DNA from: Niastella vici
Lineage (GTDB): Bacteria > Bacteroidota > Bacteroidia > Chitinophagales > Chitinophagaceae
Direction: 5' to 3'
DNA length: 64,000 bases
Assembly (NCBI RefSeq): GCF_002077945.1
Contig: NZ_LVYD01000013.1
Span: 124,001 to 188,000 of the forward strand
In this document: positions 1 through 64,000 of the stretch, one piece after another
How positions within the stretch are numbered: the first letter of the stretch is position 1
Layout of the letters: each line of letters starts with the position of its first letter
Translations under genes and position numbers: made by a program
Notes under the pieces: model-generated
What the model saw: only the letters and a program-made list of their open reading frames with translations
Databases searched by the model: none
What the model was told of the DNA's origin: nothing

Positions 1-1575
1 CAACCGGTCAGCATTCCCGGAAATACACCACACCTTACATTAACCTGGCAAAAAGGGTTGCCCCAGTTCGATTACCGCATCATCACAAATTATAAAAAGA
101 ACAGGTCGTTACCCCTTTCAAATATTACAGACAGTGTGCACCTGCAATACCTGCATAGCGAGAATCATTTTCCTGAATTTGACCGGGAGCCATTGATGCC
201 CCATATGCTTTCTACCGAGGGGCCTGCTCTTGCAGTAGGAGATATCAATAATGATGGTCTGCAGGATGTATTCATCGGTTCTGCCAAATGGCAAAAAAGT
301 GCCGTGTATGTACAAAAGCCAGGCGGAACTTTTGTGAGGACCGCCCAACCCGGAATAGAAAATGACAGTACGTTTGAAGATGTAGATGCCTGTATTACGG
401 ATGTGAATAAAGATGGTTATGCCGACCTGGTAGTAGCCAGTGGCGGCAATGAATTTTATGGCAATGATGAACACCTGTTGCCGCGGGTATACCTGAACGA
501 TGGAAAAGGACAATTTATCAGGTTGCCCAATGCTTTTACCGGAATATATGAAACCGTATCGTGTATAGTGCCGTACGATTTTAATAAAGATGGTTTTGTT
601 GACCTGTTTGTTGGCGGCAGGGCCATACCCTGGGCTTACGGGCAAATGCCCCGGTCATACTTATTACAAAATGATGGCAGCGGGAAGTTCAAAGATGTCA
701 CCGCTCAGCATGCAAAGGACTTATCCGATGCAGGTTTTGTAACCCGTGCCTTATGGTTCGATATTGACAAAGACGGTGACCAGGACCTGTTGTGTTCATT
801 TGAATGGGGCGGTATAGATGCCTGGATCAATAACAATGGTGAGTTTACCAGGAAGGTGCTTACCGATAAAAAAGGCTGGTGGAATTTTATCTTACCAGTC
901 GATATTGACAACGACGGTGATATTGATCTGGTGGCAGGAAACCTGGGTACCAACAGCCGGTTGAAAGCTTCGGAGAAGGAACCGGTTCGTTTGTATTACA
1001 ATGATTTTGATGACAACGGTAAAAAAGAGCAGGTGTTGACATACTATGTACAGGGCCGTGAAATACCATTTGCCAATAAATCGGAGCTGGAAAAGCAAAT
1101 GCCGGTGTTGAAGAAAAGTTTTCTGTATGCCGAAGATTTTGCAAAAGCCCGGTTGAATGAGCTGTTTACCCCTGCGAAGTTGAAAGGGGCAGAAGTTTTA
1201 ACCGCTGACTATTTTTACAATGCCGTTCTTATAAACGATGGCCATATGCAGTTCACCACGGAGGCGTTGCCCTGGCAGGCACAACTGACGAGTTACCGCG
1301 ATGCGGTGGTGGTAAATGCCAATGATGATGGCCTGCCCGATCTGTTGCTGGGCGGAAATTATTACGAGAACAATGTAGAAATGGGCCGGTATGATGCAGA
1401 TTGGGGAACGCTGTTATTAAATAAAGGAAAGGGGCATTTTGAAGTGGAAAAACCCAATGGGGTTTTGATAAAGGGGCAGGTACGGCATATCCAAAAGATC
1501 GACATTGCAAAAAAAGAAGCATTTATACTCGCCCGAAATAATGACTCTGTGATGGTGGTTCGGTTTTCAAAATAA
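1..1575 (+). CDS. FG-GAP/VCBS repeat protein (C-terminal part, 5' cut by window)
   Basis: The reading frame is open from base 1 (frame 1), so the start lies upstream and only the C-terminal ~525 residues are visible. They contain repeated calcium-binding-like FG-GAP/VCBS blades with D-x-[ND]-x-D-G signatures: DINNDGLQD, DVNKDGYAD, DFNKDGFVD, DIDKDGDQD, DIDNDGDID and NANDDGLPD. This pattern indicates a secreted or surface beta-propeller, as in the large VCBS/ASPIC-UnbV-type proteins that often sit next to SusC/SusD systems in Bacteroidota. The last codons overlap the convergent gene on the minus strand by 9 bp. The substrate or role cannot be told from the fragment. Confidence 0.85.
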   Translation, partial: QPVSIPGNTPHLTLTWQKGLPQFDYRIITNYKKNRSLPLSNITDSVHLQYLHSENHFPEFDREPLMPHMLSTEGPALAVGDINNDGLQDVFIGSAKWQKSAVYVQKPGGTFVRTAQPGIENDSTFEDVDACITDVNKDGYADLVVASGGNEFYGNDEHLLPRVYLNDGKGQFIRLPNAFTGIYETVSCIVPYDFNKDGFVDLFVGGRAIPWAYGQMPRSYLLQNDGSGKFKDVTAQHAKDLSDAGFVTRALWFDIDKDGDQDLLCSFEWGGIDAWINNNGEFTRKVLTDKKGWWNFILPVDIDNDGDIDLVAGNLGTNSRLKASEKEPVRLYYNDFDDNGKKEQVLTYYVQGREIPFANKSELEKQMPVLKKSFLYAEDFAKARLNELFTPAKLKGAEVLTADYFYNAVLINDGHMQFTTEALPWQAQLTSYRDAVVVNANDDGLPDLLLGGNYYENNVEMGRYDADWGTLLLNKGKGHFEVEKPNGVLIKGQVRHIQKIDIAKKEAFILARNNDSVMVVRFSK

Positions 1576-2496
1576 TGGCACATAGATATCGGTGACCCAA
1601 CGCGTGGTGTCGGGTTCTGCGCTTCTGTCAGTAACGAGCTGTTGAAAGGGAAGCGCCATCAGCGTTCGGTGATAATCCTGAATATATAATTGTATCTGGT
1701 GTAATGCCTGGTTAACGGTGGCATCACCCCCGTGTACCCGGGTAACCAGGAAACGGTTAAGGGGAATACGTTGGTTATAGAATGGATCGCGAGCCGGGAT
1801 CGATCTGTTGACCGGAAGCGCCGTCAAAACCTGGAAGCCGAAGGGATACAGGGGTGTTATGCTCATGATGGGTTTGCCGGCTGGTTGAGCCTGGAACGTT
1901 GCACTGTATTTTTTCAGGGAGTTTATTTGTGAATAAATAACAGCAACCGAAGGGTATGCAGACATGTTTGTTTTGGTGCCTATGAGCAGGGAGTCTCTGT
2001 AAATAGTTTCCTGAAGAGATATACCGTAAATATTTTCTTTTTTTTCTGCAAAGGATTTGAAAAAGCCAAGCACGGCTGCCATGTTGTTCTTTATGGCAAC
2101 GGCCTGCTGGTATTGTTGAACGCGTTTGAAAGGGTTCAAACCAGAAACCAGGCTACACGACCATTGCATGGTGATGGAATCACCACCTGCCGGCAATAAA
2201 TGCAGCGTGCTGTTTACAGGCAGTTCATTATGCAGAATGCGGACCTCGAAGGTATTCAGCAGCGTTTTGGTGATCACAAACGAACTGTTCTGAAAACGCA
2301 GCATATTGCCCTGTGACTGGCTGCCCGGCCACCAGGCTTTCCATTTCTCCACCGTTGTCATATGGCGGTATGCACCGGGTGTGGTACAGTTAACAGGCGT
2401 TATTTGAACAACGTTCAATTGCGCGGGGATGAAAATATAAATACCAGCGATGGAAGCAACAATAACGAGAAAGATAATCAGTAGCCATTTTTTCAT
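1567..2496 (-). CDS. Membrane-anchored GyrI-like/SRPBCC protein
   Basis: A 309-residue protein. Residues 4-25 form one N-terminal hydrophobic anchor or signal segment (LLIIFLVIVASIAGIYIF). Residues ~30-150 resemble an SRPBCC/polyketide-cyclase-like domain (VEKWKAWWPG, VITKTLLNTFEV). Residues ~155-309 look like the GyrI-like effector-binding domain: IYGISLQETIYRDSLLIG, then a long central stretch, then VTDIYVPLF at the end. GyrI-like domains bind small hydrophobic ligands. Without a DNA-binding domain this is probably a stand-alone binding protein at the envelope. It is transcribed alone and converges with the upstream repeat-protein gene. Confidence 0.6.
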   Translation of the reverse strand: MKKWLLIIFLVIVASIAGIYIFIPAQLNVVQITPVNCTTPGAYRHMTTVEKWKAWWPGSQSQGNMLRFQNSSFVITKTLLNTFEVRILHNELPVNSTLHLLPAGGDSITMQWSCSLVSGLNPFKRVQQYQQAVAIKNNMAAVLGFFKSFAEKKENIYGISLQETIYRDSLLIGTKTNMSAYPSVAVIYSQINSLKKYSATFQAQPAGKPIMSITPLYPFGFQVLTALPVNRSIPARDPFYNQRIPLNRFLVTRVHGGDATVNQALHQIQLYIQDYHRTLMALPFQQLVTDRSAEPDTTRWVTDIYVPLF

Positions 2497-2553
2497 AGTG
2501 CCAATGGAACGATGTGTAATTGCAAAATAACAATTCCCGATTGCTTATACCAG

Positions 2554-3156
2554 TTATTGAACATCTTTTTGATGATCGATAATAAACTGAATGATGTCTT
2601 CGAGCGGAATGTTGATACGTGAAATGGCGTCGGTAATATCATCCCGGTTTACCTGGGCGGCAAAGGATGGCGTTTTTAATTTCTTCAATATGCTTTTAAC
2701 ATCCATGCCATCATAGCGGGTTGGGCGTATAAGGGCGGCGGCATGAATAAAACCCGATAGTTCATCAAACACATAGATCATTTTATCCATAGTATTGTTA
2801 GGTTCCACCCCAAAATACCGCGGGCCATGCGAAGCGATGCAATGGATAACTTCGGGATCTATGTTCCGGCGCTCGAGTTCTTCAATGATAATACGGCAAT
2901 GATCATCGGGATGTTTTTCCCAGTCGGCATCGTGCAGAAGGCCGGCCAGCTCCCATTTGCCGGCGGTGAGCTCATCGGCCTGTTCCTTTTCAAGCGCCCA
3001 GGCTTTCATAACGGCAGCCACCTGTTTCATATGCAGGCGCAGCCGTTCGTTGGGCACCCATTCAGTAAGCAATTGATGGGCTTCCTCAACAGGCATCAGG
3101 TTGCCGGCGTTGGCAATATCACCAAAGGTGTTGCGGCCGAGTGTGTGTACGGGCAT
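2554..3156 (-). CDS. HD-domain hydrolase
   Basis: A 200-residue protein with an HD metal-dependent phosphohydrolase signature: H42 (RLHMKQVAAVMKAW), H75-D76 in AGLLHDADWEKHPDDH, and H110 in IASHGPRYFG. A later D in VFDELSGFIHAA completes the usual four-ligand pattern. HD proteins of this size hydrolyse nucleotide phosphates; the exact substrate is not deducible. The ATG start follows closely on the small gene upstream (3162-3365), so it may be co-transcribed with it and with the higBA pair. Confidence 0.75.
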   Translation of the reverse strand: MPVHTLGRNTFGDIANAGNLMPVEEAHQLLTEWVPNERLRLHMKQVAAVMKAWALEKEQADELTAGKWELAGLLHDADWEKHPDDHCRIIIEELERRNIDPEVIHCIASHGPRYFGVEPNNTMDKMIYVFDELSGFIHAAALIRPTRYDGMDVKSILKKLKTPSFAAQVNRDDITDAISRINIPLEDIIQFIIDHQKDVQ

Positions 3157-3161
3157 GGTTA

Positions 3162-3365
3162 TTAGGAAGATTGTTTAGTTCTTGATAGCTCGTAAGTTAC
3201 GACTTGATTTTTTAAATCTTCTCTAAAGGCGTGGTATGATGAAAGGAATAGTTTTTTTCTTAATGGGTATTGGTCAGGCTCTTTAGTAAGACGTTTAATT
3301 TCATCATTAAGGTCTTCTATTAGAAATAACGTATGAACATACTGGTTCATATTTTCTAATTCCAT
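3162..3365 (-). CDS. Small hypothetical protein (67 aa)
   Basis: A short, charged, probably helical protein lying 5 bp downstream of higA and 5 bp upstream of the HD gene on the same strand. The close packing supports translation. No family recognised. It contains YELSRTKQSS at the C-terminus and no cysteines or membrane segment. It might be a third component of the toxin-antitoxin operon, but nothing in the sequence shows that. Confidence 0.5.
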   Translation of the reverse strand: MELENMNQYVHTLFLIEDLNDEIKRLTKEPDQYPLRKKLFLSSYHAFREDLKNQVVTYELSRTKQSS

Positions 3366-3370
3366 AGTGT

Positions 3371-3742
3371 TTACCCTTTTAATTCATATTCTTTTGTCAA
3401 TGCTTCAACGGGAATATGTAACAGTTCGCTGAATTTTCTGATCATAGTTAAGGAAAGCGCCTGTTTATAGTTTAAGACTTTGCTGATGGTGCCTTTGTCG
3501 CCGTATTCTTTAGCCAGGTCGGTGAGCTTGAGGCCAAAATCTTCCATGCGGATTTTGATAAGCTCTATAGGGTCAACCTCTGGCAAATTCCACTGATTTT
3601 GCTCGTATTGGTTGATGAGGAGGGCCAGTAGCAGTTTTTCCTTATGTTCAGTGGTACCCTTTTTCGAATTATGGATCTCTTCATAGCGGTTGGTTGCCTC
3701 CTGGTATTCTTTTTCATTTTCTATGAGAAACCATTGCTTCAT
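3371..3742 (-). CDS. higA: HigA-like antitoxin (XRE family)
   Basis: A 123-residue protein. The N-terminal half is helical (EYQEATNRYEEIH, EHKEKLLLALLINQYE). The C-terminal half is a Cro/CI-type helix-turn-helix (LKLTDLAKEYGDKGTISKVLNYKQALSLTMIRKFSELLHIPVEAL). This is the layout of HigA antitoxins paired with HigB (PF09907) toxins. It lies 4 bp downstream of the toxin gene, so toxin precedes antitoxin, the usual HigBA order. It should neutralise HigB and repress its own promoter. Confidence 0.8.
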   Translation of the reverse strand: MKQWFLIENEKEYQEATNRYEEIHNSKKGTTEHKEKLLLALLINQYEQNQWNLPEVDPIELIKIRMEDFGLKLTDLAKEYGDKGTISKVLNYKQALSLTMIRKFSELLHIPVEALTKEYELKG

Positions 3743-3746
3743 AGTA

Positions 3747-4040
3747 TTAAATTGTTTCGGGATCTATGGCGTCATATTCGTTATGTGTTCCGATAAAACG
3801 GATTTCAACTATACCATCTCCATAATCAATTTGGGCAATGATGCGGTAGGTATTGTGCACGATCTCAAAACGGGCACGATTGTTCTTTATGACCTTGGCA
3901 TTCGGAAAATCGGCTAATACATCCTGTTTCTTTTTCCAGACTGCTTTTTCTACGATTGTTTTCCAGGCTGCCAGGTGTTTTCTGGCATTAGCGTGAGTTT
4001 TAGCAAAAGTAGTAAGCTTTAACAAATAGACAATACGCAT
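3747..4040 (-). CDS. higB: HigB-like toxin, mRNA interferase
   Basis: A 97-residue basic protein with the HigB_toxin family hallmarks: a Lys-rich N-terminal part, then NAKVIKNNRARFEIVHNTYRIIAQIDYG and the C-terminal VEIRFIGTHNEYDAID. Members cleave ribosome-bound mRNA. It is the first gene of the minus-strand operon higB-higA-67aa-HD. Length and motifs are complete, so it is probably functional. Confidence 0.85.
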   Translation of the reverse strand: MRIVYLLKLTTFAKTHANARKHLAAWKTIVEKAVWKKKQDVLADFPNAKVIKNNRARFEIVHNTYRIIAQIDYGDGIVEIRFIGTHNEYDAIDPETI

Positions 4041-4384
4041 TATAAATCATTGATGATTTAAAAATTTTTTGACCACCAGAGAATGTTATCTTGATTTCAT
4101 AATGCGCTTCGTCTCGAAGCTTGCCTTTCAAGGCATGGATTTACAACAAATATAAGCAGAGTTGGCAAATTGCCAACTTTTATTTTAAATAGGTTATCTT
4201 TGGCACCTATAGCTATCCCCCCATTCTTCGACCCCGCTCCCATATTGCTTCGCACCTGATCCGATACTGATGCGCACCTCGTTCGCCCTTCGTTCGCAAT
4301 TTGTTTTGAACCCGCGAAAGCATGTTAAAAGGGTGCTGAAATGTAGGTAATATGATGGTGATTTTATACCCGAAGAAGCCCCGA

Positions 4385-4488
4385 AGGAGGTGCGAAGGAG
4401 TACGGAAGGAGGTGCGAACACCTATCGCTATAATATCGCTATAAGGTCGCTGTAAACTCGCTATAATGTCGCTGAAAGTACGCTATAA
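4385..4488. repeat. Two adjacent 11-bp tandem repeats
   Basis: From 4423 to 4488 there are six contiguous 11-base units of the form nnTCGCTATAA (4423, 4434, 4445, 4456, 4467, 4478), with variants CGCTGTAA and CGCTGAAA. Just upstream (about 4385-4420) is a second 11-base periodicity built on GAAGGAGGTGC / GAAGGAGTACG. The surrounding 4041-4588 stretch has no credible gene. A minus-strand ORF across it is an artefact of the repeats. Confidence 0.75.
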
Positions 4489-4588
4489 GGAAGGAGAAAA
4501 CACCGGGTTTTTAGATGAAGTTGTTGTATCTTCCGGTTAGGGAAATGCGAATGAGCTGTATTCATTAAAGCTATAAAACTTTTTGATT

Positions 4589-5395
4589 ATGGCCAAAGGA
4601 AAAAAGCGCGCCAAACAGCACTTGCAGAAACGCATGGTCCTTGTTCGCAGCAAACGCTATGGCGATCATGAACGCAATCCCAGAGGCACCTTCACACCAG
4701 CTGTATTGAACGAAGACATGGTAGCGAGCAAAAACAGACTGCTGCAGGTAAATCAAACGGCCAGCCTCATCTTCAGCAGCATTCGCGATAATCATAATGA
4801 CGGCTCACTGTGGACCCGGTTGCTGTCCCTTCTTCGCCGGCAGCTAAAGGAAAAAAACTTTAATGATGTACACTGTTTGCTTAACCTGGAATGCCATGCC
4901 GTACACACGTTGAGTAATATACTTCGTACTTACGTTTTTGTTAAGGTGGCTCCTATTGTTGATAACCAATTGCATATTTCTGTATGTATTGATAAAGCAC
5001 CCCGATGGCGCACAAAGCACCTGAATGGTTTCCTCCTAAGTGTTCATGTTATATATCCCGATTTGGCGCTTAATCGCATAGAAAAAGAGGTACTGAAAAG
5101 TGATGTTCTCAGCATTATTGGATATCCGAAGGATGTTTCTTTTGTGATACCGGTTCCTGCCTACGCTTCGGCATATGCCGTATTTTTAAGAATTACAGGA
5201 TGTATTAATGGAGAGCCAACGAATGGATTACAATCTACCGGTATGCGGTGTGTAACCTCTGGTAATATTGAACGAAAGGCGAAGAAGGAGGCTGATTGTG
5301 GAGTTGCCGAAAAAGTCCTGAAGCCAAAACAGGAGAAAAGCAAGCGGAAAATACCACAAAAAGCCAGGAAGAAAATTAAGAGAAAGGGTTCATAG
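4589..5395 (+). CDS. Hypothetical protein with very basic tail (268 aa)
   Basis: The start is taken at the ATG at 4589 (MAKGKKRAKQHLQKRM) rather than the TTG six bases earlier. The protein is rich in Lys/Arg at both ends (C-terminal KRKIPQKARKKIKRKGS). The middle is hydrophobic and beta-like (YVFVKVAPIVDNQLHISVCIDK, VSFVIPVPAYASAYAVFLRITG). I do not recognise the family. The basic ends suggest nucleic-acid contact, but that is inference. Confidence 0.6.
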   Translation: MAKGKKRAKQHLQKRMVLVRSKRYGDHERNPRGTFTPAVLNEDMVASKNRLLQVNQTASLIFSSIRDNHNDGSLWTRLLSLLRRQLKEKNFNDVHCLLNLECHAVHTLSNILRTYVFVKVAPIVDNQLHISVCIDKAPRWRTKHLNGFLLSVHVIYPDLALNRIEKEVLKSDVLSIIGYPKDVSFVIPVPAYASAYAVFLRITGCINGEPTNGLQSTGMRCVTSGNIERKAKKEADCGVAEKVLKPKQEKSKRKIPQKARKKIKRKGS

Positions 5396-5777
5396 GTTTA
5401 TTAATTCATTCGTTGACCGGCTCATCAATCTGCCACTGCGGCACAGGCGCATAGGCTGTCCTGGTGCCTGCCGGATCCCGAAGTACGCCGGGTAAATCAT
5501 TGGCGAGCGAGTGTGCCACCCTGCCTGGTTAAAGTCACGCGGGGGCAGTGCCCCCTGCTTTAGCAGTAGCGCAGGCCCTGCCCAACCGCCTTCCGAACGC
5601 CGAAGTGTGCGACGCAACCCCAGCCCAATAGCCTTCCAACCCCCGGTTTCCCCCAAATAGCTGCCCTAAAATGCCCGCTGCAGCTGCTTTTGAGGCAGTA
5701 GTAAAATTTATATGTCAAAATATTTATTGAAAATCAATTAATTATAAAGCTGCGATAAAAAATTAGTTGCCCAAATG

Positions 5778-5809
5778 TTTGTTGTGCCAATTTCAACAAC
5801 CTATCTTTG
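5778..5809 (+). promoter_or_regulatory. Bacteroidetes sigma-A-type promoter of rplM
   Basis: TTTG at 5778-5781, a 20-nt spacer, and TATCTTTG at 5802-5809 match the Bacteroidetes consensus TTTG-N19/20-TAnnTTTG. It lies 113 nt before the rplM ATG. Confidence 0.75.
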
Positions 5810-5815
5810 CGACCC

Positions 5816-5922
5816 GTTTTTAGTTACCTGACTATTGGCGGAAACAGCAAGCGGGATGGCGTTGCTGTTTATTTGTTAACCGGCTGAAACTAAAAAACAG
5901 CTTTCGGCCAAAAGTTTTTAAA
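5816..5922 (+). promoter_or_regulatory. Structured 5' leader of rplM-rpsI
   Basis: The ~107-nt leader can fold into two hairpins: AAACAGCAA (5842-5850) with TTGCTGTTT (5862-5870), and GGCTGAAA (5882-5889) with TTTCGGCC (5902-5909). The second ends 13 nt before the ATG, where it could affect ribosome access. Ribosomal-protein operons are often autoregulated through such leaders; L13 binding here is inference. Confidence 0.5.
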
Positions 5923-6366
5923 ATGAGCAAACTACATTTCACTACCCAACATGCGAATGCGGCTACCGTAAAACGCAACTGGTATGTTGTAGACGGTACC
6001 AATCAAACCGTGGGACGCATGTGCGCGAAAATAGCGGCTATTCTTCGTGGTAAGAACAAGCCTTACTATACGCCACATGTTGATTGCGGAGACTACATCA
6101 TCGTTATCAATGCCGAAAAAGTAAAATTCACCGGCAACAAAACCGAGGAAAAAGAATACCTGACCTTCTCAGGTTATCCTGGTGGACAAAAATCTGAAAC
6201 AGCCCGCGAACTCCTGCGCCGTCGTCCTGAGCAGGTAGTTGAAAGAGCTGTAAAAGGTATGTTGCCCAAGAATCGCCTTGGCCGCAAAATGTTCAAGAAA
6301 TTATTTGTGTATGCCGGCGACCAACACGAGCATGCTGCACAGAAACCTCAATCATTAACTTTCTAA
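5923..6366 (+). CDS. rplM: 50S ribosomal protein L13 (uL13)
   Basis: 147 residues, standard length. Typical L13 blocks: [26 protein letters not shown] (start ~19), [44 protein letters not shown] and the C-terminal [17 protein letters not shown]. It is an early-assembly protein of the large subunit. It is the first gene of the rplM-rpsI pair, with 13 nt before rpsI. Confidence 0.98.
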
Positions 6367-6379
6367 TTGTAAATAATAC

Positions 6380-6769
6380 ATGGAAAAGCAAAAAAATGCC
6401 GTAGGTCGTCGTAAAGAAGCTGTGACAAGAGTTTGGTTGTCACGCGGAACCGGTAAGATCACCGTTAACGATAAAGACTATAAAGAATATTTTTCACTGG
6501 TTTATTTACAAAACCAGGTGGAACTGCCTTTAAAAGCTACTCAATCGCTGGATAAATTTGACGTGAAGATCAATGCTGCCGGTGGTGGTATGAAAGGCCA
6601 GGCGGAAGCTGCAAAGCTGGGTATCGGCCGCGCTTTGCTTGAAATAAGCCAGGAATACCGTCCTGCTTTAAAAGCAGTTGGTGTGCTGAAACGCGATCCG
6701 AGATCTGTTGAACGTAAGAAATTCGGTCACAAAAAAGCTCGTCGCAGCTACCAGTTCAGCAAACGTTAA
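6380..6769 (+). CDS. rpsI: 30S ribosomal protein S9 (uS9)
   Basis: 129 residues with the family blocks AVGRRKEAVTRVWL at the N-terminus, GGGMKGQAEAAKLGIGRALLE in the middle and the conserved basic C-terminal tail ending YQFSKR, which reaches the P-site tRNA. It follows rplM in the conserved L13-S9 operon. Confidence 0.98.
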   Translation: MEKQKNAVGRRKEAVTRVWLSRGTGKITVNDKDYKEYFSLVYLQNQVELPLKATQSLDKFDVKINAAGGGMKGQAEAAKLGIGRALLEISQEYRPALKAVGVLKRDPRSVERKKFGHKKARRSYQFSKR

Positions 6770-6782
6770 TCCATACCGGCGC

Positions 6783-6800
6783 CTCCGCCAGCTGGCGGAG
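6783..6800. repeat. 18-bp perfect palindrome after rpsI
   Basis: CTCCGCCAG/CTGGCGGAG is a perfect 18-bp palindrome between rpsI and rpsB. It has no T-tract, so it is not a standard intrinsic terminator. Related TCCGCC...GGCGGA palindromes occur at 45306-45323 and 52396-52413. Confidence 0.7.
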
Positions 6801-6861
6801 TGCGTTTTGGAAACGCTTGTGGTATTATCAAATTTATCAAACACATTTTCAACTTAGTTAA

Positions 6862-7800
6862 ATGGAAAATAACACTTCATTGCAACAGCAGCTCCTGGAT
6901 GCCGGTGTACACTTTGGTCACCTGCGTAAGAAGTGGAACCCAAAAATGTTGCCTTTCATTTTTGCTGAAAAGAAAGGTATTCACATTATCGATCTTAATA
7001 AAACTACCGAAAGCCTGACCGAAGCAGCTGCTGCTTTAAAGCAGATTGCCCGCAGCGGTAAAAAGATCATGTTCGTAGGCACCAAGAAACAAGCGAAAGA
7101 AATTGTTACTGAGTGCGCCCGCAAAGTGAACATGCCTTTCGTTACCGAGCGTTGGCTGGGTGGTATGCTTACCAACTTCAACACCGTTCGCAAAAGCGTT
7201 AAGAAAATGCAGAGCATTGACAAAATGCTGAGCGAAAGCACTGCTGATGTTCTTACTAAAAAAGAGAAATTAACCCTCGGTCGCGACCGCGATAAAATGG
7301 ATAAAGTACTGGGTGGTATCAGCCAACTGGGCCGTGTACCTGCCGCTTTGTTCATCATCGACATTGGCCATGAGCATATTGCCCTGGCTGAAGCAAAAAG
7401 ATTGGGTATTACCACTTTTGGTATGGTTGATACCAATTGCGATCCTAATAAAGTTGACTTTGCAATTCCTGCAAACGACGACGCTACAAAATCTATCGCA
7501 ATCATCACTCAATACATAACTGCTGCTATAGCTGAAGGTCTTGCTGAAAGACAGGCTGCTAAAGACGAAGAAACTGAAGAGCAGACAGACGACGAAAAAG
7601 AAAAGAAAGCACAACGCCTGCAGGCTGAAGCTGAAGCTGAAGGCGGTCGTAGCCGCGGTGGTAACGCCGGCGGTGGCGGACGTGGTCAGGGCGGCGGTGG
7701 CCGTGGTCATGGTGGCGGCGGACGTCAGGGCGGTGGCCAAAACAGAGGCGGTGGTCGTCCTGGTGGTGGTAACCGTGGACCCGGCGGCGGTAGAAGATAG
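6862..7800 (+). CDS. rpsB: 30S ribosomal protein S2 with Gly/Arg-rich tail
   Basis: 312 residues against the usual 230-260. Residues 1-230 are a normal S2 (LLDAGVHFGHLRKKWNPKM, GGMLTNFNTVRKS, PAALFIIDIGHEHIALAEAKRLGI, GMVDTNCDP). An acidic/charged linker follows (231-260, EETEEQTDDEKEKK). Residues 261-312 are an RGG-type tail of Gly, Arg, Gln and Asn repeats. S2 anchors S1 at the mRNA exit side of the small subunit; a disordered RGG tail there could bind RNA, but that is inference. It precedes tsf, the conserved rpsB-tsf order. Confidence 0.97.
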   Translation: MENNTSLQQQLLDAGVHFGHLRKKWNPKMLPFIFAEKKGIHIIDLNKTTESLTEAAAALKQIARSGKKIMFVGTKKQAKEIVTECARKVNMPFVTERWLGGMLTNFNTVRKSVKKMQSIDKMLSESTADVLTKKEKLTLGRDRDKMDKVLGGISQLGRVPAALFIIDIGHEHIALAEAKRLGITTFGMVDTNCDPNKVDFAIPANDDATKSIAIITQYITAAIAEGLAERQAAKDEETEEQTDDEKEKKAQRLQAEAEAEGGRSRGGNAGGGGRGQGGGGRGHGGGGRQGGGQNRGGGRPGGGNRGPGGGRR

Positions 7801-7999
7801 TTTTAGTTCCTTTGGTTTGGGGTTGCCCGGCTGAAGAATTACTATTGAACATCCGTTGCGACGCTCCGTTTTTCTTTTAGTTCGCTACTGAGCAGAATTA
7901 ATAAAATGAAAATGCTTCACCAATACATGATTTGAAACAGAATCGGGTTATTTGTGACGCATTTTCAAATTTTCATAATATTTAAATATTCAAATTACT

Positions 8000-8839
8000 A
8001 TGTCAGGTGTTGCTATTACTGCCGCTGATATTAACAAACTGCGCCAGATGACTGGAGCAGGAATGATGGATTGCCGTAAAGCGTTGACAGAAACCAATGG
8101 CGATTTCGAAGCCGCTATCGACTGGCTTCGTAAAAAAGGCGCCAAGGTTGCTGCGCTGCGTGGCGATCGCGAGGCAAAAGAAGGTGTGGTACTGGCTAAA
8201 ACTACAGCCGATAATAAAACAGGTATTACGCTCTGCGTAAGCTGCGAAACCGACTTCGTTGGTAAAAATGCTGACTTTGTGGCTTTCGCCCAAAGTATTA
8301 TCGATGCTGCTATTGCCAACAACGTAAAAAGCCTCGATGAGCTGAACGGTATTTCTATCAATGGGGCTAAAGTTGCCGACCTGGTGAACGATAAACTCGC
8401 CAGCATTGGTGAAAAGATCGGGATCACTAAATTTGAGCGTGTTGATGCCGACTACGTAGCCTCTTACATTCACGGTGCAAACCGTATTGGTGTACTGGTA
8501 GGACTGAACAAAGCTGCTGCTGAAGCGGGTAGAGACGTGGCCATGCAAATTGCTGCCATGAACCCCGTTGCTGTTGACGCTAACTCGGTACCTGCTGCTA
8601 CCATTGAGCGTGAGCGTGCCATCGTTACCGAGCAAATCAAGACCGATCCTAAAATGGCCGGTAAGCCCGATGAAATGATCAACAAGATCGCAGAGGGTAA
8701 ACTGAATGCATTCTTTAAAGAAAGCACCCTGGTAAACCAGGCTTTCGTAAAAGATAATTCAAAAACCGTTGCCGATTACCTGAAAAGCGTTGATGGTGGC
8801 TTAGCTGTTACCGAATTCAAACGCGTGGCTTTAGGATAA
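8000..8839 (+). CDS. tsf: Translation elongation factor Ts
   Basis: 279 residues. The N-terminal UBA-like module shows the EF-Ts signature LRQMTGAGMMDCRKALTETNGDFEAAIDWLRKKGAK, followed by core domains (CVSCETDFVGKNADFVAFAQ; YIHGANRIGVLVGLN). It recycles GDP from EF-Tu. The start is the ATG just after an AT-rich stretch. A strong terminator follows at 8865. Confidence 0.98.
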   Translation: MSGVAITAADINKLRQMTGAGMMDCRKALTETNGDFEAAIDWLRKKGAKVAALRGDREAKEGVVLAKTTADNKTGITLCVSCETDFVGKNADFVAFAQSIIDAAIANNVKSLDELNGISINGAKVADLVNDKLASIGEKIGITKFERVDADYVASYIHGANRIGVLVGLNKAAAEAGRDVAMQIAAMNPVAVDANSVPAATIERERAIVTEQIKTDPKMAGKPDEMINKIAEGKLNAFFKESTLVNQAFVKDNSKTVADYLKSVDGGLAVTEFKRVALG

Positions 8840-8864
8840 GATCAATAACCGAATCAATATATAT

Positions 8865-8904
8865 AAAGGGGAAACTGCTGTTGGGTGGTTTCCCCTTTTG
8901 TTTT
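8865..8904 (+). terminator. Intrinsic terminator after tsf
   Basis: An 11-bp stem AAAGGGGAAAC (8865-8875) pairs with GTTTCCCCTTT (8888-8898), with a 12-nt loop and a T-rich tail. Confidence 0.85.
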
Positions 8905-9082
8905 CAGGCTGGCCCATTTTATGGATGTGGGCAACACATTTTACAAAAGCTGGAAAACTTTAATAAAAAATCCTTTCTTTGCACAGCGTTGAAAGGGTTG
9001 GTGGTTTGGGTACGCTTTCACCATTGACCTTCCGGTAATTATCGGAACACGATTCAAGAACATTAAAAACGGTCAATTATAC

Positions 9083-9796
9083 ATGCTACCTAAGTACAAA
9101 CGCATTTTAGTAAAACTCTCCGGCGAATCGTTGATGGGCGATAAAAGTTTTGGAATGGACCCTGCTATACTGGCGCAGTATGCACACGACATCAAGGAAG
9201 TAGCAGATCTGGGTGTTCAGGTGGCTATTGTAATTGGCGGTGGTAATATTTACCGCGGTATGAATGAGGCAGAAACTGGTATCGAACGCGCACATGGCGA
9301 TTATATGGGTATGCTGGCCACTGTAATAAATGGAATGGCTATGCAGGCGATGCTCGAAAAAATAGGCGTTTTTACACGGTTACAAAGCGCTATAAAAATG
9401 GAACAGATCGCCGAACCATACATCCGTCGCCGGGCTATTCGCCATGTTGAAAAAGGCCGGGTAGTGATCTTTGGCGCCGGTACCGGTAACCCGTATTTCA
9501 CAACCGATACAGCCGGCTCATTGCGCGCCATAGAAATACAGGCCGATGTGATCCTGAAAGGCACCCGGGTTGATGGTATTTACACAGCCGACCCCGAAAA
9601 AGATCCTAACGCAAAAAAATATGAGACCATCACCTTCCAGGAATGTATCTCTAAAAACCTGCGGGTAATGGATATGACCGCGTTCACCCTGTGTATGGAG
9701 AATAAACTGCCGATCATCGTATTTGATATGAACAAGCCGGGCAACCTGCGCCGCGTAGCTTGCGGTGAAAAGGTTGGCACCCTGGTAAAGGCGTAA
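9083..9796 (+). CDS. pyrH: Uridylate kinase (UMP kinase)
   Basis: 237 residues, amino-acid-kinase fold: [15 protein letters not shown] at the N-terminus, the GGGNIYRG loop (~53-60), [34 protein letters not shown] and [19 protein letters not shown]. It makes UDP from UMP with ATP, feeding UTP and CTP synthesis. It follows tsf as in many bacteria, here separated by a terminator and 243 nt, so it likely has its own promoter. Confidence 0.98.
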
Positions 9797-9877
9797 TAAT
9801 TAGCTGATTAACAGTCGGTTAAATTTATTGGGCCGCCTTTTTGCATTTATCGAATTAACGTATTAAATTTCCATAAG

Positions 9878-9904
9878 AAAAACCACCAGTATGGTGGTTT
9901 TTTC
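9878..9904 (+). terminator. Intrinsic terminator after pyrH
   Basis: AAAAACCACCA (9878-9888), a GTA loop, and TGGTGGTTTTT (9892-9902) with continuing Ts. Confidence 0.85.
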
Positions 9905-9993
9905 ATTACCTCCTTTTCAAGATCCCATGAAAAATTAGTGATTGAAAGATTACCATCTGTGATGCGGGTGTATATTCTAATTCCGAAGCCGTT

Positions 9994-11049
9994 ATGAACC
10001 ATTTTTTACTGGTAATTCTGGGATACCAGATGTATGTTGGGGTTTTTGAGATCATTTTCTTCCTGCTGGGCGGTTTGGTCCTGGGCTTCTTTATTCACTT
10101 CTTTTTGGTCAGTCGTAAGACCCTGTCATTAAAATTACCTGAACGGGAACCTCCCATCATTGCCGATACAGCATTTCAAGATAATGAAGAATGGCGCCTG
10201 AAGTATTACGAAGAAATGGAGCTGCAGGAAAAAGTGCAGATGCAGTTGCGCCGCGAGCTCGATGAAGTACGGGATAATGAAGAATTGCTCACCATTGAAG
10301 TGGAAGAGCTGCATAAGGAGCTAAAACGCCGGGCCGAAACGCCGGCGCCCATTGCCAAAGTTGCTGCTTCACAGGAAGAACAATCTGAAGAATACCTGGT
10401 GCGTTTGCAAAAAACCCAGGAAGGACTGGCCGCACAAAACCAGCAGATCGTTCTGTTGCTCGACCAGATAGAACTGCTGAAACAAACAGAGTTCAAACAT
10501 ATTGATACGCTTAAAGCCAATGAAGAACTCAATGCCCGCCTGAATGAAATGCTTACTGTGCTCACCACCAAAGACGCCCGTATTATTGAGCTGGAGCAAA
10601 GCCGGCTTTTGTCTGACGAAATGGAAGAGCGCCTGCAAAAAGCCTATGAAGAGTTCAATGCCCTGCGCGAAAAATTATTGAAAGTAGAGAATCTTTCGAA
10701 CCCACCCAGCCGCCAGTTCGAATTCGAGGAATTGCAACAAAACCATTTCAAGCTCATCAGGGAGTTCGACGAATACAAGCAAAAGCACCTCGACCTGCTC
10801 GAAGAGAACCAACGGCTGTCGCGCCTGCTGGCCGATACGGAAGAAAAGCTGCGCGAATCAAACTTTCAGCGGAACCAGTTGCTAAAAAAGATCAGTTTCC
10901 TGGAAGAGCTCAACCGCGATCTGCAACAGATCTCAGAGCACAATAAAAAGCTCGAAAACCAGCTGCGCCGCATGAGCGAAATAGAAGTGATGCTGGCCAG
11001 GGTACAGGGTAAAGAAAGCGGTAAAGATGAAAACGCCCCACCTGAATAG
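9994..11049 (+). CDS. Membrane-anchored coiled-coil protein
   Basis: 351 residues. An N-terminal membrane segment (about 15-45, IIFFLLGGLVLGFFIHFFLV) is followed by a nearly continuous coiled coil rich in Glu, Lys, Gln and Leu (about 65-340), for example VQMQLRRELDEVRDNEELL. The start could also be the Met at 10030. No catalytic motif. The shape suggests a scaffold or spacer on the inner membrane; I do not recognise the family. Confidence 0.7.
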   Translation: MNHFLLVILGYQMYVGVFEIIFFLLGGLVLGFFIHFFLVSRKTLSLKLPEREPPIIADTAFQDNEEWRLKYYEEMELQEKVQMQLRRELDEVRDNEELLTIEVEELHKELKRRAETPAPIAKVAASQEEQSEEYLVRLQKTQEGLAAQNQQIVLLLDQIELLKQTEFKHIDTLKANEELNARLNEMLTVLTTKDARIIELEQSRLLSDEMEERLQKAYEEFNALREKLLKVENLSNPPSRQFEFEELQQNHFKLIREFDEYKQKHLDLLEENQRLSRLLADTEEKLRESNFQRNQLLKKISFLEELNRDLQQISEHNKKLENQLRRMSEIEVMLARVQGKESGKDENAPPE

Positions 11050-11086
11050 TTAGTTATTTAGTTTGTAAGTTCAGTTATAACCACCT

Positions 11087-11382
11087 CTACTGGCCCATTA
11101 TGCCAATCAGTTGCTTAAATTCCGGTTTTAAATAAGTATCCAACTCTTTAAAAGGAATATATAAGAACACTTCACCGAGGGCATATGCGCCCAATTCGTT
11201 TGGAAGATAGCTAAAGCCAATGCCTTTCGACGTTAGTAAAAAATTATCGCTGATGGGGATGGTTTCAGTAAAAATATGCTCAGAAATCTTTTCCTCATTT
11301 TTCAGGTGATAAACGTGCCATTTTGTGCAAAGGCTGCAGTTAGGCAGGCAAAAATGCACACCAGTGTAAATATTTGTCTCAT
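11087..11382 (-). pseudogene. Frameshifted DUF3298-type exported protein remnant
   Basis: An ATG at 11382 opens MRQIFTLVCIFACLTAAFAQ, a clean signal peptide with an AFAQ cleavage site, but this frame stops after six more residues (NGTFIT). The next frame continues from HVYHLKNEEKISEHIF and carries the C-terminal signature of DUF3298/RsiV-like domains (GIGFSYLPNELGAYALGEVFLYIPFKEL). So the signal peptide and the domain lie in different frames, and the body is much shorter than the usual ~200+ residues. This points to a degraded gene with a frameshift and an internal deletion. A sequencing error could explain the frameshift but not the short length. Confidence 0.6.
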
Positions 11383-11449
11383 ACGGTAAAACTAAAATAA
11401 CAGGCAATTGGTTATGATCAAAATCAGTGCGGATAATTTGCAGTGATAT

Positions 11450-11457
11450 TACCTTTG
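11450..11457 (+). promoter_or_regulatory. Probable -7 box of pdxH
   Basis: TACCTTTG fits TAnnTTTG and lies 20 nt before the pdxH start. The -33 element is not well conserved. Confidence 0.4.
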
Positions 11458-11477
11458 TAGCTCAAAAAATACAGGCT

Positions 11478-12122
11478 ATGCCATCAACTATTGCTGATAT
11501 ACGTAAAGACTATATGCTGCGGTCCCTGCTCGAAAAAGATGTAGCTACCCACCCCATTCGCCAGTTCGATACCTGGTGGCAGGAAGCATTGCACAGTGAA
11601 ATTGATGAAGTGAATGCCATGACTTTGGCCACTGCATCGGCCGATGGGGTACCGGCGGCGCGGATCGTTCTATTGAAAGGCTATGATGAACGCGGGTTTG
11701 TCTTTTTTACCAATTATGAAAGCTTTAAGGGCATGCAGCTGGCCGAAAACCCGCGGGCGTGCCTGGTATTTTTCTGGAAGGAAGTGGAACGGCAGGTGCG
11801 TATTACCGGGTTGGTTGACAAGGTTAGTGCCGAAGAAAGCGATGCCTATTTTAACAGCCGGCCCGAGGGAAGTCGCATTGGCGCCTGGGTATCGCCGCAA
11901 AGCCGGGTAATTACCAGCAGGGAATGGCTCGAAGAACGGGAGAAAAAATATATCAGGGATTTTTCGGCCCAACCATTAAAAAGACCTGGCCATTGGGGCG
12001 GTTACCGGGTAAAACCGATCAGTATGGAGTTTTGGCAGGGCCGTTCGAACCGCCTGCACGACCGGATACAGTATTCTTTACAGGGCGACAATACATGGAC
12101 AATTGAACGTTTGGCGCCGTAA
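11478..12122 (+). CDS. pdxH: Pyridoxamine 5'-phosphate oxidase
   Basis: 214 residues from the ATG at 11478 (MPSTIADIRKDYMLRSLLEKD); an upstream GTG in frame would lie before the promoter box. Family blocks: P-A-A-R-I-V-L-L-K-G, FFTNYESFKGMQLAENPRACLVFFW (FMN binding), QVRITGLVDKV, SPQSRVITSR, and the C-terminal FWQGRSNRLHDRIQY that closes over PLP. It oxidises PNP/PMP to pyridoxal 5'-phosphate. It is a single-gene unit. Confidence 0.97.
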   Translation: MPSTIADIRKDYMLRSLLEKDVATHPIRQFDTWWQEALHSEIDEVNAMTLATASADGVPAARIVLLKGYDERGFVFFTNYESFKGMQLAENPRACLVFFWKEVERQVRITGLVDKVSAEESDAYFNSRPEGSRIGAWVSPQSRVITSREWLEEREKKYIRDFSAQPLKRPGHWGGYRVKPISMEFWQGRSNRLHDRIQYSLQGDNTWTIERLAP

Positions 12123-12186
12123 AAGGGCTGAATGGGGAAACAGAACGTATAATGTAAGAGACGAAATCAATTATATAAAGAGGTTC

Positions 12187-12234
12187 GAGGTAAGAAGTAA
12201 GAATCCGATTACCGGGTTTCTTACTTCTTACCTC
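12187..12234. repeat. 17-bp inverted repeat of TAAGAAGT type
   Basis: GAGGTAAGAAGTAAGAA (12187-12203) is the exact inverse complement of 12218-12234, with a 14-nt loop. It lies between pdxH and the convergent thx gene and could end both. The same purine-rich GTAAGAAGTA phrases recur at 30521-30660. Confidence 0.7.
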
Positions 12235-12241
12235 TTACTTC

Positions 12242-12349
12242 CTACTTCTTTTTAGCGGCAGCAGCCTTTTTTACCCGTGCAGGGCGGCTTTTTCCGTATG
12301 ATCCTTTAAAGGTTTTGCCTTTTTTCGTTTTTTTATCTCCTCTACCCAT
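12242..12349 (-). CDS. 30S ribosomal protein bTHX
   Basis: A 35-residue ORF below the usual length cut-off. It starts MGRGDKKTKKGKTFKGSYGK and continues SRPARVKKAAAAKKK. The G-K/R-G-D-x-K-T-x-x-G-K...GSYG-x-SRP pattern is that of the small basic protein THX (S31e-like) found in the head of some bacterial 30S subunits and widespread in Bacteroidota. It is transcribed on the minus strand, downstream of the HU gene, with the HU terminator in between. Confidence 0.85.
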   Translation of the reverse strand: MGRGDKKTKKGKTFKGSYGKSRPARVKKAAAAKKK

Positions 12350-12395
12350 GTTATTAGTTTATTAAAAGTGAAATATTAAAGTGATGCAAAAATAA

Positions 12396-12433
12396 AAAAA
12401 GCTCCGATACTTCGCATGCAGTAACGGAGCTTT
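12396..12433 (-). terminator. Terminator of the HU gene
   Basis: AAAGCTCCG and CGGAGCTTT pair (12398-12406 with 12425-12433). On the minus strand the hairpin is followed by a T-run (plus-strand A-run at 12391-12399). Confidence 0.8.
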
Positions 12434-12450
12434 CGTGCGTAAGGCAGAAA

Positions 12451-12720
12451 TTATAATTTAGCCTGCAATTCTTTACCAGCTTTGAAACGGGCAACTTTTT
12501 TAGCTTTAATCTTAATCACAGCACCGGTTTGCGGATTACGACCATTGCGAGCTGCTCTTTTTGATACTGAGAAAGTTCCAAAACCTACCAGGGTAACTTT
12601 ACCACCACCTTTTAATGTTTTGGTAACTGCTTCGATGAAAGAATCAAGAGCAGCATTAGCCTGTGTCTTAGTGATGCCTGAATCATCGGCAAGTTTTGCA
12701 ATTAATTCAGCTTTGTTCAT
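12451..12720 (-). CDS. HU-family DNA-binding protein
   Basis: 90 residues from the ATG at 12720 (MNKAELIAKLADDSGITKTQANAALDSFIEAV). The open frame extends upstream, but that part covers the promoter. HU features: GKVTLVGFGTFSVSKRAARNGRNPQTG (GFGxF and the DNA-binding arm) and IKAKKVARFKAGKELQ. It is a nucleoid protein that bends DNA. A consensus promoter lies at 12751-12780. Confidence 0.97.
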   Translation of the reverse strand: MNKAELIAKLADDSGITKTQANAALDSFIEAVTKTLKGGGKVTLVGFGTFSVSKRAARNGRNPQTGAVIKIKAKKVARFKAGKELQAKL

Positions 12721-12750
12721 AGTGTGATTTTTTAAGAATTTATGCAGCGA

Positions 12751-12780
12751 CAAATTTAGCCGCTTTTTGCTTGAAACAAA
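12751..12780 (-). promoter_or_regulatory. Promoter of the HU gene
   Basis: On the minus strand TTTG (plus 12777-12780), 18 nt, and TAAATTTG (plus 12751-12758) match the Bacteroidetes consensus, ~30 nt before the ATG. Confidence 0.7.
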
Positions 12781-13008
12781 ATTTTTTGGTCGAAAAATTA
12801 ACATTTGATAAAGTGCTGAAATCCGCTTGGGGCAAGGTTTTTAGCAAATTGCAATAGTTTCTAATGTGTTTTGTGAATTGATGTTACACGCTGAAACCCT
12901 GTACTGCCCTGTGTTTCATGCATTGCGGGCTGAAATGCTGGCCTGTAAAGGGTTTCGTGGAGTATACAATAATTTAACGCTGCCCCCATCAAATATTCTT
13001 ATCCACAA

Positions 13009-13314
13009 TCAGTTCACAACCTCCATTACCGTTCGAAATGCAATGAAACTATTACCCCATTTATCAAAGGCTTTCTGCCTTAATACCGGTGCAAACTCAT
13101 CAATGTATCTATAGTAATTTTCCATAGTGGGCGCGAAATATTGTATTACGAACGTCAATCCATCCGTATCATCCTGCTCCAGCAAACGGAACATTTTCCA
13201 TTGGGAAAACTGCCCCGATGCCATGATATCGGGTATATGTTCCTGCTGTTGCCATTGTAGCCATGCTTCTTCAATAGCCGGATCGATCTTTATAGTAATG
13301 TTATATACGATCAT
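13009..13314 (-). CDS. DUF4286 family protein
   Basis: 101 residues from the ATG at 13314 (MIVYNITIKIDPAIEEAWLQWQQQ); the in-frame extension upstream has no homology-like content. The pattern I-V-Y-N-I-T-x-x-x-D...W...HIP...G.F...K, then GLTFVIQYFAPTMENYYRYIDEFAP and the C-terminal LRQKAFDKWGNSFIAFRTVMEVV, is that of the Bacteroidetes DUF4286 (ferredoxin-like fold). Function unknown. It lies 80 bp upstream of the exodeoxyribonuclease III gene's end and on the same strand. Confidence 0.75.
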   Translation of the reverse strand: MIVYNITIKIDPAIEEAWLQWQQQEHIPDIMASGQFSQWKMFRLLEQDDTDGLTFVIQYFAPTMENYYRYIDEFAPVLRQKAFDKWGNSFIAFRTVMEVVN

Positions 13315-13394
13315 GGAGACTGGGTAAAACAAAAAACACGAAAGAATATTGTGGCAAACAAAGAATAAGATGTAAAAATCACAATTCTTAACAC

Positions 13395-14159
13395 TTAATT
13401 CAACTCCAGGTAAACCGGGCAATGATCACTATGCTTTACATCATGATAAATGTCGGCATTCTTTAACTGGGCGCGCAGGGGTTCGGTAGCCGTTATATAA
13501 TCGAGCCGCCAGCCTTTATTTTGCAACCGCACAGTAGGGAAACGCTGGCTCCACCAGCTGTACCGGTGTGGTTCGGGATGAAAAACACGGAATGTGTCAA
13601 TCCAGCCGCTGCCCATGAATTTATCCATCCAGGCCCGTTCATTGGGTAAAAAGCCCGAAGTGTTCTTATTGCCTTTGGGATCGTGAATATCCAACTCAGT
13701 ATGTGCGATATTGTAATCGCCGCACAATATCAGTTTGGGATATTTCGCCCTCAGTGTTTGCAGATAATTATAAAAATCATCGAGCCACTGGTATTTGAAA
13801 TCCTGCCGTACATCGCCTGTTGTACCTGAGGGAAAATACGCATTGATAAGCCTGATGTCGCCGAAATCGAGCTGTATCACTCTTCCTTCATCATCACTTA
13901 CGGAATGTTGATTGCCATATTCAATGTTATCGGGTTTTATTTTGGTAAAAACGGCTACGCCGCTGTACCCTTTTTTGCTTGCCGAGAACCAGTAATCTTC
14001 ATAACCGCATTCGGTTACCAGCTGGCGGTTCACATTATCTTTTGTGGCTTTTGTTTCCTGCAAACAAATGATATCTGCCGGGTCGGTTTTTAACCAATCG
14101 CAAAACCCCTTGGTCATGGCTGCTCTTATGCCATTCACATTATAGCTAATAATGCGCAT
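13395..14159 (-). CDS. xth: Exodeoxyribonuclease III
   Basis: 254 residues, full length. Exonuclease-endonuclease-phosphatase fold: MRIISYNVNGIRAA, DIICLQETKAT (Mg-binding Glu), NAYFPSG, LCGDYNIAHTELDI (catalytic D-x-N), and the C-terminal RLDYITATEPL and KHSDHCPVYLEL (catalytic Asp-His). It acts in base-excision repair as AP endonuclease and 3' phosphodiesterase. Its start region overlaps the upstream region of the divergent LOG gene. Confidence 0.96.
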   Translation of the reverse strand: MRIISYNVNGIRAAMTKGFCDWLKTDPADIICLQETKATKDNVNRQLVTECGYEDYWFSASKKGYSGVAVFTKIKPDNIEYGNQHSVSDDEGRVIQLDFGDIRLINAYFPSGTTGDVRQDFKYQWLDDFYNYLQTLRAKYPKLILCGDYNIAHTELDIHDPKGNKNTSGFLPNERAWMDKFMGSGWIDTFRVFHPEPHRYSWWSQRFPTVRLQNKGWRLDYITATEPLRAQLKNADIYHDVKHSDHCPVYLELN

Positions 14160-14202
14160 GATTTTTTGTTTAATTTGGCTGGCAATTTACACTATTGATA
14201 TT

Positions 14203-14952
14203 ATGGAAGCAGCTTCAGCCAAGAAAAAGATTGAGCCCATTATTCCCCCTAAAGAACAGATTTATCTGGAGGGTCCCAAAAGCCGTACGTATGAACTGGC
14301 CTTTGCCTGGCGGGTTTTTAAACAATTCATTCAGGGTTTCCGCATGCTTCACTTTGTGGGCCCCTGTATCACTGTGTTTGGTTCGGCCCGGTTTAAAGAA
14401 GACCATCCTTATTATGAGAGTGCCCGGGAATTCGGTAGACGCATTGCCGATTCCGGTTTTACCACTATGACCGGCGGTGGGCCCGGTATTATGGAAGCGG
14501 CTAACCGCGGGGCTTTTGAAAATGGCGGCATTTCGGTTGGCTGCAACATCAGGCTGCCTTTTGAACAAAAGGCCAACAAGTACGTGAACAAGAGCATCAC
14601 CTTTGAACATTTTTTTGTTCGTAAAGTATTGCTGGTTAAATATTCTTATGCGTTCATCATTATGCCCGGTGGTTTTGGAACTATGGATGAATTTTTTGAA
14701 ACACTGACCCTTATACAAACAAAAACCATTTCCCAGTTCCCCATTGTGTTATTTGGTAAGGAATACTACAGTGATCTGTGGAACTATGCCGAATTTATGG
14801 CGCAGCAGGGAACCATTAACCGGGAAGATATGAAGCTTGTACTGCTTACCGATAGCATCGATGAAGCCATGGAACATATTAGAACCTATATTAGTCAAAA
14901 CTACAAAGTAAGGCCACGCAAACGCTTCTGGTGGTTCTTTGAAAGAAGTTGA
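14203..14952 (+). CDS. LOG-family (TIGR00730) nucleotide hydrolase
   Basis: 249 residues from the ATG at 14203 (MEAASAKKKIEPIIPPKEQ). The motif MPGGFGTMDEFFETLTLIQT matches PGGxGTxxE of the LOG/lysine-decarboxylase-like family. TVFGSARFKEDHPYYESAREFG and TMTGGGPGIMEAANRGAFENGG complete the nucleotide-binding fold. Relatives cleave cytokinin riboside 5'-monophosphate or purine monophosphates to base and ribose 5-phosphate. It is divergent from xth. Confidence 0.85.
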   Translation: MEAASAKKKIEPIIPPKEQIYLEGPKSRTYELAFAWRVFKQFIQGFRMLHFVGPCITVFGSARFKEDHPYYESAREFGRRIADSGFTTMTGGGPGIMEAANRGAFENGGISVGCNIRLPFEQKANKYVNKSITFEHFFVRKVLLVKYSYAFIIMPGGFGTMDEFFETLTLIQTKTISQFPIVLFGKEYYSDLWNYAEFMAQQGTINREDMKLVLLTDSIDEAMEHIRTYISQNYKVRPRKRFWWFFERS

Positions 14953-14971
14953 ATGAGGCTAAGGGTTAAAA

Positions 14972-15019
14972 AATCAAAAGGGTCAAATAAGCGATTTACG
15001 CTATTTGACCCTTTTGATT
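14972..15019. terminator. Bidirectional terminator
   Basis: AATCAAAAGGGTCAAATA (14972-14989) pairs with its inverse complement at 15002-15019; the stem continues GCG/CGC around the loop, with one bulged A. It lies between two convergent genes and has A/T tracts on both sides. Confidence 0.85.
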
Positions 15020-15036
15020 ATGTATGATTAACTGAC

Positions 15037-15858
15037 TTAAATTTTCTTACCAGTAGGGAACGTGACACCCAGGCTTAAAATAAGTTCGTAGGTGCCAAAA
15101 GCCTGGCGGGCGCGGCCTTTATATACCTGAAGGTGCGAATACCGGGCATAATCTATTTTGTGTGCAAACTCAACGTATGCATACCTGAAAAAAGTTGCCC
15201 TGATGGCGTTTTCTACACCTACATTCCAGCCGCCGTATTGAAATTTTGGATCATTTTTTTGTCCGAACAGGCTGTTCTCAACGTGTGGAATAACAGGGCC
15301 AATGCCGGCTTTGCCCATTACATCGATCTTAATGTTCTCGTTGTGATCTTCATATAAGTGCCAGCGTTTTACAATGTTGAACAGTAAGAAGTTGGCGCCG
15401 TTGTTCAGGTAATAATAAAATCCGTTGGCCTGGTTAAAAGCAATTGATGTATCAACCGATTTTGGACTGCCATTTAGTTTGCCGGTAACGCGAACATCTT
15501 GATCGGCAAAAATAAACTTGGTGTGGTCGAAGTTGATCTCAAATGCCAGGCCCTTTTTCTTATTGAAGTAATAACCGAGGCGGTAGTTGTATTGAGGTAT
15601 GGTGAGCGCTTTGCTAAGCAAGCCTTCATCCCAACCTTTGTGATCGTGCCCACGCACGTGATTAAATGTATAATAATTGCCCAGCTCAGGCTGATTTACA
15701 GTGATGTTACTGTGTGTATACCATTCCGTATTATACCCCCAGGAGAAATAAAATTCGCCTTTGCGGTTGGAATGTTTTGATTGGGCTGCTACAAAAAAAG
15801 GCACAAGATTAACCAAAAATGCTATTGCCATAATAGCATTTCTACGGGAATTACTCAT
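15037..15858 (-). CDS. Outer-membrane beta-barrel-like protein
   Basis: 273 residues. A signal peptide (residues 1-25, AIMAIAFLVNLVPFFVAAQ) is followed by alternating aromatic/polar strands typical of small outer-membrane barrels: GEFYFSWGYNTEWYTHS, YNYRLGYYFNKKKGLAFEINFDHTKF, GFYYYLNNGANFLLFN and the closing FGTYELILSLGVTFPTGKKI. No specific family recognised. It is probably surface-exposed and is transcribed alone. Confidence 0.7.
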   Translation of the reverse strand: MSNSRRNAIMAIAFLVNLVPFFVAAQSKHSNRKGEFYFSWGYNTEWYTHSNITVNQPELGNYYTFNHVRGHDHKGWDEGLLSKALTIPQYNYRLGYYFNKKKGLAFEINFDHTKFIFADQDVRVTGKLNGSPKSVDTSIAFNQANGFYYYLNNGANFLLFNIVKRWHLYEDHNENIKIDVMGKAGIGPVIPHVENSLFGQKNDPKFQYGGWNVGVENAIRATFFRYAYVEFAHKIDYARYSHLQVYKGRARQAFGTYELILSLGVTFPTGKKI

Positions 15859-15947
15859 GTTGCTACGGGTTAAGATCGCATTTTCAAGGGAACGTTGCCC
15901 AAACGAAATTGCTTGTTTTAATATTGTGAATCAGACCTTACAAAGTA

Positions 15948-18689
15948 TTACACATCATACTCAAGTACCGGGCGCAACCATCTTTCCACTTCTTCAAGCG
16001 GCATATTTTTACGGTTGGCATAATCAACCACCTGGTCTTTCTGAATTTTACCTAATCCAAAATACTGGCTTTGCGGATGGGCAAAATACCAACCGCAAAT
16101 GGAGGAGGCAGGATACATGGCCAGCGACTCAGTGAGTGTAATGCCGGTTGCCTGCTCACCGCCCAGCAGATTGAATAGTTTATACTTCTCAGTATGATCA
16201 GGACAGGCCGGGTAACCTGGCGCTGGTCTGATACCTGAATATGATTCCTTAATTAATTCTTCATTCGTTAACTGCTCATCTTTGGTATATCCCCAGAATT
16301 CTTTCCGCACACGTTCATGCAACAGTTCAGCAAATGCTTCGGCAAGCCTGTCTGCTAACACCTGTAACATGATTTTGTTGTAATCGTCGTGATTTTCGAT
16401 GAACTTTTTTAAATGAGGCTCTATTCCCTGTATAGTAACAGCGAAAGCGCCTATGTAATCGGTGGCTTCGCCACTTTTTCCATCGGCTGCATTGGCCACC
16501 GGTTTTACAAAATCGGCCAAAGAGAAGTTGGGCTGTCCTTCGGCTTTTTTCAATTGCTGGCGTAAAGATTCAAGCCTGGTATTCACTTTCCCGCTTTCAT
16601 CGTATAAAAATATGGAATCTTTACCATCGCCATTGGCAGGCCAGAAACCTATGACCCCGCGGGCTGTTAACCATTTTTCATCAATGATCTTTTTAAGCAG
16701 GTCATTGGCGTCGTTAAACAGTTTGGTAGCTTCTGTTCCTACTTTTTCATCTTTCAAAATAGCAGGGAATTTACCATGCAGTTCCCAGGCTATAAAGAAC
16801 GGACCCCAGTCGATATAGTTGGTAAGCTCACTGAGGTTATAATTATCGAATATTTTAGTACCGGTGAATTGTGGAACCGGCGGTGTATAGCTGTTCCAGT
16901 CAATGGCTACTTTGTTTTGCTGGGCCTTTTCAAAGGGAAGAAATTGCTTGGCGGTCTTCTTGCTGCCAAAATCATCGCGCAGCTTTTGGTATTCTTTGCC
17001 AATATTGACCAGGAAATCAGGTTTCTGTTCCTTACTTAGTAAGGAGCCGGCCACAGTAACACTGCGCGAAGCATCCAGCACATGCACCACTCCGTTGTCG
17101 TATTGTGGGGCAATTTTTACTGCGGTGTGCATGCGTGAGGTGGTAGCGCCGCCAATAAGCAATGGCTGGTTCATGTTACGGCGTTTCATTTCATGGGCAA
17201 CATGCACCATTTCATCGAGCGAAGGCGTAATAAGGCCGCTTAAGCCAATGATGTCTACCTTTTCTTTTTGTGCTGTTTCGAGGATCTTGTCTGCCGGCAC
17301 CATTACACCCAGGTCAATAATATCGTAGCCATTACAGCCTAATACAACGCCTACAATGTTTTTTCCGATGTCGTGCACATCGCCTTTCACGGTAGCCAGC
17401 AGTATCCTGGCGGCGCCTGAAGAAACGGCGGCACCTTCATTGCCAGATGCATTACGCAACTTTTCTTTTTCAGCTTCAATATAGGGGGTAAGAATGGCCA
17501 CTGATTTTTTCATAACCCGCGCACTTTTCACTACCTGCGGCAGGAACATTTTACCACTGCCAAACAGATCGCCCACCACGTTCATTCCGTTCATTAAAGG
17601 CCCTTCAATAACATCAAGGGGTTTGGGGTACTTTTGACGGGCTTCTTCTGTATCCTGGTCTATATAGTCTGTAATACCGTTTATCAGCGCATGTTTCAAC
17701 CGCTCTTCAACAGAGTTACTGCGCCAGGCTTCATTCTTAACTTCAGATTTGTCTTTTGCTTTTACCGTTTCGGCAAAGACGATCAGGCGGTCGGTGGCGT
17801 CTTCGCGGCGGTTCTGAATAACATCTTCGCATAGCTCGCGCAATTGCGGTTCTATTTCATCATACACGATCAGCTGACCGGCATTTACGATACCCATATC
17901 CATACCGGCTTTAATGGCATGGTACAGAAAAACGGCATGCATGGCCTCACGTACAGGCTCATTACCGCGGAAAGAGAAAGAAATATTACTAACTCCGCCG
18001 CTTATTTTGGCGAGGGGCATTCTTTGTTTTATGATGCGGGTAGCTTCAATAAAATCAATCGCATAGTTGTTGTGCTCTTCAATACCGGTGGCTACGGCAA
18101 ATATGTTGGGGTCGAAGATGATGTCCTGCGGATCATAGCCTACCTGCTCTGTCAAAATCTTATAGGCGGCTGTACAAATATCTACCCGGCGTTGCAGGGT
18201 ATCGGCCTGGCCTTTTTCATCAAATGCCATTACAACAACAGAGGCGCCGTACAGCTTACAGATATTTGCTTCGCGAATGAACTTTTCAACCCCTTCTTTC
18301 ATGGAAATGGAGTTCACAATACACTTTCCCTGCACACATTTTAAGCCCGCTTCAATGATCTCGAATTTTGAGCTGTCGATCATGATGGGGATCTTGGCAA
18401 TATCCGGTTCGCTTTGCAGCAGGTTCAGGAAGGTGGTCATGGCCTTTACCCCATCGAGCAGGGCATCATCCATATTTACATCAAGTACCTGGGCGCCGCT
18501 TTCTACCTGCTGGCGGGCTACGCTCAATGCTTCTTCATACTTGTTCTCCCTGATAAGGCGGGCAAATTTCTTTGAACCGGTTACGTTGGTGCGTTCCCCC
18601 ACATTCACAAAGTTGGTTTCGGGGCGAATGACCAGGGGTTCTAAACCCGAGAGTCGCAAATATGGTTTTATCGTTGTGTTAGCTGACAT
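15948..18689 (-). CDS. metH: Methionine synthase, pterin/B12/activation part
   Basis: 913 residues from the ATG at 18689 ([19 protein letters not shown]). Domains in order: pterin-binding TIM barrel ([21 protein letters not shown], then [11 protein letters not shown]), cobalamin cap ([28 protein letters not shown], ~360-400), cobalamin-binding Rossmann domain with the DxHxxG ligand motif (GDVHDIGKN, His439), and the C-terminal AdoMet activation domain ([33 protein letters not shown]). It lacks the N-terminal homocysteine-binding barrel, which is encoded separately at 19482-20510. Together they equal the ~1230-residue MetH that moves the methyl group from methyl-THF to homocysteine. Confidence 0.95.
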
Positions 18690-18696
18690 GCCTTGT

Positions 18697-19260
18697 TTAC
18701 TTTTTGGGAATCTTAAACCCAATTGGTTCCCGGGCAGGCGGTGGTTCCTGCACCAGTAATTCCTTTAATATTTTAAAAATGGTCTGTATCTCTTCGTCTT
18801 TTTTAACCAGGTTCTTTTCAATGGACTCAATCTTCTTCCTTAAGTCTTCATTGTCAAGGTTATTCAATAAGAACTGCCGTAACCTGGTATATACTCTAAT
18901 GATCTGAATATTAACCTGAATGGCTATTTCCGAATTCAGTACGCTCGATAACATGGCTACGCCCTGTTCGGTGAAGGCATAAGGCAATTTTCTGATACCG
19001 CCCCATTCTTTTGTGCCATCCGCTGAACTTGAAGTCACAAATTGTGACTTCAAGTTTTTGAACTCTTCCGCTGTAAGCTGAAACATAAAGTCCGGCGGAA
19101 ACCGGGTAATATTTCGTTTTATAGCCTGATTCAAATGTTTGGTTGGCACACCGTACATCTTTGCCAGGTCACTGTCTAACATCACCTTTTGTCCGCGAAT
19201 GATACGAATACAGTCGATAATGTCTTGATCTGCAATGGCGTTGATCAGTTTTTCACTCAT
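18697..19260 (-). CDS. ORF6N-domain protein
   Basis: 187 residues. Residues 18-110 match the ORF6N domain, a DNA-binding module known from phage and bacterial proteins: [61 protein letters not shown]. The C-terminal part is a coiled coil ([26 protein letters not shown]). It sits between the two metH genes, 7 bp before the metH C-part. Codons 69-79 ([11 protein letters not shown]) contain a 31-bp perfect palindrome (19026-19056) of the same family as four intergenic ones just upstream. A role as regulator of these sites is inference. Confidence 0.8.
19026..19056. repeat. Palindrome inside the ORF6N gene
   Basis: AACTTGAAGTCACAA (19026-19040), a central A, and its exact inverse complement (19042-19056). 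It shares the core TCACAA-W-TTGTGA with the upstream intergenic set. Confidence 0.85.
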
Positions 19261-19316
19261 AAGTAGTTTGTTTAATGGTTTACATTAAAGAGTTACTACT
19301 ACCAGAGCTGATCCTG

Positions 19317-19472
19317 TTTGATATCGCAATTTGCGATATCAAACATTCCTGTTGCCATCTTGAGGTCACAATTTGTGACCTCAAAATTTGGATCTATTTC
19401 AAACTTGATATCACAATTTGTGATATCAAGTTTCCTGTTATTAATGTTTGAAGTCGCAATTTGCGACTTCAG
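19317..19472. repeat. Cluster of four perfect palindromes upstream of the ORF6N gene
   Basis: Four odd-length palindromes with 11-16 bp arms around one central T: 19317-19343 (TTTGATATCGCAA arms), 19360-19384 (TTGAGGTCACAA), 19401-19433 (AAACTTGATATCACAA) and 19450-19472 (TGAAGTCGCAA). All share the core [GAC]TC[AG]CAA-T-TTG[CT]GA. They fill the region between metH N-part and the ORF6N gene. A plus-strand ORF across them (repeating SQFVTS) is an artefact of the palindromes. Confidence 0.9.
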
Positions 19473-19481
19473 GTTTATAGC

Positions 19482-20510
19482 CTATAACGTCGCTTCCAAA
19501 ACCGGTAAGGGTCTTGGTTTGAACTGACGAACGTGGTCGGCAATATGTTTTATATGATCGGGCGTGGTTCCGCAGCACCCGCCTACAATATTTACAAATC
19601 CTTCGCGGGCCCATTCTTCAAGGAAATGGGCGGTTTGTTCGGGTTGTTCATCGTATTCACCCATGGCATTGGGTAAGCCCGCATTGGGGTATGCCGAGGT
19701 AAAGCAGGAGGCGATCTGGCTTAATTCTTCAATATGTGGCCGCATTTCCGAAGCGCCTAACGCACAGTTGAGGCCAATGGAAAGCGGTTTGGCATGCATA
19801 ACAGAAGTATAAAAGGCTTCCAGTGTTTGTCCGCTCAGGGTGCGGCCCGATGCATCGGTAATGGTACCGCTGATCATGATGGGCAATGCTTCCCTGCCAA
19901 TATCGTTGAAATATTTTTTGATAGCGTAAATGGCGGCCTTGGCGTTGAGGGTATCGAAAATGGTTTCGATCAGCAACAGGTCAACCCCGCCATCGACCAG
20001 GCCTTTTACCTGTTCGTAATAGGCGCTCATGGCTTCATCGAATGTAAGGGCCCTGAAACCAGGGTTGTTTACATCGGGCGATAAAGAGAGTGTTTTATTG
20101 AGCGGACCAATAGCCCCGGCTACAAAAGCCCGTTCCCGCCCATTTTTATTGGTGGCCGGGTCGGCAAAGAATTCCTGAACCGCTTCTTTGGCAATTTTAG
20201 CTGCTTCGAAGTTCAGCTCATAAGCCAGGGGTTCCATATGGTAATCGGCCAATGAAATGCGCTGTGCATTGAACGTATTGGTTTCAATGATGTCGGCGCC
20301 GGCTTCAAGGTATAATTTATGGATGCCTTTGATGATGTTTGGCTGTGTAAGGCATAAAAGGTCGTTATTGCCTTTAAGGTCGCTGGCCCAGTCCTTAAAA
20401 CGTTCGCCGCGGTAATCGGCTTCTTCAAGCTTGTGCCGTTGGATCATGGTTCCCATAGCACCATCAATGATCAGGATGCGTTCCTGCAGGCATTGTTGTA
20501 TTGATTTCAT
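19482..20510 (-). CDS. metH: Methionine synthase, homocysteine-binding part
   Basis: 342 residues from the ATG at 20510 ([24 protein letters not shown]), which is preceded by a strong ribosome-binding site AGGAGG; an upstream in-frame start is less likely. It is a homocysteine S-methyltransferase TIM barrel with the zinc cysteines in GLNCALGA (~Cys239) and [11 protein letters not shown] near the C-terminus, plus [11 protein letters not shown] and [15 protein letters not shown]. It provides the N-terminal barrel missing from the 913-residue partner. A 216-nt leader with its own promoter precedes it. Confidence 0.93.
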
Positions 20511-20727
20511 GCTGCCCTCCTTTTGTTTAGCATAGCGGTTTATGTTGATGAGCATTAACAGGACTGGCGCAATACAGAACTGGTAAACGTTGGGAAACTG
20601 TGTAGAGAGAGTTTCTTGTCGTTTATTAGTTCAGTTGCAAGCCTTTGGCCCGAATTGGTTATCAGGACGCCTGGTTCCGGTTCCTGCTCAGGACGCACAG
20701 GCCGAACAATAAACAAATCCGCCTATG
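20511..20727 (-). promoter_or_regulatory. Long structured leader of the metH N-part
   Basis: From the predicted start of transcription to the ATG is ~216 nt with no gene. On the minus strand it contains two related hairpins: TCCT-GAGC-AGGA, and CAGG-CGT-CCTG. The phrase GCGTCCTGA occurs twice, and outer complementary segments GGCC (20699 region) and GGGCC (20646 region) bracket them. A riboswitch or attenuator sensing a methionine-cycle ligand is plausible. I do not recognise a SAM-I, SAM-II or cobalamin core. Confidence 0.45.
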
Positions 20728-20733
20728 CGGGTG

Positions 20734-20765
20734 CAAATTTACAGCTTGTTATGATTAATAGCAAA
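20734..20765 (-). promoter_or_regulatory. Promoter of the metH N-part
   Basis: Minus strand TTTG (plus 20762-20765), a 20-nt spacer, TAAATTTG (plus 20734-20741): full match to the Bacteroidetes consensus. Confidence 0.75.
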
Positions 20766-20815
20766 CCCGATATTGAATGGAGCCTGCAATGGGGGCAGGT
20801 TTTGAAATGCACTTT

Positions 20816-21433
20816 TTAATGTTGCACATACCTTTCAACCGGCAGGCGATTGGTAATGCTACGGGCAAGGGTCATTTCATCGGCATACTCCAGTTCGCCG
20901 CCAAAGGCAATGCCCCGGGCTATGGTCGTGATCTTTACCGGTGCCGACTGCAACTTTTTCTGAATATAATAAATGGTGGTATCGCCCTGGATATTAGGGT
21001 TCAGGGCAAAGAGAAGCTCTTCGGTTTTTTCCTGTTGAATGCGTTGTATCAAAGGTTCTATGGTAAGCTGCTCGGGGCCAACACCGTCGAGCGGGGAAAT
21101 AATGCCGCCCAGCACATGGTATACGCCGCTGAATTGCTGGGTGCTTTCAATGGCAATAACATCACGGATATTTTCAACCACGCAAATAAGCTCCTGTTTG
21201 CGCAGCGGATTGGCGCAAATAGAACAGGTAGCAGCGTCAGCAACATTGAAACAACGCTCGCAGAATTTTATTTCCCGGCGCATTTTGAGAATGGTTTCGC
21301 CGAACGTTTCTACATTACCGGGGTCCTGCTTTAACAAATGCAGCACCAGCCGTAATGCTGTTTTTTTACCAATACCGGGCAGTTTGGCAAATTCACTCAC
21401 CGCATTTTCCAACAAAGAAGAAGAAAATTCCAT
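20816..21433 (-). CDS. recR: Recombination protein RecR
   Basis: 205 residues. Helix-hairpin-helix LAKLPGIGKKTALRLVLHLL-like N-terminus (residues ~15-34), zinc finger CERCFNVADAATCSIC (~58-73), then the Toprim domain (ICVVENIRDVIAIE ... YHVLGGIISPLDGVGPEQL) and the C-terminal RGIAFGGELEYADEMTLARSI. It acts with RecO/RecF in loading RecA at gaps. Confidence 0.97.
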   Translation of the reverse strand: MEFSSSLLENAVSEFAKLPGIGKKTALRLVLHLLKQDPGNVETFGETILKMRREIKFCERCFNVADAATCSICANPLRKQELICVVENIRDVIAIESTQQFSGVYHVLGGIISPLDGVGPEQLTIEPLIQRIQQEKTEELLFALNPNIQGDTTIYYIQKKLQSAPVKITTIARGIAFGGELEYADEMTLARSITNRLPVERYVQH

Positions 21434-21543
21434 ACTGTAAAGATACCAAACTGTTTGTGGTTTTGTGTTCGCCCGTGACGAAGGTTAGGCACGGGCGGAG
21501 TTAGTTTATACTTTTTTATTTCTAATCTTTAATTCACTATTTC

Positions 21544-23010
21544 TCATTTCTGTAGGGTGATATCTACTATATTATCCCAGTTGGCTTTTACGGTTAGTTT
21601 GCGATTGATGGGTAATACTTTTTCGGGCTGGCGGTGTTTATTGAAGAAAGCGCCCGGGTCCCAGATGCCATTCTTATTTTCATCGTACAGGATGCGCAGG
21701 TCATATTCGCCGGGTGTAAACAGTTTGGCATAAAACTCTTTGCCCTTCATGGGATAGGCAAATTTCACCGCATCGTTTTGAACAAACTGCAGTACCGGGT
21801 TTTTGGTGAAATCAAGGTTAATGAGGCGCAAACGCACCATGCCATACTCGCTTTGTTTTTTGGTGCGGAATGATAGCGTATCGGTGCGGGCTATTTTATT
21901 GCCAGCCGTATCCTCGGCAAATTCTTTATCAACGATCAGGTTGTAGGCGGTGTTTTCGATCCAGCTGTAAGAAAGGGTAACCTTTTTATTGCTGGTATCT
22001 GTTGTAAAATGATAATTGCTGAGAGGTTCGTTCTTTTCGTTGGCAAGGATAATTTTAGTGCTATCGAATTTTTTAAGCGGGGTAGTAAACCGTAGTTCAA
22101 GTTGATTTAAGAGGTCAAGTTCGTTATTGGACAGGTTGGTTTCGAGACGAAGGCGGGTATCTTTCTTTTCTTCTTTTTTTGATGGCTTTGCGGGTTGTGC
22201 GGCACCAGGTTTGGCAGGTGGTGCGCCCGGTTTGGCTTTTTTTGCTGTATCTGCTTCCTCTTTTTCGGTGTAAGCGTATAAGGTAACCGGTTTTGGCGAA
22301 ATGGCGGGGGTTACCCTTTCGTCGGCAAACGCAAATAGTTGTTTATTGCTGAGGTACCGGCGCTGGCCGCCTTCATCTTTGAGGGCAAACAGCGCAAAAG
22401 AACCTGACGGCAGGTTGCTGAAAGCAAAATTGCCCTCTTTATCAACACGGGCTACATAACGCGGTTTTTCCTTGATAACAGCTGAATCATCTGTGCTGGG
22501 ATGCAACATAACAATGAGAGTGCTGTCGGCTTTACCGGTTTCGGCAACCACCACTTTACCCGTAAGTTCCAGTGAATCGAGGGTGTTGCCGGTGCTGAAC
22601 CGGTAAGTGAAATTCTTTAAAACATTGCCTTCGTTTATATCTTTTATGGCTTTGCCAAAATCGATGGAATAAGTTGTATTTGGCTGAAGGGTATCTTTCA
22701 CCGTTACCGTTACGGTACGCAGTTTTGAGTCAACAGTGGGGTTTATTTTGGGTACTGGTGATACCAGCAGGTTTTCCTGTATATTATCAAGTTGAACGAA
22801 TTCGTCGAATTCAAGTACGATCTTTTTGCCGGTAAAGTTCCTGGCCGAATCGCGGGGGTTAACGCTTACCAGCCGGGGAGGCAGGGAATCGCGGGGGCCA
22901 CCCATGGGAGGCACTATATTGGCACAGCCAGTTTGCACCAGGGTCGGTGGAAGCAGCAGAATGATCAAAAGAAACGGTGAAACTATCTTTAAAAGAGAAG
23001 CGTACTTCAT
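21544..23010 (-). CDS. Ig-like (Big_5) lipoprotein
   Basis: 488 residues. The N-terminal signal ends in a lipobox-like LVQTGCANIVPPMGGPRDS, so Cys29 is probably lipidated. The first domain (GPRDSLPPRLVSVNPRDSARNFTGKKIVLEFDEFVQL) is the Big_5 Ig-like fold, which is very common in Bacteroidota lipoproteins. A linker (AKPGAPPAKPGAAQPAKPSKKEEKK, ~255-280) rich in Pro/Ala/Lys leads to further beta-rich domains ending GIWDPGAFFNKHRQPEKVLPI. Function unknown; likely outer-membrane-associated. Confidence 0.8.
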   Translation of the reverse strand: MKYASLLKIVSPFLLIILLLPPTLVQTGCANIVPPMGGPRDSLPPRLVSVNPRDSARNFTGKKIVLEFDEFVQLDNIQENLLVSPVPKINPTVDSKLRTVTVTVKDTLQPNTTYSIDFGKAIKDINEGNVLKNFTYRFSTGNTLDSLELTGKVVVAETGKADSTLIVMLHPSTDDSAVIKEKPRYVARVDKEGNFAFSNLPSGSFALFALKDEGGQRRYLSNKQLFAFADERVTPAISPKPVTLYAYTEKEEADTAKKAKPGAPPAKPGAAQPAKPSKKEEKKDTRLRLETNLSNNELDLLNQLELRFTTPLKKFDSTKIILANEKNEPLSNYHFTTDTSNKKVTLSYSWIENTAYNLIVDKEFAEDTAGNKIARTDTLSFRTKKQSEYGMVRLRLINLDFTKNPVLQFVQNDAVKFAYPMKGKEFYAKLFTPGEYDLRILYDENKNGIWDPGAFFNKHRQPEKVLPINRKLTVKANWDNIVDITLQK

Positions 23011-23188
23011 AAGGCCGCAAACTTAAGCCGTTTATTGGCAAATGTTGCTTCAAAAGACGTTAAATCGGGGAGAAACCGGTTACCAGTTGCCAGTTGCGGG
23101 GCCTTGAATACCGGTCGCTCTGCCTATGGTCGGGACGTCCGAATTCTTTACCTGGTAACGGGAAACCGGTAACAGGTAACTATTTTGG

Positions 23189-26100
23189 TCAGGCTTCCTC
23201 CTCAGAGGTGAGGTCGTGTAATTCAATGGCCAGCTTATTGGTTTTTACAAAATTGCACCAATGGCAGTCTTCCTTGCCGCAGCCAATATAAAACTCGCGG
23301 TTCTGGATCTTTTCCCATACGGTAACGATCTGCTGCGAAACGGTGGTGATATCGGCGGGCCTGATGATCACCTTTTCCTTGCGGTAAACCTTCTTTTTAT
23401 CGGGTTCTATAAAATCAAATTCGGTGCTAACCACCTGCCAGTCCTTGCTTTCATAATTATCAACGAGGATCTTATAGAACACGGCCTGGCGCCAGTAATC
23501 GCCTCCGTTTGGCTCTTTGTCATTTGGCGGCTGCAGTTTGGGCCTGGCTTTATCGGGGTCGCCGGTCTTATAATCAACAATATTCACCTGCTTGCCTTCA
23601 AATTCCAGTTTATCGAGCTTTCCTTTGAGCTGAACCCCGTTCACGACAACGTTGCGGATATTCCTTTCCACGGTAACAATGCGGTTCCAGCTATGAATAT
23701 ATTTATCGTAATAGTTAGCCAGCACTTCCTGTCCGTACTCAAGACGGCGGTCAAACTGTTCGCGGGTAAAGTTTTCGCGATGGCGGTGCATGTACCAGTT
23801 AAAATCATCCACAAACTCTTCCATGCGGGGAAATACATTCCTGTTTTCCCGCATTTTTTCAAACAACCGTTGCAGCGCGTGGTGAATGGCCGAACCAAAT
23901 TCGGTGGCTTCGTTTTTGGGCGAAGGAATGCGCAGCAGGTTCTTGAAGTAAAATTCGAGCGGACATTTTAAATAGTTGTTCAGCGCCGTTACGTTCATCA
24001 CAAAGCGATCGAGCAGGGCGGTAATGAAATCTTCTTCAATACGGCCGATCTCGGGCGCTTCGGCTTCTGTGAACTGCACCAGTTGAAACTCTGTAAGCGT
24101 TTCTTCGCTCATGAACACTTTTTCAACCGGCAGCATGTGCTGTTCCTGTATTTCGGCAAGGAACATGGAGGGTTCCAGTTCTTTACCATCGTTTTTAAAG
24201 CGGCTGAATGAAATGCAGAGGTGTTGCTCGGCACGGGTTATAGCTACGTAAAAAAGACGGCGAAGCTCTTCCAGGTCGGCGCCGCCGGTTTCGCCGCGGC
24301 TGGCACCAGTGGGAGATATAAAAATATTATCAGGGATCTTGTAACCACCGCCTGGTTTGCGTTTCTTTTCCCAGAAGGAAGCATTGCAACCGGCAATGAA
24401 TACATATTCGAATTCCAAACCTTTTGAACCGTGTGCGGTGAGCAGGTTAACGCCTTTATCGTTACCGCTTACCTGAACAAGTGGTAAGGGCAACCCTTCT
24501 TTTTCCATGAGGTCAAAAATATCGACCAGGTCATTCAGCTTCAGTAAAGGGTTGCGGTGGGTTTCTTCTTTTATAAAGTCGAACAATGCGGTGAGCACCT
24601 GCATCATCCAGGCTTTTTCGGGGCTTTGCATAATGATGTTCAGCAAACCCGTACGGCGAACGATATTTTCAACTAAAACCAGCAAGGTAACATTGGGCAC
24701 GGTGGCTATGAGCTTTTCCAGTGCTTTGGTTGCCTGCTGCAAACCGGGGTGCAAGCCTTTGCTGAACAGATCGGCCGGTGGTGTATTGGCCTTGTCGTAT
24801 AATAAACGGCGCAACGAGGTTTTGGCATTGCCAAAATGCCGGTCGGCCACTTCAATGCTTAGCTTGGCAATTTCAACCGGGGGAATATTAAACCAGTCGA
24901 AATGCAGTATTTCAAACAACATTTCATCACCACCATAAGGAATATCGTGCTCGGCGGCGATGTATTTGATGAGCAGAATAATTTTTTTGGCAAACGGTTC
25001 CTGCAATAAATTAATATGGCGTTTGCTGTAAACAGGTATCCCCAGTGTTTTGAAATACCGGGTCAGTTCTTCTCCATATTTATTCTCGCGGTAAATGATG
25101 CTGATCTTTCCCGGCATTACGCCCTGCGACAATAATTCCTGCACCTGCAGGGTGATGCCGATCATTTCCTGCCGCTGCGTTTCGTATTCTTTTATTTCGG
25201 GGATGGCATCGGCCGGTTCAAGCGCAAAGAACCGCGGGTGCGATGATTTCAGGTTCTTGCTAAGTCCTGCTATTTGTTTTACCAGCCGCTCCTGGTTATT
25301 ATTGATGAGCGTCATGGAAACATCGAGAATGGGCTGGGCCGAACGATAGTTATTGGTCAATACTACAGTGAGCAGGCTTTTCTGGTACGAATGGGCGAAT
25401 TGCAACATGTTCTCTACGTTGGCGCCCTGAAAGCGGTAGATACTTTGGTCATCGTCGCCCACCACAAAAATGTTGGGGGAGTCCCAGAAGTTGATCAACA
25501 GCTTTACCAGCTGGTTTTGTGTACCGCTGGTATCCTGAAATTCGTCGACGAGTATGTACAGGAATTGCTCCTGGTAACGGGTTAACAGCGCCGGGTTTTC
25601 TTCAAAAGCCCTGATCACCCAATTGATCATGTCGTCGAAATCGTAGCGGTTGCGGCTGCGCATGAGCTCCTGAAAACGGTCGAACTCGTTTACGGCAGCC
25701 CGCAGCTTTTCCATCTTTTCTTTCTCTTCCTCCAGCTTATCCTTCTTCACATCACCGGCCCTGAAGCCTTTATAAGCCCTTTTGTAAATATACTCATCGC
25801 GGGTTGGCAGGTCGGCCAGCCAGGCGTCGATGCGTTCATTGATAAATGCGGGCGACCAGCCTTCGCGTTTCATGGTGCTGAAAAGCGATTGCAGGTTATG
25901 TATTTCGTAGTATACATCACCCCGGTAGCGTTTGAGCGGGTGATTTTTTGGGAAAGTATCGATCAGGTATTTGAACAGTTCAATTCGCTCCAGTTCTGAA
26001 ATGGGGTCGAGTGCTGTTTTTTCGAAAAGTGAAAGATTCTCCTGAATGATGTCGTTGCAGAAAGCGTGAAAAGTGTAGATGCTTACCCGGTATGCATCGG

Positions 26101-26365
26101 GGCCAATGAATTGCGACAATCTTCTGCGCATGGCCACCACGCCGGCATCGGTATATGTTAAGCACAGAATGTTACGGGGTTGCGAATCTGTTTCCAGCAG
26201 AATCTTGCCAATGCGGCTGGCAAGTATCTGGGTTTTACCGGTTCCAGGCCCTGCGATTACCATAACCGGTCCTTCAATAGTGTCGACAGCAAGTTTCTGC
26301 TGATCGTTCAGCCTCTTATATTCTTCTGTGAATTTCTGGTGAAGGCGCTCCCGATTCACGCTCAT
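23189..26365 (-). CDS. UvrD-type helicase fused to AddB-like Fe-S nuclease
   Basis: 1058 residues. The helicase part starts with LNDQQKLAVDTIEGPVMVIAGPGTGKT (Walker A residues 39-45), then LCLTYTDAGVVAM, LVDEFQDTSGTQNQLVKLL (DExx), VGDDDQSIYRFQGA and, later, LLTAHGSKGLEFEYVFIAG and RRLFYVAITRAEQHL. The C-terminal ~250 residues are a PD-(D/E)XK nuclease: YLKCPLEFYFKNLLRI, KLDKLEFEGKQVNIVDYKTGD and CGKEDCHWC. One Cys before and three after the nuclease core match the Fe-S staple of AddB-type nucleases. It probably processes DNA ends. Confidence 0.9.
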   Translation of the reverse strand: MSVNRERLHQKFTEEYKRLNDQQKLAVDTIEGPVMVIAGPGTGKTQILASRIGKILLETDSQPRNILCLTYTDAGVVAMRRRLSQFIGPDAYRVSIYTFHAFCNDIIQENLSLFEKTALDPISELERIELFKYLIDTFPKNHPLKRYRGDVYYEIHNLQSLFSTMKREGWSPAFINERIDAWLADLPTRDEYIYKRAYKGFRAGDVKKDKLEEEKEKMEKLRAAVNEFDRFQELMRSRNRYDFDDMINWVIRAFEENPALLTRYQEQFLYILVDEFQDTSGTQNQLVKLLINFWDSPNIFVVGDDDQSIYRFQGANVENMLQFAHSYQKSLLTVVLTNNYRSAQPILDVSMTLINNNQERLVKQIAGLSKNLKSSHPRFFALEPADAIPEIKEYETQRQEMIGITLQVQELLSQGVMPGKISIIYRENKYGEELTRYFKTLGIPVYSKRHINLLQEPFAKKIILLIKYIAAEHDIPYGGDEMLFEILHFDWFNIPPVEIAKLSIEVADRHFGNAKTSLRRLLYDKANTPPADLFSKGLHPGLQQATKALEKLIATVPNVTLLVLVENIVRRTGLLNIIMQSPEKAWMMQVLTALFDFIKEETHRNPLLKLNDLVDIFDLMEKEGLPLPLVQVSGNDKGVNLLTAHGSKGLEFEYVFIAGCNASFWEKKRKPGGGYKIPDNIFISPTGASRGETGGADLEELRRLFYVAITRAEQHLCISFSRFKNDGKELEPSMFLAEIQEQHMLPVEKVFMSEETLTEFQLVQFTEAEAPEIGRIEEDFITALLDRFVMNVTALNNYLKCPLEFYFKNLLRIPSPKNEATEFGSAIHHALQRLFEKMRENRNVFPRMEEFVDDFNWYMHRHRENFTREQFDRRLEYGQEVLANYYDKYIHSWNRIVTVERNIRNVVVNGVQLKGKLDKLEFEGKQVNIVDYKTGDPDKARPKLQPPNDKEPNGGDYWRQAVFYKILVDNYESKDWQVVSTEFDFIEPDKKKVYRKEKVIIRPADITTVSQQIVTVWEKIQNREFYIGCGKEDCHWCNFVKTNKLAIELHDLTSEEEA

Positions 26366-26684
26366 AGATCAAAGATAAAGAACGGTCAATGAATTTACCG
26401 GGGCCTAATATGTAAACAAGCCATATGTTCAGAAACAGCTTTTGAATGTGCAAAAGTTTTCAATTTTTTAATTCACGTATTGTGAACAAATTGAATGTTT
26501 GTATCGGATTTTGCCCCATTTTCGTGTCGTGAATACGCTCATTCCACTAAGGAGAAACTACTAGTGCTTGATAATAAGTAGCTTATGAGGAAGAAAGAAA
26601 TAGGGGTTTCTAAGCTGGAATCGTTCTTTTTTTGGGAATAAAATCAAATTCCCAGCGTTTCTAACATTACAGATTTTCACGATA
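26366..26684. other. Divergent intergenic region
   Basis: 319 bp between the helicase-nuclease gene and the divergent response-regulator gene. It contains the small inverted pattern TTCACGTATTGTGAA (about 26472). I see no gene, no clear terminator and no consensus promoter. Confidence 0.4.
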
Positions 26685-28046
26685 ATGAAAAACCAGCACC
26701 CATTAAAGATATTTATACTCGAAGACGATGTTTGGTATGGCTCCATGCTGCAGCATTACCTGGCATTGAATCCTGACTACGAAGTAAAGCGGTTTCACAA
26801 CTGCAAGGATTTCCTTAATCAGCTGCACGAGCGGCCCGAAGTTGTGACCCTTGATTATTCAATGCCCGATATGGATGGCAGCGAAGTGTTGAAAAAGATC
26901 AAGGAAGTTGACTCTGGCATTCAGGTCATAATTATTTCGGGTCAGGAAGACATAAAGACAGCCATCAATTTGATCAAGAATGGCGCTTTCGACTACATCG
27001 TAAAAGACGATGATGCCAAGGACAGGTTGTGGAACAGCCTGCTGCATTTAAAGGAAATTGACGGGTTGCGTAAAGAGGTTGAGCATTTGAAAGAGCAGGT
27101 GGGTAAGAAATACGATTACTCGAAATACCTGATCGGTAAGAGCCCCACTTTTGAAAAAGTGTTTAGTCTAATTGAAAAAGCCTGTAAGAGCAACATTACC
27201 GTTTCCATTACCGGAGAAACCGGAACGGGTAAAGAAATGGTGGCCCGGGCCATTCATTATAATTCAGATAAAAGCAAGAAGCCATTTGTGGCGGTGAACG
27301 TGGCGGCCATTCCCAGGGAGTTGATCGAAAGTGAATTGTTTGGCCATGAAAAAGGTGCCTTTACCGGTGCCATCACCCGCCGCATTGGGAAATTTGAAGA
27401 GGCGCATAATGGTACACTTTTTTTAGATGAAATTGGTGAGCTCGACATCAACCTGCAGGCCAAGCTGCTGCGGGTGTTGCAGGAGCGGGAAATAACCCGG
27501 GTTGGGGGGAATGAAGTAGTGCCAATAAATGTACGTATTATAGTAGCTACCCATAAGAACCTGTTGGAGGAAGTGCAGAACAGGCGGTTCCGCGAAGACC
27601 TGTATTACCGGTTGATAGGCTTACCCATTCAAATACCACCATTAAGAGAGCGGGGCAATGATATCATTATTCTGGCCAAACATTTTATGGACCAGTTCTG
27701 CAAGGAGAATAATACTGATAAAAAATTATTGTCGCCCGAAGCACAGCAAAGATTGTTACATCATGCATTTCCCGGCAACGTGCGGGAGCTGCGGTCGGTT
27801 ATAGAGTTGTCGGTGGTAATGGCCGATGGCGATACTATTTTACCCGAACATATCACCCTTAATTCCAACTCCTCGGTTAATGACCTGATGAATAAAGACC
27901 GAACGCTGAAAGAATTTGAATTGCAGATCATACAGCACTATCTCGACAAATACGATAAGGACGTATTGCTGGTAGCGAAGAAACTGGATATAGGTAAATC
28001 AACTATTTATCGCATGATCCAGGCCGGTGAATTAAACGCCCGGTAA
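26685..28046 (+). CDS. Sigma54-dependent response regulator (NtrC family)
   Basis: 453 residues. Receiver domain with phosphorylatable Asp57 (VVTLDYSMPDMDG). AAA+ domain with Walker A GETGTGKE (177-184), GAFTGA (which contacts sigma54) and GTLFLDEIGELD. C-terminal Fis-type helix-turn-helix (LLVAKKLDIGKSTIYRMIQAG). It activates RpoN-dependent promoters. It lies 47 bp before the hybrid kinase gene and is probably its partner. Confidence 0.95.
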   Translation: MKNQHPLKIFILEDDVWYGSMLQHYLALNPDYEVKRFHNCKDFLNQLHERPEVVTLDYSMPDMDGSEVLKKIKEVDSGIQVIIISGQEDIKTAINLIKNGAFDYIVKDDDAKDRLWNSLLHLKEIDGLRKEVEHLKEQVGKKYDYSKYLIGKSPTFEKVFSLIEKACKSNITVSITGETGTGKEMVARAIHYNSDKSKKPFVAVNVAAIPRELIESELFGHEKGAFTGAITRRIGKFEEAHNGTLFLDEIGELDINLQAKLLRVLQEREITRVGGNEVVPINVRIIVATHKNLLEEVQNRRFREDLYYRLIGLPIQIPPLRERGNDIIILAKHFMDQFCKENNTDKKLLSPEAQQRLLHHAFPGNVRELRSVIELSVVMADGDTILPEHITLNSNSSVNDLMNKDRTLKEFELQIIQHYLDKYDKDVLLVAKKLDIGKSTIYRMIQAGELNAR

Positions 28047-28093
28047 TCGAATAGCGTAAGGCAACCGTTTATTCCCTGTTGATTACCGAAATA

Positions 28094-30496
28094 ATGAAAC
28101 CGTTGAAAACCATACAGGACGAAGGGAAGGCAGTTCCACCCGGCGGAACGGAGGAAGGCAGGAGCAACGCGTTAAAAACGCCGGCTTCATTTTATGAAGA
28201 AGTGCTCATGAATATTCCTGTAGATATTGCCGTATATGATACGGAAGGGAAATTCCTGTTCATTAATTCGGCCGTAATAAAAGAAGCAACTACCCGTGAA
28301 TGGTTAATAGGAAAGACCATTGAAGATTATTTTCACATACGGCAAAAGCCACCCGAACTGGCCATCAGGCGCAAAGAGATGATAGAAGAAGCAGTGCAAA
28401 CAAAGCAGCTGCAGAAATGGGAAGAGCGGTATGAATACCCTGACGGCCAGGTTAAATATCATATCAGACATATACACCCGGTATTGGATGCGCAGGAACA
28501 GGTAAAGTTCTGCATTGCCTACAGCATTGATATCAGCGACCAAAAACGGGCAGAAGAGTATATACAATTAAGTGAGAAAAAGTACCGCGACCTTTTTAAT
28601 TACAGCCAGGCCTGGATCTGTACACACGACCTCAACGGCAAATTATTGTCGGTGAACCCGGCTGCCGGCCTGGCGCTGGATTATACTGCCGGAGAAATGG
28701 TAGGCCGGCACATGATTGAGTTTATACCGGAAGACGATAAAGCGTTATTTGAACAGAACTACCTGCAGCCGATACTGCATAATGGAAAATCGGAAGGGGT
28801 GTTCAGGATACAGGGAAAAACAGGCAAGGTCACCTACCTGTTATATCAGAACTATAAAATGGATGTGCCGGGCATAGAACCCTATGTGATTGGCTTTGCC
28901 CAGGATATCTCAGACCGCATAAAGGCCGAACGCGAATTGCGCCAGGCGAAGAAGATGACCGATGAAGCGGCGCGGGCAAAAGAAGTTTTTCTGGCCAATA
29001 TGAGCCATGAAATACGAACACCCATGAACGGGGTGCTGGGCATTGCGGGGTTGCTGGCCAAGACCAGCCTCGACGCCCAGCAAAAGAATTACCTGCGGCT
29101 GATACAGGAATCGGCCAATAATTTATTGTTGCTTGTAAACGATGTGCTCGACCTGGAGAAGATCATTTTAGGCAAGCTGCAATTTGAGCATGTGGTTTTT
29201 TCGCTGGCCGATCGCATTGATCTTTGTTTGCAGTCGTTCATTTATAAGGCTGAGGAAAAGGGCATTGGACTGGTGCATGAAAACCTGATCAAAGAAGACC
29301 TTGTGGTACTGGGCGACCCGTACCGGTTAAGCCAGGTATTGAATAACCTTATAAACAATGCCATTAAATTTACAGAAGCTGGCGCCGTAACCATTGAAAC
29401 CCGGCTGGTACAAAAAAATGATAATGAGGCTCATGTGGCATTTACCGTTAGGGATACCGGCATTGGCATTACCGAGAGCCAGTTAGGATTGATTTTTGAG
29501 CCATTTATGCAGGCGCATGTGGCCATAACCCGTACGCATGGAGGAACAGGATTAGGATTAAGTATTTGCCGGGAATTAATAACCATGATGGGTGGCGTAT
29601 TAAATGTTGAAAGTGAAGCGGGAAAAGGGTCTTCGTTCAGTTTTGAATTACCCTTTGCAATTAGTTCATCTAAACTCAATCAATCGACCGTGGCACAAGA
29701 ACTGAATTTTCAAAGTCTGGGCAACAGGTATGTTCTGGTGGCTGAAGATGTGGAGTTGAATCAATACCTGGTCAGGCATATTATGGAGTCGTGGGGCTTT
29801 ACCGTTGATGTCGTGAACAATGGCCGCGAGGCTGTTGACAGGATACAGGCAAATAATTACGACCTGGTGTTAATGGATATACAGATGCCTGAAATGGATG
29901 GCATGGAGGCCACCCGGGCCATCAGGCAATTAGGCGATCCCGATAAAGCAGGGATACCCATTGTAGCGCTTACCGCCAATGCGCTCAAGGGCGACAGTGA
30001 TAAGTACCTGGCGGCGGGTATGAACGATTTTCTGCCCAAACCATTTAATGAGCAAAAGCTGTTTTTAGTGATCTCAAATAATTTAAAAACCAGTGCACGA
30101 GCACAAGAAGATAAGCCTATGAAAAATTCAAACACACCTGTTATGGGGAATGAGGAGAAGTTGTACGACCTGACCATGGTTCAAACCATATCGGGCGGCG
30201 ATTTGAGTTTTGTAAAACGGATGGTGCAGTTGTTTATTGATACGGTGCCGCCATCGATGACCGAACTGCAGAAAGAAACTGGGCAGCAAAACTGGCTGCA
30301 GGTGAGCAAGCTGGCGCATAAGTTAAAGGCGACTATTGACAGCATGGGCATTACCCGTATAAAAGAGGTGGTTAGAACCGTTGAAGCCAATGGAAAGAAG
30401 GGAGAGGAAGTAGATAAAATACCCGGGTTGGTGCAGGAGGTAATTAAAGTGCTGGAGGCTTGTATGAATCAATTAAAACGGGACTTTGAATTGTAA
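28094..30496 (+). CDS. Hybrid sensor histidine kinase (PAS-PAS-HisKA-HATPase-REC-Hpt)
   Basis: 800 residues from the ATG at 28094. There are two PAS-like sensor domains (~35-160 and ~165-275), then HisKA with His305 (FLANMSHEIRTPMNGVLGI), HATPase (LNNLINNAIKFTEAG, GIGLIF-like and GTGLGLSI boxes), a receiver with Asp595 (VLMDIQMPEMDG) and an Hpt domain with His742 (SKLAHKLKATIDSMG). There is no membrane segment, so it senses a cytoplasmic signal. The REC and Hpt domains form an internal phosphorelay that could end on Asp57 of the preceding regulator. Confidence 0.93.
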   Translation: MKPLKTIQDEGKAVPPGGTEEGRSNALKTPASFYEEVLMNIPVDIAVYDTEGKFLFINSAVIKEATTREWLIGKTIEDYFHIRQKPPELAIRRKEMIEEAVQTKQLQKWEERYEYPDGQVKYHIRHIHPVLDAQEQVKFCIAYSIDISDQKRAEEYIQLSEKKYRDLFNYSQAWICTHDLNGKLLSVNPAAGLALDYTAGEMVGRHMIEFIPEDDKALFEQNYLQPILHNGKSEGVFRIQGKTGKVTYLLYQNYKMDVPGIEPYVIGFAQDISDRIKAERELRQAKKMTDEAARAKEVFLANMSHEIRTPMNGVLGIAGLLAKTSLDAQQKNYLRLIQESANNLLLLVNDVLDLEKIILGKLQFEHVVFSLADRIDLCLQSFIYKAEEKGIGLVHENLIKEDLVVLGDPYRLSQVLNNLINNAIKFTEAGAVTIETRLVQKNDNEAHVAFTVRDTGIGITESQLGLIFEPFMQAHVAITRTHGGTGLGLSICRELITMMGGVLNVESEAGKGSSFSFELPFAISSSKLNQSTVAQELNFQSLGNRYVLVAEDVELNQYLVRHIMESWGFTVDVVNNGREAVDRIQANNYDLVLMDIQMPEMDGMEATRAIRQLGDPDKAGIPIVALTANALKGDSDKYLAAGMNDFLPKPFNEQKLFLVISNNLKTSARAQEDKPMKNSNTPVMGNEEKLYDLTMVQTISGGDLSFVKRMVQLFIDTVPPSMTELQKETGQQNWLQVSKLAHKLKATIDSMGITRIKEVVRTVEANGKKGEEVDKIPGLVQEVIKVLEACMNQLKRDFEL

Positions 30497-30520
30497 GATT
30501 GGATATTCAGGATTTCATTG

Positions 30521-30660
30521 GGGCTGAAGTAAGAGGTAGGAAGTAAGAAGTATGAAGTAGGAAGACGAAGTAAAAAGATGTTGAGTTTATAAAAAGGAAG
30601 TCGGAAGCTGGAGGTTTTTTGAGCCTCTTACTTCCGACTTCTTGCTTCTTACTTAAGCTT
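30521..30660. repeat. Intergenic AAGTAAGAAG-type repeat with inverted copy
   Basis: The left part repeats AAGTAAGAGGTAGG, AAGTAAGAAGTATG and AAGTAGGAAG. The right part (30620-30655) carries the complement CTCTTACTTCCGACTTC and TTGCTTCTTACTT. So the region can fold into a long imperfect hairpin between two convergent genes. The same phrases form the 17-bp inverted repeat at 12187-12234. Confidence 0.6.
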
Positions 30661-30679
30661 TCAGGCGAAGGCTGAAAGC

Positions 30680-31330
30680 TTATCCCGGCAGGCGGGAGAT
30701 GTATTTTTCAATTTCTTTGATCTGTTTAACGAGTTCGGCGGTGGTGGGCTTAAGGGCTTTGGCTTTGCGGAAGAATTCCTTGGCTGCCCTGAATTCGCGT
30801 TTGTTCATCATGATATTACACATTTGCAGGTAGGCGGCCGCTTCATTTTCTTTATCGGGTAACCCTTCGCGAATAGCCTGGCGAATGTATTTTTCGGCTT
30901 GTTTAAAGTCGTTCTTTTGTAAGGAGATCATGCCCATTTGCAGCATGCTGGCGCCTTTCACTTCTTTCATGGGCGTACCGAGATCGAGCCCTTTTTTCAT
31001 GTTCTTCTCAGCAGTATCAAAATCCTGTTCCATCATCGCCAGCTGACCTTTAAAAGTAAAAAAGGCCGACCGGATGGGTTTGTACAACAGGTTGGGATAT
31101 TTTACGGAATTCAGTACGCGTTTAGCACCTTCAACATCACCCGTTTCCATGTGTTCCTGAATAAGGCGAAGGGGACCAATAAAGAAGTGGCCGAAGACTA
31201 AAATTGCACCGATCAAATAGGCGGGGAAAGCGGGCCAGAAGCCGCTGTAGACATTGGCCAGTACGCCCAAAGCTATCAGCGCCAGTCCCAGGTATAGGCG
31301 GTAACGTATAAGCCATGTATAAAACTTCAT
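30680..31330 (-). CDS. Membrane TPR protein
   Basis: 216 residues from the ATG at 31330 (MKFYTWLIRYRLYLGLALIALG). Two membrane segments (~10-30 and ~32-55, AYLIGAILVFGHFFIG) are followed by tetratricopeptide-like helices: AFFTFKGQLAMMEQDFDTAEKNMKKGLDLG, LQMGMISLQKNDFKQAEKYIRQAI and AAYLQMCNIMMNKREFRAAKEFFRKAKAL. This type acts as a membrane-bound protein scaffold; partner unknown. Confidence 0.8.
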   Translation of the reverse strand: MKFYTWLIRYRLYLGLALIALGVLANVYSGFWPAFPAYLIGAILVFGHFFIGPLRLIQEHMETGDVEGAKRVLNSVKYPNLLYKPIRSAFFTFKGQLAMMEQDFDTAEKNMKKGLDLGTPMKEVKGASMLQMGMISLQKNDFKQAEKYIRQAIREGLPDKENEAAAYLQMCNIMMNKREFRAAKEFFRKAKALKPTTAELVKQIKEIEKYISRLPG

Positions 31331-31571
31331 AAACCTTTGATTTTTTAAGGATGGCAAAGATAGGCTGAAAAAATCAGTTACTGGTTACCGGGGGGCGGTT
31401 TCCGGTAAAGCAGTTGTACCGCGGGGAATGGGGTTACGCTGTTTTGGTGCTTCCCAGGCACACCTGGTTGGCCTGGGTTGCGAACCGGAATGGGCAAAAA
31501 CGCGCTGCGGCAACAAATTGGAAGGGTATGATTTAATTTTTTCCGGGATCAATTGCAAAAGCAAACGGCCG

Positions 31572-31922
31572 TTAAACGGAATGGGGATCTCGTTAAATTA
31601 AAAGTCCATTTGATTAAGCGGAATGAACTTTCGATTTAATTAAAAGTCTTTTTCGTTAAAAGAAATAGTCATTTCGTTTAATTGAAAGTCCTTTTCCTTA
31701 AAAGGAATGGTCATTTGATTTAATTAAAAGTGATTTGCGTAAACGAAATTGCAAATCGTTTAATTGAAACGTGTTTGCGTTAAAAGGAATTGGCTTTCGA
31801 TTTAATTCAAACGTGTTTTCGTTAAAAGGAATGGCCGTTTGATTTAATTAAAAAGCCTTTGAATTAAACGAAATGAACAAATCGTTTAAAACGTGTTTGC
31901 GTTAAAAGGAATTGACTTTCCT
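31572..31922. repeat. 21-bp degenerate tandem repeat, 17 units
   Basis: Seventeen contiguous units, fifteen exactly 21 bp and the other two 19 and 17 bp. They alternate between a form starting TTTAATTNAAAGT and one starting TTAAAAGGAATGG, each mostly ending TTTCG or TTTGA. There are no spacers. The whole 31331-31991 gap has no gene; the part before the array (31380-31560) shows nothing notable. Confidence 0.85.
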
Positions 31923-31991
31923 TTCAATCAGATTTCTGCACAAAGCGTTGTAAATCAGCCAAAATTACAAATTTCCTGTTTTTAGCTCTGA

Positions 31992-32447
31992 TTATTTATT
32001 GTCATCATTGATCTCGATCCAGTAACCGTCGGGGTCTTTGAAGTAGAGTTGTTTTACGCCGTCGACCCGGCTGGTGACGGTATTTTTTTCGCCGGCCCAG
32101 TTCTCAAATTCCACATTATATTTTTTGAGATTGGCGATGAATTCATTGATGGAAGGAACGCTGAAGCAGAGATGGGTGTTTTTATCGTGCGGGGTTTTTG
32201 CTTTAGCGCCGGAAATGATATGCAGGTGGCCGGGTGTGCCAAGGCTAAACCAGGTATGGCGGCCATCGTGAAAGGGTTCGGGAATGGTATCGAGGCCAAC
32301 CACCTGATGGTAGAAGAGGGTGCTTTCTTTGAGGTCTACAACATAGCGGGCGATATGGTTGAGCCGGGGTTTATTTTGAGCGATGGCAGTATGCGAAGCA
32401 AAAACCAGGAACAGGGAAAGCGATAATAGATAACAGGCTTTTTTCAT
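31992..32447 (-). CDS. Exported VOC-family (glyoxalase-like) protein
   Basis: 151 residues from the ATG at 32447. The signal peptide is MKKACYLLSLSLFLVFASHTAIAQ (residues 1-24). A VOC/glyoxalase fold follows: LNHIARYVVDLKESTLFYHQVVGLD, HTWFSLGTPGHLHIISG, THLCFSVPSINEFIANLKK and the closing VKQLYFKDPDGYWIEIND. His and Glu positions typical of metal binding are present. VOC enzymes are usually cytoplasmic, so the signal peptide is worth noting. Substrate unknown. Confidence 0.85.
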   Translation of the reverse strand: MKKACYLLSLSLFLVFASHTAIAQNKPRLNHIARYVVDLKESTLFYHQVVGLDTIPEPFHDGRHTWFSLGTPGHLHIISGAKAKTPHDKNTHLCFSVPSINEFIANLKKYNVEFENWAGEKNTVTSRVDGVKQLYFKDPDGYWIEINDDNK

Positions 32448-32499
32448 ATAGAAAACAATTATTCGGGAAGTTAGTAAAATGGGCAGAACGGGCGTAAAC

Positions 32500-32532
32500 A
32501 AAAATTGCACAGCCACTGAGGGCCGTGCAATT
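32500..32532 (-). terminator. Terminator after the DinB-like gene
   Basis: AATTGCAC (32503-32510) pairs with GTGCAATT (32525-32532), with AGCC/GGCC inside. A run of As on the plus side gives a T-tract on the minus strand. Confidence 0.7.
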
Positions 32533-32556
32533 CCTTATTTTTTCGTTCAATTATTT

Positions 32557-33054
32557 TTAGGCGCGATCCCAGAATGGAGGCGGTTCAATGCCCAGGCTTC
32601 TTAAGTATACGTAGCCCTGGCCACGGTGGTGGATCTCGTTATCAATAACGTAGAAAAGAATAGAGGTACAGGTGCCCGGCCACTGGCCAAAAGCCAGGAT
32701 CTGCTCGTTCCAACGTTCAGCAGGAATGGTGGCCCAGATGTTATTGATATCGTCGGTTGCCTGGTCCCAGAGTGCGAGCAATTCCTCTTTGGTGCTTACC
32801 TTTTCAGCCTCGGCATACTTTTGCCATTTATCGGTGGCGAAACCTGTGAGGCTGGGTACGGCCATGCCTAGAAACTCATAAACCAGGACAGAAAAGGGAC
32901 GCATGCCGCCAATGGAATAGGTAAACAATTTGTCTTCAGGGAAGGCTTCGATCATTCTGCGGGTGAGCCCGCGATGGCCTTGCCAATGTTTAAGCACAGC
33001 TTCAGGAGTGAAAATACCGGCGATTGCATTTTGCGTTACTTCTTTTGTTGACAT
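32557..33054 (-). CDS. DinB family protein
   Basis: 165 residues, a four-helix-bundle DinB-like protein. It has VLKHWQGHRGLTRRMIEAFPEDKL near the N-terminus and VIDNEIHHRGQGYVYLRSLGIEPP near the C-terminus, giving the His residues that bind metal in the family. Many such proteins act in thiol or damage-linked metabolism, but the exact role is unknown. It is a single-gene unit with the terminator at 32500. Confidence 0.85.
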   Translation of the reverse strand: MSTKEVTQNAIAGIFTPEAVLKHWQGHRGLTRRMIEAFPEDKLFTYSIGGMRPFSVLVYEFLGMAVPSLTGFATDKWQKYAEAEKVSTKEELLALWDQATDDINNIWATIPAERWNEQILAFGQWPGTCTSILFYVIDNEIHHRGQGYVYLRSLGIEPPPFWDRA

Positions 33055-33325
33055 GATTATTATTTTTTAAGTATTGTAATTAGCACAACACAAAGCTATC
33101 AGGGGGGAGTGACAACAGTATGTCAGCAGGGGTTAAAAAAGGGCAGAAATTTTTTTAGGGAGTGTGTTTGTAGATATAAAGGCAGGATTTCCAGTGTATT
33201 TGCCCGGTTAGGCTTCCGGTTTAATGGTTTTCTTCCTATTTTTGCCATCCGCCGGGCGGCAGGTGCTGCCGGGTGGTTTCGTTGCCCGAGTTTTTCGGGT
33301 GCGGAGAGCAGAAACGGAATTTTAA

Positions 33326-33347
33326 TTACTGGTCCCGTAGTTCAATG
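33326..33347 (+). repeat. Duplicated 5' fragment of tRNA-Arg
   Basis: These 22 bases repeat exactly at 33398-33419 and include the first 17 bases of the tRNA-Arg. The preceding GAATTTT context is also shared. The fragment is followed by GC-rich bases that form a hairpin (GCCCGACTGAAAGTC... TCGGGC, 33351-33373), so the first copy cannot make a tRNA. Confidence 0.8.
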
Positions 33348-33402
33348 CCCGCCCGACTGAAAGTCGTTCGGGCAGTGAGTATAAAGGACATGAATTTTTA
33401 CT

Positions 33403-33474
33403 GGTCCCGTAGTTCAATGGATAGAATAGAAGTTTCCTAAACTTTTGATACAGGTTCGATTCCTGTCGGGACTA
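33403..33474 (+). tRNA. tRNA-Arg (anticodon CCT)
   Basis: A 72-nt cloverleaf: acceptor GGTCCCG (33403-33409) with CGGGACT (33467-33473) and discriminator A at 33474; anticodon stem GAAGT/ACTTT; loop TTCCTAA with anticodon CCT at 33436-33438, reading AGG codons; T-arm CAGG-TTCGATT-CCTG. No encoded CCA. The 3' half is overlapped on the minus strand by the end of a serine recombinase gene, marking it as an island integration site. Confidence 0.93.
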
Positions 33475-34993
33475 CCCAACCGGAAAGACACGAAATATCG
33501 TTGTTTTTCCGGTTTTTTATTTGGTTGAACCCCGCGTCCAGACTGAATATCAGCTCAGCCGCTTCATTAACGCGAGCGGTTCGATATGAAAACCCGTCGA
33601 AAGTCAATTTTTCGGGATACATCGAACCAATGATCTGGCGCTTTTCTGTTATTGTTCCTTCTTCATATAATATGTCTAAAGCGGAAAGATTGCTAACCGC
33701 CATATTTAATAACCCATCAATGTTATTTTCCTTTTGAGATAGACCGGCAAGTTTTGCTTCCAGCTCATTTATTTTGGTGGTGCATTCTGCTTTCAGTTCA
33801 CGGAAATCGTCGTGGTCTAATTTCTGATCTGCCACCATTTCCCTTGCATTTTTCAGCCGGGTGTTCAGATTATCTAACTGGGAAAGTATTTGTGTGCGGT
33901 CGCTTTTCAGGTGTTTGGTTTTGTCATTGTAAGCTTCACCAATGGTGGCAACATATATGTCGTTCATGCCGGGATAGGGTACATACTTTTTAAGTTCCTG
34001 GACGAACAAACCGTTTGCATGTTCCGCTTTAAATCTGCATCCGCATGAAGATACACAGTGGTAATAATAATAATGGTTGTGCCTTCCTTTTGATGCACTA
34101 CCGGTTAGTATTCTGCCGCAATGCGGGCAAATCAGGAAACCACGAAGGGCAAGAGCATCATGTGTGATAATTTTAGTGCCCTGCCTGATTTTCCTTTTTC
34201 GTCCTTCCAATACGTCCTGAACTTCATAAAACAGGGCTTCAGAAATAATAGGTTCATGTTGTCCCTGCACCAATAAAGGTTCTTCATCTTTATACTTCGG
34301 AATGAATATTTTGCCACAATAGACGGGATTTCGAATGGCGTTCCAGAAATTAGCCCGGCTGCATTTTAGCCCCCGATTATTCGCTTCTTTTCTTATTTGG
34401 TCAGCCGCAAACTGGCTGTTTGCAATTTCCTCAAAAGCCCATTTAATGATGCTTGCTTCCGGTTCTTTGGGAGCTATGTATTTCCGTCCGTTGTCAGTTG
34501 ATTTATTAATATACCCGATGGGAGCGGTTGCCATCCACCGGCCTTCTTTTTTTGCCCTGCGCATACCAAAGAAAACATTCAAGGCCCGGCGGTCATTTTC
34601 GACTTCCGGGGCTGCCAGATAAAAAGCCAGCATCATTTTGTTTTCGGGAATTGACAAGTCTAACGGTTGTTCCACTGCCTGCGGTTCAATACCCAGGCGG
34701 CGTAACGTGCTGATCATTTGGTAAGCATCACCCGCATTACGGCTAAACCTATCCCATTTGGTAAAAAGAACAACATCAGACTTGCCTTTATTCTTACGTA
34801 AATCGGCTAAATACTTATTCCATTCAGGCCGAATGAAAGTTTTGGCTGAATGATCTTCGAAAATCACTTTCCGTACCTGTAAAGAGTTTATCTCGCAGTA
34901 TTTGCGCAAAGTTTCCTCCTGGTTACGTTGTGAATAACCTTTATCTGCCTGCTCGTCAGTACTAACTCTGATGTACAAATCTGCTATCCTCAT
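33437..34993 (-). CDS. Large serine recombinase
   Basis: 518 residues. N-terminal resolvase domain with catalytic Ser11 (ADLYIRVSTDEQADKGYSQRNQEET), recombinase domain (~150-250), a zinc ribbon (LICPHCGRILTG ... HCVSSCGCRFKAEH) and a coiled coil (~360-420), the usual layout of integrases of this class. The last residues, WVVPTGIEPVSKV, come from the antisense of tRNA-Arg and the stop TAG overlaps its anticodon. So the gene probably ends where the element joined the tRNA, and it likely integrates and excises the island. Confidence 0.93.
   Translation of the reverse strand: MRIADLYIRVSTDEQADKGYSQRNQEETLRKYCEINSLQVRKVIFEDHSAKTFIRPEWNKYLADLRKNKGKSDVVLFTKWDRFSRNAGDAYQMISTLRRLGIEPQAVEQPLDLSIPENKMMLAFYLAAPEVENDRRALNVFFGMRRAKKEGRWMATAPIGYINKSTDNGRKYIAPKEPEASIIKWAFEEIANSQFAADQIRKEANNRGLKCSRANFWNAIRNPVYCGKIFIPKYKDEEPLLVQGQHEPIISEALFYEVQDVLEGRKRKIRQGTKIITHDALALRGFLICPHCGRILTGSASKGRHNHYYYYHCVSSCGCRFKAEHANGLFVQELKKYVPYPGMNDIYVATIGEAYNDKTKHLKSDRTQILSQLDNLNTRLKNAREMVADQKLDHDDFRELKAECTTKINELEAKLAGLSQKENNIDGLLNMAVSNLSALDILYEEGTITEKRQIIGSMYPEKLTFDGFSYRTARVNEAAELIFSLDAGFNQIKNRKNNDISCLSGWVVPTGIEPVSKV
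33478..33518 (+). terminator. Terminator of tRNA-Arg inside the recombinase gene
   Basis: AACCGGAAA (33478-33486) pairs with TTTCCGGTT (33506-33514), followed by Ts. It lies within the antisense recombinase gene. Confidence 0.75.
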
Positions 34994-35016
34994 TTGTGAT
35001 AAGTTGTTTTACTGGG

Positions 35017-35184
35017 TTAACCAGTCTTTTTTAAGTAATCATCCTCATCCCTCAAATATTGTGCTACGGCTATTGCAGCCATCTTGCGTAAAAACTCTAA
35101 AATAGCGGCAGCTTGTTCAATAGTTACCTCCGTGCCATGCTGACGCAGCAATTCCGCTGCCCATTCCGGCGTTAGCTTTTCCAT
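35017..35184 (-). CDS. Small protein upstream of the recombinase (55 aa)
   Basis: An ATG at 35184 follows a strong ribosome-binding site (GAGGGGGTAAG). The translation begins MEKLTPEWAAELLRQHG and ends RDEDDYLKKTG. The helical, acidic protein lies 23 bp upstream of the recombinase gene on the same strand. It could be a recombination directionality factor, but no family is recognised. Confidence 0.65.
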   Translation of the reverse strand: MEKLTPEWAAELLRQHGTEVTIEQAAAILEFLRKMAAIAVAQYLRDEDDYLKKTG

Positions 35185-35379
35185 CTTACCCCCTCAATTT
35201 TAGTCACACTCACCTATTCTTGTAAGACTCCTATACTAATATACGGGTTTGTTTTGATAAAATATCAGAGTGTCAAAACTTTTAATTAATTTGATACGAA
35301 TTGACATGAAAATTTGGAATACCAGCAGGAATATATGCTAATTACCTTTGTTGTTAAATAAGGTCAATTGATGTAAAGT

Positions 35380-36081
35380 ATGGACAAGGAATATAAAGTA
35401 ACATATAAGACATACTATAACGATAGGTTAAAACAGGTTAACTTTCACAGCAAACTAACCTACCCGTTATATGTGCAGGTAACCTTTGACAGGAAGAGCG
35501 TCTTTTTTAAAAGTTACTTCTTTGACTTGTTTTCAAAGCCTAAATATGCTGTTCATATTGCAGGTGAAACATTCGGGCCTGATATAAAGGATATTATTAA
35601 AAAGGAAGAGACTCTCATTGAGTTCATAATTGAGAAAAACCAAAAGGACTTCTCCTTAGACCATTTTAAAAGCGAGTATGTTTACTATGGCCGGGATTTA
35701 TTGGATATGATGGAAGAAGGGTTCCTGGATTACCTGTATACGTTTTTCTATGATGAGGGTTTGCCGTATCTGGCCGAAACGGTAAAAGCGGGTGCTTATG
35801 GGTGCAAACTGTACGAACTGGTTAAGGATTTTAAAAGGAGCTTAAGCCCTAAGCTATATCAAAAGCTGTGGGACAATTCATTTTTTTACAGTCCGCCTTA
35901 TTTGCCATTGTGTGCTTTTAATGAAAAGCCGCAGCGGACGATGGTGACGGCGTTTACGGTGATGGATTGGGAGCAGGTGGGGGTAAAGGAGGATTTTAGT
36001 GAATATTTCAAAAAGCATTATTCAGGCAATGATGTATCCGAAACGCTAAATTCAATTGAGAAATTGGTTTCCAAGCTATGA
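35380..36081 (+). CDS. Hypothetical protein (233 aa)
   Basis: An ATG start gives a mixed alpha/beta protein rich in Tyr, Phe and Lys (YKTYYNDRLKQVNFHSKLTYPLYVQVTF; YFFDLFSKPKYAVH). No known motif, signal or membrane segment. It is divergent from the recombinase and transcribed into a 700-bp gene-free stretch, so it stands alone. Composition is AT-richer than the backbone genes, consistent with island cargo. Confidence 0.55.
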   Translation: MDKEYKVTYKTYYNDRLKQVNFHSKLTYPLYVQVTFDRKSVFFKSYFFDLFSKPKYAVHIAGETFGPDIKDIIKKEETLIEFIIEKNQKDFSLDHFKSEYVYYGRDLLDMMEEGFLDYLYTFFYDEGLPYLAETVKAGAYGCKLYELVKDFKRSLSPKLYQKLWDNSFFYSPPYLPLCAFNEKPQRTMVTAFTVMDWEQVGVKEDFSEYFKKHYSGNDVSETLNSIEKLVSKL

Positions 36082-36535
36082 TTTGATAGATCTCCTTCTC
36101 TGCTAATACCTGCGTTACATTTTGGTATTCAACCTATTGCAGGCGATTCAATTATTTTTATTCTTCCTTTGTATCCATTGGAAGGGAGGTTTCTGCGAAA
36201 ATTAGTACAGTAGGAATTAGAATTGTGGAAAAGTGTGTGGATAAAGAGTTAAATAGGATATGTAGGTAAGATGGGCGTGAGATGGATTTATGATGGGCTC
36301 TGTTTGCGTTAGAAATGGAGAATGTGTGGGCTATGCATAGGGAATTTTGGGTTTAAGAAAATTGCATAAATGTTTGATTTTCAATGGTAATTATGGGTTG
36401 TCTAAGTTTTCTTATAGAGAAGTTAATAATATCAGTTGCCTTTAAGTGTCTGAGATACATATAAATCGAGGTCAGCTATTAAAAGTGCTCAGTAACTCAC
36501 CTATTAATCAGTATATAAGCCTGCACTTCAAATTG

Positions 36536-36642
36536 CCCATAAATTTGGGCGTCAATTGAGCAATAACACGGATATAAACTTGGATGCAAACTTGCATGCA
36601 AACTTGCATGTAAACATGCGCCTATAATTGCACACAAATTCG
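36536..36642. repeat. 12-bp degenerate tandem repeat, nine units
   Basis: Nine consecutive units of 12 bp (one 11) read as [CG]ATGCAAACTTG with variation; the units at 36571, 36583 and 36595 differ by one to three bases. They lie in a 716-bp region (36082-36797) without a gene, upstream of the 136-aa ORF. The remainder of that region shows nothing notable. Confidence 0.7.
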
Positions 36643-36797
36643 AACAAAAAAACACAGGAATGCATGCGTTAGTGTTATGAAATATATTGCATAATTCAAT
36701 ATCGATATTAGGTGTGAAATGGATGTTGATTAAAAAAAAGATATGATTTTTGATGGGAATTTGGCGGGAAGGGTCATATGCTTTATTTTTACAAATA

Positions 36798-37208
36798 ATG
36801 AAAATAAAGTTCTTTGTCAGTCATGAGCTTGAAAAACCTTTTCGGCTTTCGGTTCATAAAAACGGTAAGCTAGGTTTTCCAATGGATGCTGCTAAGGCTC
36901 TGGAATTATCCCAAGAGAAAAGCATTTCCATTGGAGTGAATGATGAGGATCCGAATGACAATGCCCTGTATATGGTAATCAATGAAAGTCTTATACCGGG
37001 AGCATTTAAAGTAGCAAAAGCGGGTGACTATTATTACCTGCCGATAAAATTGCTACTGGATAACTTGAAAGTGCCGTATACAACTGAATCTGTCGCCTTC
37101 AACATGAGCAAGGTTGAAAATGGCGATGGGGTATTTTACAAGTTGATTCGGATTGTTAATGAAAAGAAAGCACCGAAGGCCGATAATCAGGAAACACAAG
37201 CTCTTTGA
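36798..37208 (+). CDS. Hypothetical protein (136 aa)
   Basis: The start is taken at the ATG at 36798 (MKIKFFVSHELEKPFRLSVHKNGKLGFPMDAAKAL). A compact alpha/beta protein with KSISIGVNDEDPNDNALYMVINESLIPGAFKV and a C-terminal acidic/polar tail. No family recognised. It lies 57 bp upstream of a small zinc-ribbon gene on the same strand, so the two are probably co-transcribed. Confidence 0.6.
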   Translation: MKIKFFVSHELEKPFRLSVHKNGKLGFPMDAAKALELSQEKSISIGVNDEDPNDNALYMVINESLIPGAFKVAKAGDYYYLPIKLLLDNLKVPYTTESVAFNMSKVENGDGVFYKLIRIVNEKKAPKADNQETQAL

Positions 37209-37265
37209 TATTTGACGTTGAGAGTAGGCTGCAACGTTAAAAGGTAACTATTTAAATTTCACAAA

Positions 37266-37415
37266 ATGGCAAAAGCCTACTATGGCGTATGCTTCAAGTG
37301 CAAGAAACACAAACACATAACGTTTCGAAGCACTAAAGCAGAACGTGACGGGTTAACCGGAGAGGTCATTAAAAAAGGCAAACGGTTTCCCATCTGCCTA
37401 GATTGCTTACGGTAA
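37266..37415 (+). CDS. Small zinc-ribbon protein (49 aa)
   Basis: An ORF below the usual length cut-off: MAKAYYGVCFKCKKHKHITF ... KKGKRFPICLDCLR. Two CxxC pairs (VCFKCK and ICLDCL) about 30 residues apart suggest a zinc ribbon. The ATG follows an A-rich stretch, and an intrinsic terminator lies at 37491, which supports a two-gene unit with the 136-aa ORF. Confidence 0.65.
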   Translation: MAKAYYGVCFKCKKHKHITFRSTKAERDGLTGEVIKKGKRFPICLDCLR

Positions 37416-37490
37416 TAAGCAATGATTTTGGACGAATCACAGTAGGAGTGACGGGCCTTAAAACACAATTGTGCAGGCGGCCGCACCCGG

Positions 37491-37527
37491 AAAGCTCGAG
37501 CAGTTGCATCTGACTCGGGCTTTTTTA
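37491..37527 (+). terminator. Terminator after the zinc-ribbon gene
   Basis: AAGCTCGAG (37492-37500) and CTCGGGCTT (37514-37522) form a stem with one G-U pair, then a T-run. Confidence 0.75.
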
Positions 37528-38099
37528 TTTAAATAAAGTGAATGTAAATGAACGTAGTATTTCTAAGAGTAATTTTTCTTTTCGGATCGCAAAGGTAACA
37601 CCTGATTATTTGCTACACAAATATAATATCCGATATTTCCGACATCATAAATATAAGTCTATTTGACTTTCCATTCTAATTTTTAAACTTGAATTTGGTC
37701 AAAATCTTGGATTTCTAGGCTACTAATTACTTAAAATGCTGCTGAAAATTTTTTGACTAGATTTCCTTTCTAGTTAAATCTGTGAAAGAGGATAAAAGTC
37801 AAGAGTGTATTGAAATTCAACATATTATAGGCTTCCGTGTGTCTATGTATCGCATCCTGTCAGGGTAATAAACCTCTTGACTAGGGGGATTACCATAAAA
37901 TGGGATATGGGGTGTCATGGTCTGGTATCTACAGGCAATTTTCAAACAATCGAGAACAGGAGGTGAGAAAAGAACTTAGTATAGTCATAAGCTTCAAAAC
38001 TTGTAAGTTCTGAAGCTTATGATTGATTATTTAAAGTCCTAATCTTAAGAGTAGTATCAAAAGAGTTTGAATTTGCACCCTATATTTAATAATAGTTAT
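37528..38099. other. Gene-free stretch with one long hairpin
   Basis: 572 bp of AT-rich sequence without a gene, downstream of darG. At 37985-38022, TCATAAGCTTC pairs perfectly with GAAGCTTATGA, with an inner AACT/AGTT pairing. There is no T-tract, so it is not a standard terminator; it may be a 3' boundary element of darG. Confidence 0.45.
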
Positions 38100-39155
38100 C
38101 TATTTAAGCAAAATATCAGAAGTTTTACTGTAATCATGTAAATGTCTATAAGCAATATCTACATATGATTTTTTGAACAACTTCTTCTTTCTATCGGTCC
38201 AGGTCACCTCATTAAATACCTCTTCATTTGATAGTGAAGGATTTTCTAACAGTATGTACGCAACTGAAGCAAGTATCTCTAATGAAAGCTCAGATTGAAA
38301 ACCGTCAATAAGCTTAATTGAATTTTTTAATCTTTCTTTTTGCTCAAAACTTAATTCTTTATTTACATATTCCTGAACCTCATTTAGCTTTTTATAATTT
38401 AACATAAGCGGTTCAAAAGGCTTGGCCTCCTTTTGCTCTAAGCCAGTTATATAAATTCCATTTAAAGCATATAAGACGTGGCCAATTTGATGTGAATATG
38501 GGCCATAATGATGTTTAATAAATTTTAATCGAAGATCTTCCCCCAAAGTTTGTAAAACAAAGGCTAATTTATTGGCAGAAAAAAGACTGCTATATTCTCC
38601 TAAACTTTCATAATAGAATAATAAATAGAGAAGCTGTGCTCTAGCAGGTGTAAGCTTTGCATCTTTTTTGGTATTTTCCTTTTGTAAAATAGCTTTTACT
38701 TCAGAGTTAGGTTGATAAATAAAAACTTCAGCATCAACGTTACTTAAATATTTTTCAATTTGACTTTTTACCCTATCCCATTCTAGTCCACCGTTTCCGC
38801 AACCTAGAGGAGGAATTGCAATACTTTTTATCTTTTCATCCTTTATTACTTTACTTAATTCAATTAAACCTGCTTCAATATATTCATATCTAGAAGGTTG
38901 CCTCCAATGAGTTTTTGTGGGAAAGTTGATTATTATTTTCTCACCAAGTAAAGCATTTTGATCCCTGACAACTAAGAGTTTTCCTGGTTGTAATTCCTTT
39001 GCTTTACATGCATCTAAATATTTTTTAAGATTATTACGAAATGCTTCTTTAAACTGTAAAGCGATTCCTTTACCCATAACACCAACAGTGTTAACTGTAT
39101 TAACTAATGCTTCCGCTTTTGAATCAAGCAAATTTCCAGTAATATACTTTAGCAT
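38100..39155 (-). CDS. darG: DarG-like antitoxin, macrodomain ADP-ribosyl hydrolase
   Basis: 351 residues. Residues 1-155 are a macrodomain (MLKYITGNLLDSKAEALVNTVNTVGVMGKGIALQFKEAF; IAIPPLGCGNGGLEW) of the DarG type, which removes ADP-ribose from DNA bases. Residues ~165-351 form a helical domain (LLYLLFYYESLG, SANKLAFVLQTLGEDL, HHYGPYSHQIGHVLYALNG) typical of DarG, which binds and sequesters DarT. It starts 1 bp after the end of darT on the same strand. Confidence 0.92.
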   Translation of the reverse strand: MLKYITGNLLDSKAEALVNTVNTVGVMGKGIALQFKEAFRNNLKKYLDACKAKELQPGKLLVVRDQNALLGEKIIINFPTKTHWRQPSRYEYIEAGLIELSKVIKDEKIKSIAIPPLGCGNGGLEWDRVKSQIEKYLSNVDAEVFIYQPNSEVKAILQKENTKKDAKLTPARAQLLYLLFYYESLGEYSSLFSANKLAFVLQTLGEDLRLKFIKHHYGPYSHQIGHVLYALNGIYITGLEQKEAKPFEPLMLNYKKLNEVQEYVNKELSFEQKERLKNSIKLIDGFQSELSLEILASVAYILLENPSLSNEEVFNEVTWTDRKKKLFKKSYVDIAYRHLHDYSKTSDILLK

Positions 39156-39156
39156 C

Positions 39157-39798
39157 TTAACGATTAAAATAATAACTCTTTTTTATATGAACAGGTATTA
39201 ATGAGCCTGCTTTTTCTAACTCTTTTTTGACAAAATTAGCACACTTTTCATTGTAAACGACAATTGCTGATATGCAAGTTGTTGGAACAAAATGTTTTAT
39301 CAAAAATTCTGCTTGGTATCTTCGCTGCCGATCAACATCGTCTGCAGTTTTTCTAAAATCTTTAGATTTTATAACATCCCAATCAATTTTTCCCAAATCT
39401 ACCAAGTCATTATAATGTTCAGTGATCGCAGTATTTGCCTGGCCATCAGTAAAGAAAAAATCATTGCCGCATTTAGTCACGGCTTCAACTGTACAACACA
39501 AGAAAATAATGTCTTCAGGAGCTACTTTATCTATTCCATAACCAGTGAGTATATTATAAAGCATAATTGAGCACGGAGTAAAATAGAAAGGGACATAATC
39601 ACCTATGTTCCCATAACCAAAAATTTTGACAGGATGAACAATTCTAACTCCAATAATACTATTGTTACCAATGTTCACATATTTAGGATCGGCATTTGGA
39701 TGATTTTTATTGCAAATTCCATGCTCTAAAATATGTGATAAGTTCAACCTATGTGTAATCCGAAATAAAAATACAGGTTTTGAGATATTTCCTGACAT
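39157..39798 (-). CDS. darT: DarT-like toxin, DNA ADP-ribosyltransferase
   Basis: 213 residues, standard length. Family blocks: FLFRITHRLNLSHILEHGI, the substrate-loop region VRIVHPVKIFGYGNIGDYVPFYF, TPCSIMLYNIL and the catalytic RYQAEFLIKHFVP with Glu164. DarT uses NAD to ADP-ribosylate single-stranded DNA; its partner DarG reverses this, and such pairs act in phage defence. The highly AT-rich coding sequence differs from the backbone genes. It is the first gene of the darTG operon. Confidence 0.93.
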   Translation of the reverse strand: MSGNISKPVFLFRITHRLNLSHILEHGICNKNHPNADPKYVNIGNNSIIGVRIVHPVKIFGYGNIGDYVPFYFTPCSIMLYNILTGYGIDKVAPEDIIFLCCTVEAVTKCGNDFFFTDGQANTAITEHYNDLVDLGKIDWDVIKSKDFRKTADDVDRQRRYQAEFLIKHFVPTTCISAIVVYNEKCANFVKKELEKAGSLIPVHIKKSYYFNR

Positions 39799-40044
39799 TC
39801 TACGAATTTAAAGGATATGGTGATTTTACCAATTAAACAAGTAGAATTATAAATAGCTAATTTAATTTAATTAACCAATCAGTACCAAATAATTAAAAAG
39901 TAACATCACTTGACGTTATTCGCTTGGTTCTAATGTATATATAATCAATCACTTATGAAGAATATTGAATCCCAAATTTCGCATTGAATGGTTCTTTTTT
40001 AGGTAGTCCCAAGAATCAAGCCGATAATAATTTTTAAGTCTAAA

Positions 40045-40275
40045 CTAGAGTGCTGTTTCAGGCAAGAAATCTCTTGGGGAACAATTAAAAACGGCTGCAA
40101 ACTTGTTTAAATGTTGAATATTATAGCGCTTAGTATAATTAGGGCTCTCAACTTGCCCTACAAAGCCATTTGATTTAAATCCTGCCCGAATAGATAATTC
40201 TTCCTGGGAAAGCTCGGCAGCTTCCCTTTTTTCTTTTACTTTTTCAATAACATAAAGGTCTATGGCAGATCTCAT
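40045..40275 (-). CDS. Small XRE-family regulator (76 aa)
   Basis: MRSAIDLYVIEKVKEKREAAELSQEELSIRAGFKSNG contains a Cro/CI helix-turn-helix. The C-terminal YNIQHLNKFAAVFNCSPRDFLPE is shared with the proteins at 40387 and 56143. An operator-like palindrome (40277-40294) begins 1 bp before the start. It is probably an autorepressor. Confidence 0.8.
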   Translation of the reverse strand: MRSAIDLYVIEKVKEKREAAELSQEELSIRAGFKSNGFVGQVESPNYTKRYNIQHLNKFAAVFNCSPRDFLPETAL

Positions 40276-40276
40276 T

Positions 40277-40294
40277 AATCACCTATTGGTGATT
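40277..40294. promoter_or_regulatory. Operator-like palindrome 1
   Basis: AATCACCTATTGGTGATT, near-perfect palindrome adjacent to the start of the 76-aa regulator. Confidence 0.7.
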
Positions 40295-40326
40295 GCAAAT
40301 GTGGGTAAATACAAAAAAATGTACAA

Positions 40327-40340
40327 TCACCTATAGGTGA
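40327..40340. promoter_or_regulatory. Operator-like palindrome 2
   Basis: TCACCTATAGGTGA, perfect 14-bp palindrome between the two XRE genes. Confidence 0.75.
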
Positions 40341-40386
40341 GTAAATAATATTCCCTTAACTTTATACAAGACTAGGAAAATTTATT

Positions 40387-40614
40387 CTATAAAGGCTTTT
40401 TAGGTAAAAAGTCCTGAGGACTGCATTCCAAGATTTTGGCAAGCAGATTTAAATGTTTAATGTTATAATGAGAAGGGTATTTTGAACTTTCAACTTTACC
40501 GATAAAGCCAACAGACATTCCCAATTCATAAGCAAGATCAGCTTGAGAAATGTTTTTCTCAAGTCGTTTATCCCTTACCTTATTGATAACGTATTGATCA
40601 ATTTTGCTTTTCAT
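40387..40614 (-). CDS. Small XRE-family regulator (75 aa)
   Basis: The start is taken at the ATG at 40614 (MKSKIDQYVINKVRDKRLEKN) rather than the GTG at 40620. Helix-turn-helix ISQADLAYELGMSVGFIGKVESS and the C-terminal HYNIKHLNLLAKILECSPQDFLPKK. A close paralogue of the 76-aa neighbour. It is divergent from the helical-repeat operon that starts at 40716, with two operator half-palindromes in between, so it probably controls both directions. Confidence 0.8.
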   Translation of the reverse strand: MKSKIDQYVINKVRDKRLEKNISQADLAYELGMSVGFIGKVESSKYPSHYNIKHLNLLAKILECSPQDFLPKKPL

Positions 40615-40616
40615 AA

Positions 40617-40676
40617 TCACCTATAGGAAAGTAAAGTTCCGGATTTGTTTTGCCATGTACAATCACCTATCGGCGA
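40617..40676. promoter_or_regulatory. Two operator-like sites upstream of the helical-repeat operon
   Basis: TCACCTATAGGAAA (40617-40630) and TCACCTATCGGCGA (40663-40676) repeat the TCACCTAT half of the operators at 40277 and 40327. They lie between the divergent regulator and the 307-aa gene. Confidence 0.65.
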
Positions 40677-40715
40677 GTAATTAACATACAACTGAATCTA
40701 ATCAAACACATTAAT

Positions 40716-41636
40716 ATGAAAACCTATAACAATCATCCCCATTGGCATAATCAGCCGTTACGCCTTACCAAAGAACAAAAGCGTGATCCGTTACCAGTAT
40801 TGGATGACTTTTTTGAATGTTATCACCTAAATGATGTCCGGCAAATATTATGGCAATGGCTTACCACCGTTATTTCCAGCCATCAGAGTATATCAAATGA
40901 TGCGCTTGACCGTGACAATCATCTTTATTTCTATGAAAAAATTGAGGGAATTATCGAGGCTGCTTATGTGATGAAAAGAAAATTACTTAAACACCGGCGT
41001 AAAGTAGAGAAAAGGAGATTAAAAAAAAGCAGCCAACCTGAAAATATTCAGTATGTTAAAACACCCGAACATTTTAAATCAAACGCTACCGGGCTTGCCG
41101 CCGAAAATGTGGTTAATGGCGAAGTATTCAATAAACCAAAGCAATTGCTGGAATTCGTAGACGAAGCCCCAATATATGTAATTACCCAAGTTTTCAAAAG
41201 CGAATCCCTGGCCTTTCTTCGAGATCAATTGCGGGATTGGCTACATGTTGCTTTGTCTGCTGACAGCACTATTTATGACGATGGAGAGCAACGTAGGCAG
41301 TTGCTTTCATTCCAAGATCACTTACTGGTCATCGTCGAAGCACTTTTTGTTATTTATATACAGAATAAGAATAAGATAGCAGAAAAGGAAATCGTCGATA
41401 CTGATAAACCCAGATTACTTAGTCAGGATCAAATTGACAACCCTATGCAGGTTATAACCAGCTTCTTTGAAAAGTTTCCAATGGTATATATAGTTAGAGA
41501 ATTATATGATTGGCTGGAGGCTTCCTTTTGTTTCGGGGGTACCTATCCTGATAACATGGACAAATTACAAGCATTAAATATCTATCGCAATGTTTTATGT
41601 CTTATAACTGCAGCTGACCGGCTTTTAAGCATTTAA
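40716..41636 (+). CDS. Helical-repeat protein, three repeats (307 aa)
   Basis: Start at the ATG at 40716 (MKTYNNHPHWHNQPLRL). Three divergent ~90-residue repeats share DDFFECYHLNDVRQILWQWLTT-like helices, then Asp-rich turns and IEAAYVMK / VEALFVIYI-type helices: residues ~10-95, ~140-225 and ~230-307. No known family. It is the first gene of a unit with the 189-aa and 161-aa genes. The 304-aa protein at 54853 (minus strand) has the same layout. No catalytic motif; probably a binding or regulatory protein of the mobile element. Confidence 0.7.
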   Translation: MKTYNNHPHWHNQPLRLTKEQKRDPLPVLDDFFECYHLNDVRQILWQWLTTVISSHQSISNDALDRDNHLYFYEKIEGIIEAAYVMKRKLLKHRRKVEKRRLKKSSQPENIQYVKTPEHFKSNATGLAAENVVNGEVFNKPKQLLEFVDEAPIYVITQVFKSESLAFLRDQLRDWLHVALSADSTIYDDGEQRRQLLSFQDHLLVIVEALFVIYIQNKNKIAEKEIVDTDKPRLLSQDQIDNPMQVITSFFEKFPMVYIVRELYDWLEASFCFGGTYPDNMDKLQALNIYRNVLCLITAADRLLSI

Positions 41637-41654
41637 TTCCAAAAACTGTTTGCC

Positions 41655-42224
41655 ATGTCAACACTTATAGAATTCACCCATGAGTTTTCTCAAGGGGTTT
41701 GGAAACTATATATATCGGATAAGTCTAAGCGGCTAATTGAATATGTAGATGAAGATCCTTTTTATGTGCTAAGCGAAGTATTTAGCGATCAATGGAATTT
41801 TATAACTGAAGAATTACGGGATTGGTTAATTATCGGCCTATCATCTGACAACACTGTATACGATGATTGGGGAGAGCGCCTTACTTTGGTTGTCTTCCAT
41901 GACCATTTAGCATTCTTGATAGAAGCGTTGATTATTATCTACGTGAGGAACCTAGAGGATGTTGATAAAAAAGAAAAGATTCCACCATATAAGATTCATT
42001 TGCTTAGCGACAAGCAGAGAACGAATCCCAAACAAATAATCGAGCATTTTTTTGAACAATTTCCAACAACTTATATTATGAGAGAATTAGATGATTGGTT
42101 TACTGCAAGTCTTACTTACCCGGGTCACTGGCGTGATAATGTAGTTAGTCCTTATCACGCGCAACGAGTAAATGAAAAAGTATTATGTCTTATAAAGACT
42201 GCCGAGCGACTGTTACGACCCTAA
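41655..42224 (+). CDS. Helical-repeat protein, two repeats (189 aa)
   Basis: It starts 19 bp after the 307-aa gene. Residues ~25-110 and ~112-189 match the second and third repeats of the upstream protein: RLIEYVDEDPFYVLSEVFSD ... LRDWLIIGLSSDNTVYDD, and IEHFFEQFPTTYIMRELDDW ... EKVLCLIKTAERLL. It therefore looks like a truncated paralogue that arose by duplication. Function unknown. Confidence 0.7.
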   Translation: MSTLIEFTHEFSQGVWKLYISDKSKRLIEYVDEDPFYVLSEVFSDQWNFITEELRDWLIIGLSSDNTVYDDWGERLTLVVFHDHLAFLIEALIIIYVRNLEDVDKKEKIPPYKIHLLSDKQRTNPKQIIEHFFEQFPTTYIMRELDDWFTASLTYPGHWRDNVVSPYHAQRVNEKVLCLIKTAERLLRP

Positions 42225-42272
42225 GAAACATACTAATAAGTTTGTAACATATATTAATAGAATAAACACTAT

Positions 42273-42758
42273 ATGTCCAAAACTAAAAATAAACATTCAA
42301 TTGATAAAGAAGAATGGAGGAAAGCAAAGAATGAGCTGGTACAACTAATCGACGAATTTCTTAGCGCGTCAAGAGAGATAGGCGGTGAACCGGATGTTGA
42401 CTATTGGGTCTATTACTTTTTTGAACCGTATTATTTAAACGCAGGGCTCAGTGTTTATTCGAATGCCGCTGCTACAGCTTTGTGTATGTTTGCCACTCAC
42501 GAAAAAATACGCCATCACTTTGAACAGATAAGCGAAGATAATTTCGAATTTCTTTGCCTTTTCCTTAAAAAGCTAGTTGAATTCTGCGACTATATCCGTT
42601 CCAATGAATGCAATGTAGCTCTATTAGATAAATGCAAATGGGAAGCAGGGCATAATTCCCATCATTCGCTCAAGGATATAGAAAAAGAAAAGACTCGATA
42701 TCTTTATAAGATAAAGCATTTAAAAGAGCACACTCAGATAAGTAAGAGTACGATGTAG
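42273..42758 (+). CDS. Small protein of the module companion family (161 aa)
   Basis: A helical, acidic protein. The stretch NFEFLCLFLKKLVEFCDYIRSNE aligns with NFDTLCKMLERMVEFCWDIKGNQ of the 146-aa protein at 54381, and both begin with Lys-rich N-termini, so they form one family. It is downstream of the two helical-repeat genes in module A. No motif of known function; it may be part of the relaxosome or control of transfer. Confidence 0.6.
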   Translation: MSKTKNKHSIDKEEWRKAKNELVQLIDEFLSASREIGGEPDVDYWVYYFFEPYYLNAGLSVYSNAAATALCMFATHEKIRHHFEQISEDNFEFLCLFLKKLVEFCDYIRSNECNVALLDKCKWEAGHNSHHSLKDIEKEKTRYLYKIKHLKEHTQISKSTM

Positions 42759-42838
42759 AATCATATCTCATAACAGTCCGTTTTAATCCGTTAAAAGAAA
42801 GTTTTATAGCGATTGTATAACATTTCATAAGAAAGTTT

Positions 42839-43213
42839 GTGTCTATTCACATTGGTCAAATAATTCAGGCAGAAGTAGAGAGCAAAAAGCTGACTCAAAA
42901 AGCATTTGGTGCACTTATTCATAAACATGAAAAGACTGTGCCAGACATTTACGAGCGTACTACTATGTCAATTGATTTACTAATAACTATCTCAGCTGTG
43001 CTTAATAAGGATTTTTTAAGCGTCTTTTATAATGAAGAACCAATGAATCGTTTACGTACTGATGAGATTGCAAAATTAAACCTTCAAATACAAAGGGTCA
43101 CTGAAGAAAATAATCGCTTGCAAAAAGAGTTGGATTTATCTAAAAACCTGGTCGAAACCCAAAAAGAATTGATTTCATTTGTCAAAGATCAACTTGCGCA
43201 ATTTAAATTCTAG
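42839..43213 (+). CDS. HTH/coiled-coil protein (124 aa)
   Basis: The start is a GTG at 42839. The N-terminal ~60 residues resemble a helix-turn-helix (IIQAEVESKKLTQKAFGALIHKHEKTVPDIY). The C-terminal half is a coiled coil (LNLQIQRVTEENNRLQKELDLSK). It converges on the mob operon of module A, from which it is separated by a bidirectional terminator. Probably a small DNA-binding protein. Confidence 0.55.
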   Translation: MSIHIGQIIQAEVESKKLTQKAFGALIHKHEKTVPDIYERTTMSIDLLITISAVLNKDFLSVFYNEEPMNRLRTDEIAKLNLQIQRVTEENNRLQKELDLSKNLVETQKELISFVKDQLAQFKF

Positions 43214-43266
43214 TCGATAGGCTCTTCGCCACTGTAAAGAAAAATACTAATCAGTGCCATAACCAT

Positions 43267-43297
43267 AAAGCCCCGATGTGTCTACACCGGGGCTTTT
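43267..43297. terminator. Bidirectional terminator of mob module A
   Basis: AAAGCCCCG with CGGGGCTTT plus an inner GTG/CAC pairing. The related terminator AAAAGCCC...GGGGCTTTT lies at the end of module B (54297-54328). Confidence 0.85.
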
Positions 43298-43302
43298 AAA
43301 AA

Positions 43303-43848
43303 TTACTTATTGTCGCTTTTTATCCATGCGCTATCCATCAACCTTCTAACCTCTTTTCTACTTCCCTTATACAAATAATTCCAGGCGTTAGTGTATCTGT
43401 CATCTTGCAACTGTTCCATCCTTACCTGCTTATTATTATCAGACCAATGGACGGCCCAAAGATACAGGAAACGCAGAAATACAATTATTGCCAGCCACAT
43501 AAACCATCGGCCAAAAACTATTTTATAGAACAGGTTAGCATCCTGCTCCGGAAACAACAATAACTGATATTTCTTAGTGATACTTTTAGGCTGACCGCTT
43601 ACTATTAATTGCATTTGGGTCGCTGCTTTTTTTAAGATCTCTTCTATTGGTTTGGTATTAGTATGAATCGTTACTTCCTTCGGCTTGTCCAGCTTTTCTT
43701 CAAGTTGTATAAATTTCCCTGTTACGACATTTACAGCTATGACCAGGTCGCCTATTGATTTCGCGTGTGACTTTTGTTCTTCGGCAAATTCATTCAACAC
43801 GATTTCTAAACTGCCAGCTTCTATTTTTTCAAAATTTTCAGGCTCCAT
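43303..43848 (-). CDS. Single-TM mobilization-operon protein (181 aa)
   Basis: An N-terminal coiled-coil-like region (SLEIVLNEFAEEQKSHAKSIGDLVIAV) is followed by a C-terminal membrane segment (WFMWLAIIVFLRFLYLWAV, ~134-155). Last gene of module A, 27 bp after the relaxase gene. The 124-aa protein at 53899 has the same position and topology. Function unknown; possibly anchors the relaxosome at the membrane. Confidence 0.65.
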   Translation of the reverse strand: MEPENFEKIEAGSLEIVLNEFAEEQKSHAKSIGDLVIAVNVVTGKFIQLEEKLDKPKEVTIHTNTKPIEEILKKAATQMQLIVSGQPKSITKKYQLLLFPEQDANLFYKIVFGRWFMWLAIIVFLRFLYLWAVHWSDNNKQVRMEQLQDDRYTNAWNYLYKGSRKEVRRLMDSAWIKSDNK

Positions 43849-43875
43849 ATTTTTTAAATTTTAATGAGAAAATGT

Positions 43876-44907
43876 TTACAATGATGGCTTATGTCTCTTT
43901 CTTTTATGTCTGGCCTCCTTTAATAATTCTGGGCTAACTGACTGGTCTACGTACTCCGATTTCAGCAAGTCGTTCAACAGCTTGTCAAGCTGTTTTATCA
44001 ACTCTAACACCTCAAAATCTTCCTGCCGGTCTGAATGCGCAGTTTTCAATAAAAGTTTCTGAACAGGTGTATGTCCACGTTTATCCATATCCCTTTGAAG
44101 GGTTATTTCCCGTATTCTTTGTTTCTCCTGCTTCAATTCCAGGTCGTGTTTTAGTTGCAGAATCTTTTCAATCTTTGCCAGCGAAAAGCCCACCTCGCTG
44201 CCTTTTATTTTTACCTTTTTATCATCAATGAATGAAATACCCCGTCCTTTTAATACAGCATAGCCGAGCGATTTCATTCTTTCTTCAAATTGTTGGAAGG
44301 TATTGACCTGCTTCAAGGTGTCGCGGATATCTGTTTTTAGCTTTTCTTTTCTGCTATCAAGGCGGGGAAGATGTCTCAACTCTTCAGGCAAAAATCGGCG
44401 GGCGCTTAATACTTCCTTTAATTGAAACTGCTTTTCTAGCTGTCTGCATAGGCTATCCATTTTCCGGTAACTGTGATTATCCTTTGCCACTTTTCCATCA
44501 AAACCGACCCTGTTGGCAACGATGTGTATGTGCGGTTCATTGGTATCTTTATGTAGTATTATGAGATACTGATTGTCCGTAACTCCAAACTGTCTTGCGC
44601 ACTCTTTCCCCATTTCTATAAGCTGATCCCGGGAAACCTTGTCACCAGGTGCAGGCCGAAGGGAAAAATGAAACACCGGCTTTTCAACTCTTTTGCTCAA
44701 TTTGGCTACATCCAAAAACTGGCTGGTCAGTTCACCCAGGTCGCCAAAACATTTATTGAATTCCAAAATCTCGGCCCTGTCTTTGTGTTGCAATTGATCT
44801 TTCAGAGATTTTAAAATCTTCTGTTCTTCGCTTAAATCAATTTTATCTTCCAAACAATACCGGATACATTCATAGAAAGAAGCACCGGTTCCCACATAGC
44901 CAATCAT
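43876..44907 (-). CDS. mobA: MobA-type relaxase (module A)
   Basis: 343 residues. MIGYVGTGASFYECIRYCLED at the N-terminus is followed by the relaxase metal site HKD...PHIHIVANRVGFDG (His119, His126, His128) and YRKMDSLCRQLE. The likely nucleophilic Tyr is in the N-terminal part. It nicks oriT and stays covalently bound at the start of transfer. It overlaps mobC by 4 bp. It shares N-terminal and motif sequences with the relaxase at 52842 but is clearly divergent. Confidence 0.9.
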   Translation of the reverse strand: MIGYVGTGASFYECIRYCLEDKIDLSEEQKILKSLKDQLQHKDRAEILEFNKCFGDLGELTSQFLDVAKLSKRVEKPVFHFSLRPAPGDKVSRDQLIEMGKECARQFGVTDNQYLIILHKDTNEPHIHIVANRVGFDGKVAKDNHSYRKMDSLCRQLEKQFQLKEVLSARRFLPEELRHLPRLDSRKEKLKTDIRDTLKQVNTFQQFEERMKSLGYAVLKGRGISFIDDKKVKIKGSEVGFSLAKIEKILQLKHDLELKQEKQRIREITLQRDMDKRGHTPVQKLLLKTAHSDRQEDFEVLELIKQLDKLLNDLLKSEYVDQSVSPELLKEARHKRKRHKPSL

Positions 44908-45284
44908 TGTAAATGCGATTTTATTGTTTTAGCTAATTGTTTTAATTCCACCGATTGGAGTTTCAGGTTAGCGCGTTCCAGCGCAGATAATTCTTCAATT
45001 CCGTTTCGTTTTTTGGCAATCTGATTGAGGTATGCAGCGATGTGATTAAGCATGGCAGTTAACTGTAAAACTTCTTTTGGCAATGCTTTTTCGCGTCTGT
45101 CAATTTTACCGGTCAGCGCTATTTCCCGCATATACTCCGATGTGGAAACGTTTGCACTTTTAGCTTTTCCAACTATAACACGTCTCTCGTAAGAGCTACA
45201 TTTAACAGGTATTAGCTGATCTTTTTTTACGGCCTTTTTAGGACGGCCACCCTTACTTTTTGTTTGTTTTTCCAACTGCTCCAT
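44904..45284 (-). CDS. mobC: MobC-like relaxosome protein (module A)
   Basis: 126 residues. KGGRPKKAVKKDQLIPVKCSSYERRVIVGKAKSANVS resembles ribbon-helix-helix-type mobilization proteins, and ILTAMLNHIAAYLNQIAKKRNG-like text is the conserved MobC block. It binds oriT and assists the relaxase. The paralogue at 52465 has the same length. Start at the ATG after an AGGAGG-type ribosome-binding site. Confidence 0.85.
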   Translation of the reverse strand: MEQLEKQTKSKGGRPKKAVKKDQLIPVKCSSYERRVIVGKAKSANVSTSEYMREIALTGKIDRREKALPKEVLQLTAMLNHIAAYLNQIAKKRNGIEELSALERANLKLQSVELKQLAKTIKSHLQ

Positions 45285-45305
45285 AATCTTTCCTCCTTGT
45301 TTTTT

Positions 45306-45392
45306 ATCCGCCGATAGGCGGATCCCCGTGAATGCGATAGCATGAACGGCCAGCGTTTTGGTATTACCAAAACATAGCTGGCTACCCGAAAT
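45306..45392 (-). other. Candidate oriT of module A
   Basis: Read on the minus strand from the primase stop to mobC: TAGCCAGCTATG (plus 45373-45384), inverted repeat GTTTTGGTA-n-TACCAAAAC (45355-45373), then ATCCGCC-TATC-GGCGGAT (45306-45323). The same order and near-identical TAGCnAGCTATG occur at the matching place in module B. Confidence 0.65.
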
Positions 45393-46340
45393 TCAAAGCT
45401 GCCTGCCTGATCTCAGGCTTTGCTTTTGGCTGTGCTGGTGATGAATAAGCCAGTCGTTTAAATCTTTATGGTTCTGATAAAAATCACTGCGATCTATGTA
45501 TTTATCACGGTTCCATTGCAAGGCCTGTTTTTTGCAGTTCATACCGGCAGTGTCTCTGTCTAAAATCAAATGAACCTGGCTGTATTGTTCCATTAGGGAA
45601 CGGCTTTTTTCGAAAAATGAAAGTGAGTTTAGTATCAGGCAATTTGACAGTGGAGCTGTTAGATTTTTATTGACTGTGCAGAAGGAAAGGAAGCTGAAAA
45701 AGCCTTCAAATACGGCAACATCATCTGTTCGATTGTCAATAAAAGTTATGTCTTTTGGCGCGCTGCTGCCTTTAAAATGTGCGTTCCGCAGCTCATACCC
45801 TCCGGCATTATTTTGAAAACCGATAACAGTATGCTTTTTGCCATACAAAAGGAAGTCAACTTCCTTACAAAAGCGACCGGCAATTTCTAAGGGGATGCAC
45901 CTTTCTTGCAGGTAGTTCAAAAGCTCTTTTGCTGCTAGGGGGCAGGAATCCAGCACGACAATTTTGCTGTCTGTGGTCTCTTTCTTTTCACCAGCAGAAC
46001 GGGAATTTGCACCTGGAAAGTTGCCAGAAACAGTAGGCGGGTGAAAAGAAAGAACCGGGCGAGCCTGGTACTCCGACAAACGATCAAGCAGCTCGCTAAC
46101 GGAACAGGTATGGTAAAGTGTTCCGAAATCAATCAGATCACCGCCTTTGCCGGTAGCATGATCGTACCACAAATTCTTTTGCCGGTTTACTTTAAAGGAA
46201 GGTGTTTTTTCATCCTTCAATGGTGATAGGTACCAAAAATCCTGGTTCCTGATCTTTTCCGGTCGATGGCCTAATGAGGCCAGATAATTGACAAGGTCAA
46301 TTTCTTTGGCTTGTTCACATTTTAATTTTTTCATACACAT
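45393..46340 (-). CDS. DnaG-type primase with toprim domain (module A)
   Basis: 315 residues from the ATG at 46340, chosen to align with its paralogue. CEQAKEIDLVNYLASLGHRPEKIR...WYLSPLKDEKTPSFKVN is the N-terminal zinc-finger-like region of small primases, and GGDLIDFGT follows. The toprim-like region is LGYGKKHTVIGFQNNAGGYELRN ... VAVFEGFFSFLS ... VHLILDRDTAGMNC. It primes synthesis on the transferred strand or element replication. Its paralogue lies at 51387. Confidence 0.85.
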   Translation of the reverse strand: MCMKKLKCEQAKEIDLVNYLASLGHRPEKIRNQDFWYLSPLKDEKTPSFKVNRQKNLWYDHATGKGGDLIDFGTLYHTCSVSELLDRLSEYQARPVLSFHPPTVSGNFPGANSRSAGEKKETTDSKIVVLDSCPLAAKELLNYLQERCIPLEIAGRFCKEVDFLLYGKKHTVIGFQNNAGGYELRNAHFKGSSAPKDITFIDNRTDDVAVFEGFFSFLSFCTVNKNLTAPLSNCLILNSLSFFEKSRSLMEQYSQVHLILDRDTAGMNCKKQALQWNRDKYIDRSDFYQNHKDLNDWLIHHQHSQKQSLRSGRQL

Positions 46341-46513
46341 GATTTTCGGTTCACAATTAAAAAGGAACAATAAAAAAGGCCGGCAGGCATTGAGTTTCAA
46401 GCTACAATGCTTGCCAGCCGCTTCAGATCAGCCAGAAAGTGGTTCGAGAAATGTTCGATAGGGACTACTTCGACCGCCGAAGCCTTGGCGAAGGCGGTCA
46501 GCAACAAAGTTAC

Positions 46514-46550
46514 AAACCCGCATAGAATATTGATTTTATGCGGGTTTTTT
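46514..46550 (+). terminator. Intrinsic terminator upstream of the integrase
   Basis: AAACCCGCATA (46514-46524) pairs with TATGCGGGTTT (46537-46547), then Ts. Confidence 0.75.
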
Positions 46551-46612
46551 GTTTTTGGTTGGCACAACCTGACAAAGAGTTACCCGCTTATACAACCGCT
46601 TGAAGGGGGACA

Positions 46613-46651
46613 CGAGGGGGACAAAGAGAAATTCTTATTTTGTCCCCCTCG
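46613..46651. repeat. Inverted repeat upstream of the integrase
   Basis: CGAGGGGGACAAA (46613-46625) and TTTGTCCCCCTCG (46639-46651), 13-bp arms with a 13-nt loop, about 100 bp before the integrase ATG. Confidence 0.7.
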
Positions 46652-46754
46652 AGATTCTGAAACCCTTGCTGATACTGGGTTCCACCGAATTGAAGTAGTG
46701 ATGTGGAGGACTTGAGCGAAGGAAACAATATTCGGTTAACTTAAATGTGATTGT

Positions 46755-48005
46755 ATGAGTAAGGGAATTACAAACCTATTCATTCGTTTCCGGCTGTACC
46801 GGAAATACTCCAAAAATGGCAAGTTTGCTATTTATGTGCGTTTTACAATCAACCAAAAGAGGGTTGAATTATCTACTAATGAGTATGTGGCAGCTATTGC
46901 CTGGGATGTCGAAGGGCAATTTGTAAAGGGGAAAACAGACGAGGCGCAGACCATTAATCGCCGCCTGGCGCTTATTAAAGGCGATCTGCACAAAAAGTAT
47001 CTGCAGCTGGAAGCACTGGGCAAACCCATTACTGCGGAGATCTTAAAGAACCTGTACCTGGGAGTTGACGAAAACCGGAAATCGCTACAGGAGGCGATAG
47101 ATATCTATTACGACCGGTTTGCCGAAAAGGTAGCCAGTGGGCAGAAATCGAAACACAGTCTGAAATGTGTACACACCACGCGGGAGAAGTTAAAAGCGTT
47201 CACCAAACATCAGTACAAAGTAACCGACCTGCCGCTGAAGGAAATAAAACCAGCCATTGCCGGAGATTTTGAGCATTTCCTGGTAACCCATGAAAAAGGC
47301 TGTAACAACACTGCTATGAAGTACATCCGCATCCTGAAGCGGGTGCTAAAGTTTGCGGTTGACCAGGGCTGGCTGGAAACGAACCCGGTAGGGCGGTTTA
47401 AATGTACGTATGTAGAACCATCCAGAGAACGGCTGACGATGGAAGAAGTAATGACCCTGTATCATAAGGAGTTTGCGGTTGAACGGTTAGCCGAGGTAAG
47501 GGATGTATTTATTTTCAGTTGCTACACCGGCTTTGCCTACCAGGATGTTTACAACCTGACATCCGATAATATAGTAACCGGCATCGACGGTGAAAAATGG
47601 ATCGCCACTGACCGACGCAAAACCGGTACGCCCGAACGGGTACCACTGCTCCCTATTGCATTGGAAATTGTCGAAAAGTACCGCACCCATCTTTGGTGCC
47701 GCAGTAAGAACCGCCTACTACCGGTAAACACCAACCAGTGTTATAATGGCTACCTGAAGGAGATAGCCGAGTTATGCGGAATTAAGAAGTACCTCACCAC
47801 CCATATGGCGCGACACACGTTTGCTACGACAATTCTGCTGGAGCAGGATGTTCCTATTGAAACCGTTAGCCAGCTATTAGGTCATCGTAGTATCCGCACT
47901 ACGCAGATATATGCCAAGGTGAGTCAGAAGAAGGTAAGCCAGAATATGAAAATGTTGAAGGAGAAGCTGGCTGGGATGAATGAGGTGAAGGAAAGTAAAG
48001 GATAG
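46755..48005 (+). CDS. Tyrosine recombinase/integrase (IntDOT-like)
   Basis: 416 residues. The N-terminal arm-binding and SAM-like domains are followed by a catalytic domain with CYTGFAYQDVYNL (the first Arg of the family is replaced, as in CTnDOT-type integrases), HMARHTFATTILLEQDVPIETVSQLLGHRSIRTTQIYAKV (His-x-x-Arg, His and the Tyr nucleophile). It integrates and excises a mobile element. It sits between the two mobilization modules, next to an inverted repeat typical of this class. Confidence 0.92.
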   Translation: MSKGITNLFIRFRLYRKYSKNGKFAIYVRFTINQKRVELSTNEYVAAIAWDVEGQFVKGKTDEAQTINRRLALIKGDLHKKYLQLEALGKPITAEILKNLYLGVDENRKSLQEAIDIYYDRFAEKVASGQKSKHSLKCVHTTREKLKAFTKHQYKVTDLPLKEIKPAIAGDFEHFLVTHEKGCNNTAMKYIRILKRVLKFAVDQGWLETNPVGRFKCTYVEPSRERLTMEEVMTLYHKEFAVERLAEVRDVFIFSCYTGFAYQDVYNLTSDNIVTGIDGEKWIATDRRKTGTPERVPLLPIALEIVEKYRTHLWCRSKNRLLPVNTNQCYNGYLKEIAELCGIKKYLTTHMARHTFATTILLEQDVPIETVSQLLGHRSIRTTQIYAKVSQKKVSQNMKMLKEKLAGMNEVKESKG

Positions 48006-48121
48006 TTCAATTATTATTTGCGGTTTGTATTGCAGGCTCCTTTTCAGGAATGGAAGGGGCCTGTTTATGGCCGTATGCAATTCTATTTCCTACACTATAC
48101 CTTCACTTAATCATTGCCCGT

Positions 48122-48577
48122 ATGAATCTTGATCATTATCAATTTAAAATAGCACCCGATTATCATGAGTATGAGTTTTATAGTGACGGTCCGCGCGGTC
48201 GGATAAAAAAGATGGTGGTATTTAGCCTGGTAAAATGGAAAGGGATATTATTTTATAATCTGGCATTTGGCGATTACATTGATGAGCTTAATAAACTGAA
48301 TGACGATTCAGTTAGTAATAATGGAGACAGGCAAAAGGTTTTGGCTACTGTGGCCACCATTGTTATTGATTTTGCCAATCATTTTCCCGATGCTTTAATA
48401 TTTGCTACAGGAAGTACACCCGCCCGAACGCGGCTTTATCAAATGAATATTAACCGTCTATGGGATGAAGTAAAATTGCTGTTTCAAATTTATGGCGTGA
48501 GATCAGATGGCATAATGGAGTTGTTTCGACCAAACGAAAACTACCATGGCTTTTATGCCAGGCGTATTTTACACTAA
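48122..48577 (+). CDS. DUF6934 family protein (151 aa)
   Basis: Start at the ATG at 48122 (MNLDHYQFKIAPDYHEYEFYSDGPRGRIKK), which opens the Bacteroidetes DUF6934 pattern; also KVLATVATIVIDFANHFPDALIFATGSTPARTRLYQMNIN. Function unknown. A 54-aa ORF starts 40 bp later. The pair may be a toxin-antitoxin-like unit, which is inference. Confidence 0.7.
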   Translation: MNLDHYQFKIAPDYHEYEFYSDGPRGRIKKMVVFSLVKWKGILFYNLAFGDYIDELNKLNDDSVSNNGDRQKVLATVATIVIDFANHFPDALIFATGSTPARTRLYQMNINRLWDEVKLLFQIYGVRSDGIMELFRPNENYHGFYARRILH

Positions 48578-48616
48578 TTAATATTTTGTAACTTTAGATG
48601 CCTTAAATACATAAAT

Positions 48617-48781
48617 ATGTCAAAAGATAAGAAAACGATTAAGCCAGTATATAAACCCGGTATTATAAGCGAAGACGTAAAGGATCTCAGTAATGACCCT
48701 TTTGTAATAAAGAAAAACGAAATGGCTATAAAAATGGTTGAGCGGGTTGGTTTTCCGAAAGAGTTTTTGAAGAAGAAATAA
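48617..48781 (+). CDS. Small protein downstream of DUF6934 (54 aa)
   Basis: Short ORF MSKDKKTIKPVYKPGIISE ... FPKEFLKKK, basic and unstructured-looking at both ends. It follows DUF6934 directly and is closed by a strong terminator, so it is probably translated as part of a two-gene unit. Confidence 0.6.
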   Translation: MSKDKKTIKPVYKPGIISEDVKDLSNDPFVIKKNEMAIKMVERVGFPKEFLKKK

Positions 48782-48796
48782 AATCAATTCTAGATT

Positions 48797-48828
48797 AAGA
48801 CCTGCATTACGTGCAGGTCTTTTCTTTA
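48797..48828 (+). terminator. Terminator of the DUF6934 pair
   Basis: AAGACCTGCA (48797-48806) and TGCAGGTCTT (48812-48821), loop TTACG, followed by Ts. Confidence 0.85.
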
Positions 48829-48920
48829 TAATAGTTAAAATAAAATAGCCGCAAGCATCAAACACTTAGCACCTAAAATCATATCTATTCTGCATTAGTT
48901 ACAATAACAACATTTTTCTA

Positions 48921-49853
48921 ATGAGTCAAGCCACCTCATTTCTTATTCAACAGGAACCAAGGCTTTCAACAAAAGAAGCTGAAAAAATCATTGACAATAT
49001 CTTGAAAAAATTGGGTATTAAACTTCAATCAAAAGGAAAGCAAAAGGAATTTATTATTAAAAACCAAGGAACAGAGAAAGAGGAAAAGAGAAGATATTTT
49101 GAATTAGTAAAAGATGTCAGAACGCTTGGAATTTGTAAATTTATTCAAGATCCGATAGATCAAAATGACTTGATTTTTGGAGGAACATTGGGACTATCTA
49201 CTCCAAATTGGCAACTATCTATAGTTACAGAATGGGCTGGATATAAAAAATCACTAAATGGCCCTTGTAGGAGTGTTCCAAGTGAAATTGAATTTTCGGA
49301 AGATATCGAATTTTACAAGGAAGAAACTTGCATTGAAAGTTCGAACCATGATTTTGTAATGTGTGCACGAAATTACAGAGGATATCTATTATCTACGATA
49401 GCGCTTATTGACAGTTATATAAATAGACATATTCTTTTTCATGCATTTAAAGGTCGTAATACCACTAATTTTCACTTACTGAAAGAATCAAGAAACACTG
49501 AAGAAAGAATAGAACTATTTATAGATGAATTTTGTTCTTTTCCATTTTCGGAAGTTAAGCAAAATCTTATGTGGGACCATTTTAAGAAATTGAAAGCCTT
49601 AAGGAATGAAGCCGTCCATTCATTAAGTCCATATCTTGGTATCGAACTTAAAGAAATTGCTTTTAATCTTAACCTTTCAATACATGGAGTAGGTTCATTA
49701 TTGAAAAAGCTTCAAGAAGGACAAGGGCGAATATCTCTAGGTTTTATTGAAAGGGTAAGAACATCACCAACAATTCATTACAATCAGATAACATTACGAG
49801 CAGATGGCAATCATCTTGAAGAAAAATTTTTCAATAAAGTTAATAGAGGATGA
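48921..49853 (+). CDS. HEPN-like protein (310 aa)
   Basis: No family is recognised with certainty. In the second half, KLKALRNEAVHSL carries R-x4-H, the signature of HEPN RNases, in a predicted helical context (CARNYRGYLLSTIALIDSYINRH also reads as helix). The N-terminal half is basic and alpha/beta. HEPN domains occur in defence and toxin proteins, and the gene lies among island cargo. AT-rich coding sequence. It converges with the TM/coiled-coil gene at 49985. Confidence 0.5.
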   Translation: MSQATSFLIQQEPRLSTKEAEKIIDNILKKLGIKLQSKGKQKEFIIKNQGTEKEEKRRYFELVKDVRTLGICKFIQDPIDQNDLIFGGTLGLSTPNWQLSIVTEWAGYKKSLNGPCRSVPSEIEFSEDIEFYKEETCIESSNHDFVMCARNYRGYLLSTIALIDSYINRHILFHAFKGRNTTNFHLLKESRNTEERIELFIDEFCSFPFSEVKQNLMWDHFKKLKALRNEAVHSLSPYLGIELKEIAFNLNLSIHGVGSLLKKLQEGQGRISLGFIERVRTSPTIHYNQITLRADGNHLEEKFFNKVNRG

Positions 49854-49984
49854 TGCTTATTTGCAATAGATTTTCATTTTAATAAATCTCCTCTATTCGA
49901 ATCAAAAGAGAGTTTATATGCTGTCCGCAGTTAAAAACAAATATTGACTCACTACAGTACTGAGGGTTAAACTTATAGGCAAAA

Positions 49985-50869
49985 TCAAATAATGATTTTT
50001 TCCAATTCCAATATAATACCTTTTTCCTCGAAGTTTTTCAAAAAAGTCATAGTCTCATCCTGCGGTCGGAAGATTTCTGAAAAGCCAGAGGCATTAGGAT
50101 CTTTCACCCTTTCAAATACAACCACATACTCATTGGTATTGGGGTTGTAAACACATGTTTTAAGTTTAAACAAAGATTCATACTTTGCTTCTGCATTACT
50201 ATAACTAACGTCGCCGTTAGAAATGGTAATTCTTTCGGTCTTTACTTGCCCAAGCCCATTTTTAAACTTCATTTTCCAGGCTCCATTAAAGGTTTTGATT
50301 TCAGATTTTTCTTTCAAGATGCTCAGTTCATTTACGAGGGCAGCTTTTATATCTTCCGAAACCCTTAGAGATTGTACCTCATTTTCAATCCGCCTTTTTA
50401 ACACTTCCGTATCGTTCCTCAATTTTTCATTCTCATTAGTTATTTGACTTTCGCTTTTATGAATATTCTCTACCTCTTCAATACTTTGTTGCAATCGAGT
50501 TTTGAGTTCAATATATTTACTAAATGATACCCCTCCCTCTTTTGCTACAGCTAGCGCCCAGGTGCTCCCCCACCTAAAATTCCAGGCATTATACGCTGAA
50601 ATCACATTCCGAATGATTGGAAAGGCAAAAGTATAAACGAGGGACACTACTATTGGTAGACCCCAAAATTTTATAAACGTCCTGTTCTTGTCAATCATAT
50701 CCAAAAAAGATGTATAACCATCGAGCTGCAATTGCTGACTTTTATAAAACATTAGCCCTATAACGATTCGCCAATTCGTAACAAGCCATGCAATAATGAA
50801 TGAATAAATCAAGGGACTTCTTAACCGGCCTCCTACCTCCTTAAATAAGTCAGTAAATTTTTTTTCCAT
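49985..50869 (-). CDS. Two-TM coiled-coil protein (294 aa)
   Basis: Two membrane segments (~17-40, LIYSFIIAWLVTNWRIVIGLMF; ~68-90, FWGLPIVVSLVYTFAFPIIRNVI), then a long coiled coil (~115-190, IELKTRLQQSIEEVENIHKSE; ENEKLRNDTEVLKRRIENE) and a beta-rich C-terminal domain (GAWKMKFKNGLGQVKTERITISNGDVSYS). Family not recognised. With the neighbouring HEPN-like gene it could be a sensor-effector pair, but this is inference. Confidence 0.65.
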   Translation of the reverse strand: MEKKFTDLFKEVGGRLRSPLIYSFIIAWLVTNWRIVIGLMFYKSQQLQLDGYTSFLDMIDKNRTFIKFWGLPIVVSLVYTFAFPIIRNVISAYNAWNFRWGSTWALAVAKEGGVSFSKYIELKTRLQQSIEEVENIHKSESQITNENEKLRNDTEVLKRRIENEVQSLRVSEDIKAALVNELSILKEKSEIKTFNGAWKMKFKNGLGQVKTERITISNGDVSYSNAEAKYESLFKLKTCVYNPNTNEYVVVFERVKDPNASGFSEIFRPQDETMTFLKNFEEKGIILELEKIII

Positions 50870-51036
50870 AAGCAGTGAATTAATTTTTCAAAAGTTACTA
50901 TTTACTTCATAATTTACCATAAATCGTCTTCATTATTAACCTCTTATCTTTCCAGGACGTCCCACCTCTTTTCACGCCTTCCCGAAGCTTTACTTTGTAC
51001 AGGTAAACCTATTTGTGAGAACGTAAACAGTGATGT

Positions 51037-51357
51037 ATGAGTGAGGTAAATAACAATGCACCGTTTTTGCTAATTCAGAAACCTCAGGAACTAATCAAAT
51101 TATTTGAGGGATTGATTGACCGTAAGATCCGGGAAATCGGTACCCTAACCCCAACACCGCCCATCAGTGTGGCTGGTGAATCTCCCTTCCTTTCCACCAA
51201 GGATATTCAGAAGATTTTCAACGTCAGTCGCCAGACAATAAACGACTGGCGTAAGTCCGGTCTGCTGCCTTCCATCAAGATAAAATCCCGACGGTATTTC
51301 ATCCGGGATCAGGTGCAGGCCCTGCAACAGAAATGGGTAACATCAGGTAATCAGTAA
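51037..51357 (+). CDS. HTH_17/excisionase-like DNA-binding protein (106 aa)
   Basis: The C-terminal half is a MerR/excisionase-type winged helix: PFLSTKDIQKIFNVSRQTINDWRKSGLLPSIKIKSRRYFIRDQV. It lies 30 bp upstream of primase B, a position that small excisionases occupy in Bacteroidetes mobilizable elements. Module A lacks a copy. Probably regulates excision or mob-gene expression. Confidence 0.8.
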   Translation: MSEVNNNAPFLLIQKPQELIKLFEGLIDRKIREIGTLTPTPPISVAGESPFLSTKDIQKIFNVSRQTINDWRKSGLLPSIKIKSRRYFIRDQVQALQQKWVTSGNQ

Positions 51358-51386
51358 ACATTATTAACCATGTAAATTTTACGCGT

Positions 51387-52346
51387 ATGGCTACGTGGGC
51401 TTTGACTTGTGCAGAAGCGAAAAAAATTGATCTGGTGGATTACCTGGCCAGCCTTGGCTACCACGCACAAAAAGTATCACACCCGGATTACTGGTTTCTG
51501 TCACCATTCCGGGTAGAAAAGACCGCCTCCTTTAAGGTCAATCGAAAGCTGAATGTGTATTTCGATCATGGTACAGGTATGGGCGGTGACCTGATAGATT
51601 TCGGTACCCGGTTTTATAACAGTTCAGTATCAGAATTCCTGCACCGTATAGCCGGGCAACTGAACCGGAATACGCTTTCTTTTCACCCGCCAATGCAGAC
51701 CTCAAAAGAAGATTTGCAGCTCCCCGTTCGTGATACATTTTCTGCTGGTGAAAAGAAAAAAAACCGGGACGGTAAAATCCTCATTATTGACGACCATCCG
51801 ATAGCCTCTAATCCGTTGTTAGAATACCTTAAAAAGAGATGCATCCCCGTGGAAGTTGCAGATCGCTTTTGCCGTGAAGTAGACTTCCTTTTGTATGACA
51901 AAAAACATACAGTAATCGGCTTTAAAAATAACGCTGGCGGATATGAATTACGCAGCGAAAATTTCAAGGGTAGCAGCTCCCCGAAAGAGGTAACTTTTAT
52001 TGACAATCGAACAGACAATGTTGCCGTATTTGAAGGCTTTTTCAGCTTCCTTTCTTTTTGCACTGTCAATAAAAATCAAACAGCCACACTGACAAATTGC
52101 CTGGTATTAAACTCCCTCGCTTTTCTTGAAAAGGGCCGTCCATTAATGGAAAAACACAGGCAGGTGCATTTTTTCTTAGACCGGGATACGGCAGGTAAAA
52201 AGCATACCCTTCAGGCTTTGGAATGGGATAAAGAGAAGTACATCAACCGTAGCAACTATTATGAAAACCATAAGGATTTAAACGAATGGCTTATTCATAA
52301 TAACCACAACCTAAGGCAAAGCCTTAGACCAGGAAGACTGCTTTGA
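51387..52346 (+). CDS. DnaG-type primase with toprim domain (module B)
   Basis: 319 residues: CAEAKKIDLVDYLASLGYHAQKVSHPDYWFLSPFRVEKTASFKVN, GGDLIDFGTRFYNSSVSEFLHR, KKHTVIGFKNNAGGYELRSENFKGSSSPKEVTFIDNRTD and FLDRDTAGKKHTLQAL. Same layout as the module A primase, with long identical blocks, but clearly diverged. Its stop codon lies at the edge of the candidate oriT. Confidence 0.85.
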   Translation: MATWALTCAEAKKIDLVDYLASLGYHAQKVSHPDYWFLSPFRVEKTASFKVNRKLNVYFDHGTGMGGDLIDFGTRFYNSSVSEFLHRIAGQLNRNTLSFHPPMQTSKEDLQLPVRDTFSAGEKKKNRDGKILIIDDHPIASNPLLEYLKKRCIPVEVADRFCREVDFLLYDKKHTVIGFKNNAGGYELRSENFKGSSSPKEVTFIDNRTDNVAVFEGFFSFLSFCTVNKNQTATLTNCLVLNSLAFLEKGRPLMEKHRQVHFFLDRDTAGKKHTLQALEWDKEKYINRSNYYENHKDLNEWLIHNNHNLRQSLRPGRLL

Positions 52347-52413
52347 GTTTTTAGTAGCAAGCTATGGTTTTGTCGGACCAAAACCTTTTTCCCTCATCCG
52401 CCTGCCGGCGGAT
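52347..52413 (+). other. Candidate oriT of module B
   Basis: TAGCAAGCTATG (52355-52366), inverted repeat GGTTTTG/CAAAACC (52366-52372 with 52379-52385), then ATCCGCC-TGCC-GGCGGAT (52396-52413). Same order, spacing and core as in module A. Confidence 0.65.
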
Positions 52414-52464
52414 TCTGGATCATTTGAAAGACAATCATTTTTAAAACTAAAGTGAAGAAGGATT

Positions 52465-52845
52465 ATGAAGCAGATGTATCAAACGATCAAAAACAAGGGC
52501 GGACGCCCTAAAAAGCACCTTAAGAAGGATTGCAGGGTAAGCGTTAGGTGTTCCTATATCCAGCGCAAGGCCATCCAGGCGAAAGCAAAATCGGTAAAAT
52601 TTTCTGTATCGGAATACCTTTTAAAAATGGGCCTGACCGGTAATATTGACAGGCGTGAAAAGGTATTGCCAAAGGAAGTTTTACAGTTAATTGGAACACT
52701 TAATCACACTGCTGCCAACCTCAATCAGATCGCCAAAAAACGAAATGGTATTGAGCCGTTAACGGCTTTTGACCGGGCCGATTTACTCGTTCAATCAGGC
52801 ACGCTGAAACAGCTTACTGAAACCATAAACAACTACCTGAAATGA
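52465..52845 (+). CDS. mobC: MobC-like relaxosome protein (module B)
   Basis: 126 residues: KNKGGRPKKHLKKDCRVSVRCSYIQRKAIQAKAKSVKFSVSEYLLKMG and LIGTLNHTAANLNQIAKKRNGIEPL. Paralogue of the protein at 44904 with the same length. It overlaps the relaxase gene by 4 bp. Binds the transfer origin and assists nicking, from family knowledge. Confidence 0.85.
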   Translation: MKQMYQTIKNKGGRPKKHLKKDCRVSVRCSYIQRKAIQAKAKSVKFSVSEYLLKMGLTGNIDRREKVLPKEVLQLIGTLNHTAANLNQIAKKRNGIEPLTAFDRADLLVQSGTLKQLTETINNYLK

Positions 52846-53867
52846 TCGGCAAAGTCATCACTGGAAATTCCTTTTACCACTGCTTTAAATACTGTCTGGA
52901 AGATAATAAAAACTTATCTGAAGAACAGAAGCTAGAGCTGTCTAAAAAGGATAATGTACAACACAAGGAGCGGGCCGAAGTGCTGTATTATAATAACTGT
53001 TTTGGAAACGTAAACGAGCTGACCAGCCAGTTCAGCGAAGTCAGCAAATTAAGCCGCCGGGTAGAAAAGCCTGTTTTTCATTTCACGCTTAGTTTGGCAC
53101 ATGGGGAAAATCTCTCCAAAAATCAGCTGATAGAAATTGCTCAGGCGTGTACAGAGTCATTTAAAGTAGATCAAAACCAGTATGCCGTCATACTGCATAA
53201 AGACACACATGCGCAGCACATCCATATCGTTGCCAACCGGGTGGGTTATGATGGCAAGGTGGCCAGCAACAGCAACAACTATCGACAAATGGCTAACCTG
53301 TGCCGGAAGTTGGAAATAAAGCATCAGTTAAAACAGGTGCTAAATCCGCGGCCCTTCTTACCCAAAGTACAGCGATTGATTCCCCGGCAAAACGCCCGGA
53401 TGGATCGATTAAAAACGAACATCCGCCAGGTGCTGCAGCAGGTAAAAACGATCGAACAGTTTGAGCAAAAAATGAACTCCCTGGGCTACCAGGTATTAAA
53501 GGGACGGGGTATTGCTTTTATCGACAATAAAAAAGTAAAGATCAAGGGCAGTGAAGTCGGATACTCATTAATGACAATTGAGAGATTGCTCAGTCAGGAA
53601 CAAACACAAAAACTGGTGCGGAAAGCGCAACAAGGTGAACCGGAAGGGTTGCCCAAACAAAAGCAAACCGGGGCCTCGAATAGTTCAGGGAAGGGGGTGC
53701 AAAAAGTGGTTGAAAAAATGCCGGAAAAGCAGAACGAAATACCGCTGCCCGGTATGCATAAAAATCAGCTACTCGAAGCATTGCTGAAGTCTGAGCAGGT
53801 AGATGCGCCTGGTCCATTTTTATACAAAAAAAAGAAAAAGAAGAAAAAACACGGACACCAGCTGTAA
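52842..53867 (+). CDS. mobA: MobA-type relaxase (module B)
   Basis: 341 residues. Same N-terminus and metal motif as the module A relaxase: HKDTHAQHIHIVANRVGYDGKV (His119, His126, His128), FEQKMNSLGYQVLKGRGIAFIDNKKVKIKGSEVGYSL. The C-terminal part is basic and ends in a Lys-rich tail (YKKKKKKKKHGHQL). Relaxase that starts transfer. Confidence 0.9.
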   Translation: MIGKVITGNSFYHCFKYCLEDNKNLSEEQKLELSKKDNVQHKERAEVLYYNNCFGNVNELTSQFSEVSKLSRRVEKPVFHFTLSLAHGENLSKNQLIEIAQACTESFKVDQNQYAVILHKDTHAQHIHIVANRVGYDGKVASNSNNYRQMANLCRKLEIKHQLKQVLNPRPFLPKVQRLIPRQNARMDRLKTNIRQVLQQVKTIEQFEQKMNSLGYQVLKGRGIAFIDNKKVKIKGSEVGYSLMTIERLLSQEQTQKLVRKAQQGEPEGLPKQKQTGASNSSGKGVQKVVEKMPEKQNEIPLPGMHKNQLLEALLKSEQVDAPGPFLYKKKKKKKKHGHQL

Positions 53868-53898
53868 CAGAATCATTTAAATCAAAAAACTATTATTT

Positions 53899-54273
53899 AT
53901 GAATGAAGATAAATATGAAACATTGGAGCTGGCAGTAAAAGAGCAAGCGGAGGAACTGACAAAGCTCAGCCAGCAAATACAGGATCTTGTTTCAATTGTA
54001 AGTATCTTAAAGGATACCGTAGGCAGTTTTTCAGAAAAACTGGCTACCCAAAAGATAACAGCTGAAGCTGATACCCGGCCGGTTCAGAAAATTGTAGACA
54101 GCGCATTTTTGAAGATAAACTTTATGTTTGAAAATGCCCTGCAGAATAAGCGACCCAATAATCTACAGGTATTCTTTCAATCGGATGCCAAAAAATGGGC
54201 GGTGATAATGGTTATCACTGTTATTTTCCTTACCTATTCATATTGGTTTAGCCTCCACTACCTGGGAAGTTAA
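53899..54273 (+). CDS. Single-TM mobilization-operon protein (124 aa)
   Basis: N-terminal coiled coil (LELAVKEQAEELTKLSQQIQDLVSIV, SILKDTVGSFSEKLA) and a C-terminal membrane segment (KWAVIMVITVIFLTYSYWF, ~100-118). Last gene of module B, same place and topology as the 181-aa protein in module A; sequence identity is low. Function unknown. Confidence 0.65.
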   Translation: MNEDKYETLELAVKEQAEELTKLSQQIQDLVSIVSILKDTVGSFSEKLATQKITAEADTRPVQKIVDSAFLKINFMFENALQNKRPNNLQVFFQSDAKKWAVIMVITVIFLTYSYWFSLHYLGS

Positions 54274-54296
54274 AACTAACATAAAGACCTTTATGT

Positions 54297-54328
54297 AAAA
54301 GCCCTGATGTAGAAACATCGGGGCTTTT
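54297..54328. terminator. Terminator of mob module B
   Basis: AAAAGCCCTGATGT pairs with ACATCGGGGCTTTT; related to the one at 43267-43297. Confidence 0.8.
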
Positions 54329-54380
54329 GGTAATGGTACTGATTAGTGATATTTTAAATGAAACAGTGTGTATTTCCAAC

Positions 54381-54821
54381 TTAATCCTCACTACCATTTT
54401 TCAATAGCCGCTCATATTTATTTTTATAATGTAAAATATAGCAATCTGGCCAGGCTCTTACACTTGTACCGAACATTAATTGATCCAGTTGCGCCAAAAA
54501 CATTTGATTGCCTTTTATATCCCAGCAGAATTCAACCATCCTTTCCAGCATTTTGCACAACGTGTCAAAATTGAACGTTCCTACTTCCTGTTTTAATTTG
54601 TCGGCAACATCACTTGAGGCAAAGGCCCTCAATACCGATGCAGAAGCAGTTGGGTAATATCCAATGAAATCGTCAAATTGCGTACCTCCTAAAAGATAAT
54701 AGACTACTACTGCGATCTGTTCATCATAGCTTTTAACATCCCTTTCTTCACTCAAATATTTTTCTATTAGATCTAATACACCACCTTCTGTAAGTTCATT
54801 GTCTTTGTCTTTATTGCCCAT
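54381..54821 (-). CDS. Small protein of the module companion family (146 aa)
   Basis: NFDTLCKMLERMVEFCWDIKGNQMFLAQLD matches the 161-aa protein of module A. The rest is acidic and helical (GGVLDLIEKYLSEERDVKSYDEQIAV; ASASVLRAFASSDVADKLKQEVG). Co-directional with the 304-aa gene and 31 bp downstream of it. Function unknown. Confidence 0.6.
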   Translation of the reverse strand: MGNKDKDNELTEGGVLDLIEKYLSEERDVKSYDEQIAVVVYYLLGGTQFDDFIGYYPTASASVLRAFASSDVADKLKQEVGTFNFDTLCKMLERMVEFCWDIKGNQMFLAQLDQLMFGTSVRAWPDCYILHYKNKYERLLKNGSED

Positions 54822-54852
54822 AAATTACGTTTGAAGATTAGGTAAACACTGT

Positions 54853-55767
54853 CTATCCATGGGCATAAAGATGCGCCGCTGACCTAATAAGGCATAAGAC
54901 ATAACGATGTGTATCTAAAAGCTGGCTTCGGCAAAAAAGGTCATCAGGCCAATTACCTGTATAACAAATGCCAGCTTCCAGCCAATCTTCCAATTCCCTA
55001 TCGATGTATGTTGTGGGGTACTTTTCAAAAAAATCCGTAACCCCTTTTTGCGGCTTCTTCATTTGTTCCTGGCTTAAAACAGAGACTGTATACGCATACG
55101 GGTTCTTCTTCCCGGTAGTTTCAGTATTATCTCCATGAATAATATATAGGGCATCGACCATTACAAGCAGATCGTCATGAAATGTCTTAAGCTGTTCGCG
55201 TTTATCAGCTTCATCATATGCGCAGCATTCAGTCAAAAGGCCAATAACCAACCAGGCTTTTATCTGATCGCTGGTGAACAACCCTTCAGGTTTAAACACT
55301 TGCTTTATTACATATACAGGATCTTCTTCGGCATATTCTATAAGCCTTTTTTGCTTACATAAATTTAGATCGGAGATTTCATTTGCCGCAGGATCTTTGG
55401 CGAAAGTGGAAGTATCATGCTCATTTGGTATTCCATTAGGGGATGTTGAGAGCTGTTTAGATTTAAGCACAAACGCCGCTTCAACAACCTCCTCCATTTT
55501 TTCATAAAAATAAATATGATTGCTTCGCTCAAGCGGTTCACTTGCAATGCCCCCGGGACTCGATATAATTGTGGTTAACCACTGCCATAATATTTCACGG
55601 GTTTCATTTAAATGATAACCCTGAAAAAAATCATCAAAAACAAGAAGGGGATTGTTTAGTTGTTCCTCAGTGAGGCGTATCGGCTGGTTGTACCATTGAG
55701 GGTGATTGTTGTGGGCTTTACCGTAAAAGGATATCCCAGGACGGGAATTGGTTAATGGCTCATTCAT
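54853..55767 (-). CDS. Helical-repeat protein, three repeats (304 aa)
   Basis: HNNHPQWYNQPIRLTEEQ at the N-terminus is almost the same as NNHPHWHNQPLRLTKEQ in the 307-aa protein. Three repeats (~15-100, ~135-220, ~222-304) with VFDDFFQGYHLNETREILWQWLTT, VYVIKQVFKPEGLFTSDQIKAWLVIG and TDFFEKYPTTYIDRELEDW blocks. Paralogue of the module A gene; its 5' region on this strand carries the structured segment at 55856-55968. Confidence 0.7.
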   Translation of the reverse strand: MNEPLTNSRPGISFYGKAHNNHPQWYNQPIRLTEEQLNNPLLVFDDFFQGYHLNETREILWQWLTTIISSPGGIASEPLERSNHIYFYEKMEEVVEAAFVLKSKQLSTSPNGIPNEHDTSTFAKDPAANEISDLNLCKQKRLIEYAEEDPVYVIKQVFKPEGLFTSDQIKAWLVIGLLTECCAYDEADKREQLKTFHDDLLVMVDALYIIHGDNTETTGKKNPYAYTVSVLSQEQMKKPQKGVTDFFEKYPTTYIDRELEDWLEAGICYTGNWPDDLFCRSQLLDTHRYVLCLIRSAAHLYAHG

Positions 55768-55855
55768 GTGAAAGAATTTAGGTTAATGAAATAGTTTATG
55801 AGCCTAAAAAGAAAGGAAGGTTCCCGGGGCGGATTAAAACGGGCCGAAAAACTAA

Positions 55856-55968
55856 AGGGTTGGAACCTACCTGCCTTTCGTCCGACGGGCTCTGACAAAG
55901 CCCCCGCTTTCGCGGCCACATTCAAAAGACATAAGTAGGCCCAACCCTATAGTGCAATATAGGAATTG
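55856..55968. ncRNA. Structured RNA candidate
   Basis: An outer stem, AGGGTTGG (55856-55863) with CCAACCCT (55941-55948), continues as CCTAC/GTAGG (55866-55870 with 55935-55939). It encloses hairpins GGGCT-7-AGCCC (55887-55903) and CCGC-TTTC-GCGG (55904-55915). A further hairpin, CCTATA/TATAGG, follows (55946-55963). Either strand could be used: plus leads to the XRE gene, minus to the 304-aa gene. No ribozyme or riboswitch core that I know fits. Confidence 0.5.
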
Positions 55969-56089
55969 GGCGCTTACTTTGCCTCACATGTGGTGAATTG
56001 TCAGATTCGTCGGGTGAGACTCAGTATTCGCAATACCAATAACGGTACCCAGTATGTTTATTTTTAGGGTATCTGTTATAAAGTTACAA

Positions 56090-56108
56090 TGCTTAGTATT
56101 ACTAAGCA
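56090..56108. promoter_or_regulatory. Operator-like palindrome before the third XRE gene
   Basis: TGCTTAGTA-T-TACTAAGCA, perfect arms of 9 bp, 35 bp before the regulator start. Different from the TCACCTA operators at 40.3 kb. Confidence 0.65.
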
Positions 56109-56142
56109 AGAAATTTTATAGATTTCTTTCCTTGGGACTAAT

Positions 56143-56400
56143 ATGACTAGTCCGCAGAAAACAAAGTTTGAAATGGCTGTGATCGATAAGGTTACGGAAA
56201 TGCGAAGAAAAAAGAACCTGTCTCAGGATGAGATTGCCATCATATTAGGTTTAAGCAGGGGATATATAGGCCAGATTGAAAGTCCTAATAGCCCTAGTAC
56301 ATATAATATAAATCACCTTAATAGACTTGCTTACGAGCTCGGCTGTTCGCCTCAGGACTTTATGCCTAATAAACCGATTGTAGAAGAAGGCTGGGATTAA
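56143..56400 (+). CDS. Small XRE-family regulator (85 aa)
   Basis: FEMAVIDKVTEMRRKKNLSQDEIAIILGLSRGYIGQIES is the helix-turn-helix. YNINHLNRLAYELGCSPQDFMPNKP is shared with the two module A regulators. It is divergent from the 304-aa gene, as the module A regulators are from the 307-aa gene. Confidence 0.8.
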   Translation: MTSPQKTKFEMAVIDKVTEMRRKKNLSQDEIAIILGLSRGYIGQIESPNSPSTYNINHLNRLAYELGCSPQDFMPNKPIVEEGWD

Positions 56401-56450
56401 TTTTATCAGGAATTAAAGCCTGATCCCTTTTCAAAAGGTATATTTCAGAT

Positions 56451-57368
56451 TTATTTCTGGCCTATTTCTAATTCCCGTATTTTCTTATCCACAGCTTTTG
56501 CCAAGAGCCGAAATCCTGACTGTCGTGCTGTTTCGGCTAAATTGGTAAGTGTAATAAGCAGCTGTCTTAATTCACCTTTATCACCATAATGGTATAGCCC
56601 TTTATCCTTAAAATTATTGATCTCCTCCACCCAGGTATCTTTAGTTTTACCGTTCACAGCATGAAACAACTCAGCTACAGATTCAAACTTATTCGGCTTT
56701 GTGTAATCGATCTTTTCTAAATTCCCTTTCTCAGCCAGCAGATCAAAAAGGATCAGAATTTGCCTTTTTGTAAACACCCCCTTTTGCTTTCCCTTCAATT
56801 CATTTGTACCGGAAAGGACGGTACCGTTATATTCAGTAAAGTAATGGCAAGTATTGTTGTATACCTTATTTTCGAGACGGCATTGAACGATGGTTATTTC
56901 CGGGGCTGGCATGTTGCCAGAACCGTTAATTTGGTCAATTGCATTATGTAGGGCTTTTTTAAAGTCGATCTCAACATCGATTAAGAAATCCTGCAGTATG
57001 GTATGGTGCCGGTTGATCAGCTGTTTATTTAGCTGTTCGACAAGCAATGGATAATACCAGTCACCTAGGGTAAAAACGTAATACAAAACAGCGGTAATAC
57101 AAGAGAAAATGTACTTAATGGCGTGCAAGGTGCGGTAATGTGTGATGTATGCCAGCGGTAAAGCAATCAGAGAATCGTGCCTGCTTTTGGCCTTGAAGAG
57201 TTGGTAAAGCCTATAGTGACCTAGTAAACGTTGGGATATGTCCTGGTTATACCATCCTGACCATTCCAGGAACCGGCAACCGAGCAGGCCAGTTATATTA
57301 TTCAACTTATCTTTCCAGCTATAATCACGATCAGGTGATTTCACGGGATGCAACACACTTAAATCCAT
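56451..57368 (-). CDS. Hypothetical protein (305 aa)
   Basis: Mostly helical. LHAIKYIFSCITAVLYYVFTLGDWYYPLL is strongly hydrophobic and could be buried or membrane-facing. The C-terminal half (KGVFTKRQILILFDLLAEKGNLEKIDYTKPNKFESVAELFHAVNGKTKDTWVEEI) reads as a regulatory or DNA-binding helical domain, somewhat like RteC, but this is not certain. It converges with the XRE gene and is probably island-specific. Confidence 0.5.
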   Translation of the reverse strand: MDLSVLHPVKSPDRDYSWKDKLNNITGLLGCRFLEWSGWYNQDISQRLLGHYRLYQLFKAKSRHDSLIALPLAYITHYRTLHAIKYIFSCITAVLYYVFTLGDWYYPLLVEQLNKQLINRHHTILQDFLIDVEIDFKKALHNAIDQINGSGNMPAPEITIVQCRLENKVYNNTCHYFTEYNGTVLSGTNELKGKQKGVFTKRQILILFDLLAEKGNLEKIDYTKPNKFESVAELFHAVNGKTKDTWVEEINNFKDKGLYHYGDKGELRQLLITLTNLAETARQSGFRLLAKAVDKKIRELEIGQK

Positions 57369-57727
57369 ACTTCACAATTTTCTATTTAAAAATAAGGAAT
57401 AAAATGTCAGTTTATGTAAAGTAACCCCTTCAAAATTTGTAAGGGTCAAAATTTTATCTGGGGATCGTCAAGTTAGAATTGCAATACCACAATTCATCAC
57501 CCAATAGCCTGCCGAGCGCTTCCCTATGATTTTATCAATACTTTATTTTTAAACCTATAATGCTTACAAGTTCGATCGTAAGTTATTGATAATGAACCGA
57601 ATGTTTTTAATTTTAGAATGTTATTCCTTTTCTTTTACGAAAGAGCCTCGCATACACATAGCTGACATTTAATAAAAATTATTATTACATTAGCCATCAA
57701 GTGTAAAATTGTACTTTACCCTGATTT
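57369..57727. other. Intergenic region before hsdR
   Basis: 359 bp of AT-rich DNA. I see no gene, terminator or clear promoter. The hsdR start at 57728 has no strong ribosome-binding site. Confidence 0.3.
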
Positions 57728-60508
57728 ATGAACCAGCACCCTGAACAACTTGCCCGTGATAGAATTGACCAATTGCTTTTGGCCAGTGGCTGGATTATTC
57801 AAAGCAAATCCAAAATTAACCTGGCTGCAGGTGTGGGAGTAGCGATCAGAGAATATCAAACTGATATCGGGCCTGCGGATTATGTGTTGTTCGTAAACAG
57901 TATACCTGTGGGTATCATCGAAGCCAAACGGGAAGAAGAAGGTGAACATTTAACCGTACATGAGGAGCAAAGTGAAGGTTACGCTACAGCAAAACTCAAA
58001 TACTTAAACAATGATAAACTCTCCTTTGCTTATGAGAGTACTGGAGAAATTACTCGTTTTACTGATTACCGCGATAGAAAACCGCGATCAAGGCCAGTAT
58101 TCACGTTCCATCGTCCGGAGACTTTTGCTTCATGGCTAAAATATGACAAATCTCTACGCTCCCGGCTCCATGATATTCCAGCTCTGCCCATAGATGGGTT
58201 AAGAGATTGCCAAATAAACGCCATTACGAATCTCGAAACATCTTTTAAAGATGCGCATCCCAAAGCCTTGATTCAAATGGCCACCGGTAGTGGCAAGACC
58301 TTTACAGCTATTACTTTTATTTATCGTTTATTAAAGTTTGCAAAAGCCAAGCGCATTTTGTTTTTGGTAGATACCAAGAACCTGGGCGAACAGGCAGAGC
58401 AGGAATTTATGGCCTATGTGCCCAATGATGACAATCGAAAGTTCACTGAACTTTATACGGTTACGAGGCTGAAGAGCAGTTATATTCCTGACGATAATCA
58501 GGTATATATTTCCACCATTCAACGGATGTATTCAATTTTAAAGGGCACGGAATTAGATGAAAGTGCAGAGGAAGAAAATCCCAACGAACGGTCTTCCCCG
58601 AAAGAGCCAATACCCGTAGTGTATAATGAAAATATTCCTGTCGAATTTTTTGATTTTATAGTGATAGACGAGTGCCATCGTAGTATATATAATTTGTGGA
58701 AACAGGTACTGGATTATTTTGATGTATTTCAAATTGGCCTGACAGCAACTCCTGATAACCGTACTTTTGGTTATTTTAATCAAAATCTCGTAAGTGATTA
58801 TGGGTATGAAAAAGCAGTAATAGATGGGGTACTTGTCCCTTACAATGTATTTACCATCGAAACGAAAATAACCAAACAGGGAGCAGCCATTGCCATGGGA
58901 GAAATGGTGGATAAACGAGAACGGTTGACAAGAAAAAAATTCTGGGAAGCGGTTGATGAAGACATTCAATATGTTGGAAAACAGCTTGATAAAGACATAG
59001 TTAACAAAAGTCAAATCAGAACAATTATAAGGGCGACGAAGGAAAACTTGCCTCTTATGTTTCCCGACCGTATAGATAAAGAAGGCAAATTTGAAGTACC
59101 CAAAATGCTCATTTTTGCCAAAACAGATAGCCATGCAGAAGATATCATAGAAATCGTTCGGGATGAATTTGGTGAAGAGAATAAATTCTGTAAAAAAATA
59201 ACTTATCAAAGCAAAGAGAATCCCAAAAACATACTTAGTGATTTTCGCAACGATTATTATCCACGCATTGCAGTAACGGTAGATATGATTGCCACTGGAA
59301 CAGATATACGTCCGCTAGAAGTACTATTATTTATGCGGGATGTAAAAAGCAAAAGTTATTATGAACAAATGAAAGGCCGTGGCACCCGTACTTGTTCATT
59401 GGAGCAGTTAAAAGCTACTGGCACGCCATCCGCAAAATATACAAAAGATCATTTCGTTATCATCGATGCGATTGGCGTAGAACAAAGCCAGAAAACTGAC
59501 AGCCGACCGTTGGAAAAAAATCCCGGTATGAGTTTGAAGGATGTGTTGCAAAATGTGGCGATGGGCAACACTACGGAAGACATTCTTTCTACGCTGGCAA
59601 ATCGTTTAATACGCTTGGATAAACAGATCAATGAAAGGGAAAAACAGCAATTTACAGAGCAAGCAGGGGGAAAAAACATAAGCCAGGTAGTGAAGCAATT
59701 GTTACATGCATACGACCCTGACACCATTGAAAATTTAAGAATCAGTGTTCAGAGAGAGAAGCCTGGTGCTTCGCCTGACGAAATCAATGCAACTTTTAAC
59801 ACGCAGCATTCAGAAATAGTTAATGAAGCAGTTGTTATTTTTAATAACCCTGAACTGCGGGACTACATTGTTGATATTCGAAAAAAATACAACCAAGTAA
59901 TTGACCATATCAATATAGATGAAATAACCAATATAGGGTGGGTAAAAGACCAGGAAGCAGCAGCCGAACTCACCATCAGCAACTTTACTACATGGATTGA
60001 AGCACATAAGGATGAAATTACAGCCTTGCAAATCTTTTATAACCAGCCATACCGTCGACGCGAGTTAACCTACAATATGATCAAAGATCTTTGTGAAAAA
60101 ATAAAAACCGAGCAACCTTTGTTGGCTCCAGATCATGTGTGGAAAGCATACGAACAGCTGAAGCAGGCGGAAGGATCAGCCAAAAACGAACTTACTGCAC
60201 TGGTAAGCATTATCCGTAAAATTAGTGGTATTGATAAAAAATTGACAGTATACGATAGAATAGTTGATAAAAACTTCCAGCAATGGATTTTAAAGCAAAA
60301 TGCCGGACAACATAATCGTTTTACTGAAGACCAAATGAAATGGCTACGCATGATAAAAGATTATATTGCAGGCAGTTTTCATGTTGAAAGAGATGATTTT
60401 GAACTCGATCCCTTTAATAAGGAAGGCGGGTTGGGCAGATTCTACCAGTTATTTAAGGAGAATAGTGAAAAGATATTGGACGAGTTGAATGAGGTGTTGG
60501 TGGCCTAA
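57728..60508 (+). CDS. hsdR: Type I restriction enzyme HsdR
   Basis: 926 residues. N-terminal nuclease motif ADYVLFVN...GIIEAKREEE (Asp51, Glu65, Lys67), then SF2 translocase: MATGSGKT (187-191), DTKNLGEQAEQEF, IDECHRS (314-317), GLTATP, and IATGTDIRPLEVLLFMRDVKS plus QMKGRGTR near 540-560. It cuts DNA after ATP-driven translocation. First gene of the hsdR-hsdS-hsdM set; a 100-bp gap separates it from hsdS. Confidence 0.95.
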   Translation: MNQHPEQLARDRIDQLLLASGWIIQSKSKINLAAGVGVAIREYQTDIGPADYVLFVNSIPVGIIEAKREEEGEHLTVHEEQSEGYATAKLKYLNNDKLSFAYESTGEITRFTDYRDRKPRSRPVFTFHRPETFASWLKYDKSLRSRLHDIPALPIDGLRDCQINAITNLETSFKDAHPKALIQMATGSGKTFTAITFIYRLLKFAKAKRILFLVDTKNLGEQAEQEFMAYVPNDDNRKFTELYTVTRLKSSYIPDDNQVYISTIQRMYSILKGTELDESAEEENPNERSSPKEPIPVVYNENIPVEFFDFIVIDECHRSIYNLWKQVLDYFDVFQIGLTATPDNRTFGYFNQNLVSDYGYEKAVIDGVLVPYNVFTIETKITKQGAAIAMGEMVDKRERLTRKKFWEAVDEDIQYVGKQLDKDIVNKSQIRTIIRATKENLPLMFPDRIDKEGKFEVPKMLIFAKTDSHAEDIIEIVRDEFGEENKFCKKITYQSKENPKNILSDFRNDYYPRIAVTVDMIATGTDIRPLEVLLFMRDVKSKSYYEQMKGRGTRTCSLEQLKATGTPSAKYTKDHFVIIDAIGVEQSQKTDSRPLEKNPGMSLKDVLQNVAMGNTTEDILSTLANRLIRLDKQINEREKQQFTEQAGGKNISQVVKQLLHAYDPDTIENLRISVQREKPGASPDEINATFNTQHSEIVNEAVVIFNNPELRDYIVDIRKKYNQVIDHINIDEITNIGWVKDQEAAAELTISNFTTWIEAHKDEITALQIFYNQPYRRRELTYNMIKDLCEKIKTEQPLLAPDHVWKAYEQLKQAEGSAKNELTALVSIIRKISGIDKKLTVYDRIVDKNFQQWILKQNAGQHNRFTEDQMKWLRMIKDYIAGSFHVERDDFELDPFNKEGGLGRFYQLFKENSEKILDELNEVLVA

Positions 60509-60609
60509 GGGAGCTGTGTTTATAATGTTTTAATTTAATATGATAAGTTGTAGGTCTAATGTTAATCATCATTACCTCGCACACTTGTATTGCATAACTT
60601 AACTAAAGA

Positions 60610-62466
60610 ATGAACGTACCGAAAAATAAAAAGCAATTACCAGAAAGTTGGGAAAAAGTAAGGTTGGGCGAAATAGCCACCTATATAAATGGAAAAGCTT
60701 TTAAACCTATTGATTGGAGTAAAGAAGGGTTACCAATAATTCGCATACAAAATCTTAATAAAGAAAATTCACATTTTAACTACTGTAACTTCAAGGTTGA
60801 AGATAAATATTATGTAAAAACTGGTGATTTATTATTTGCCTGGTCTGGTACGCCTGACACATCTTTTGGCGCTCATATTTGGAAAGGAGAAAATGCTGTT
60901 TTAAACCAACACATTTTCAAAATTGAAATTATCGAAGAACTAATTGATAAAAAGTATTATTTATATGCGCTCAATAATAAGGTAAAAGAATTTGTAAACA
61001 AAGCACATGGCACGGCAGGTTTAGCCCACATAACAAAAAAAAATTTTGAAGACTCTGAAATTTTTCTTCCTCCCAAAGCTATTCAACAAGCAATTGTTTC
61101 CAAAATTGAAGAGCTTTTTAGTGAGCTAGACAAAGGCATAGAACAATTAAAAATAGCCCAGCGGCAATTGAAAACCTACAGCCAGGCTGTATTGAAATGG
61201 GCATTTGAAGGAAGGTTTACTAATGAAAATGTAAAAGATGGAAAATTGCCAGAAGGATGGAAGCTTGTGAAATTAGATGATGTTTGTTCGAATGTTGAAT
61301 ATGGGTCAGCCGCAAAATCTAAAGAACATGGTAAAATACCTGTACTTCGAATGGGTAACATTCAAAATGGGAGATTTGACTGGAATGATTTGGTATACAC
61401 CGATGATGATAATGAGATAAAGAAATATCTTTTAAAAAAGAATGATGTTCTATTCAATAGAACAAATAGCGCAGAATTGGTTGGAAAAACTGCAATATAT
61501 AAAGGAGAAAGACCCGCGATTTTTGCAGGATACCTTATTCGAATAAACTTAGACAAAAACTTGGTAGACGCTGATTATCTAAATTATTATCTTAATTCAA
61601 AAGCGGCAAGGGAGTACGGTAATACTGTAAGGACTTTTGGTGTAAATCAATCAAATATTAATGGAACGAAACTTAAAACTTACCCAATACCTATTGCACC
61701 ATTAAATGAACAAAGCTTAATTGTCCAAGAAATCGAAAGCCGCCTCAGCGTAGCTGATAAAATTGAAGAAACCATTAAGCAAAGCCTACAACAAGCAGAA
61801 GCATTAAGGCAGAGTATTCTAAAAAAAGCGTTCGAGGGTAAACTGATAGATTCCGATTCAATCGATACAGTCAAACAAGAAGCTAAAGTAATCCCATTAG
61901 AACGAAAAGTACTGGCAGGAAAGATCATTCATTTACTTCATGACGAAAAATACTTTGGGTTAACTAAATTTCAAAAAACACTTTACCTGGTCGAAAATTA
62001 TGCAGAAGTGACCTACGAAACAAATTTCCTCCAGGATAGGGCTGGCCCTCATGATAAGGAATTTACAATAGCATTTCGTAAAGAAATGCAAGATAGAGAC
62101 TGGGTGCAGGAAGAACAAAGAGGTAAGATTACCAAGTTTACTCCCGGTGATAATATTGGTTCTTTGATAAAGGACTATGCAGTCTATTTCAGAGAAAAAG
62201 GAAAACAAATTGTTTTTGTAATTCAACAGCTGAAAGATAAATCAACACATGAGTCTGAATTAATAGCAACCTTATATGCGGTTTGGAACAACCGGCTAAT
62301 TAAGAAGAAGCCAGTTAAAATTAATTTACTAGTAGAAGATTTCTTCAATTGGTCACCTAAGAAAAAGGAAGAATTTCAGCCGGAGGAAGTATTGACAACT
62401 TATAAATGGATGAAACAAATAAAATTTGTACCGAGCGGTTTTGGAAAAATTATTGGCACATATTAA
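60610..62466 (+). CDS. hsdS: Type I specificity subunit HsdS with C-terminal extension
   Basis: 618 residues, well above the usual ~400. Two target-recognition domains (~1-190, ~205-400), each followed by a coiled coil (IVSKIEELFSELDKGIEQLKIAQRQLKTYSQAVLKWAFEG; EIESRLSVADKIEETIKQSLQQAEALRQSILKKAFEGKL). Residues ~430-618 are extra: GKIIHLLHDEKYFGLTKFQKTLYLVENYAE ... RAGPHDKEFT, which resembles Panacea/SocA-like domains. The recognition sequence cannot be read from the protein. Confidence 0.93.
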   Translation: MNVPKNKKQLPESWEKVRLGEIATYINGKAFKPIDWSKEGLPIIRIQNLNKENSHFNYCNFKVEDKYYVKTGDLLFAWSGTPDTSFGAHIWKGENAVLNQHIFKIEIIEELIDKKYYLYALNNKVKEFVNKAHGTAGLAHITKKNFEDSEIFLPPKAIQQAIVSKIEELFSELDKGIEQLKIAQRQLKTYSQAVLKWAFEGRFTNENVKDGKLPEGWKLVKLDDVCSNVEYGSAAKSKEHGKIPVLRMGNIQNGRFDWNDLVYTDDDNEIKKYLLKKNDVLFNRTNSAELVGKTAIYKGERPAIFAGYLIRINLDKNLVDADYLNYYLNSKAAREYGNTVRTFGVNQSNINGTKLKTYPIPIAPLNEQSLIVQEIESRLSVADKIEETIKQSLQQAEALRQSILKKAFEGKLIDSDSIDTVKQEAKVIPLERKVLAGKIIHLLHDEKYFGLTKFQKTLYLVENYAEVTYETNFLQDRAGPHDKEFTIAFRKEMQDRDWVQEEQRGKITKFTPGDNIGSLIKDYAVYFREKGKQIVFVIQQLKDKSTHESELIATLYAVWNNRLIKKKPVKINLLVEDFFNWSPKKKEEFQPEEVLTTYKWMKQIKFVPSGFGKIIGTY

Positions 62467-62549
62467 ATCTCATCAACACTTCCTCCAAACAATCCACTAA
62501 TATCAGGGACGTTTTAAAGAAAAAAGAAGATTGGGATAAATAAAATAGT

Positions 62550-64000
62550 ATGAGCAACAATAGTACTACAAATACATCTAGCATCGTTTCGAAAATATGG
62601 GCATTCTGTAACACACTTAGAGATGACGGCGTCGGGTATGGCGATTATTTAGAACAGCTTACTTATCTACTATTTTTGAAAATGGCAGACGAGTATAGTA
62701 AGCCTCCCCATAACCGCACTATGCCTATACCCAAAAAATTTAATTGGGAAAGCCTGGTAGGCAAAAGTGGCGACGATCTCGAAACCCATTATAGTAAACT
62801 GCTTCGCGAGCTCGGTAATGAGAAAGGTATGCTGGGACAGATATTTATTAAGAGCCAGAACAAAATTCAAGATCCTGCTAAGCTCTATAAACTCATAGCC
62901 CTCATTAATGCAGAAGAATGGGTGCTTATGGGCGTAAAAGATAAAGGCGATATCTACGAAGGTTTGTTGGAGAAAAATGCAGAAGATACTAAAAGTGGCG
63001 CGGGACAGTACTTTACCCCAAGGGCGTTGATCAAAGCAATAGTAGAGTGTGTTCGCCCCGAACCCAATAAGACCATTGCAGATCCAGCTTGTGGAACAGG
63101 AGGATTCTTTTTGGCTGCTTATGATTGGCTTACAGAAAACGCATTGCTGGATAAAGCCCAAAAACAATTCCTGAAATATAAAACGTTTGCTGGTAATGAA
63201 ATTGTAGCCAGTACCCGTCGGCTGGCATTAATGAACTTGTTCCTGCATAATATCGGAGATATTGACAGCGATACCATCATTTCGCCTAACGACTCCTTAA
63301 TTGGAGCACCGGACACTAGACATGACTACGTACTTGCCAACCCTCCTTTTGGTAAAAAAAGCAGTATGACTTTTACCAACGAAGATGGAGAACAGGAAAA
63401 AGAAGACCTTACCTATAACCGCCAGGATTTTTGGGTAACCACCAGCAATAAACAACTCAATTTTGTGCAGCATATTAAGAGCATGCTCAAAACAACCGGT
63501 CAGGCGGCAGTGGTATTGCCAGACAATGTATTATTTGAAGGTGGCGCTGGTGAAACTATAAGAAAAAAGCTACTCGAAACAACTGAGCTTCACACAATAT
63601 TACGGTTACCCACTGGTATCTTTTATGCCAATGGTGTAAAGGCAAATGTGCTGTTCTGGGATGGTAAACCATCCAGTAAAGATCCCTGGACCAAAGATAT
63701 ATGGGTGTATGACTATCGTACTAACATACACCACACACTAAAAAAGAACCCGTTAAAGCTGGATGACCTAAAAGATTTCATTAAATGTTATAACCCGGCT
63801 AATAGACACAAGAGAAAAGAAACATGGAGCGAATCAAATCCTGACGGTCGATGGAGAAAATTCTCTTACGATGAAATCATATCTAGAGACAAAACATCTC
63901 TTGACATTACATGGATTAAGGATAAATCACTTGCGGACCTTGATAACCTTCCTGATCCGGATGAATTAGCTCAAGACATTGTAGACAACCTGGAAGCGGG
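62550..64000 (+). CDS. hsdM: Type I DNA methyltransferase HsdM (partial, 3' cut by window)
   Basis: The ATG at 62550 opens MSNNSTTNTSSIVSKIWAFC, and the frame runs to the window end (483 codons seen). N12 N-terminal domain (GYGDYLEQLTYLLFLKMADEY), GAGQYFTPRALI, AdoMet motif DPACGTGGFF (Asp178) and the catalytic NPPF (Asn264, YVLANPPFGKKSS). It methylates adenine at the HsdS-specified site. Third gene of the operon. Confidence 0.95.
   Translation, partial: MSNNSTTNTSSIVSKIWAFCNTLRDDGVGYGDYLEQLTYLLFLKMADEYSKPPHNRTMPIPKKFNWESLVGKSGDDLETHYSKLLRELGNEKGMLGQIFIKSQNKIQDPAKLYKLIALINAEEWVLMGVKDKGDIYEGLLEKNAEDTKSGAGQYFTPRALIKAIVECVRPEPNKTIADPACGTGGFFLAAYDWLTENALLDKAQKQFLKYKTFAGNEIVASTRRLALMNLFLHNIGDIDSDTIISPNDSLIGAPDTRHDYVLANPPFGKKSSMTFTNEDGEQEKEDLTYNRQDFWVTTSNKQLNFVQHIKSMLKTTGQAAVVLPDNVLFEGGAGETIRKKLLETTELHTILRLPTGIFYANGVKANVLFWDGKPSSKDPWTKDIWVYDYRTNIHHTLKKNPLKLDDLKDFIKCYNPANRHKRKETWSESNPDGRWRKFSYDEIISRDKTSLDITWIKDKSLADLDNLPDPDELAQDIVDNLEA

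Follow-up and report, generated by a model that had tools for sequence, protein, structure and literature searches.

The window analysed here, a stretch of 64,000 nucleotides from Niastella vici, contains a gene for an ORF6N protein of 187 amino acids (18697–19260, minus strand), which is flanked on either side by one part of a split methionine synthase (15948–20555). Both neighbouring genes are likewise encoded on the minus strand and comprise the homocysteine S-methyltransferase part upstream (19482–20555) and the pterin-binding/B12/activation part downstream (15948–18722). The ORF6N profile (PF10543) matched residues 18–107 of the protein with 123.2 bits, compared to a curated cut-off of 27.8 (E 5.4e-36). 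In addition, the protein matches anti-repressor families in PHROGs and, among the PADLOC models, the candidate family PDC-S05 (E 3.3e-58).

The original prediction, made from the sequence of this region, described five odd-length perfect palindromes with the shared core TC[AG]CAA-W-TTG[CT]GA, four of them before the ORF6N gene and one within it. Indeed, all five were found again in the window sequence, with centres at 19041, 19330, 19372, 19417 and 19460 and arms of 15, 15, 12, 16 and 11 bases, respectively, and four of them lie between the start of the ORF6N gene and the stop of the upstream gene (19261–19481). The in-gene palindrome, which reads AACTTGAAGTCACAA-A-TTGTGACTTCAAGTT on the plus strand (19026–19056), encodes residues 69–79 and is centred on the first base of the Phe74 codon. 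It is located at the SQ[IF]V site, where we propose an in-gene palindrome as a feature of the ORF6N family. The upstream palindromes are located at 19315–19345, 19360–19384, 19401–19433 and 19449–19471, the last one ending about 10 nt short of the upstream gene's stop. No other perfect palindrome of odd or even length in the window has arms of at least 10 bases; of 20 block-shuffled windows, 17 contained none and three contained one. Allowing for one mismatch, the core occurs five times in the window compared to 0.63 times expected (sd 0.82, maximum 3), and none of 100 shuffles reached five occurrences.

The first synthase part is present in all ten genomes of the genus that were searched, including that of the window. 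At the orthologous places of these genomes, a whole ORF6N gene was found only in the window's genome; the gene is shortened in G002, pieces or remnants are left in G001, G007 and G008 (by eye also in G005 and G006), and no ORF6N gene was seen at this place in G003, G004 and G009. In the complete genome of 10.06 Mb, the exact core occurs at nine places, five of which represent the window locus. The other four comprise a second locus (L002), a terminator-like hairpin (arms of 17 bases and a T run) and two sites with arms of 3 and 7 bases. L002 was recognised as an ORF6N place through neighbours shared with relatives and through a weak remnant match (E 0.054); it is likely an ORF6N remnant locus, in which two palindromes, at around position 1501, are decaying. 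For a wider count we used a 17-base form of the palindrome and 22 chosen genomes, at least 19 of which have an ORF6N match. This form was found at 16 sites in 10 of the 22 genomes, and the reversed control was found at none. Fifteen sites are located within an ORF6N domain match or up to about 260 nt from one, and the sixteenth belongs to what is left of the ORF6N gene at the methionine synthase genes of G001. Thus, palindromes unrelated to ORF6N genes, which would have spoken against the original prediction, did not appear among these 22 genomes.

The in-gene palindrome turned out to be conserved throughout the ORF6N family. We assembled ORF6N genes from 59 genomes of relatives (28 with such a gene), from genomes of the phylum (at least 89 of 296 with one), from 80 GTDB contigs (the best 80 of 587 relatives, with titles from several phyla) and from 45 viral contigs. 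Of the resulting 285 distinct genes, 12 without the anchor motif were left out and 273 were scored; in a smaller set, 27 of 158 rows were left out, as they have no FTE motif. The pairing score was defined as the number of Watson-Crick pairs out of 12, taken at the centre downstream of the FMFQL motif that pairs best. At least 9 pairs were formed in 266 of the 273 genes and at least 10 in 251, whereas control windows of equal size before and after the palindrome reached 10 pairs in 5 and 10 of the same genes, respectively. In 189 of the 266 genes, the best centre follows the motif at a distance of 33 nt, and with the centre fixed at this distance, i.e. without a centre search, at least 10 pairs were still formed in 185 of the 273. 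The palindrome is in phase 0 in 243 of the 266 genes, in phase 1 in 19 and in phase 2 in 4. Since the phase-1 genes read like DNA in another frame, as ELVTNCDRF and not as NLRSQIVTS, the palindromic DNA is kept with a wholly different peptide.

The pairing clearly exceeds what is expected from the composition of the individual columns (252 of 266 genes compared to 99 expected at position 4, and 236 compared to 103 at position 8). When the proteins were recoded with their own codon use and the centre was searched again, at least 10 pairs were reached in 8.6 genes, compared to the 251 observed, and at least 11 pairs in 1.4 genes, compared to 194 observed. At the observed centre, the 243 frame-0 genes formed 2894 of 3159 pairs and their recoded counterparts 1312 (sd 21.5); the corresponding numbers for the 19 frame-1 genes were 215 of 247 and 128 (sd 5.8). 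This is also visible in the choice of the serine codon, which is TCA when the partner codon starts with GT (116 genes) and TCG when it starts with GC (51 genes). Constraint on the protein alone is ruled out by these recoding nulls together with the TetR control described below, and the notion of sites that evolve under pairing, which was part of the original prediction, fits the pairing observed beyond protein and codon constraint.

Paired changes between close relatives are common, e.g. at -7, -4, 0, 4 and 7 between L060 and L108 and in a similar manner between L046 and L060, and unpaired changes occur as well (-8 alone between L134 and L147). Among 49 pairs of genes with at least 80% identity, which are not independent of each other, both arms had changed at 35 pair positions and a single arm at 17. 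The centre base of the 243 frame-0 genes is T in 119, A in 117, C in 4 and G in 3 cases and flips between A and T among orthologues, which could be due to an inversion of the palindrome or to a requirement for A/T. Four genes (L015, L026, L032 and L065) harbour two to three palindrome peptides in frame within one ORF6N gene, which are located 63 nt apart in L026 and L032.

In an AlphaFold2 model of the window protein (mean pLDDT 85.2, pTM 0.67), the codons of the palindrome fall on the end of a helix (residues 64–73) and the start of a low-confidence loop (residues 74–93). The block means of the pLDDT drop to 63 and 60 at residues 71–90, compared to 93–97 before and 93–96 after this segment. 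According to the model, helix 40–49 is a candidate recognition helix. A search by sequence revealed no solved relative at E below 0.05, and a fold search against the PDB returned nothing at E ≤ 0.001, the best matches being Ski/Dachshund followed by MarR- and MerR-type proteins, all of them weak.

The model helix and the covariation between protein and palindrome both point to T40–N50 as the predicted recognition helix (codons at 19111–19143, minus strand), within which the identity of residue 45, a glutamine in the window (19126–19128, minus strand), tracks position 4 of the palindrome. This relation was derived from well-paired genes only, namely 222 genes with sufficiently long flanks and at least 10 of 12 pairs, of which 191 are non-redundant; six rows (L146, L148, L198, L293, L299 and L313) were out of register by the motif anchor. 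Genes with Gln at alignment column 27, which corresponds to Gln45 of the window protein, have A/A at position 4 in 83 of 86 cases, and genes with Glu have G/G in 41 of 43. The association is looser for the basic residues, with C/C in 21 of 28 Lys genes and in only 22 of 33 Arg genes. These combinations can be compared with the usual contacts of Gln with adenine and of Arg or Lys with guanine, the partner of C. Further associations were found for Arg and Gln at column 24, which go along with G/G (42 of 44) and C/C (11 of 11), respectively, and for Lys at column 23 (G/G at position 8 in 80 of 97). Overall, the inner palindrome bases are tied to column 27 with a z score of 45.9, to column 24 with 22.2 and to column 28 with 12.1, compared to a mean of 0.89 for the C-terminal columns. 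The excess mutual information at position 4 amounts to 1.106 bits vs 0.117 bits for the best C-terminal column, and partial Mantel correlations with the palindrome distance were 0.178 for the recognition helix, a value reached by none of 300 permutations, and 0.101 for the C-terminal half, reached by four of them.

The left base of position 4 coincides with a synonymous serine position in the 243 frame-0 genes, a redundant set, in which the serine codon is TCA in 104 of 104 Gln genes and TCG in 46 of 47 Glu genes. For Lys genes we counted 11 TCG and one TCA, and for Arg genes eight AGC, seven TCA and one AGT. In-register frame-1 genes show A/A with Gln (5 of 5) and G/G with Glu (3 of 3), and the code is broken by Arg (A/C in 3 of 3). 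We also compared 72 disjoint pairs of genes with different residues at this column, which are otherwise at least 60% identical; both members fit the code in 61 pairs, one in 10 and none in one; without the seven Lys/Arg pairs, both members fit in 58 of 65. A tree of 77 other columns, which is poorly supported, implies at least 74 residue changes and at least 70 base changes. Restricted to supported branches, a small test with seven Gln/Glu pairs gave 5.8 with and 0 against the code (median p 0.031), and five Arg/Lys pairs gave 4.9 with and 0 against (median p 0.0625).

A comparable arrangement was observed in other families. RhuM genes, which occur in at least 117 of 395 genomes of the phylum, carry a palindrome of another kind, again at a fixed alignment column; of 110 genes collected by profile alignment, 101 form 9 or more of the 12 pairs. 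After leaving out the nine genes with 2–6 pairs, 72 non-redundant genes were retained, in which positions 3–7 are paired in 72, 71, 72, 71 and 72 cases (expected: 40, 26, 24, 34 and 47). Position 4 obeys the helix rule of the ORF6N genes, with G/G in 21 of 21 Glu genes, C/C in 13 of 14 Lys/Arg genes and A/A in 4 of 4 Gln genes, and Lys at column 23 is accompanied by G/G at position 8 in 37 of 37. Positions 10–13 additionally vary with the C-terminal columns 54 and 58, which we take for the split of the family into two subfamilies; trees of the RhuM genes yielded too few independent pairs. KilA-N genes contain an even palindrome (NPDFKPVEFDG), and Bro-N genes contain several palindrome types. 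The best in-gene score was at least 11 in 13 of 22 KilA-N genes (0.3 after recoding), 19 of 29 RhuM genes (0.6) and 14 of 30 Bro-N genes (0.4), and in 0 of 29 TetR genes (0.1), which served as a control. The residue-to-base code was computed for ORF6N and RhuM, and the KilA-N and Bro-N sets comprise 22 and 30 genes. Tentatively, and with some doubt on our side, the four families might represent a 'lock-in-key' superfamily of DNA readers that carry the cognate palindrome in the codons of their own loop at a like place; reader and site would drift through many specificity types serving self-recognition between mobile elements, and a short residue-to-base code would predict the site from the protein.

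Two Bro-N genes (L384 and L385, near position 1422) are preceded by an even palindrome that resembles the KilA-N type, as if the site of one family stood before a gene of another. In the genome of the window, RhuM and Bro-N genes with in-gene palindromes are found on contig C58 (L372, L403), with several palindromes of the RhuM type nearby.

A position-weight scan of 265 ORF6N loci (767 kb) revealed 115 more sites, 15 within the gene and 100 outside, and none in locally shuffled sequence. Seventy-five of the outside sites are located upstream; at 52 of 261 loci, such a site precedes the likely start by up to 300 nt, mostly by 20–80 nt; by another criterion, upstream copies are present at 62 of 254 loci. 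With a near-universal copy in the gene and upstream copies at a minority of loci, the numbers speak against a spread of palindromes into the coding region, which the original prediction had offered as one of two readings. The outside copies pair less strictly, with position 4 paired in 62 of 75 sites compared to 27 expected, and they do not follow the code of the adjacent gene. Upstream sites of Gln genes have G/G in 15, A/A in 14 and other bases in 11 cases, and those of Glu genes G/G in 10, A/A in 3 and others in 5; for the downstream sites, the numbers are 5 G/G, 2 A/A and 1 other for Gln genes and 10 G/G and 5 A/A for Glu genes. The nearest upstream site of Gln genes is G/G in 12 and A/A in only 6 of 24 loci, whereas the in-gene site of those loci is A/A in all 22 that pass the pairing filter, so that promoter-proximal sites with the specificity of the protein were not borne out for these loci. 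The window shows the same mismatch, combining Gln45 and A/A in the gene with G/G, A/A, A/A and G/G at the upstream palindromes, in the order of their coordinates. Extra copies within Gln genes follow the code in 8 of 9 cases; four extra in-gene copies elsewhere have G/G and A/A (Glu), G/G (Lys) and A/C (Arg). The idea that all sites of a locus strictly share their sequence was also rejected, since the own in-gene site scores upstream only slightly above the sites of other genes (mean rank 0.534 in 254 loci and 0.614 in the 62 loci with an upstream match).

From the covariation between helix and site we infer that the ORF6N protein very probably reads the palindrome in its own gene. On this view, the ORF6N protein of the window would have its cognate double-stranded DNA site at 19026–19056 of its own gene, in codons for a tolerant loop within the DNA-binding domain. 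A putative dimer would read each arm with helix T40–N50, whereby Gln45 and the neighbouring residues 41 and 42 would set the bases at positions 4, 5, 7 and 8. The bound protein may block transcription of its own gene from inside, either as a roadblock or by looping to the upstream copies, and would in this way limit its own level, which would be the simplest consequence of binding. That the effect is such a self-brake is a guess, to which we give about an even chance; the explanation as a whole, a cognate site within the gene of its reader with a likely self-brake, is the best one we can offer and is probably correct. Because site and reader are contained in one coding sequence, they would move together by horizontal transfer and shift their specificity together, and the lock seems to be passed on together with its key. 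The autoregulation suggested in the original prediction for a DNA-binding protein beside its own sites is partly supported: the protein seems to read the in-gene palindrome, but autorepression through the promoter sites is unsupported by their specificity. Since these sites mismatch the code, ordinary operator repression is argued against and a role in self-recognition is given room.

Without the brake, the protein could read the in-gene site as a tag of self or kin, be it in immunity between competing mobile elements, as a target of gene conversion or homing or as part of an anti-phage function. We regard this as possible but rather unlikely, although several observations are in line with it: a variety of specificity types exists, with protein and site matched in each single gene, the outside sites mismatch the code, ORF6N genes decay and turn over between species, and the family is both a PADLOC candidate (PDC-S05) and a PHROG anti-repressor. 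In addition, a cluster of tyrosine recombinases is a neighbour in 28 of 280 loci, with one member (L033) confirmed as Phage_integrase and some annotated as integrases, and about 10 of 280 loci are next to genes that read as type I restriction, in agreement with the annotation in a checked case. These neighbours fit with self-recognition among mobile elements; however, most loci have neither of them within the flanks seen (1–1.5 kb). The same recombinase neighbours and the mismatch of the outside sites would also suit a palindrome read by a different protein, e.g. the adjoining recombinase or a host factor. This is very improbable, as the code maps to the helix of the ORF6N protein itself and the in-gene site is near-universal, yet 252 of 280 loci have no neighbour from the recombinase cluster in the flanks seen.

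The remaining explanations dispense with a protein that reads the site. A functionless quasi-palindrome in the codons, kept perfect by hairpin-templated mutation, would account for the frequent change of both arms at once among close relatives (the 35 vs 17 positions in the 49 non-independent pairs), together with the flipped centre base and its split into T and A. It predicts neither the covariation with a helix encoded more than 50 nt away nor the same rule in RhuM and the absence from TetR genes, and the palindromes at the L002 remnant are decaying, yet G001 has kept perfect upstream copies next to a largely deleted gene; altogether, we consider it improbable. A hairpin in the mRNA that controls translation or decay from within the coding region might be read from the stem of 12–15 pairs and from the centre pair, which is free to mismatch as in a loop (194 of 266 Watson-Crick at position 1, 191 expected). 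The stem tolerates G.T no better than A.C, with 35 G.T and T.G compared to 56 A.C and C.A at positions 4–12. Because G.T pairs are not favoured over A.C, an RNA stem is disfavoured to the point that we rejected it, and it would leave the helix code unexplained; its chance of being correct is very slight. Finally, mobile palindromic repeats of the REP type could have spread around and into the gene, as several copies per locus (in 265 loci, 15 additional copies within and 100 outside the gene) might suggest. A dispersed repeat of this kind is largely refuted by the absence of many distant copies, with all 16 sites in the 22 genomes local to ORF6N genes or a remnant, and the in-gene copy sits at a fixed place in most ORF6N genes, which makes this origin hardly credible.

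An in-gene site of the reader itself has some parallels. The O gene of phage lambda contains the origin iterons inside its coding sequence and, like the ORF6N genes, is a gene for a DNA-binding protein that holds the sites of its own product, predicted ones in the case of ORF6N, within its codons. In lambda these sites form a replication origin with several iterons between the domains, whereas the ORF6N genes have one palindrome in the DNA-binding domain itself, spread across families and phyla, and its bases can be read from the helix by a code. Operators within genes are also known from galE (gal OI) and lacZ (lac O2); they too are located in a coding sequence and able to act by looping or as a roadblock, but they lie in the target gene and not in the DNA-binding domain of their own reader. 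REP elements with their RAYT transposases resemble the ORF6N loci in that palindromes accompany a gene whose product may act on them; REPs are dispersed and lie outside genes, whereas the ORF6N palindromes are in-gene and local. Immunity repressors of mycobacteriophages, as outlined in PMC9283540 and PMC6550527, stop transcription elongation at dispersed stoperators and fall into immunity groups, which are comparable to the specificity types described here; stoperators are numerous across the phage genome and, in the account of PMC9283540, asymmetric, whereas the ORF6N sites are symmetric and confined to the gene and its flanks. In PMC8263062, a neighbouring gene is identified as Bro-N, and the semi-palindromic iterons belong to another protein. 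The PADLOC family PDC-S05, according to which ORF6N proteins are candidates for an anti-phage role, and the PHROG anti-repressors comprise the same protein family, and these labels are silent on an in-gene site. We found no report of an in-gene cognate palindrome among the titles and abstract openings listed in searches of the open literature.

ORF6N and RhuM genes are common in the phylum, and to our knowledge only few of their targets are known. If the proposed reading is true, the in-gene cognate site would hand a target to every member of these families at once, and the specificity code for position 4 (Gln-A, Glu-G, Lys/Arg-C) would become testable. It would also provide a clear example of amino acids that are determined by a DNA site and not by the function of the protein.

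Some ORF6N proteins are long (about 300 amino acids) and have a common C-terminal part (L019, L056, L058, L097, L115 and L139). The assumption that these long forms end in a phospholipase-D-like domain was not borne out, as L019 has no C-terminal Pfam match. Regarding the genomic context, some ORF6N genes stand next to restriction-type genes, and a genus-specific ORF6N type beside a tyrosine recombinase recurs at several places (L024, L025, L033, L175, L180 and L185). When the parts of this type were aligned separately, the ORF6N part was about 94–97% identical and the recombinase part about 83–88%.
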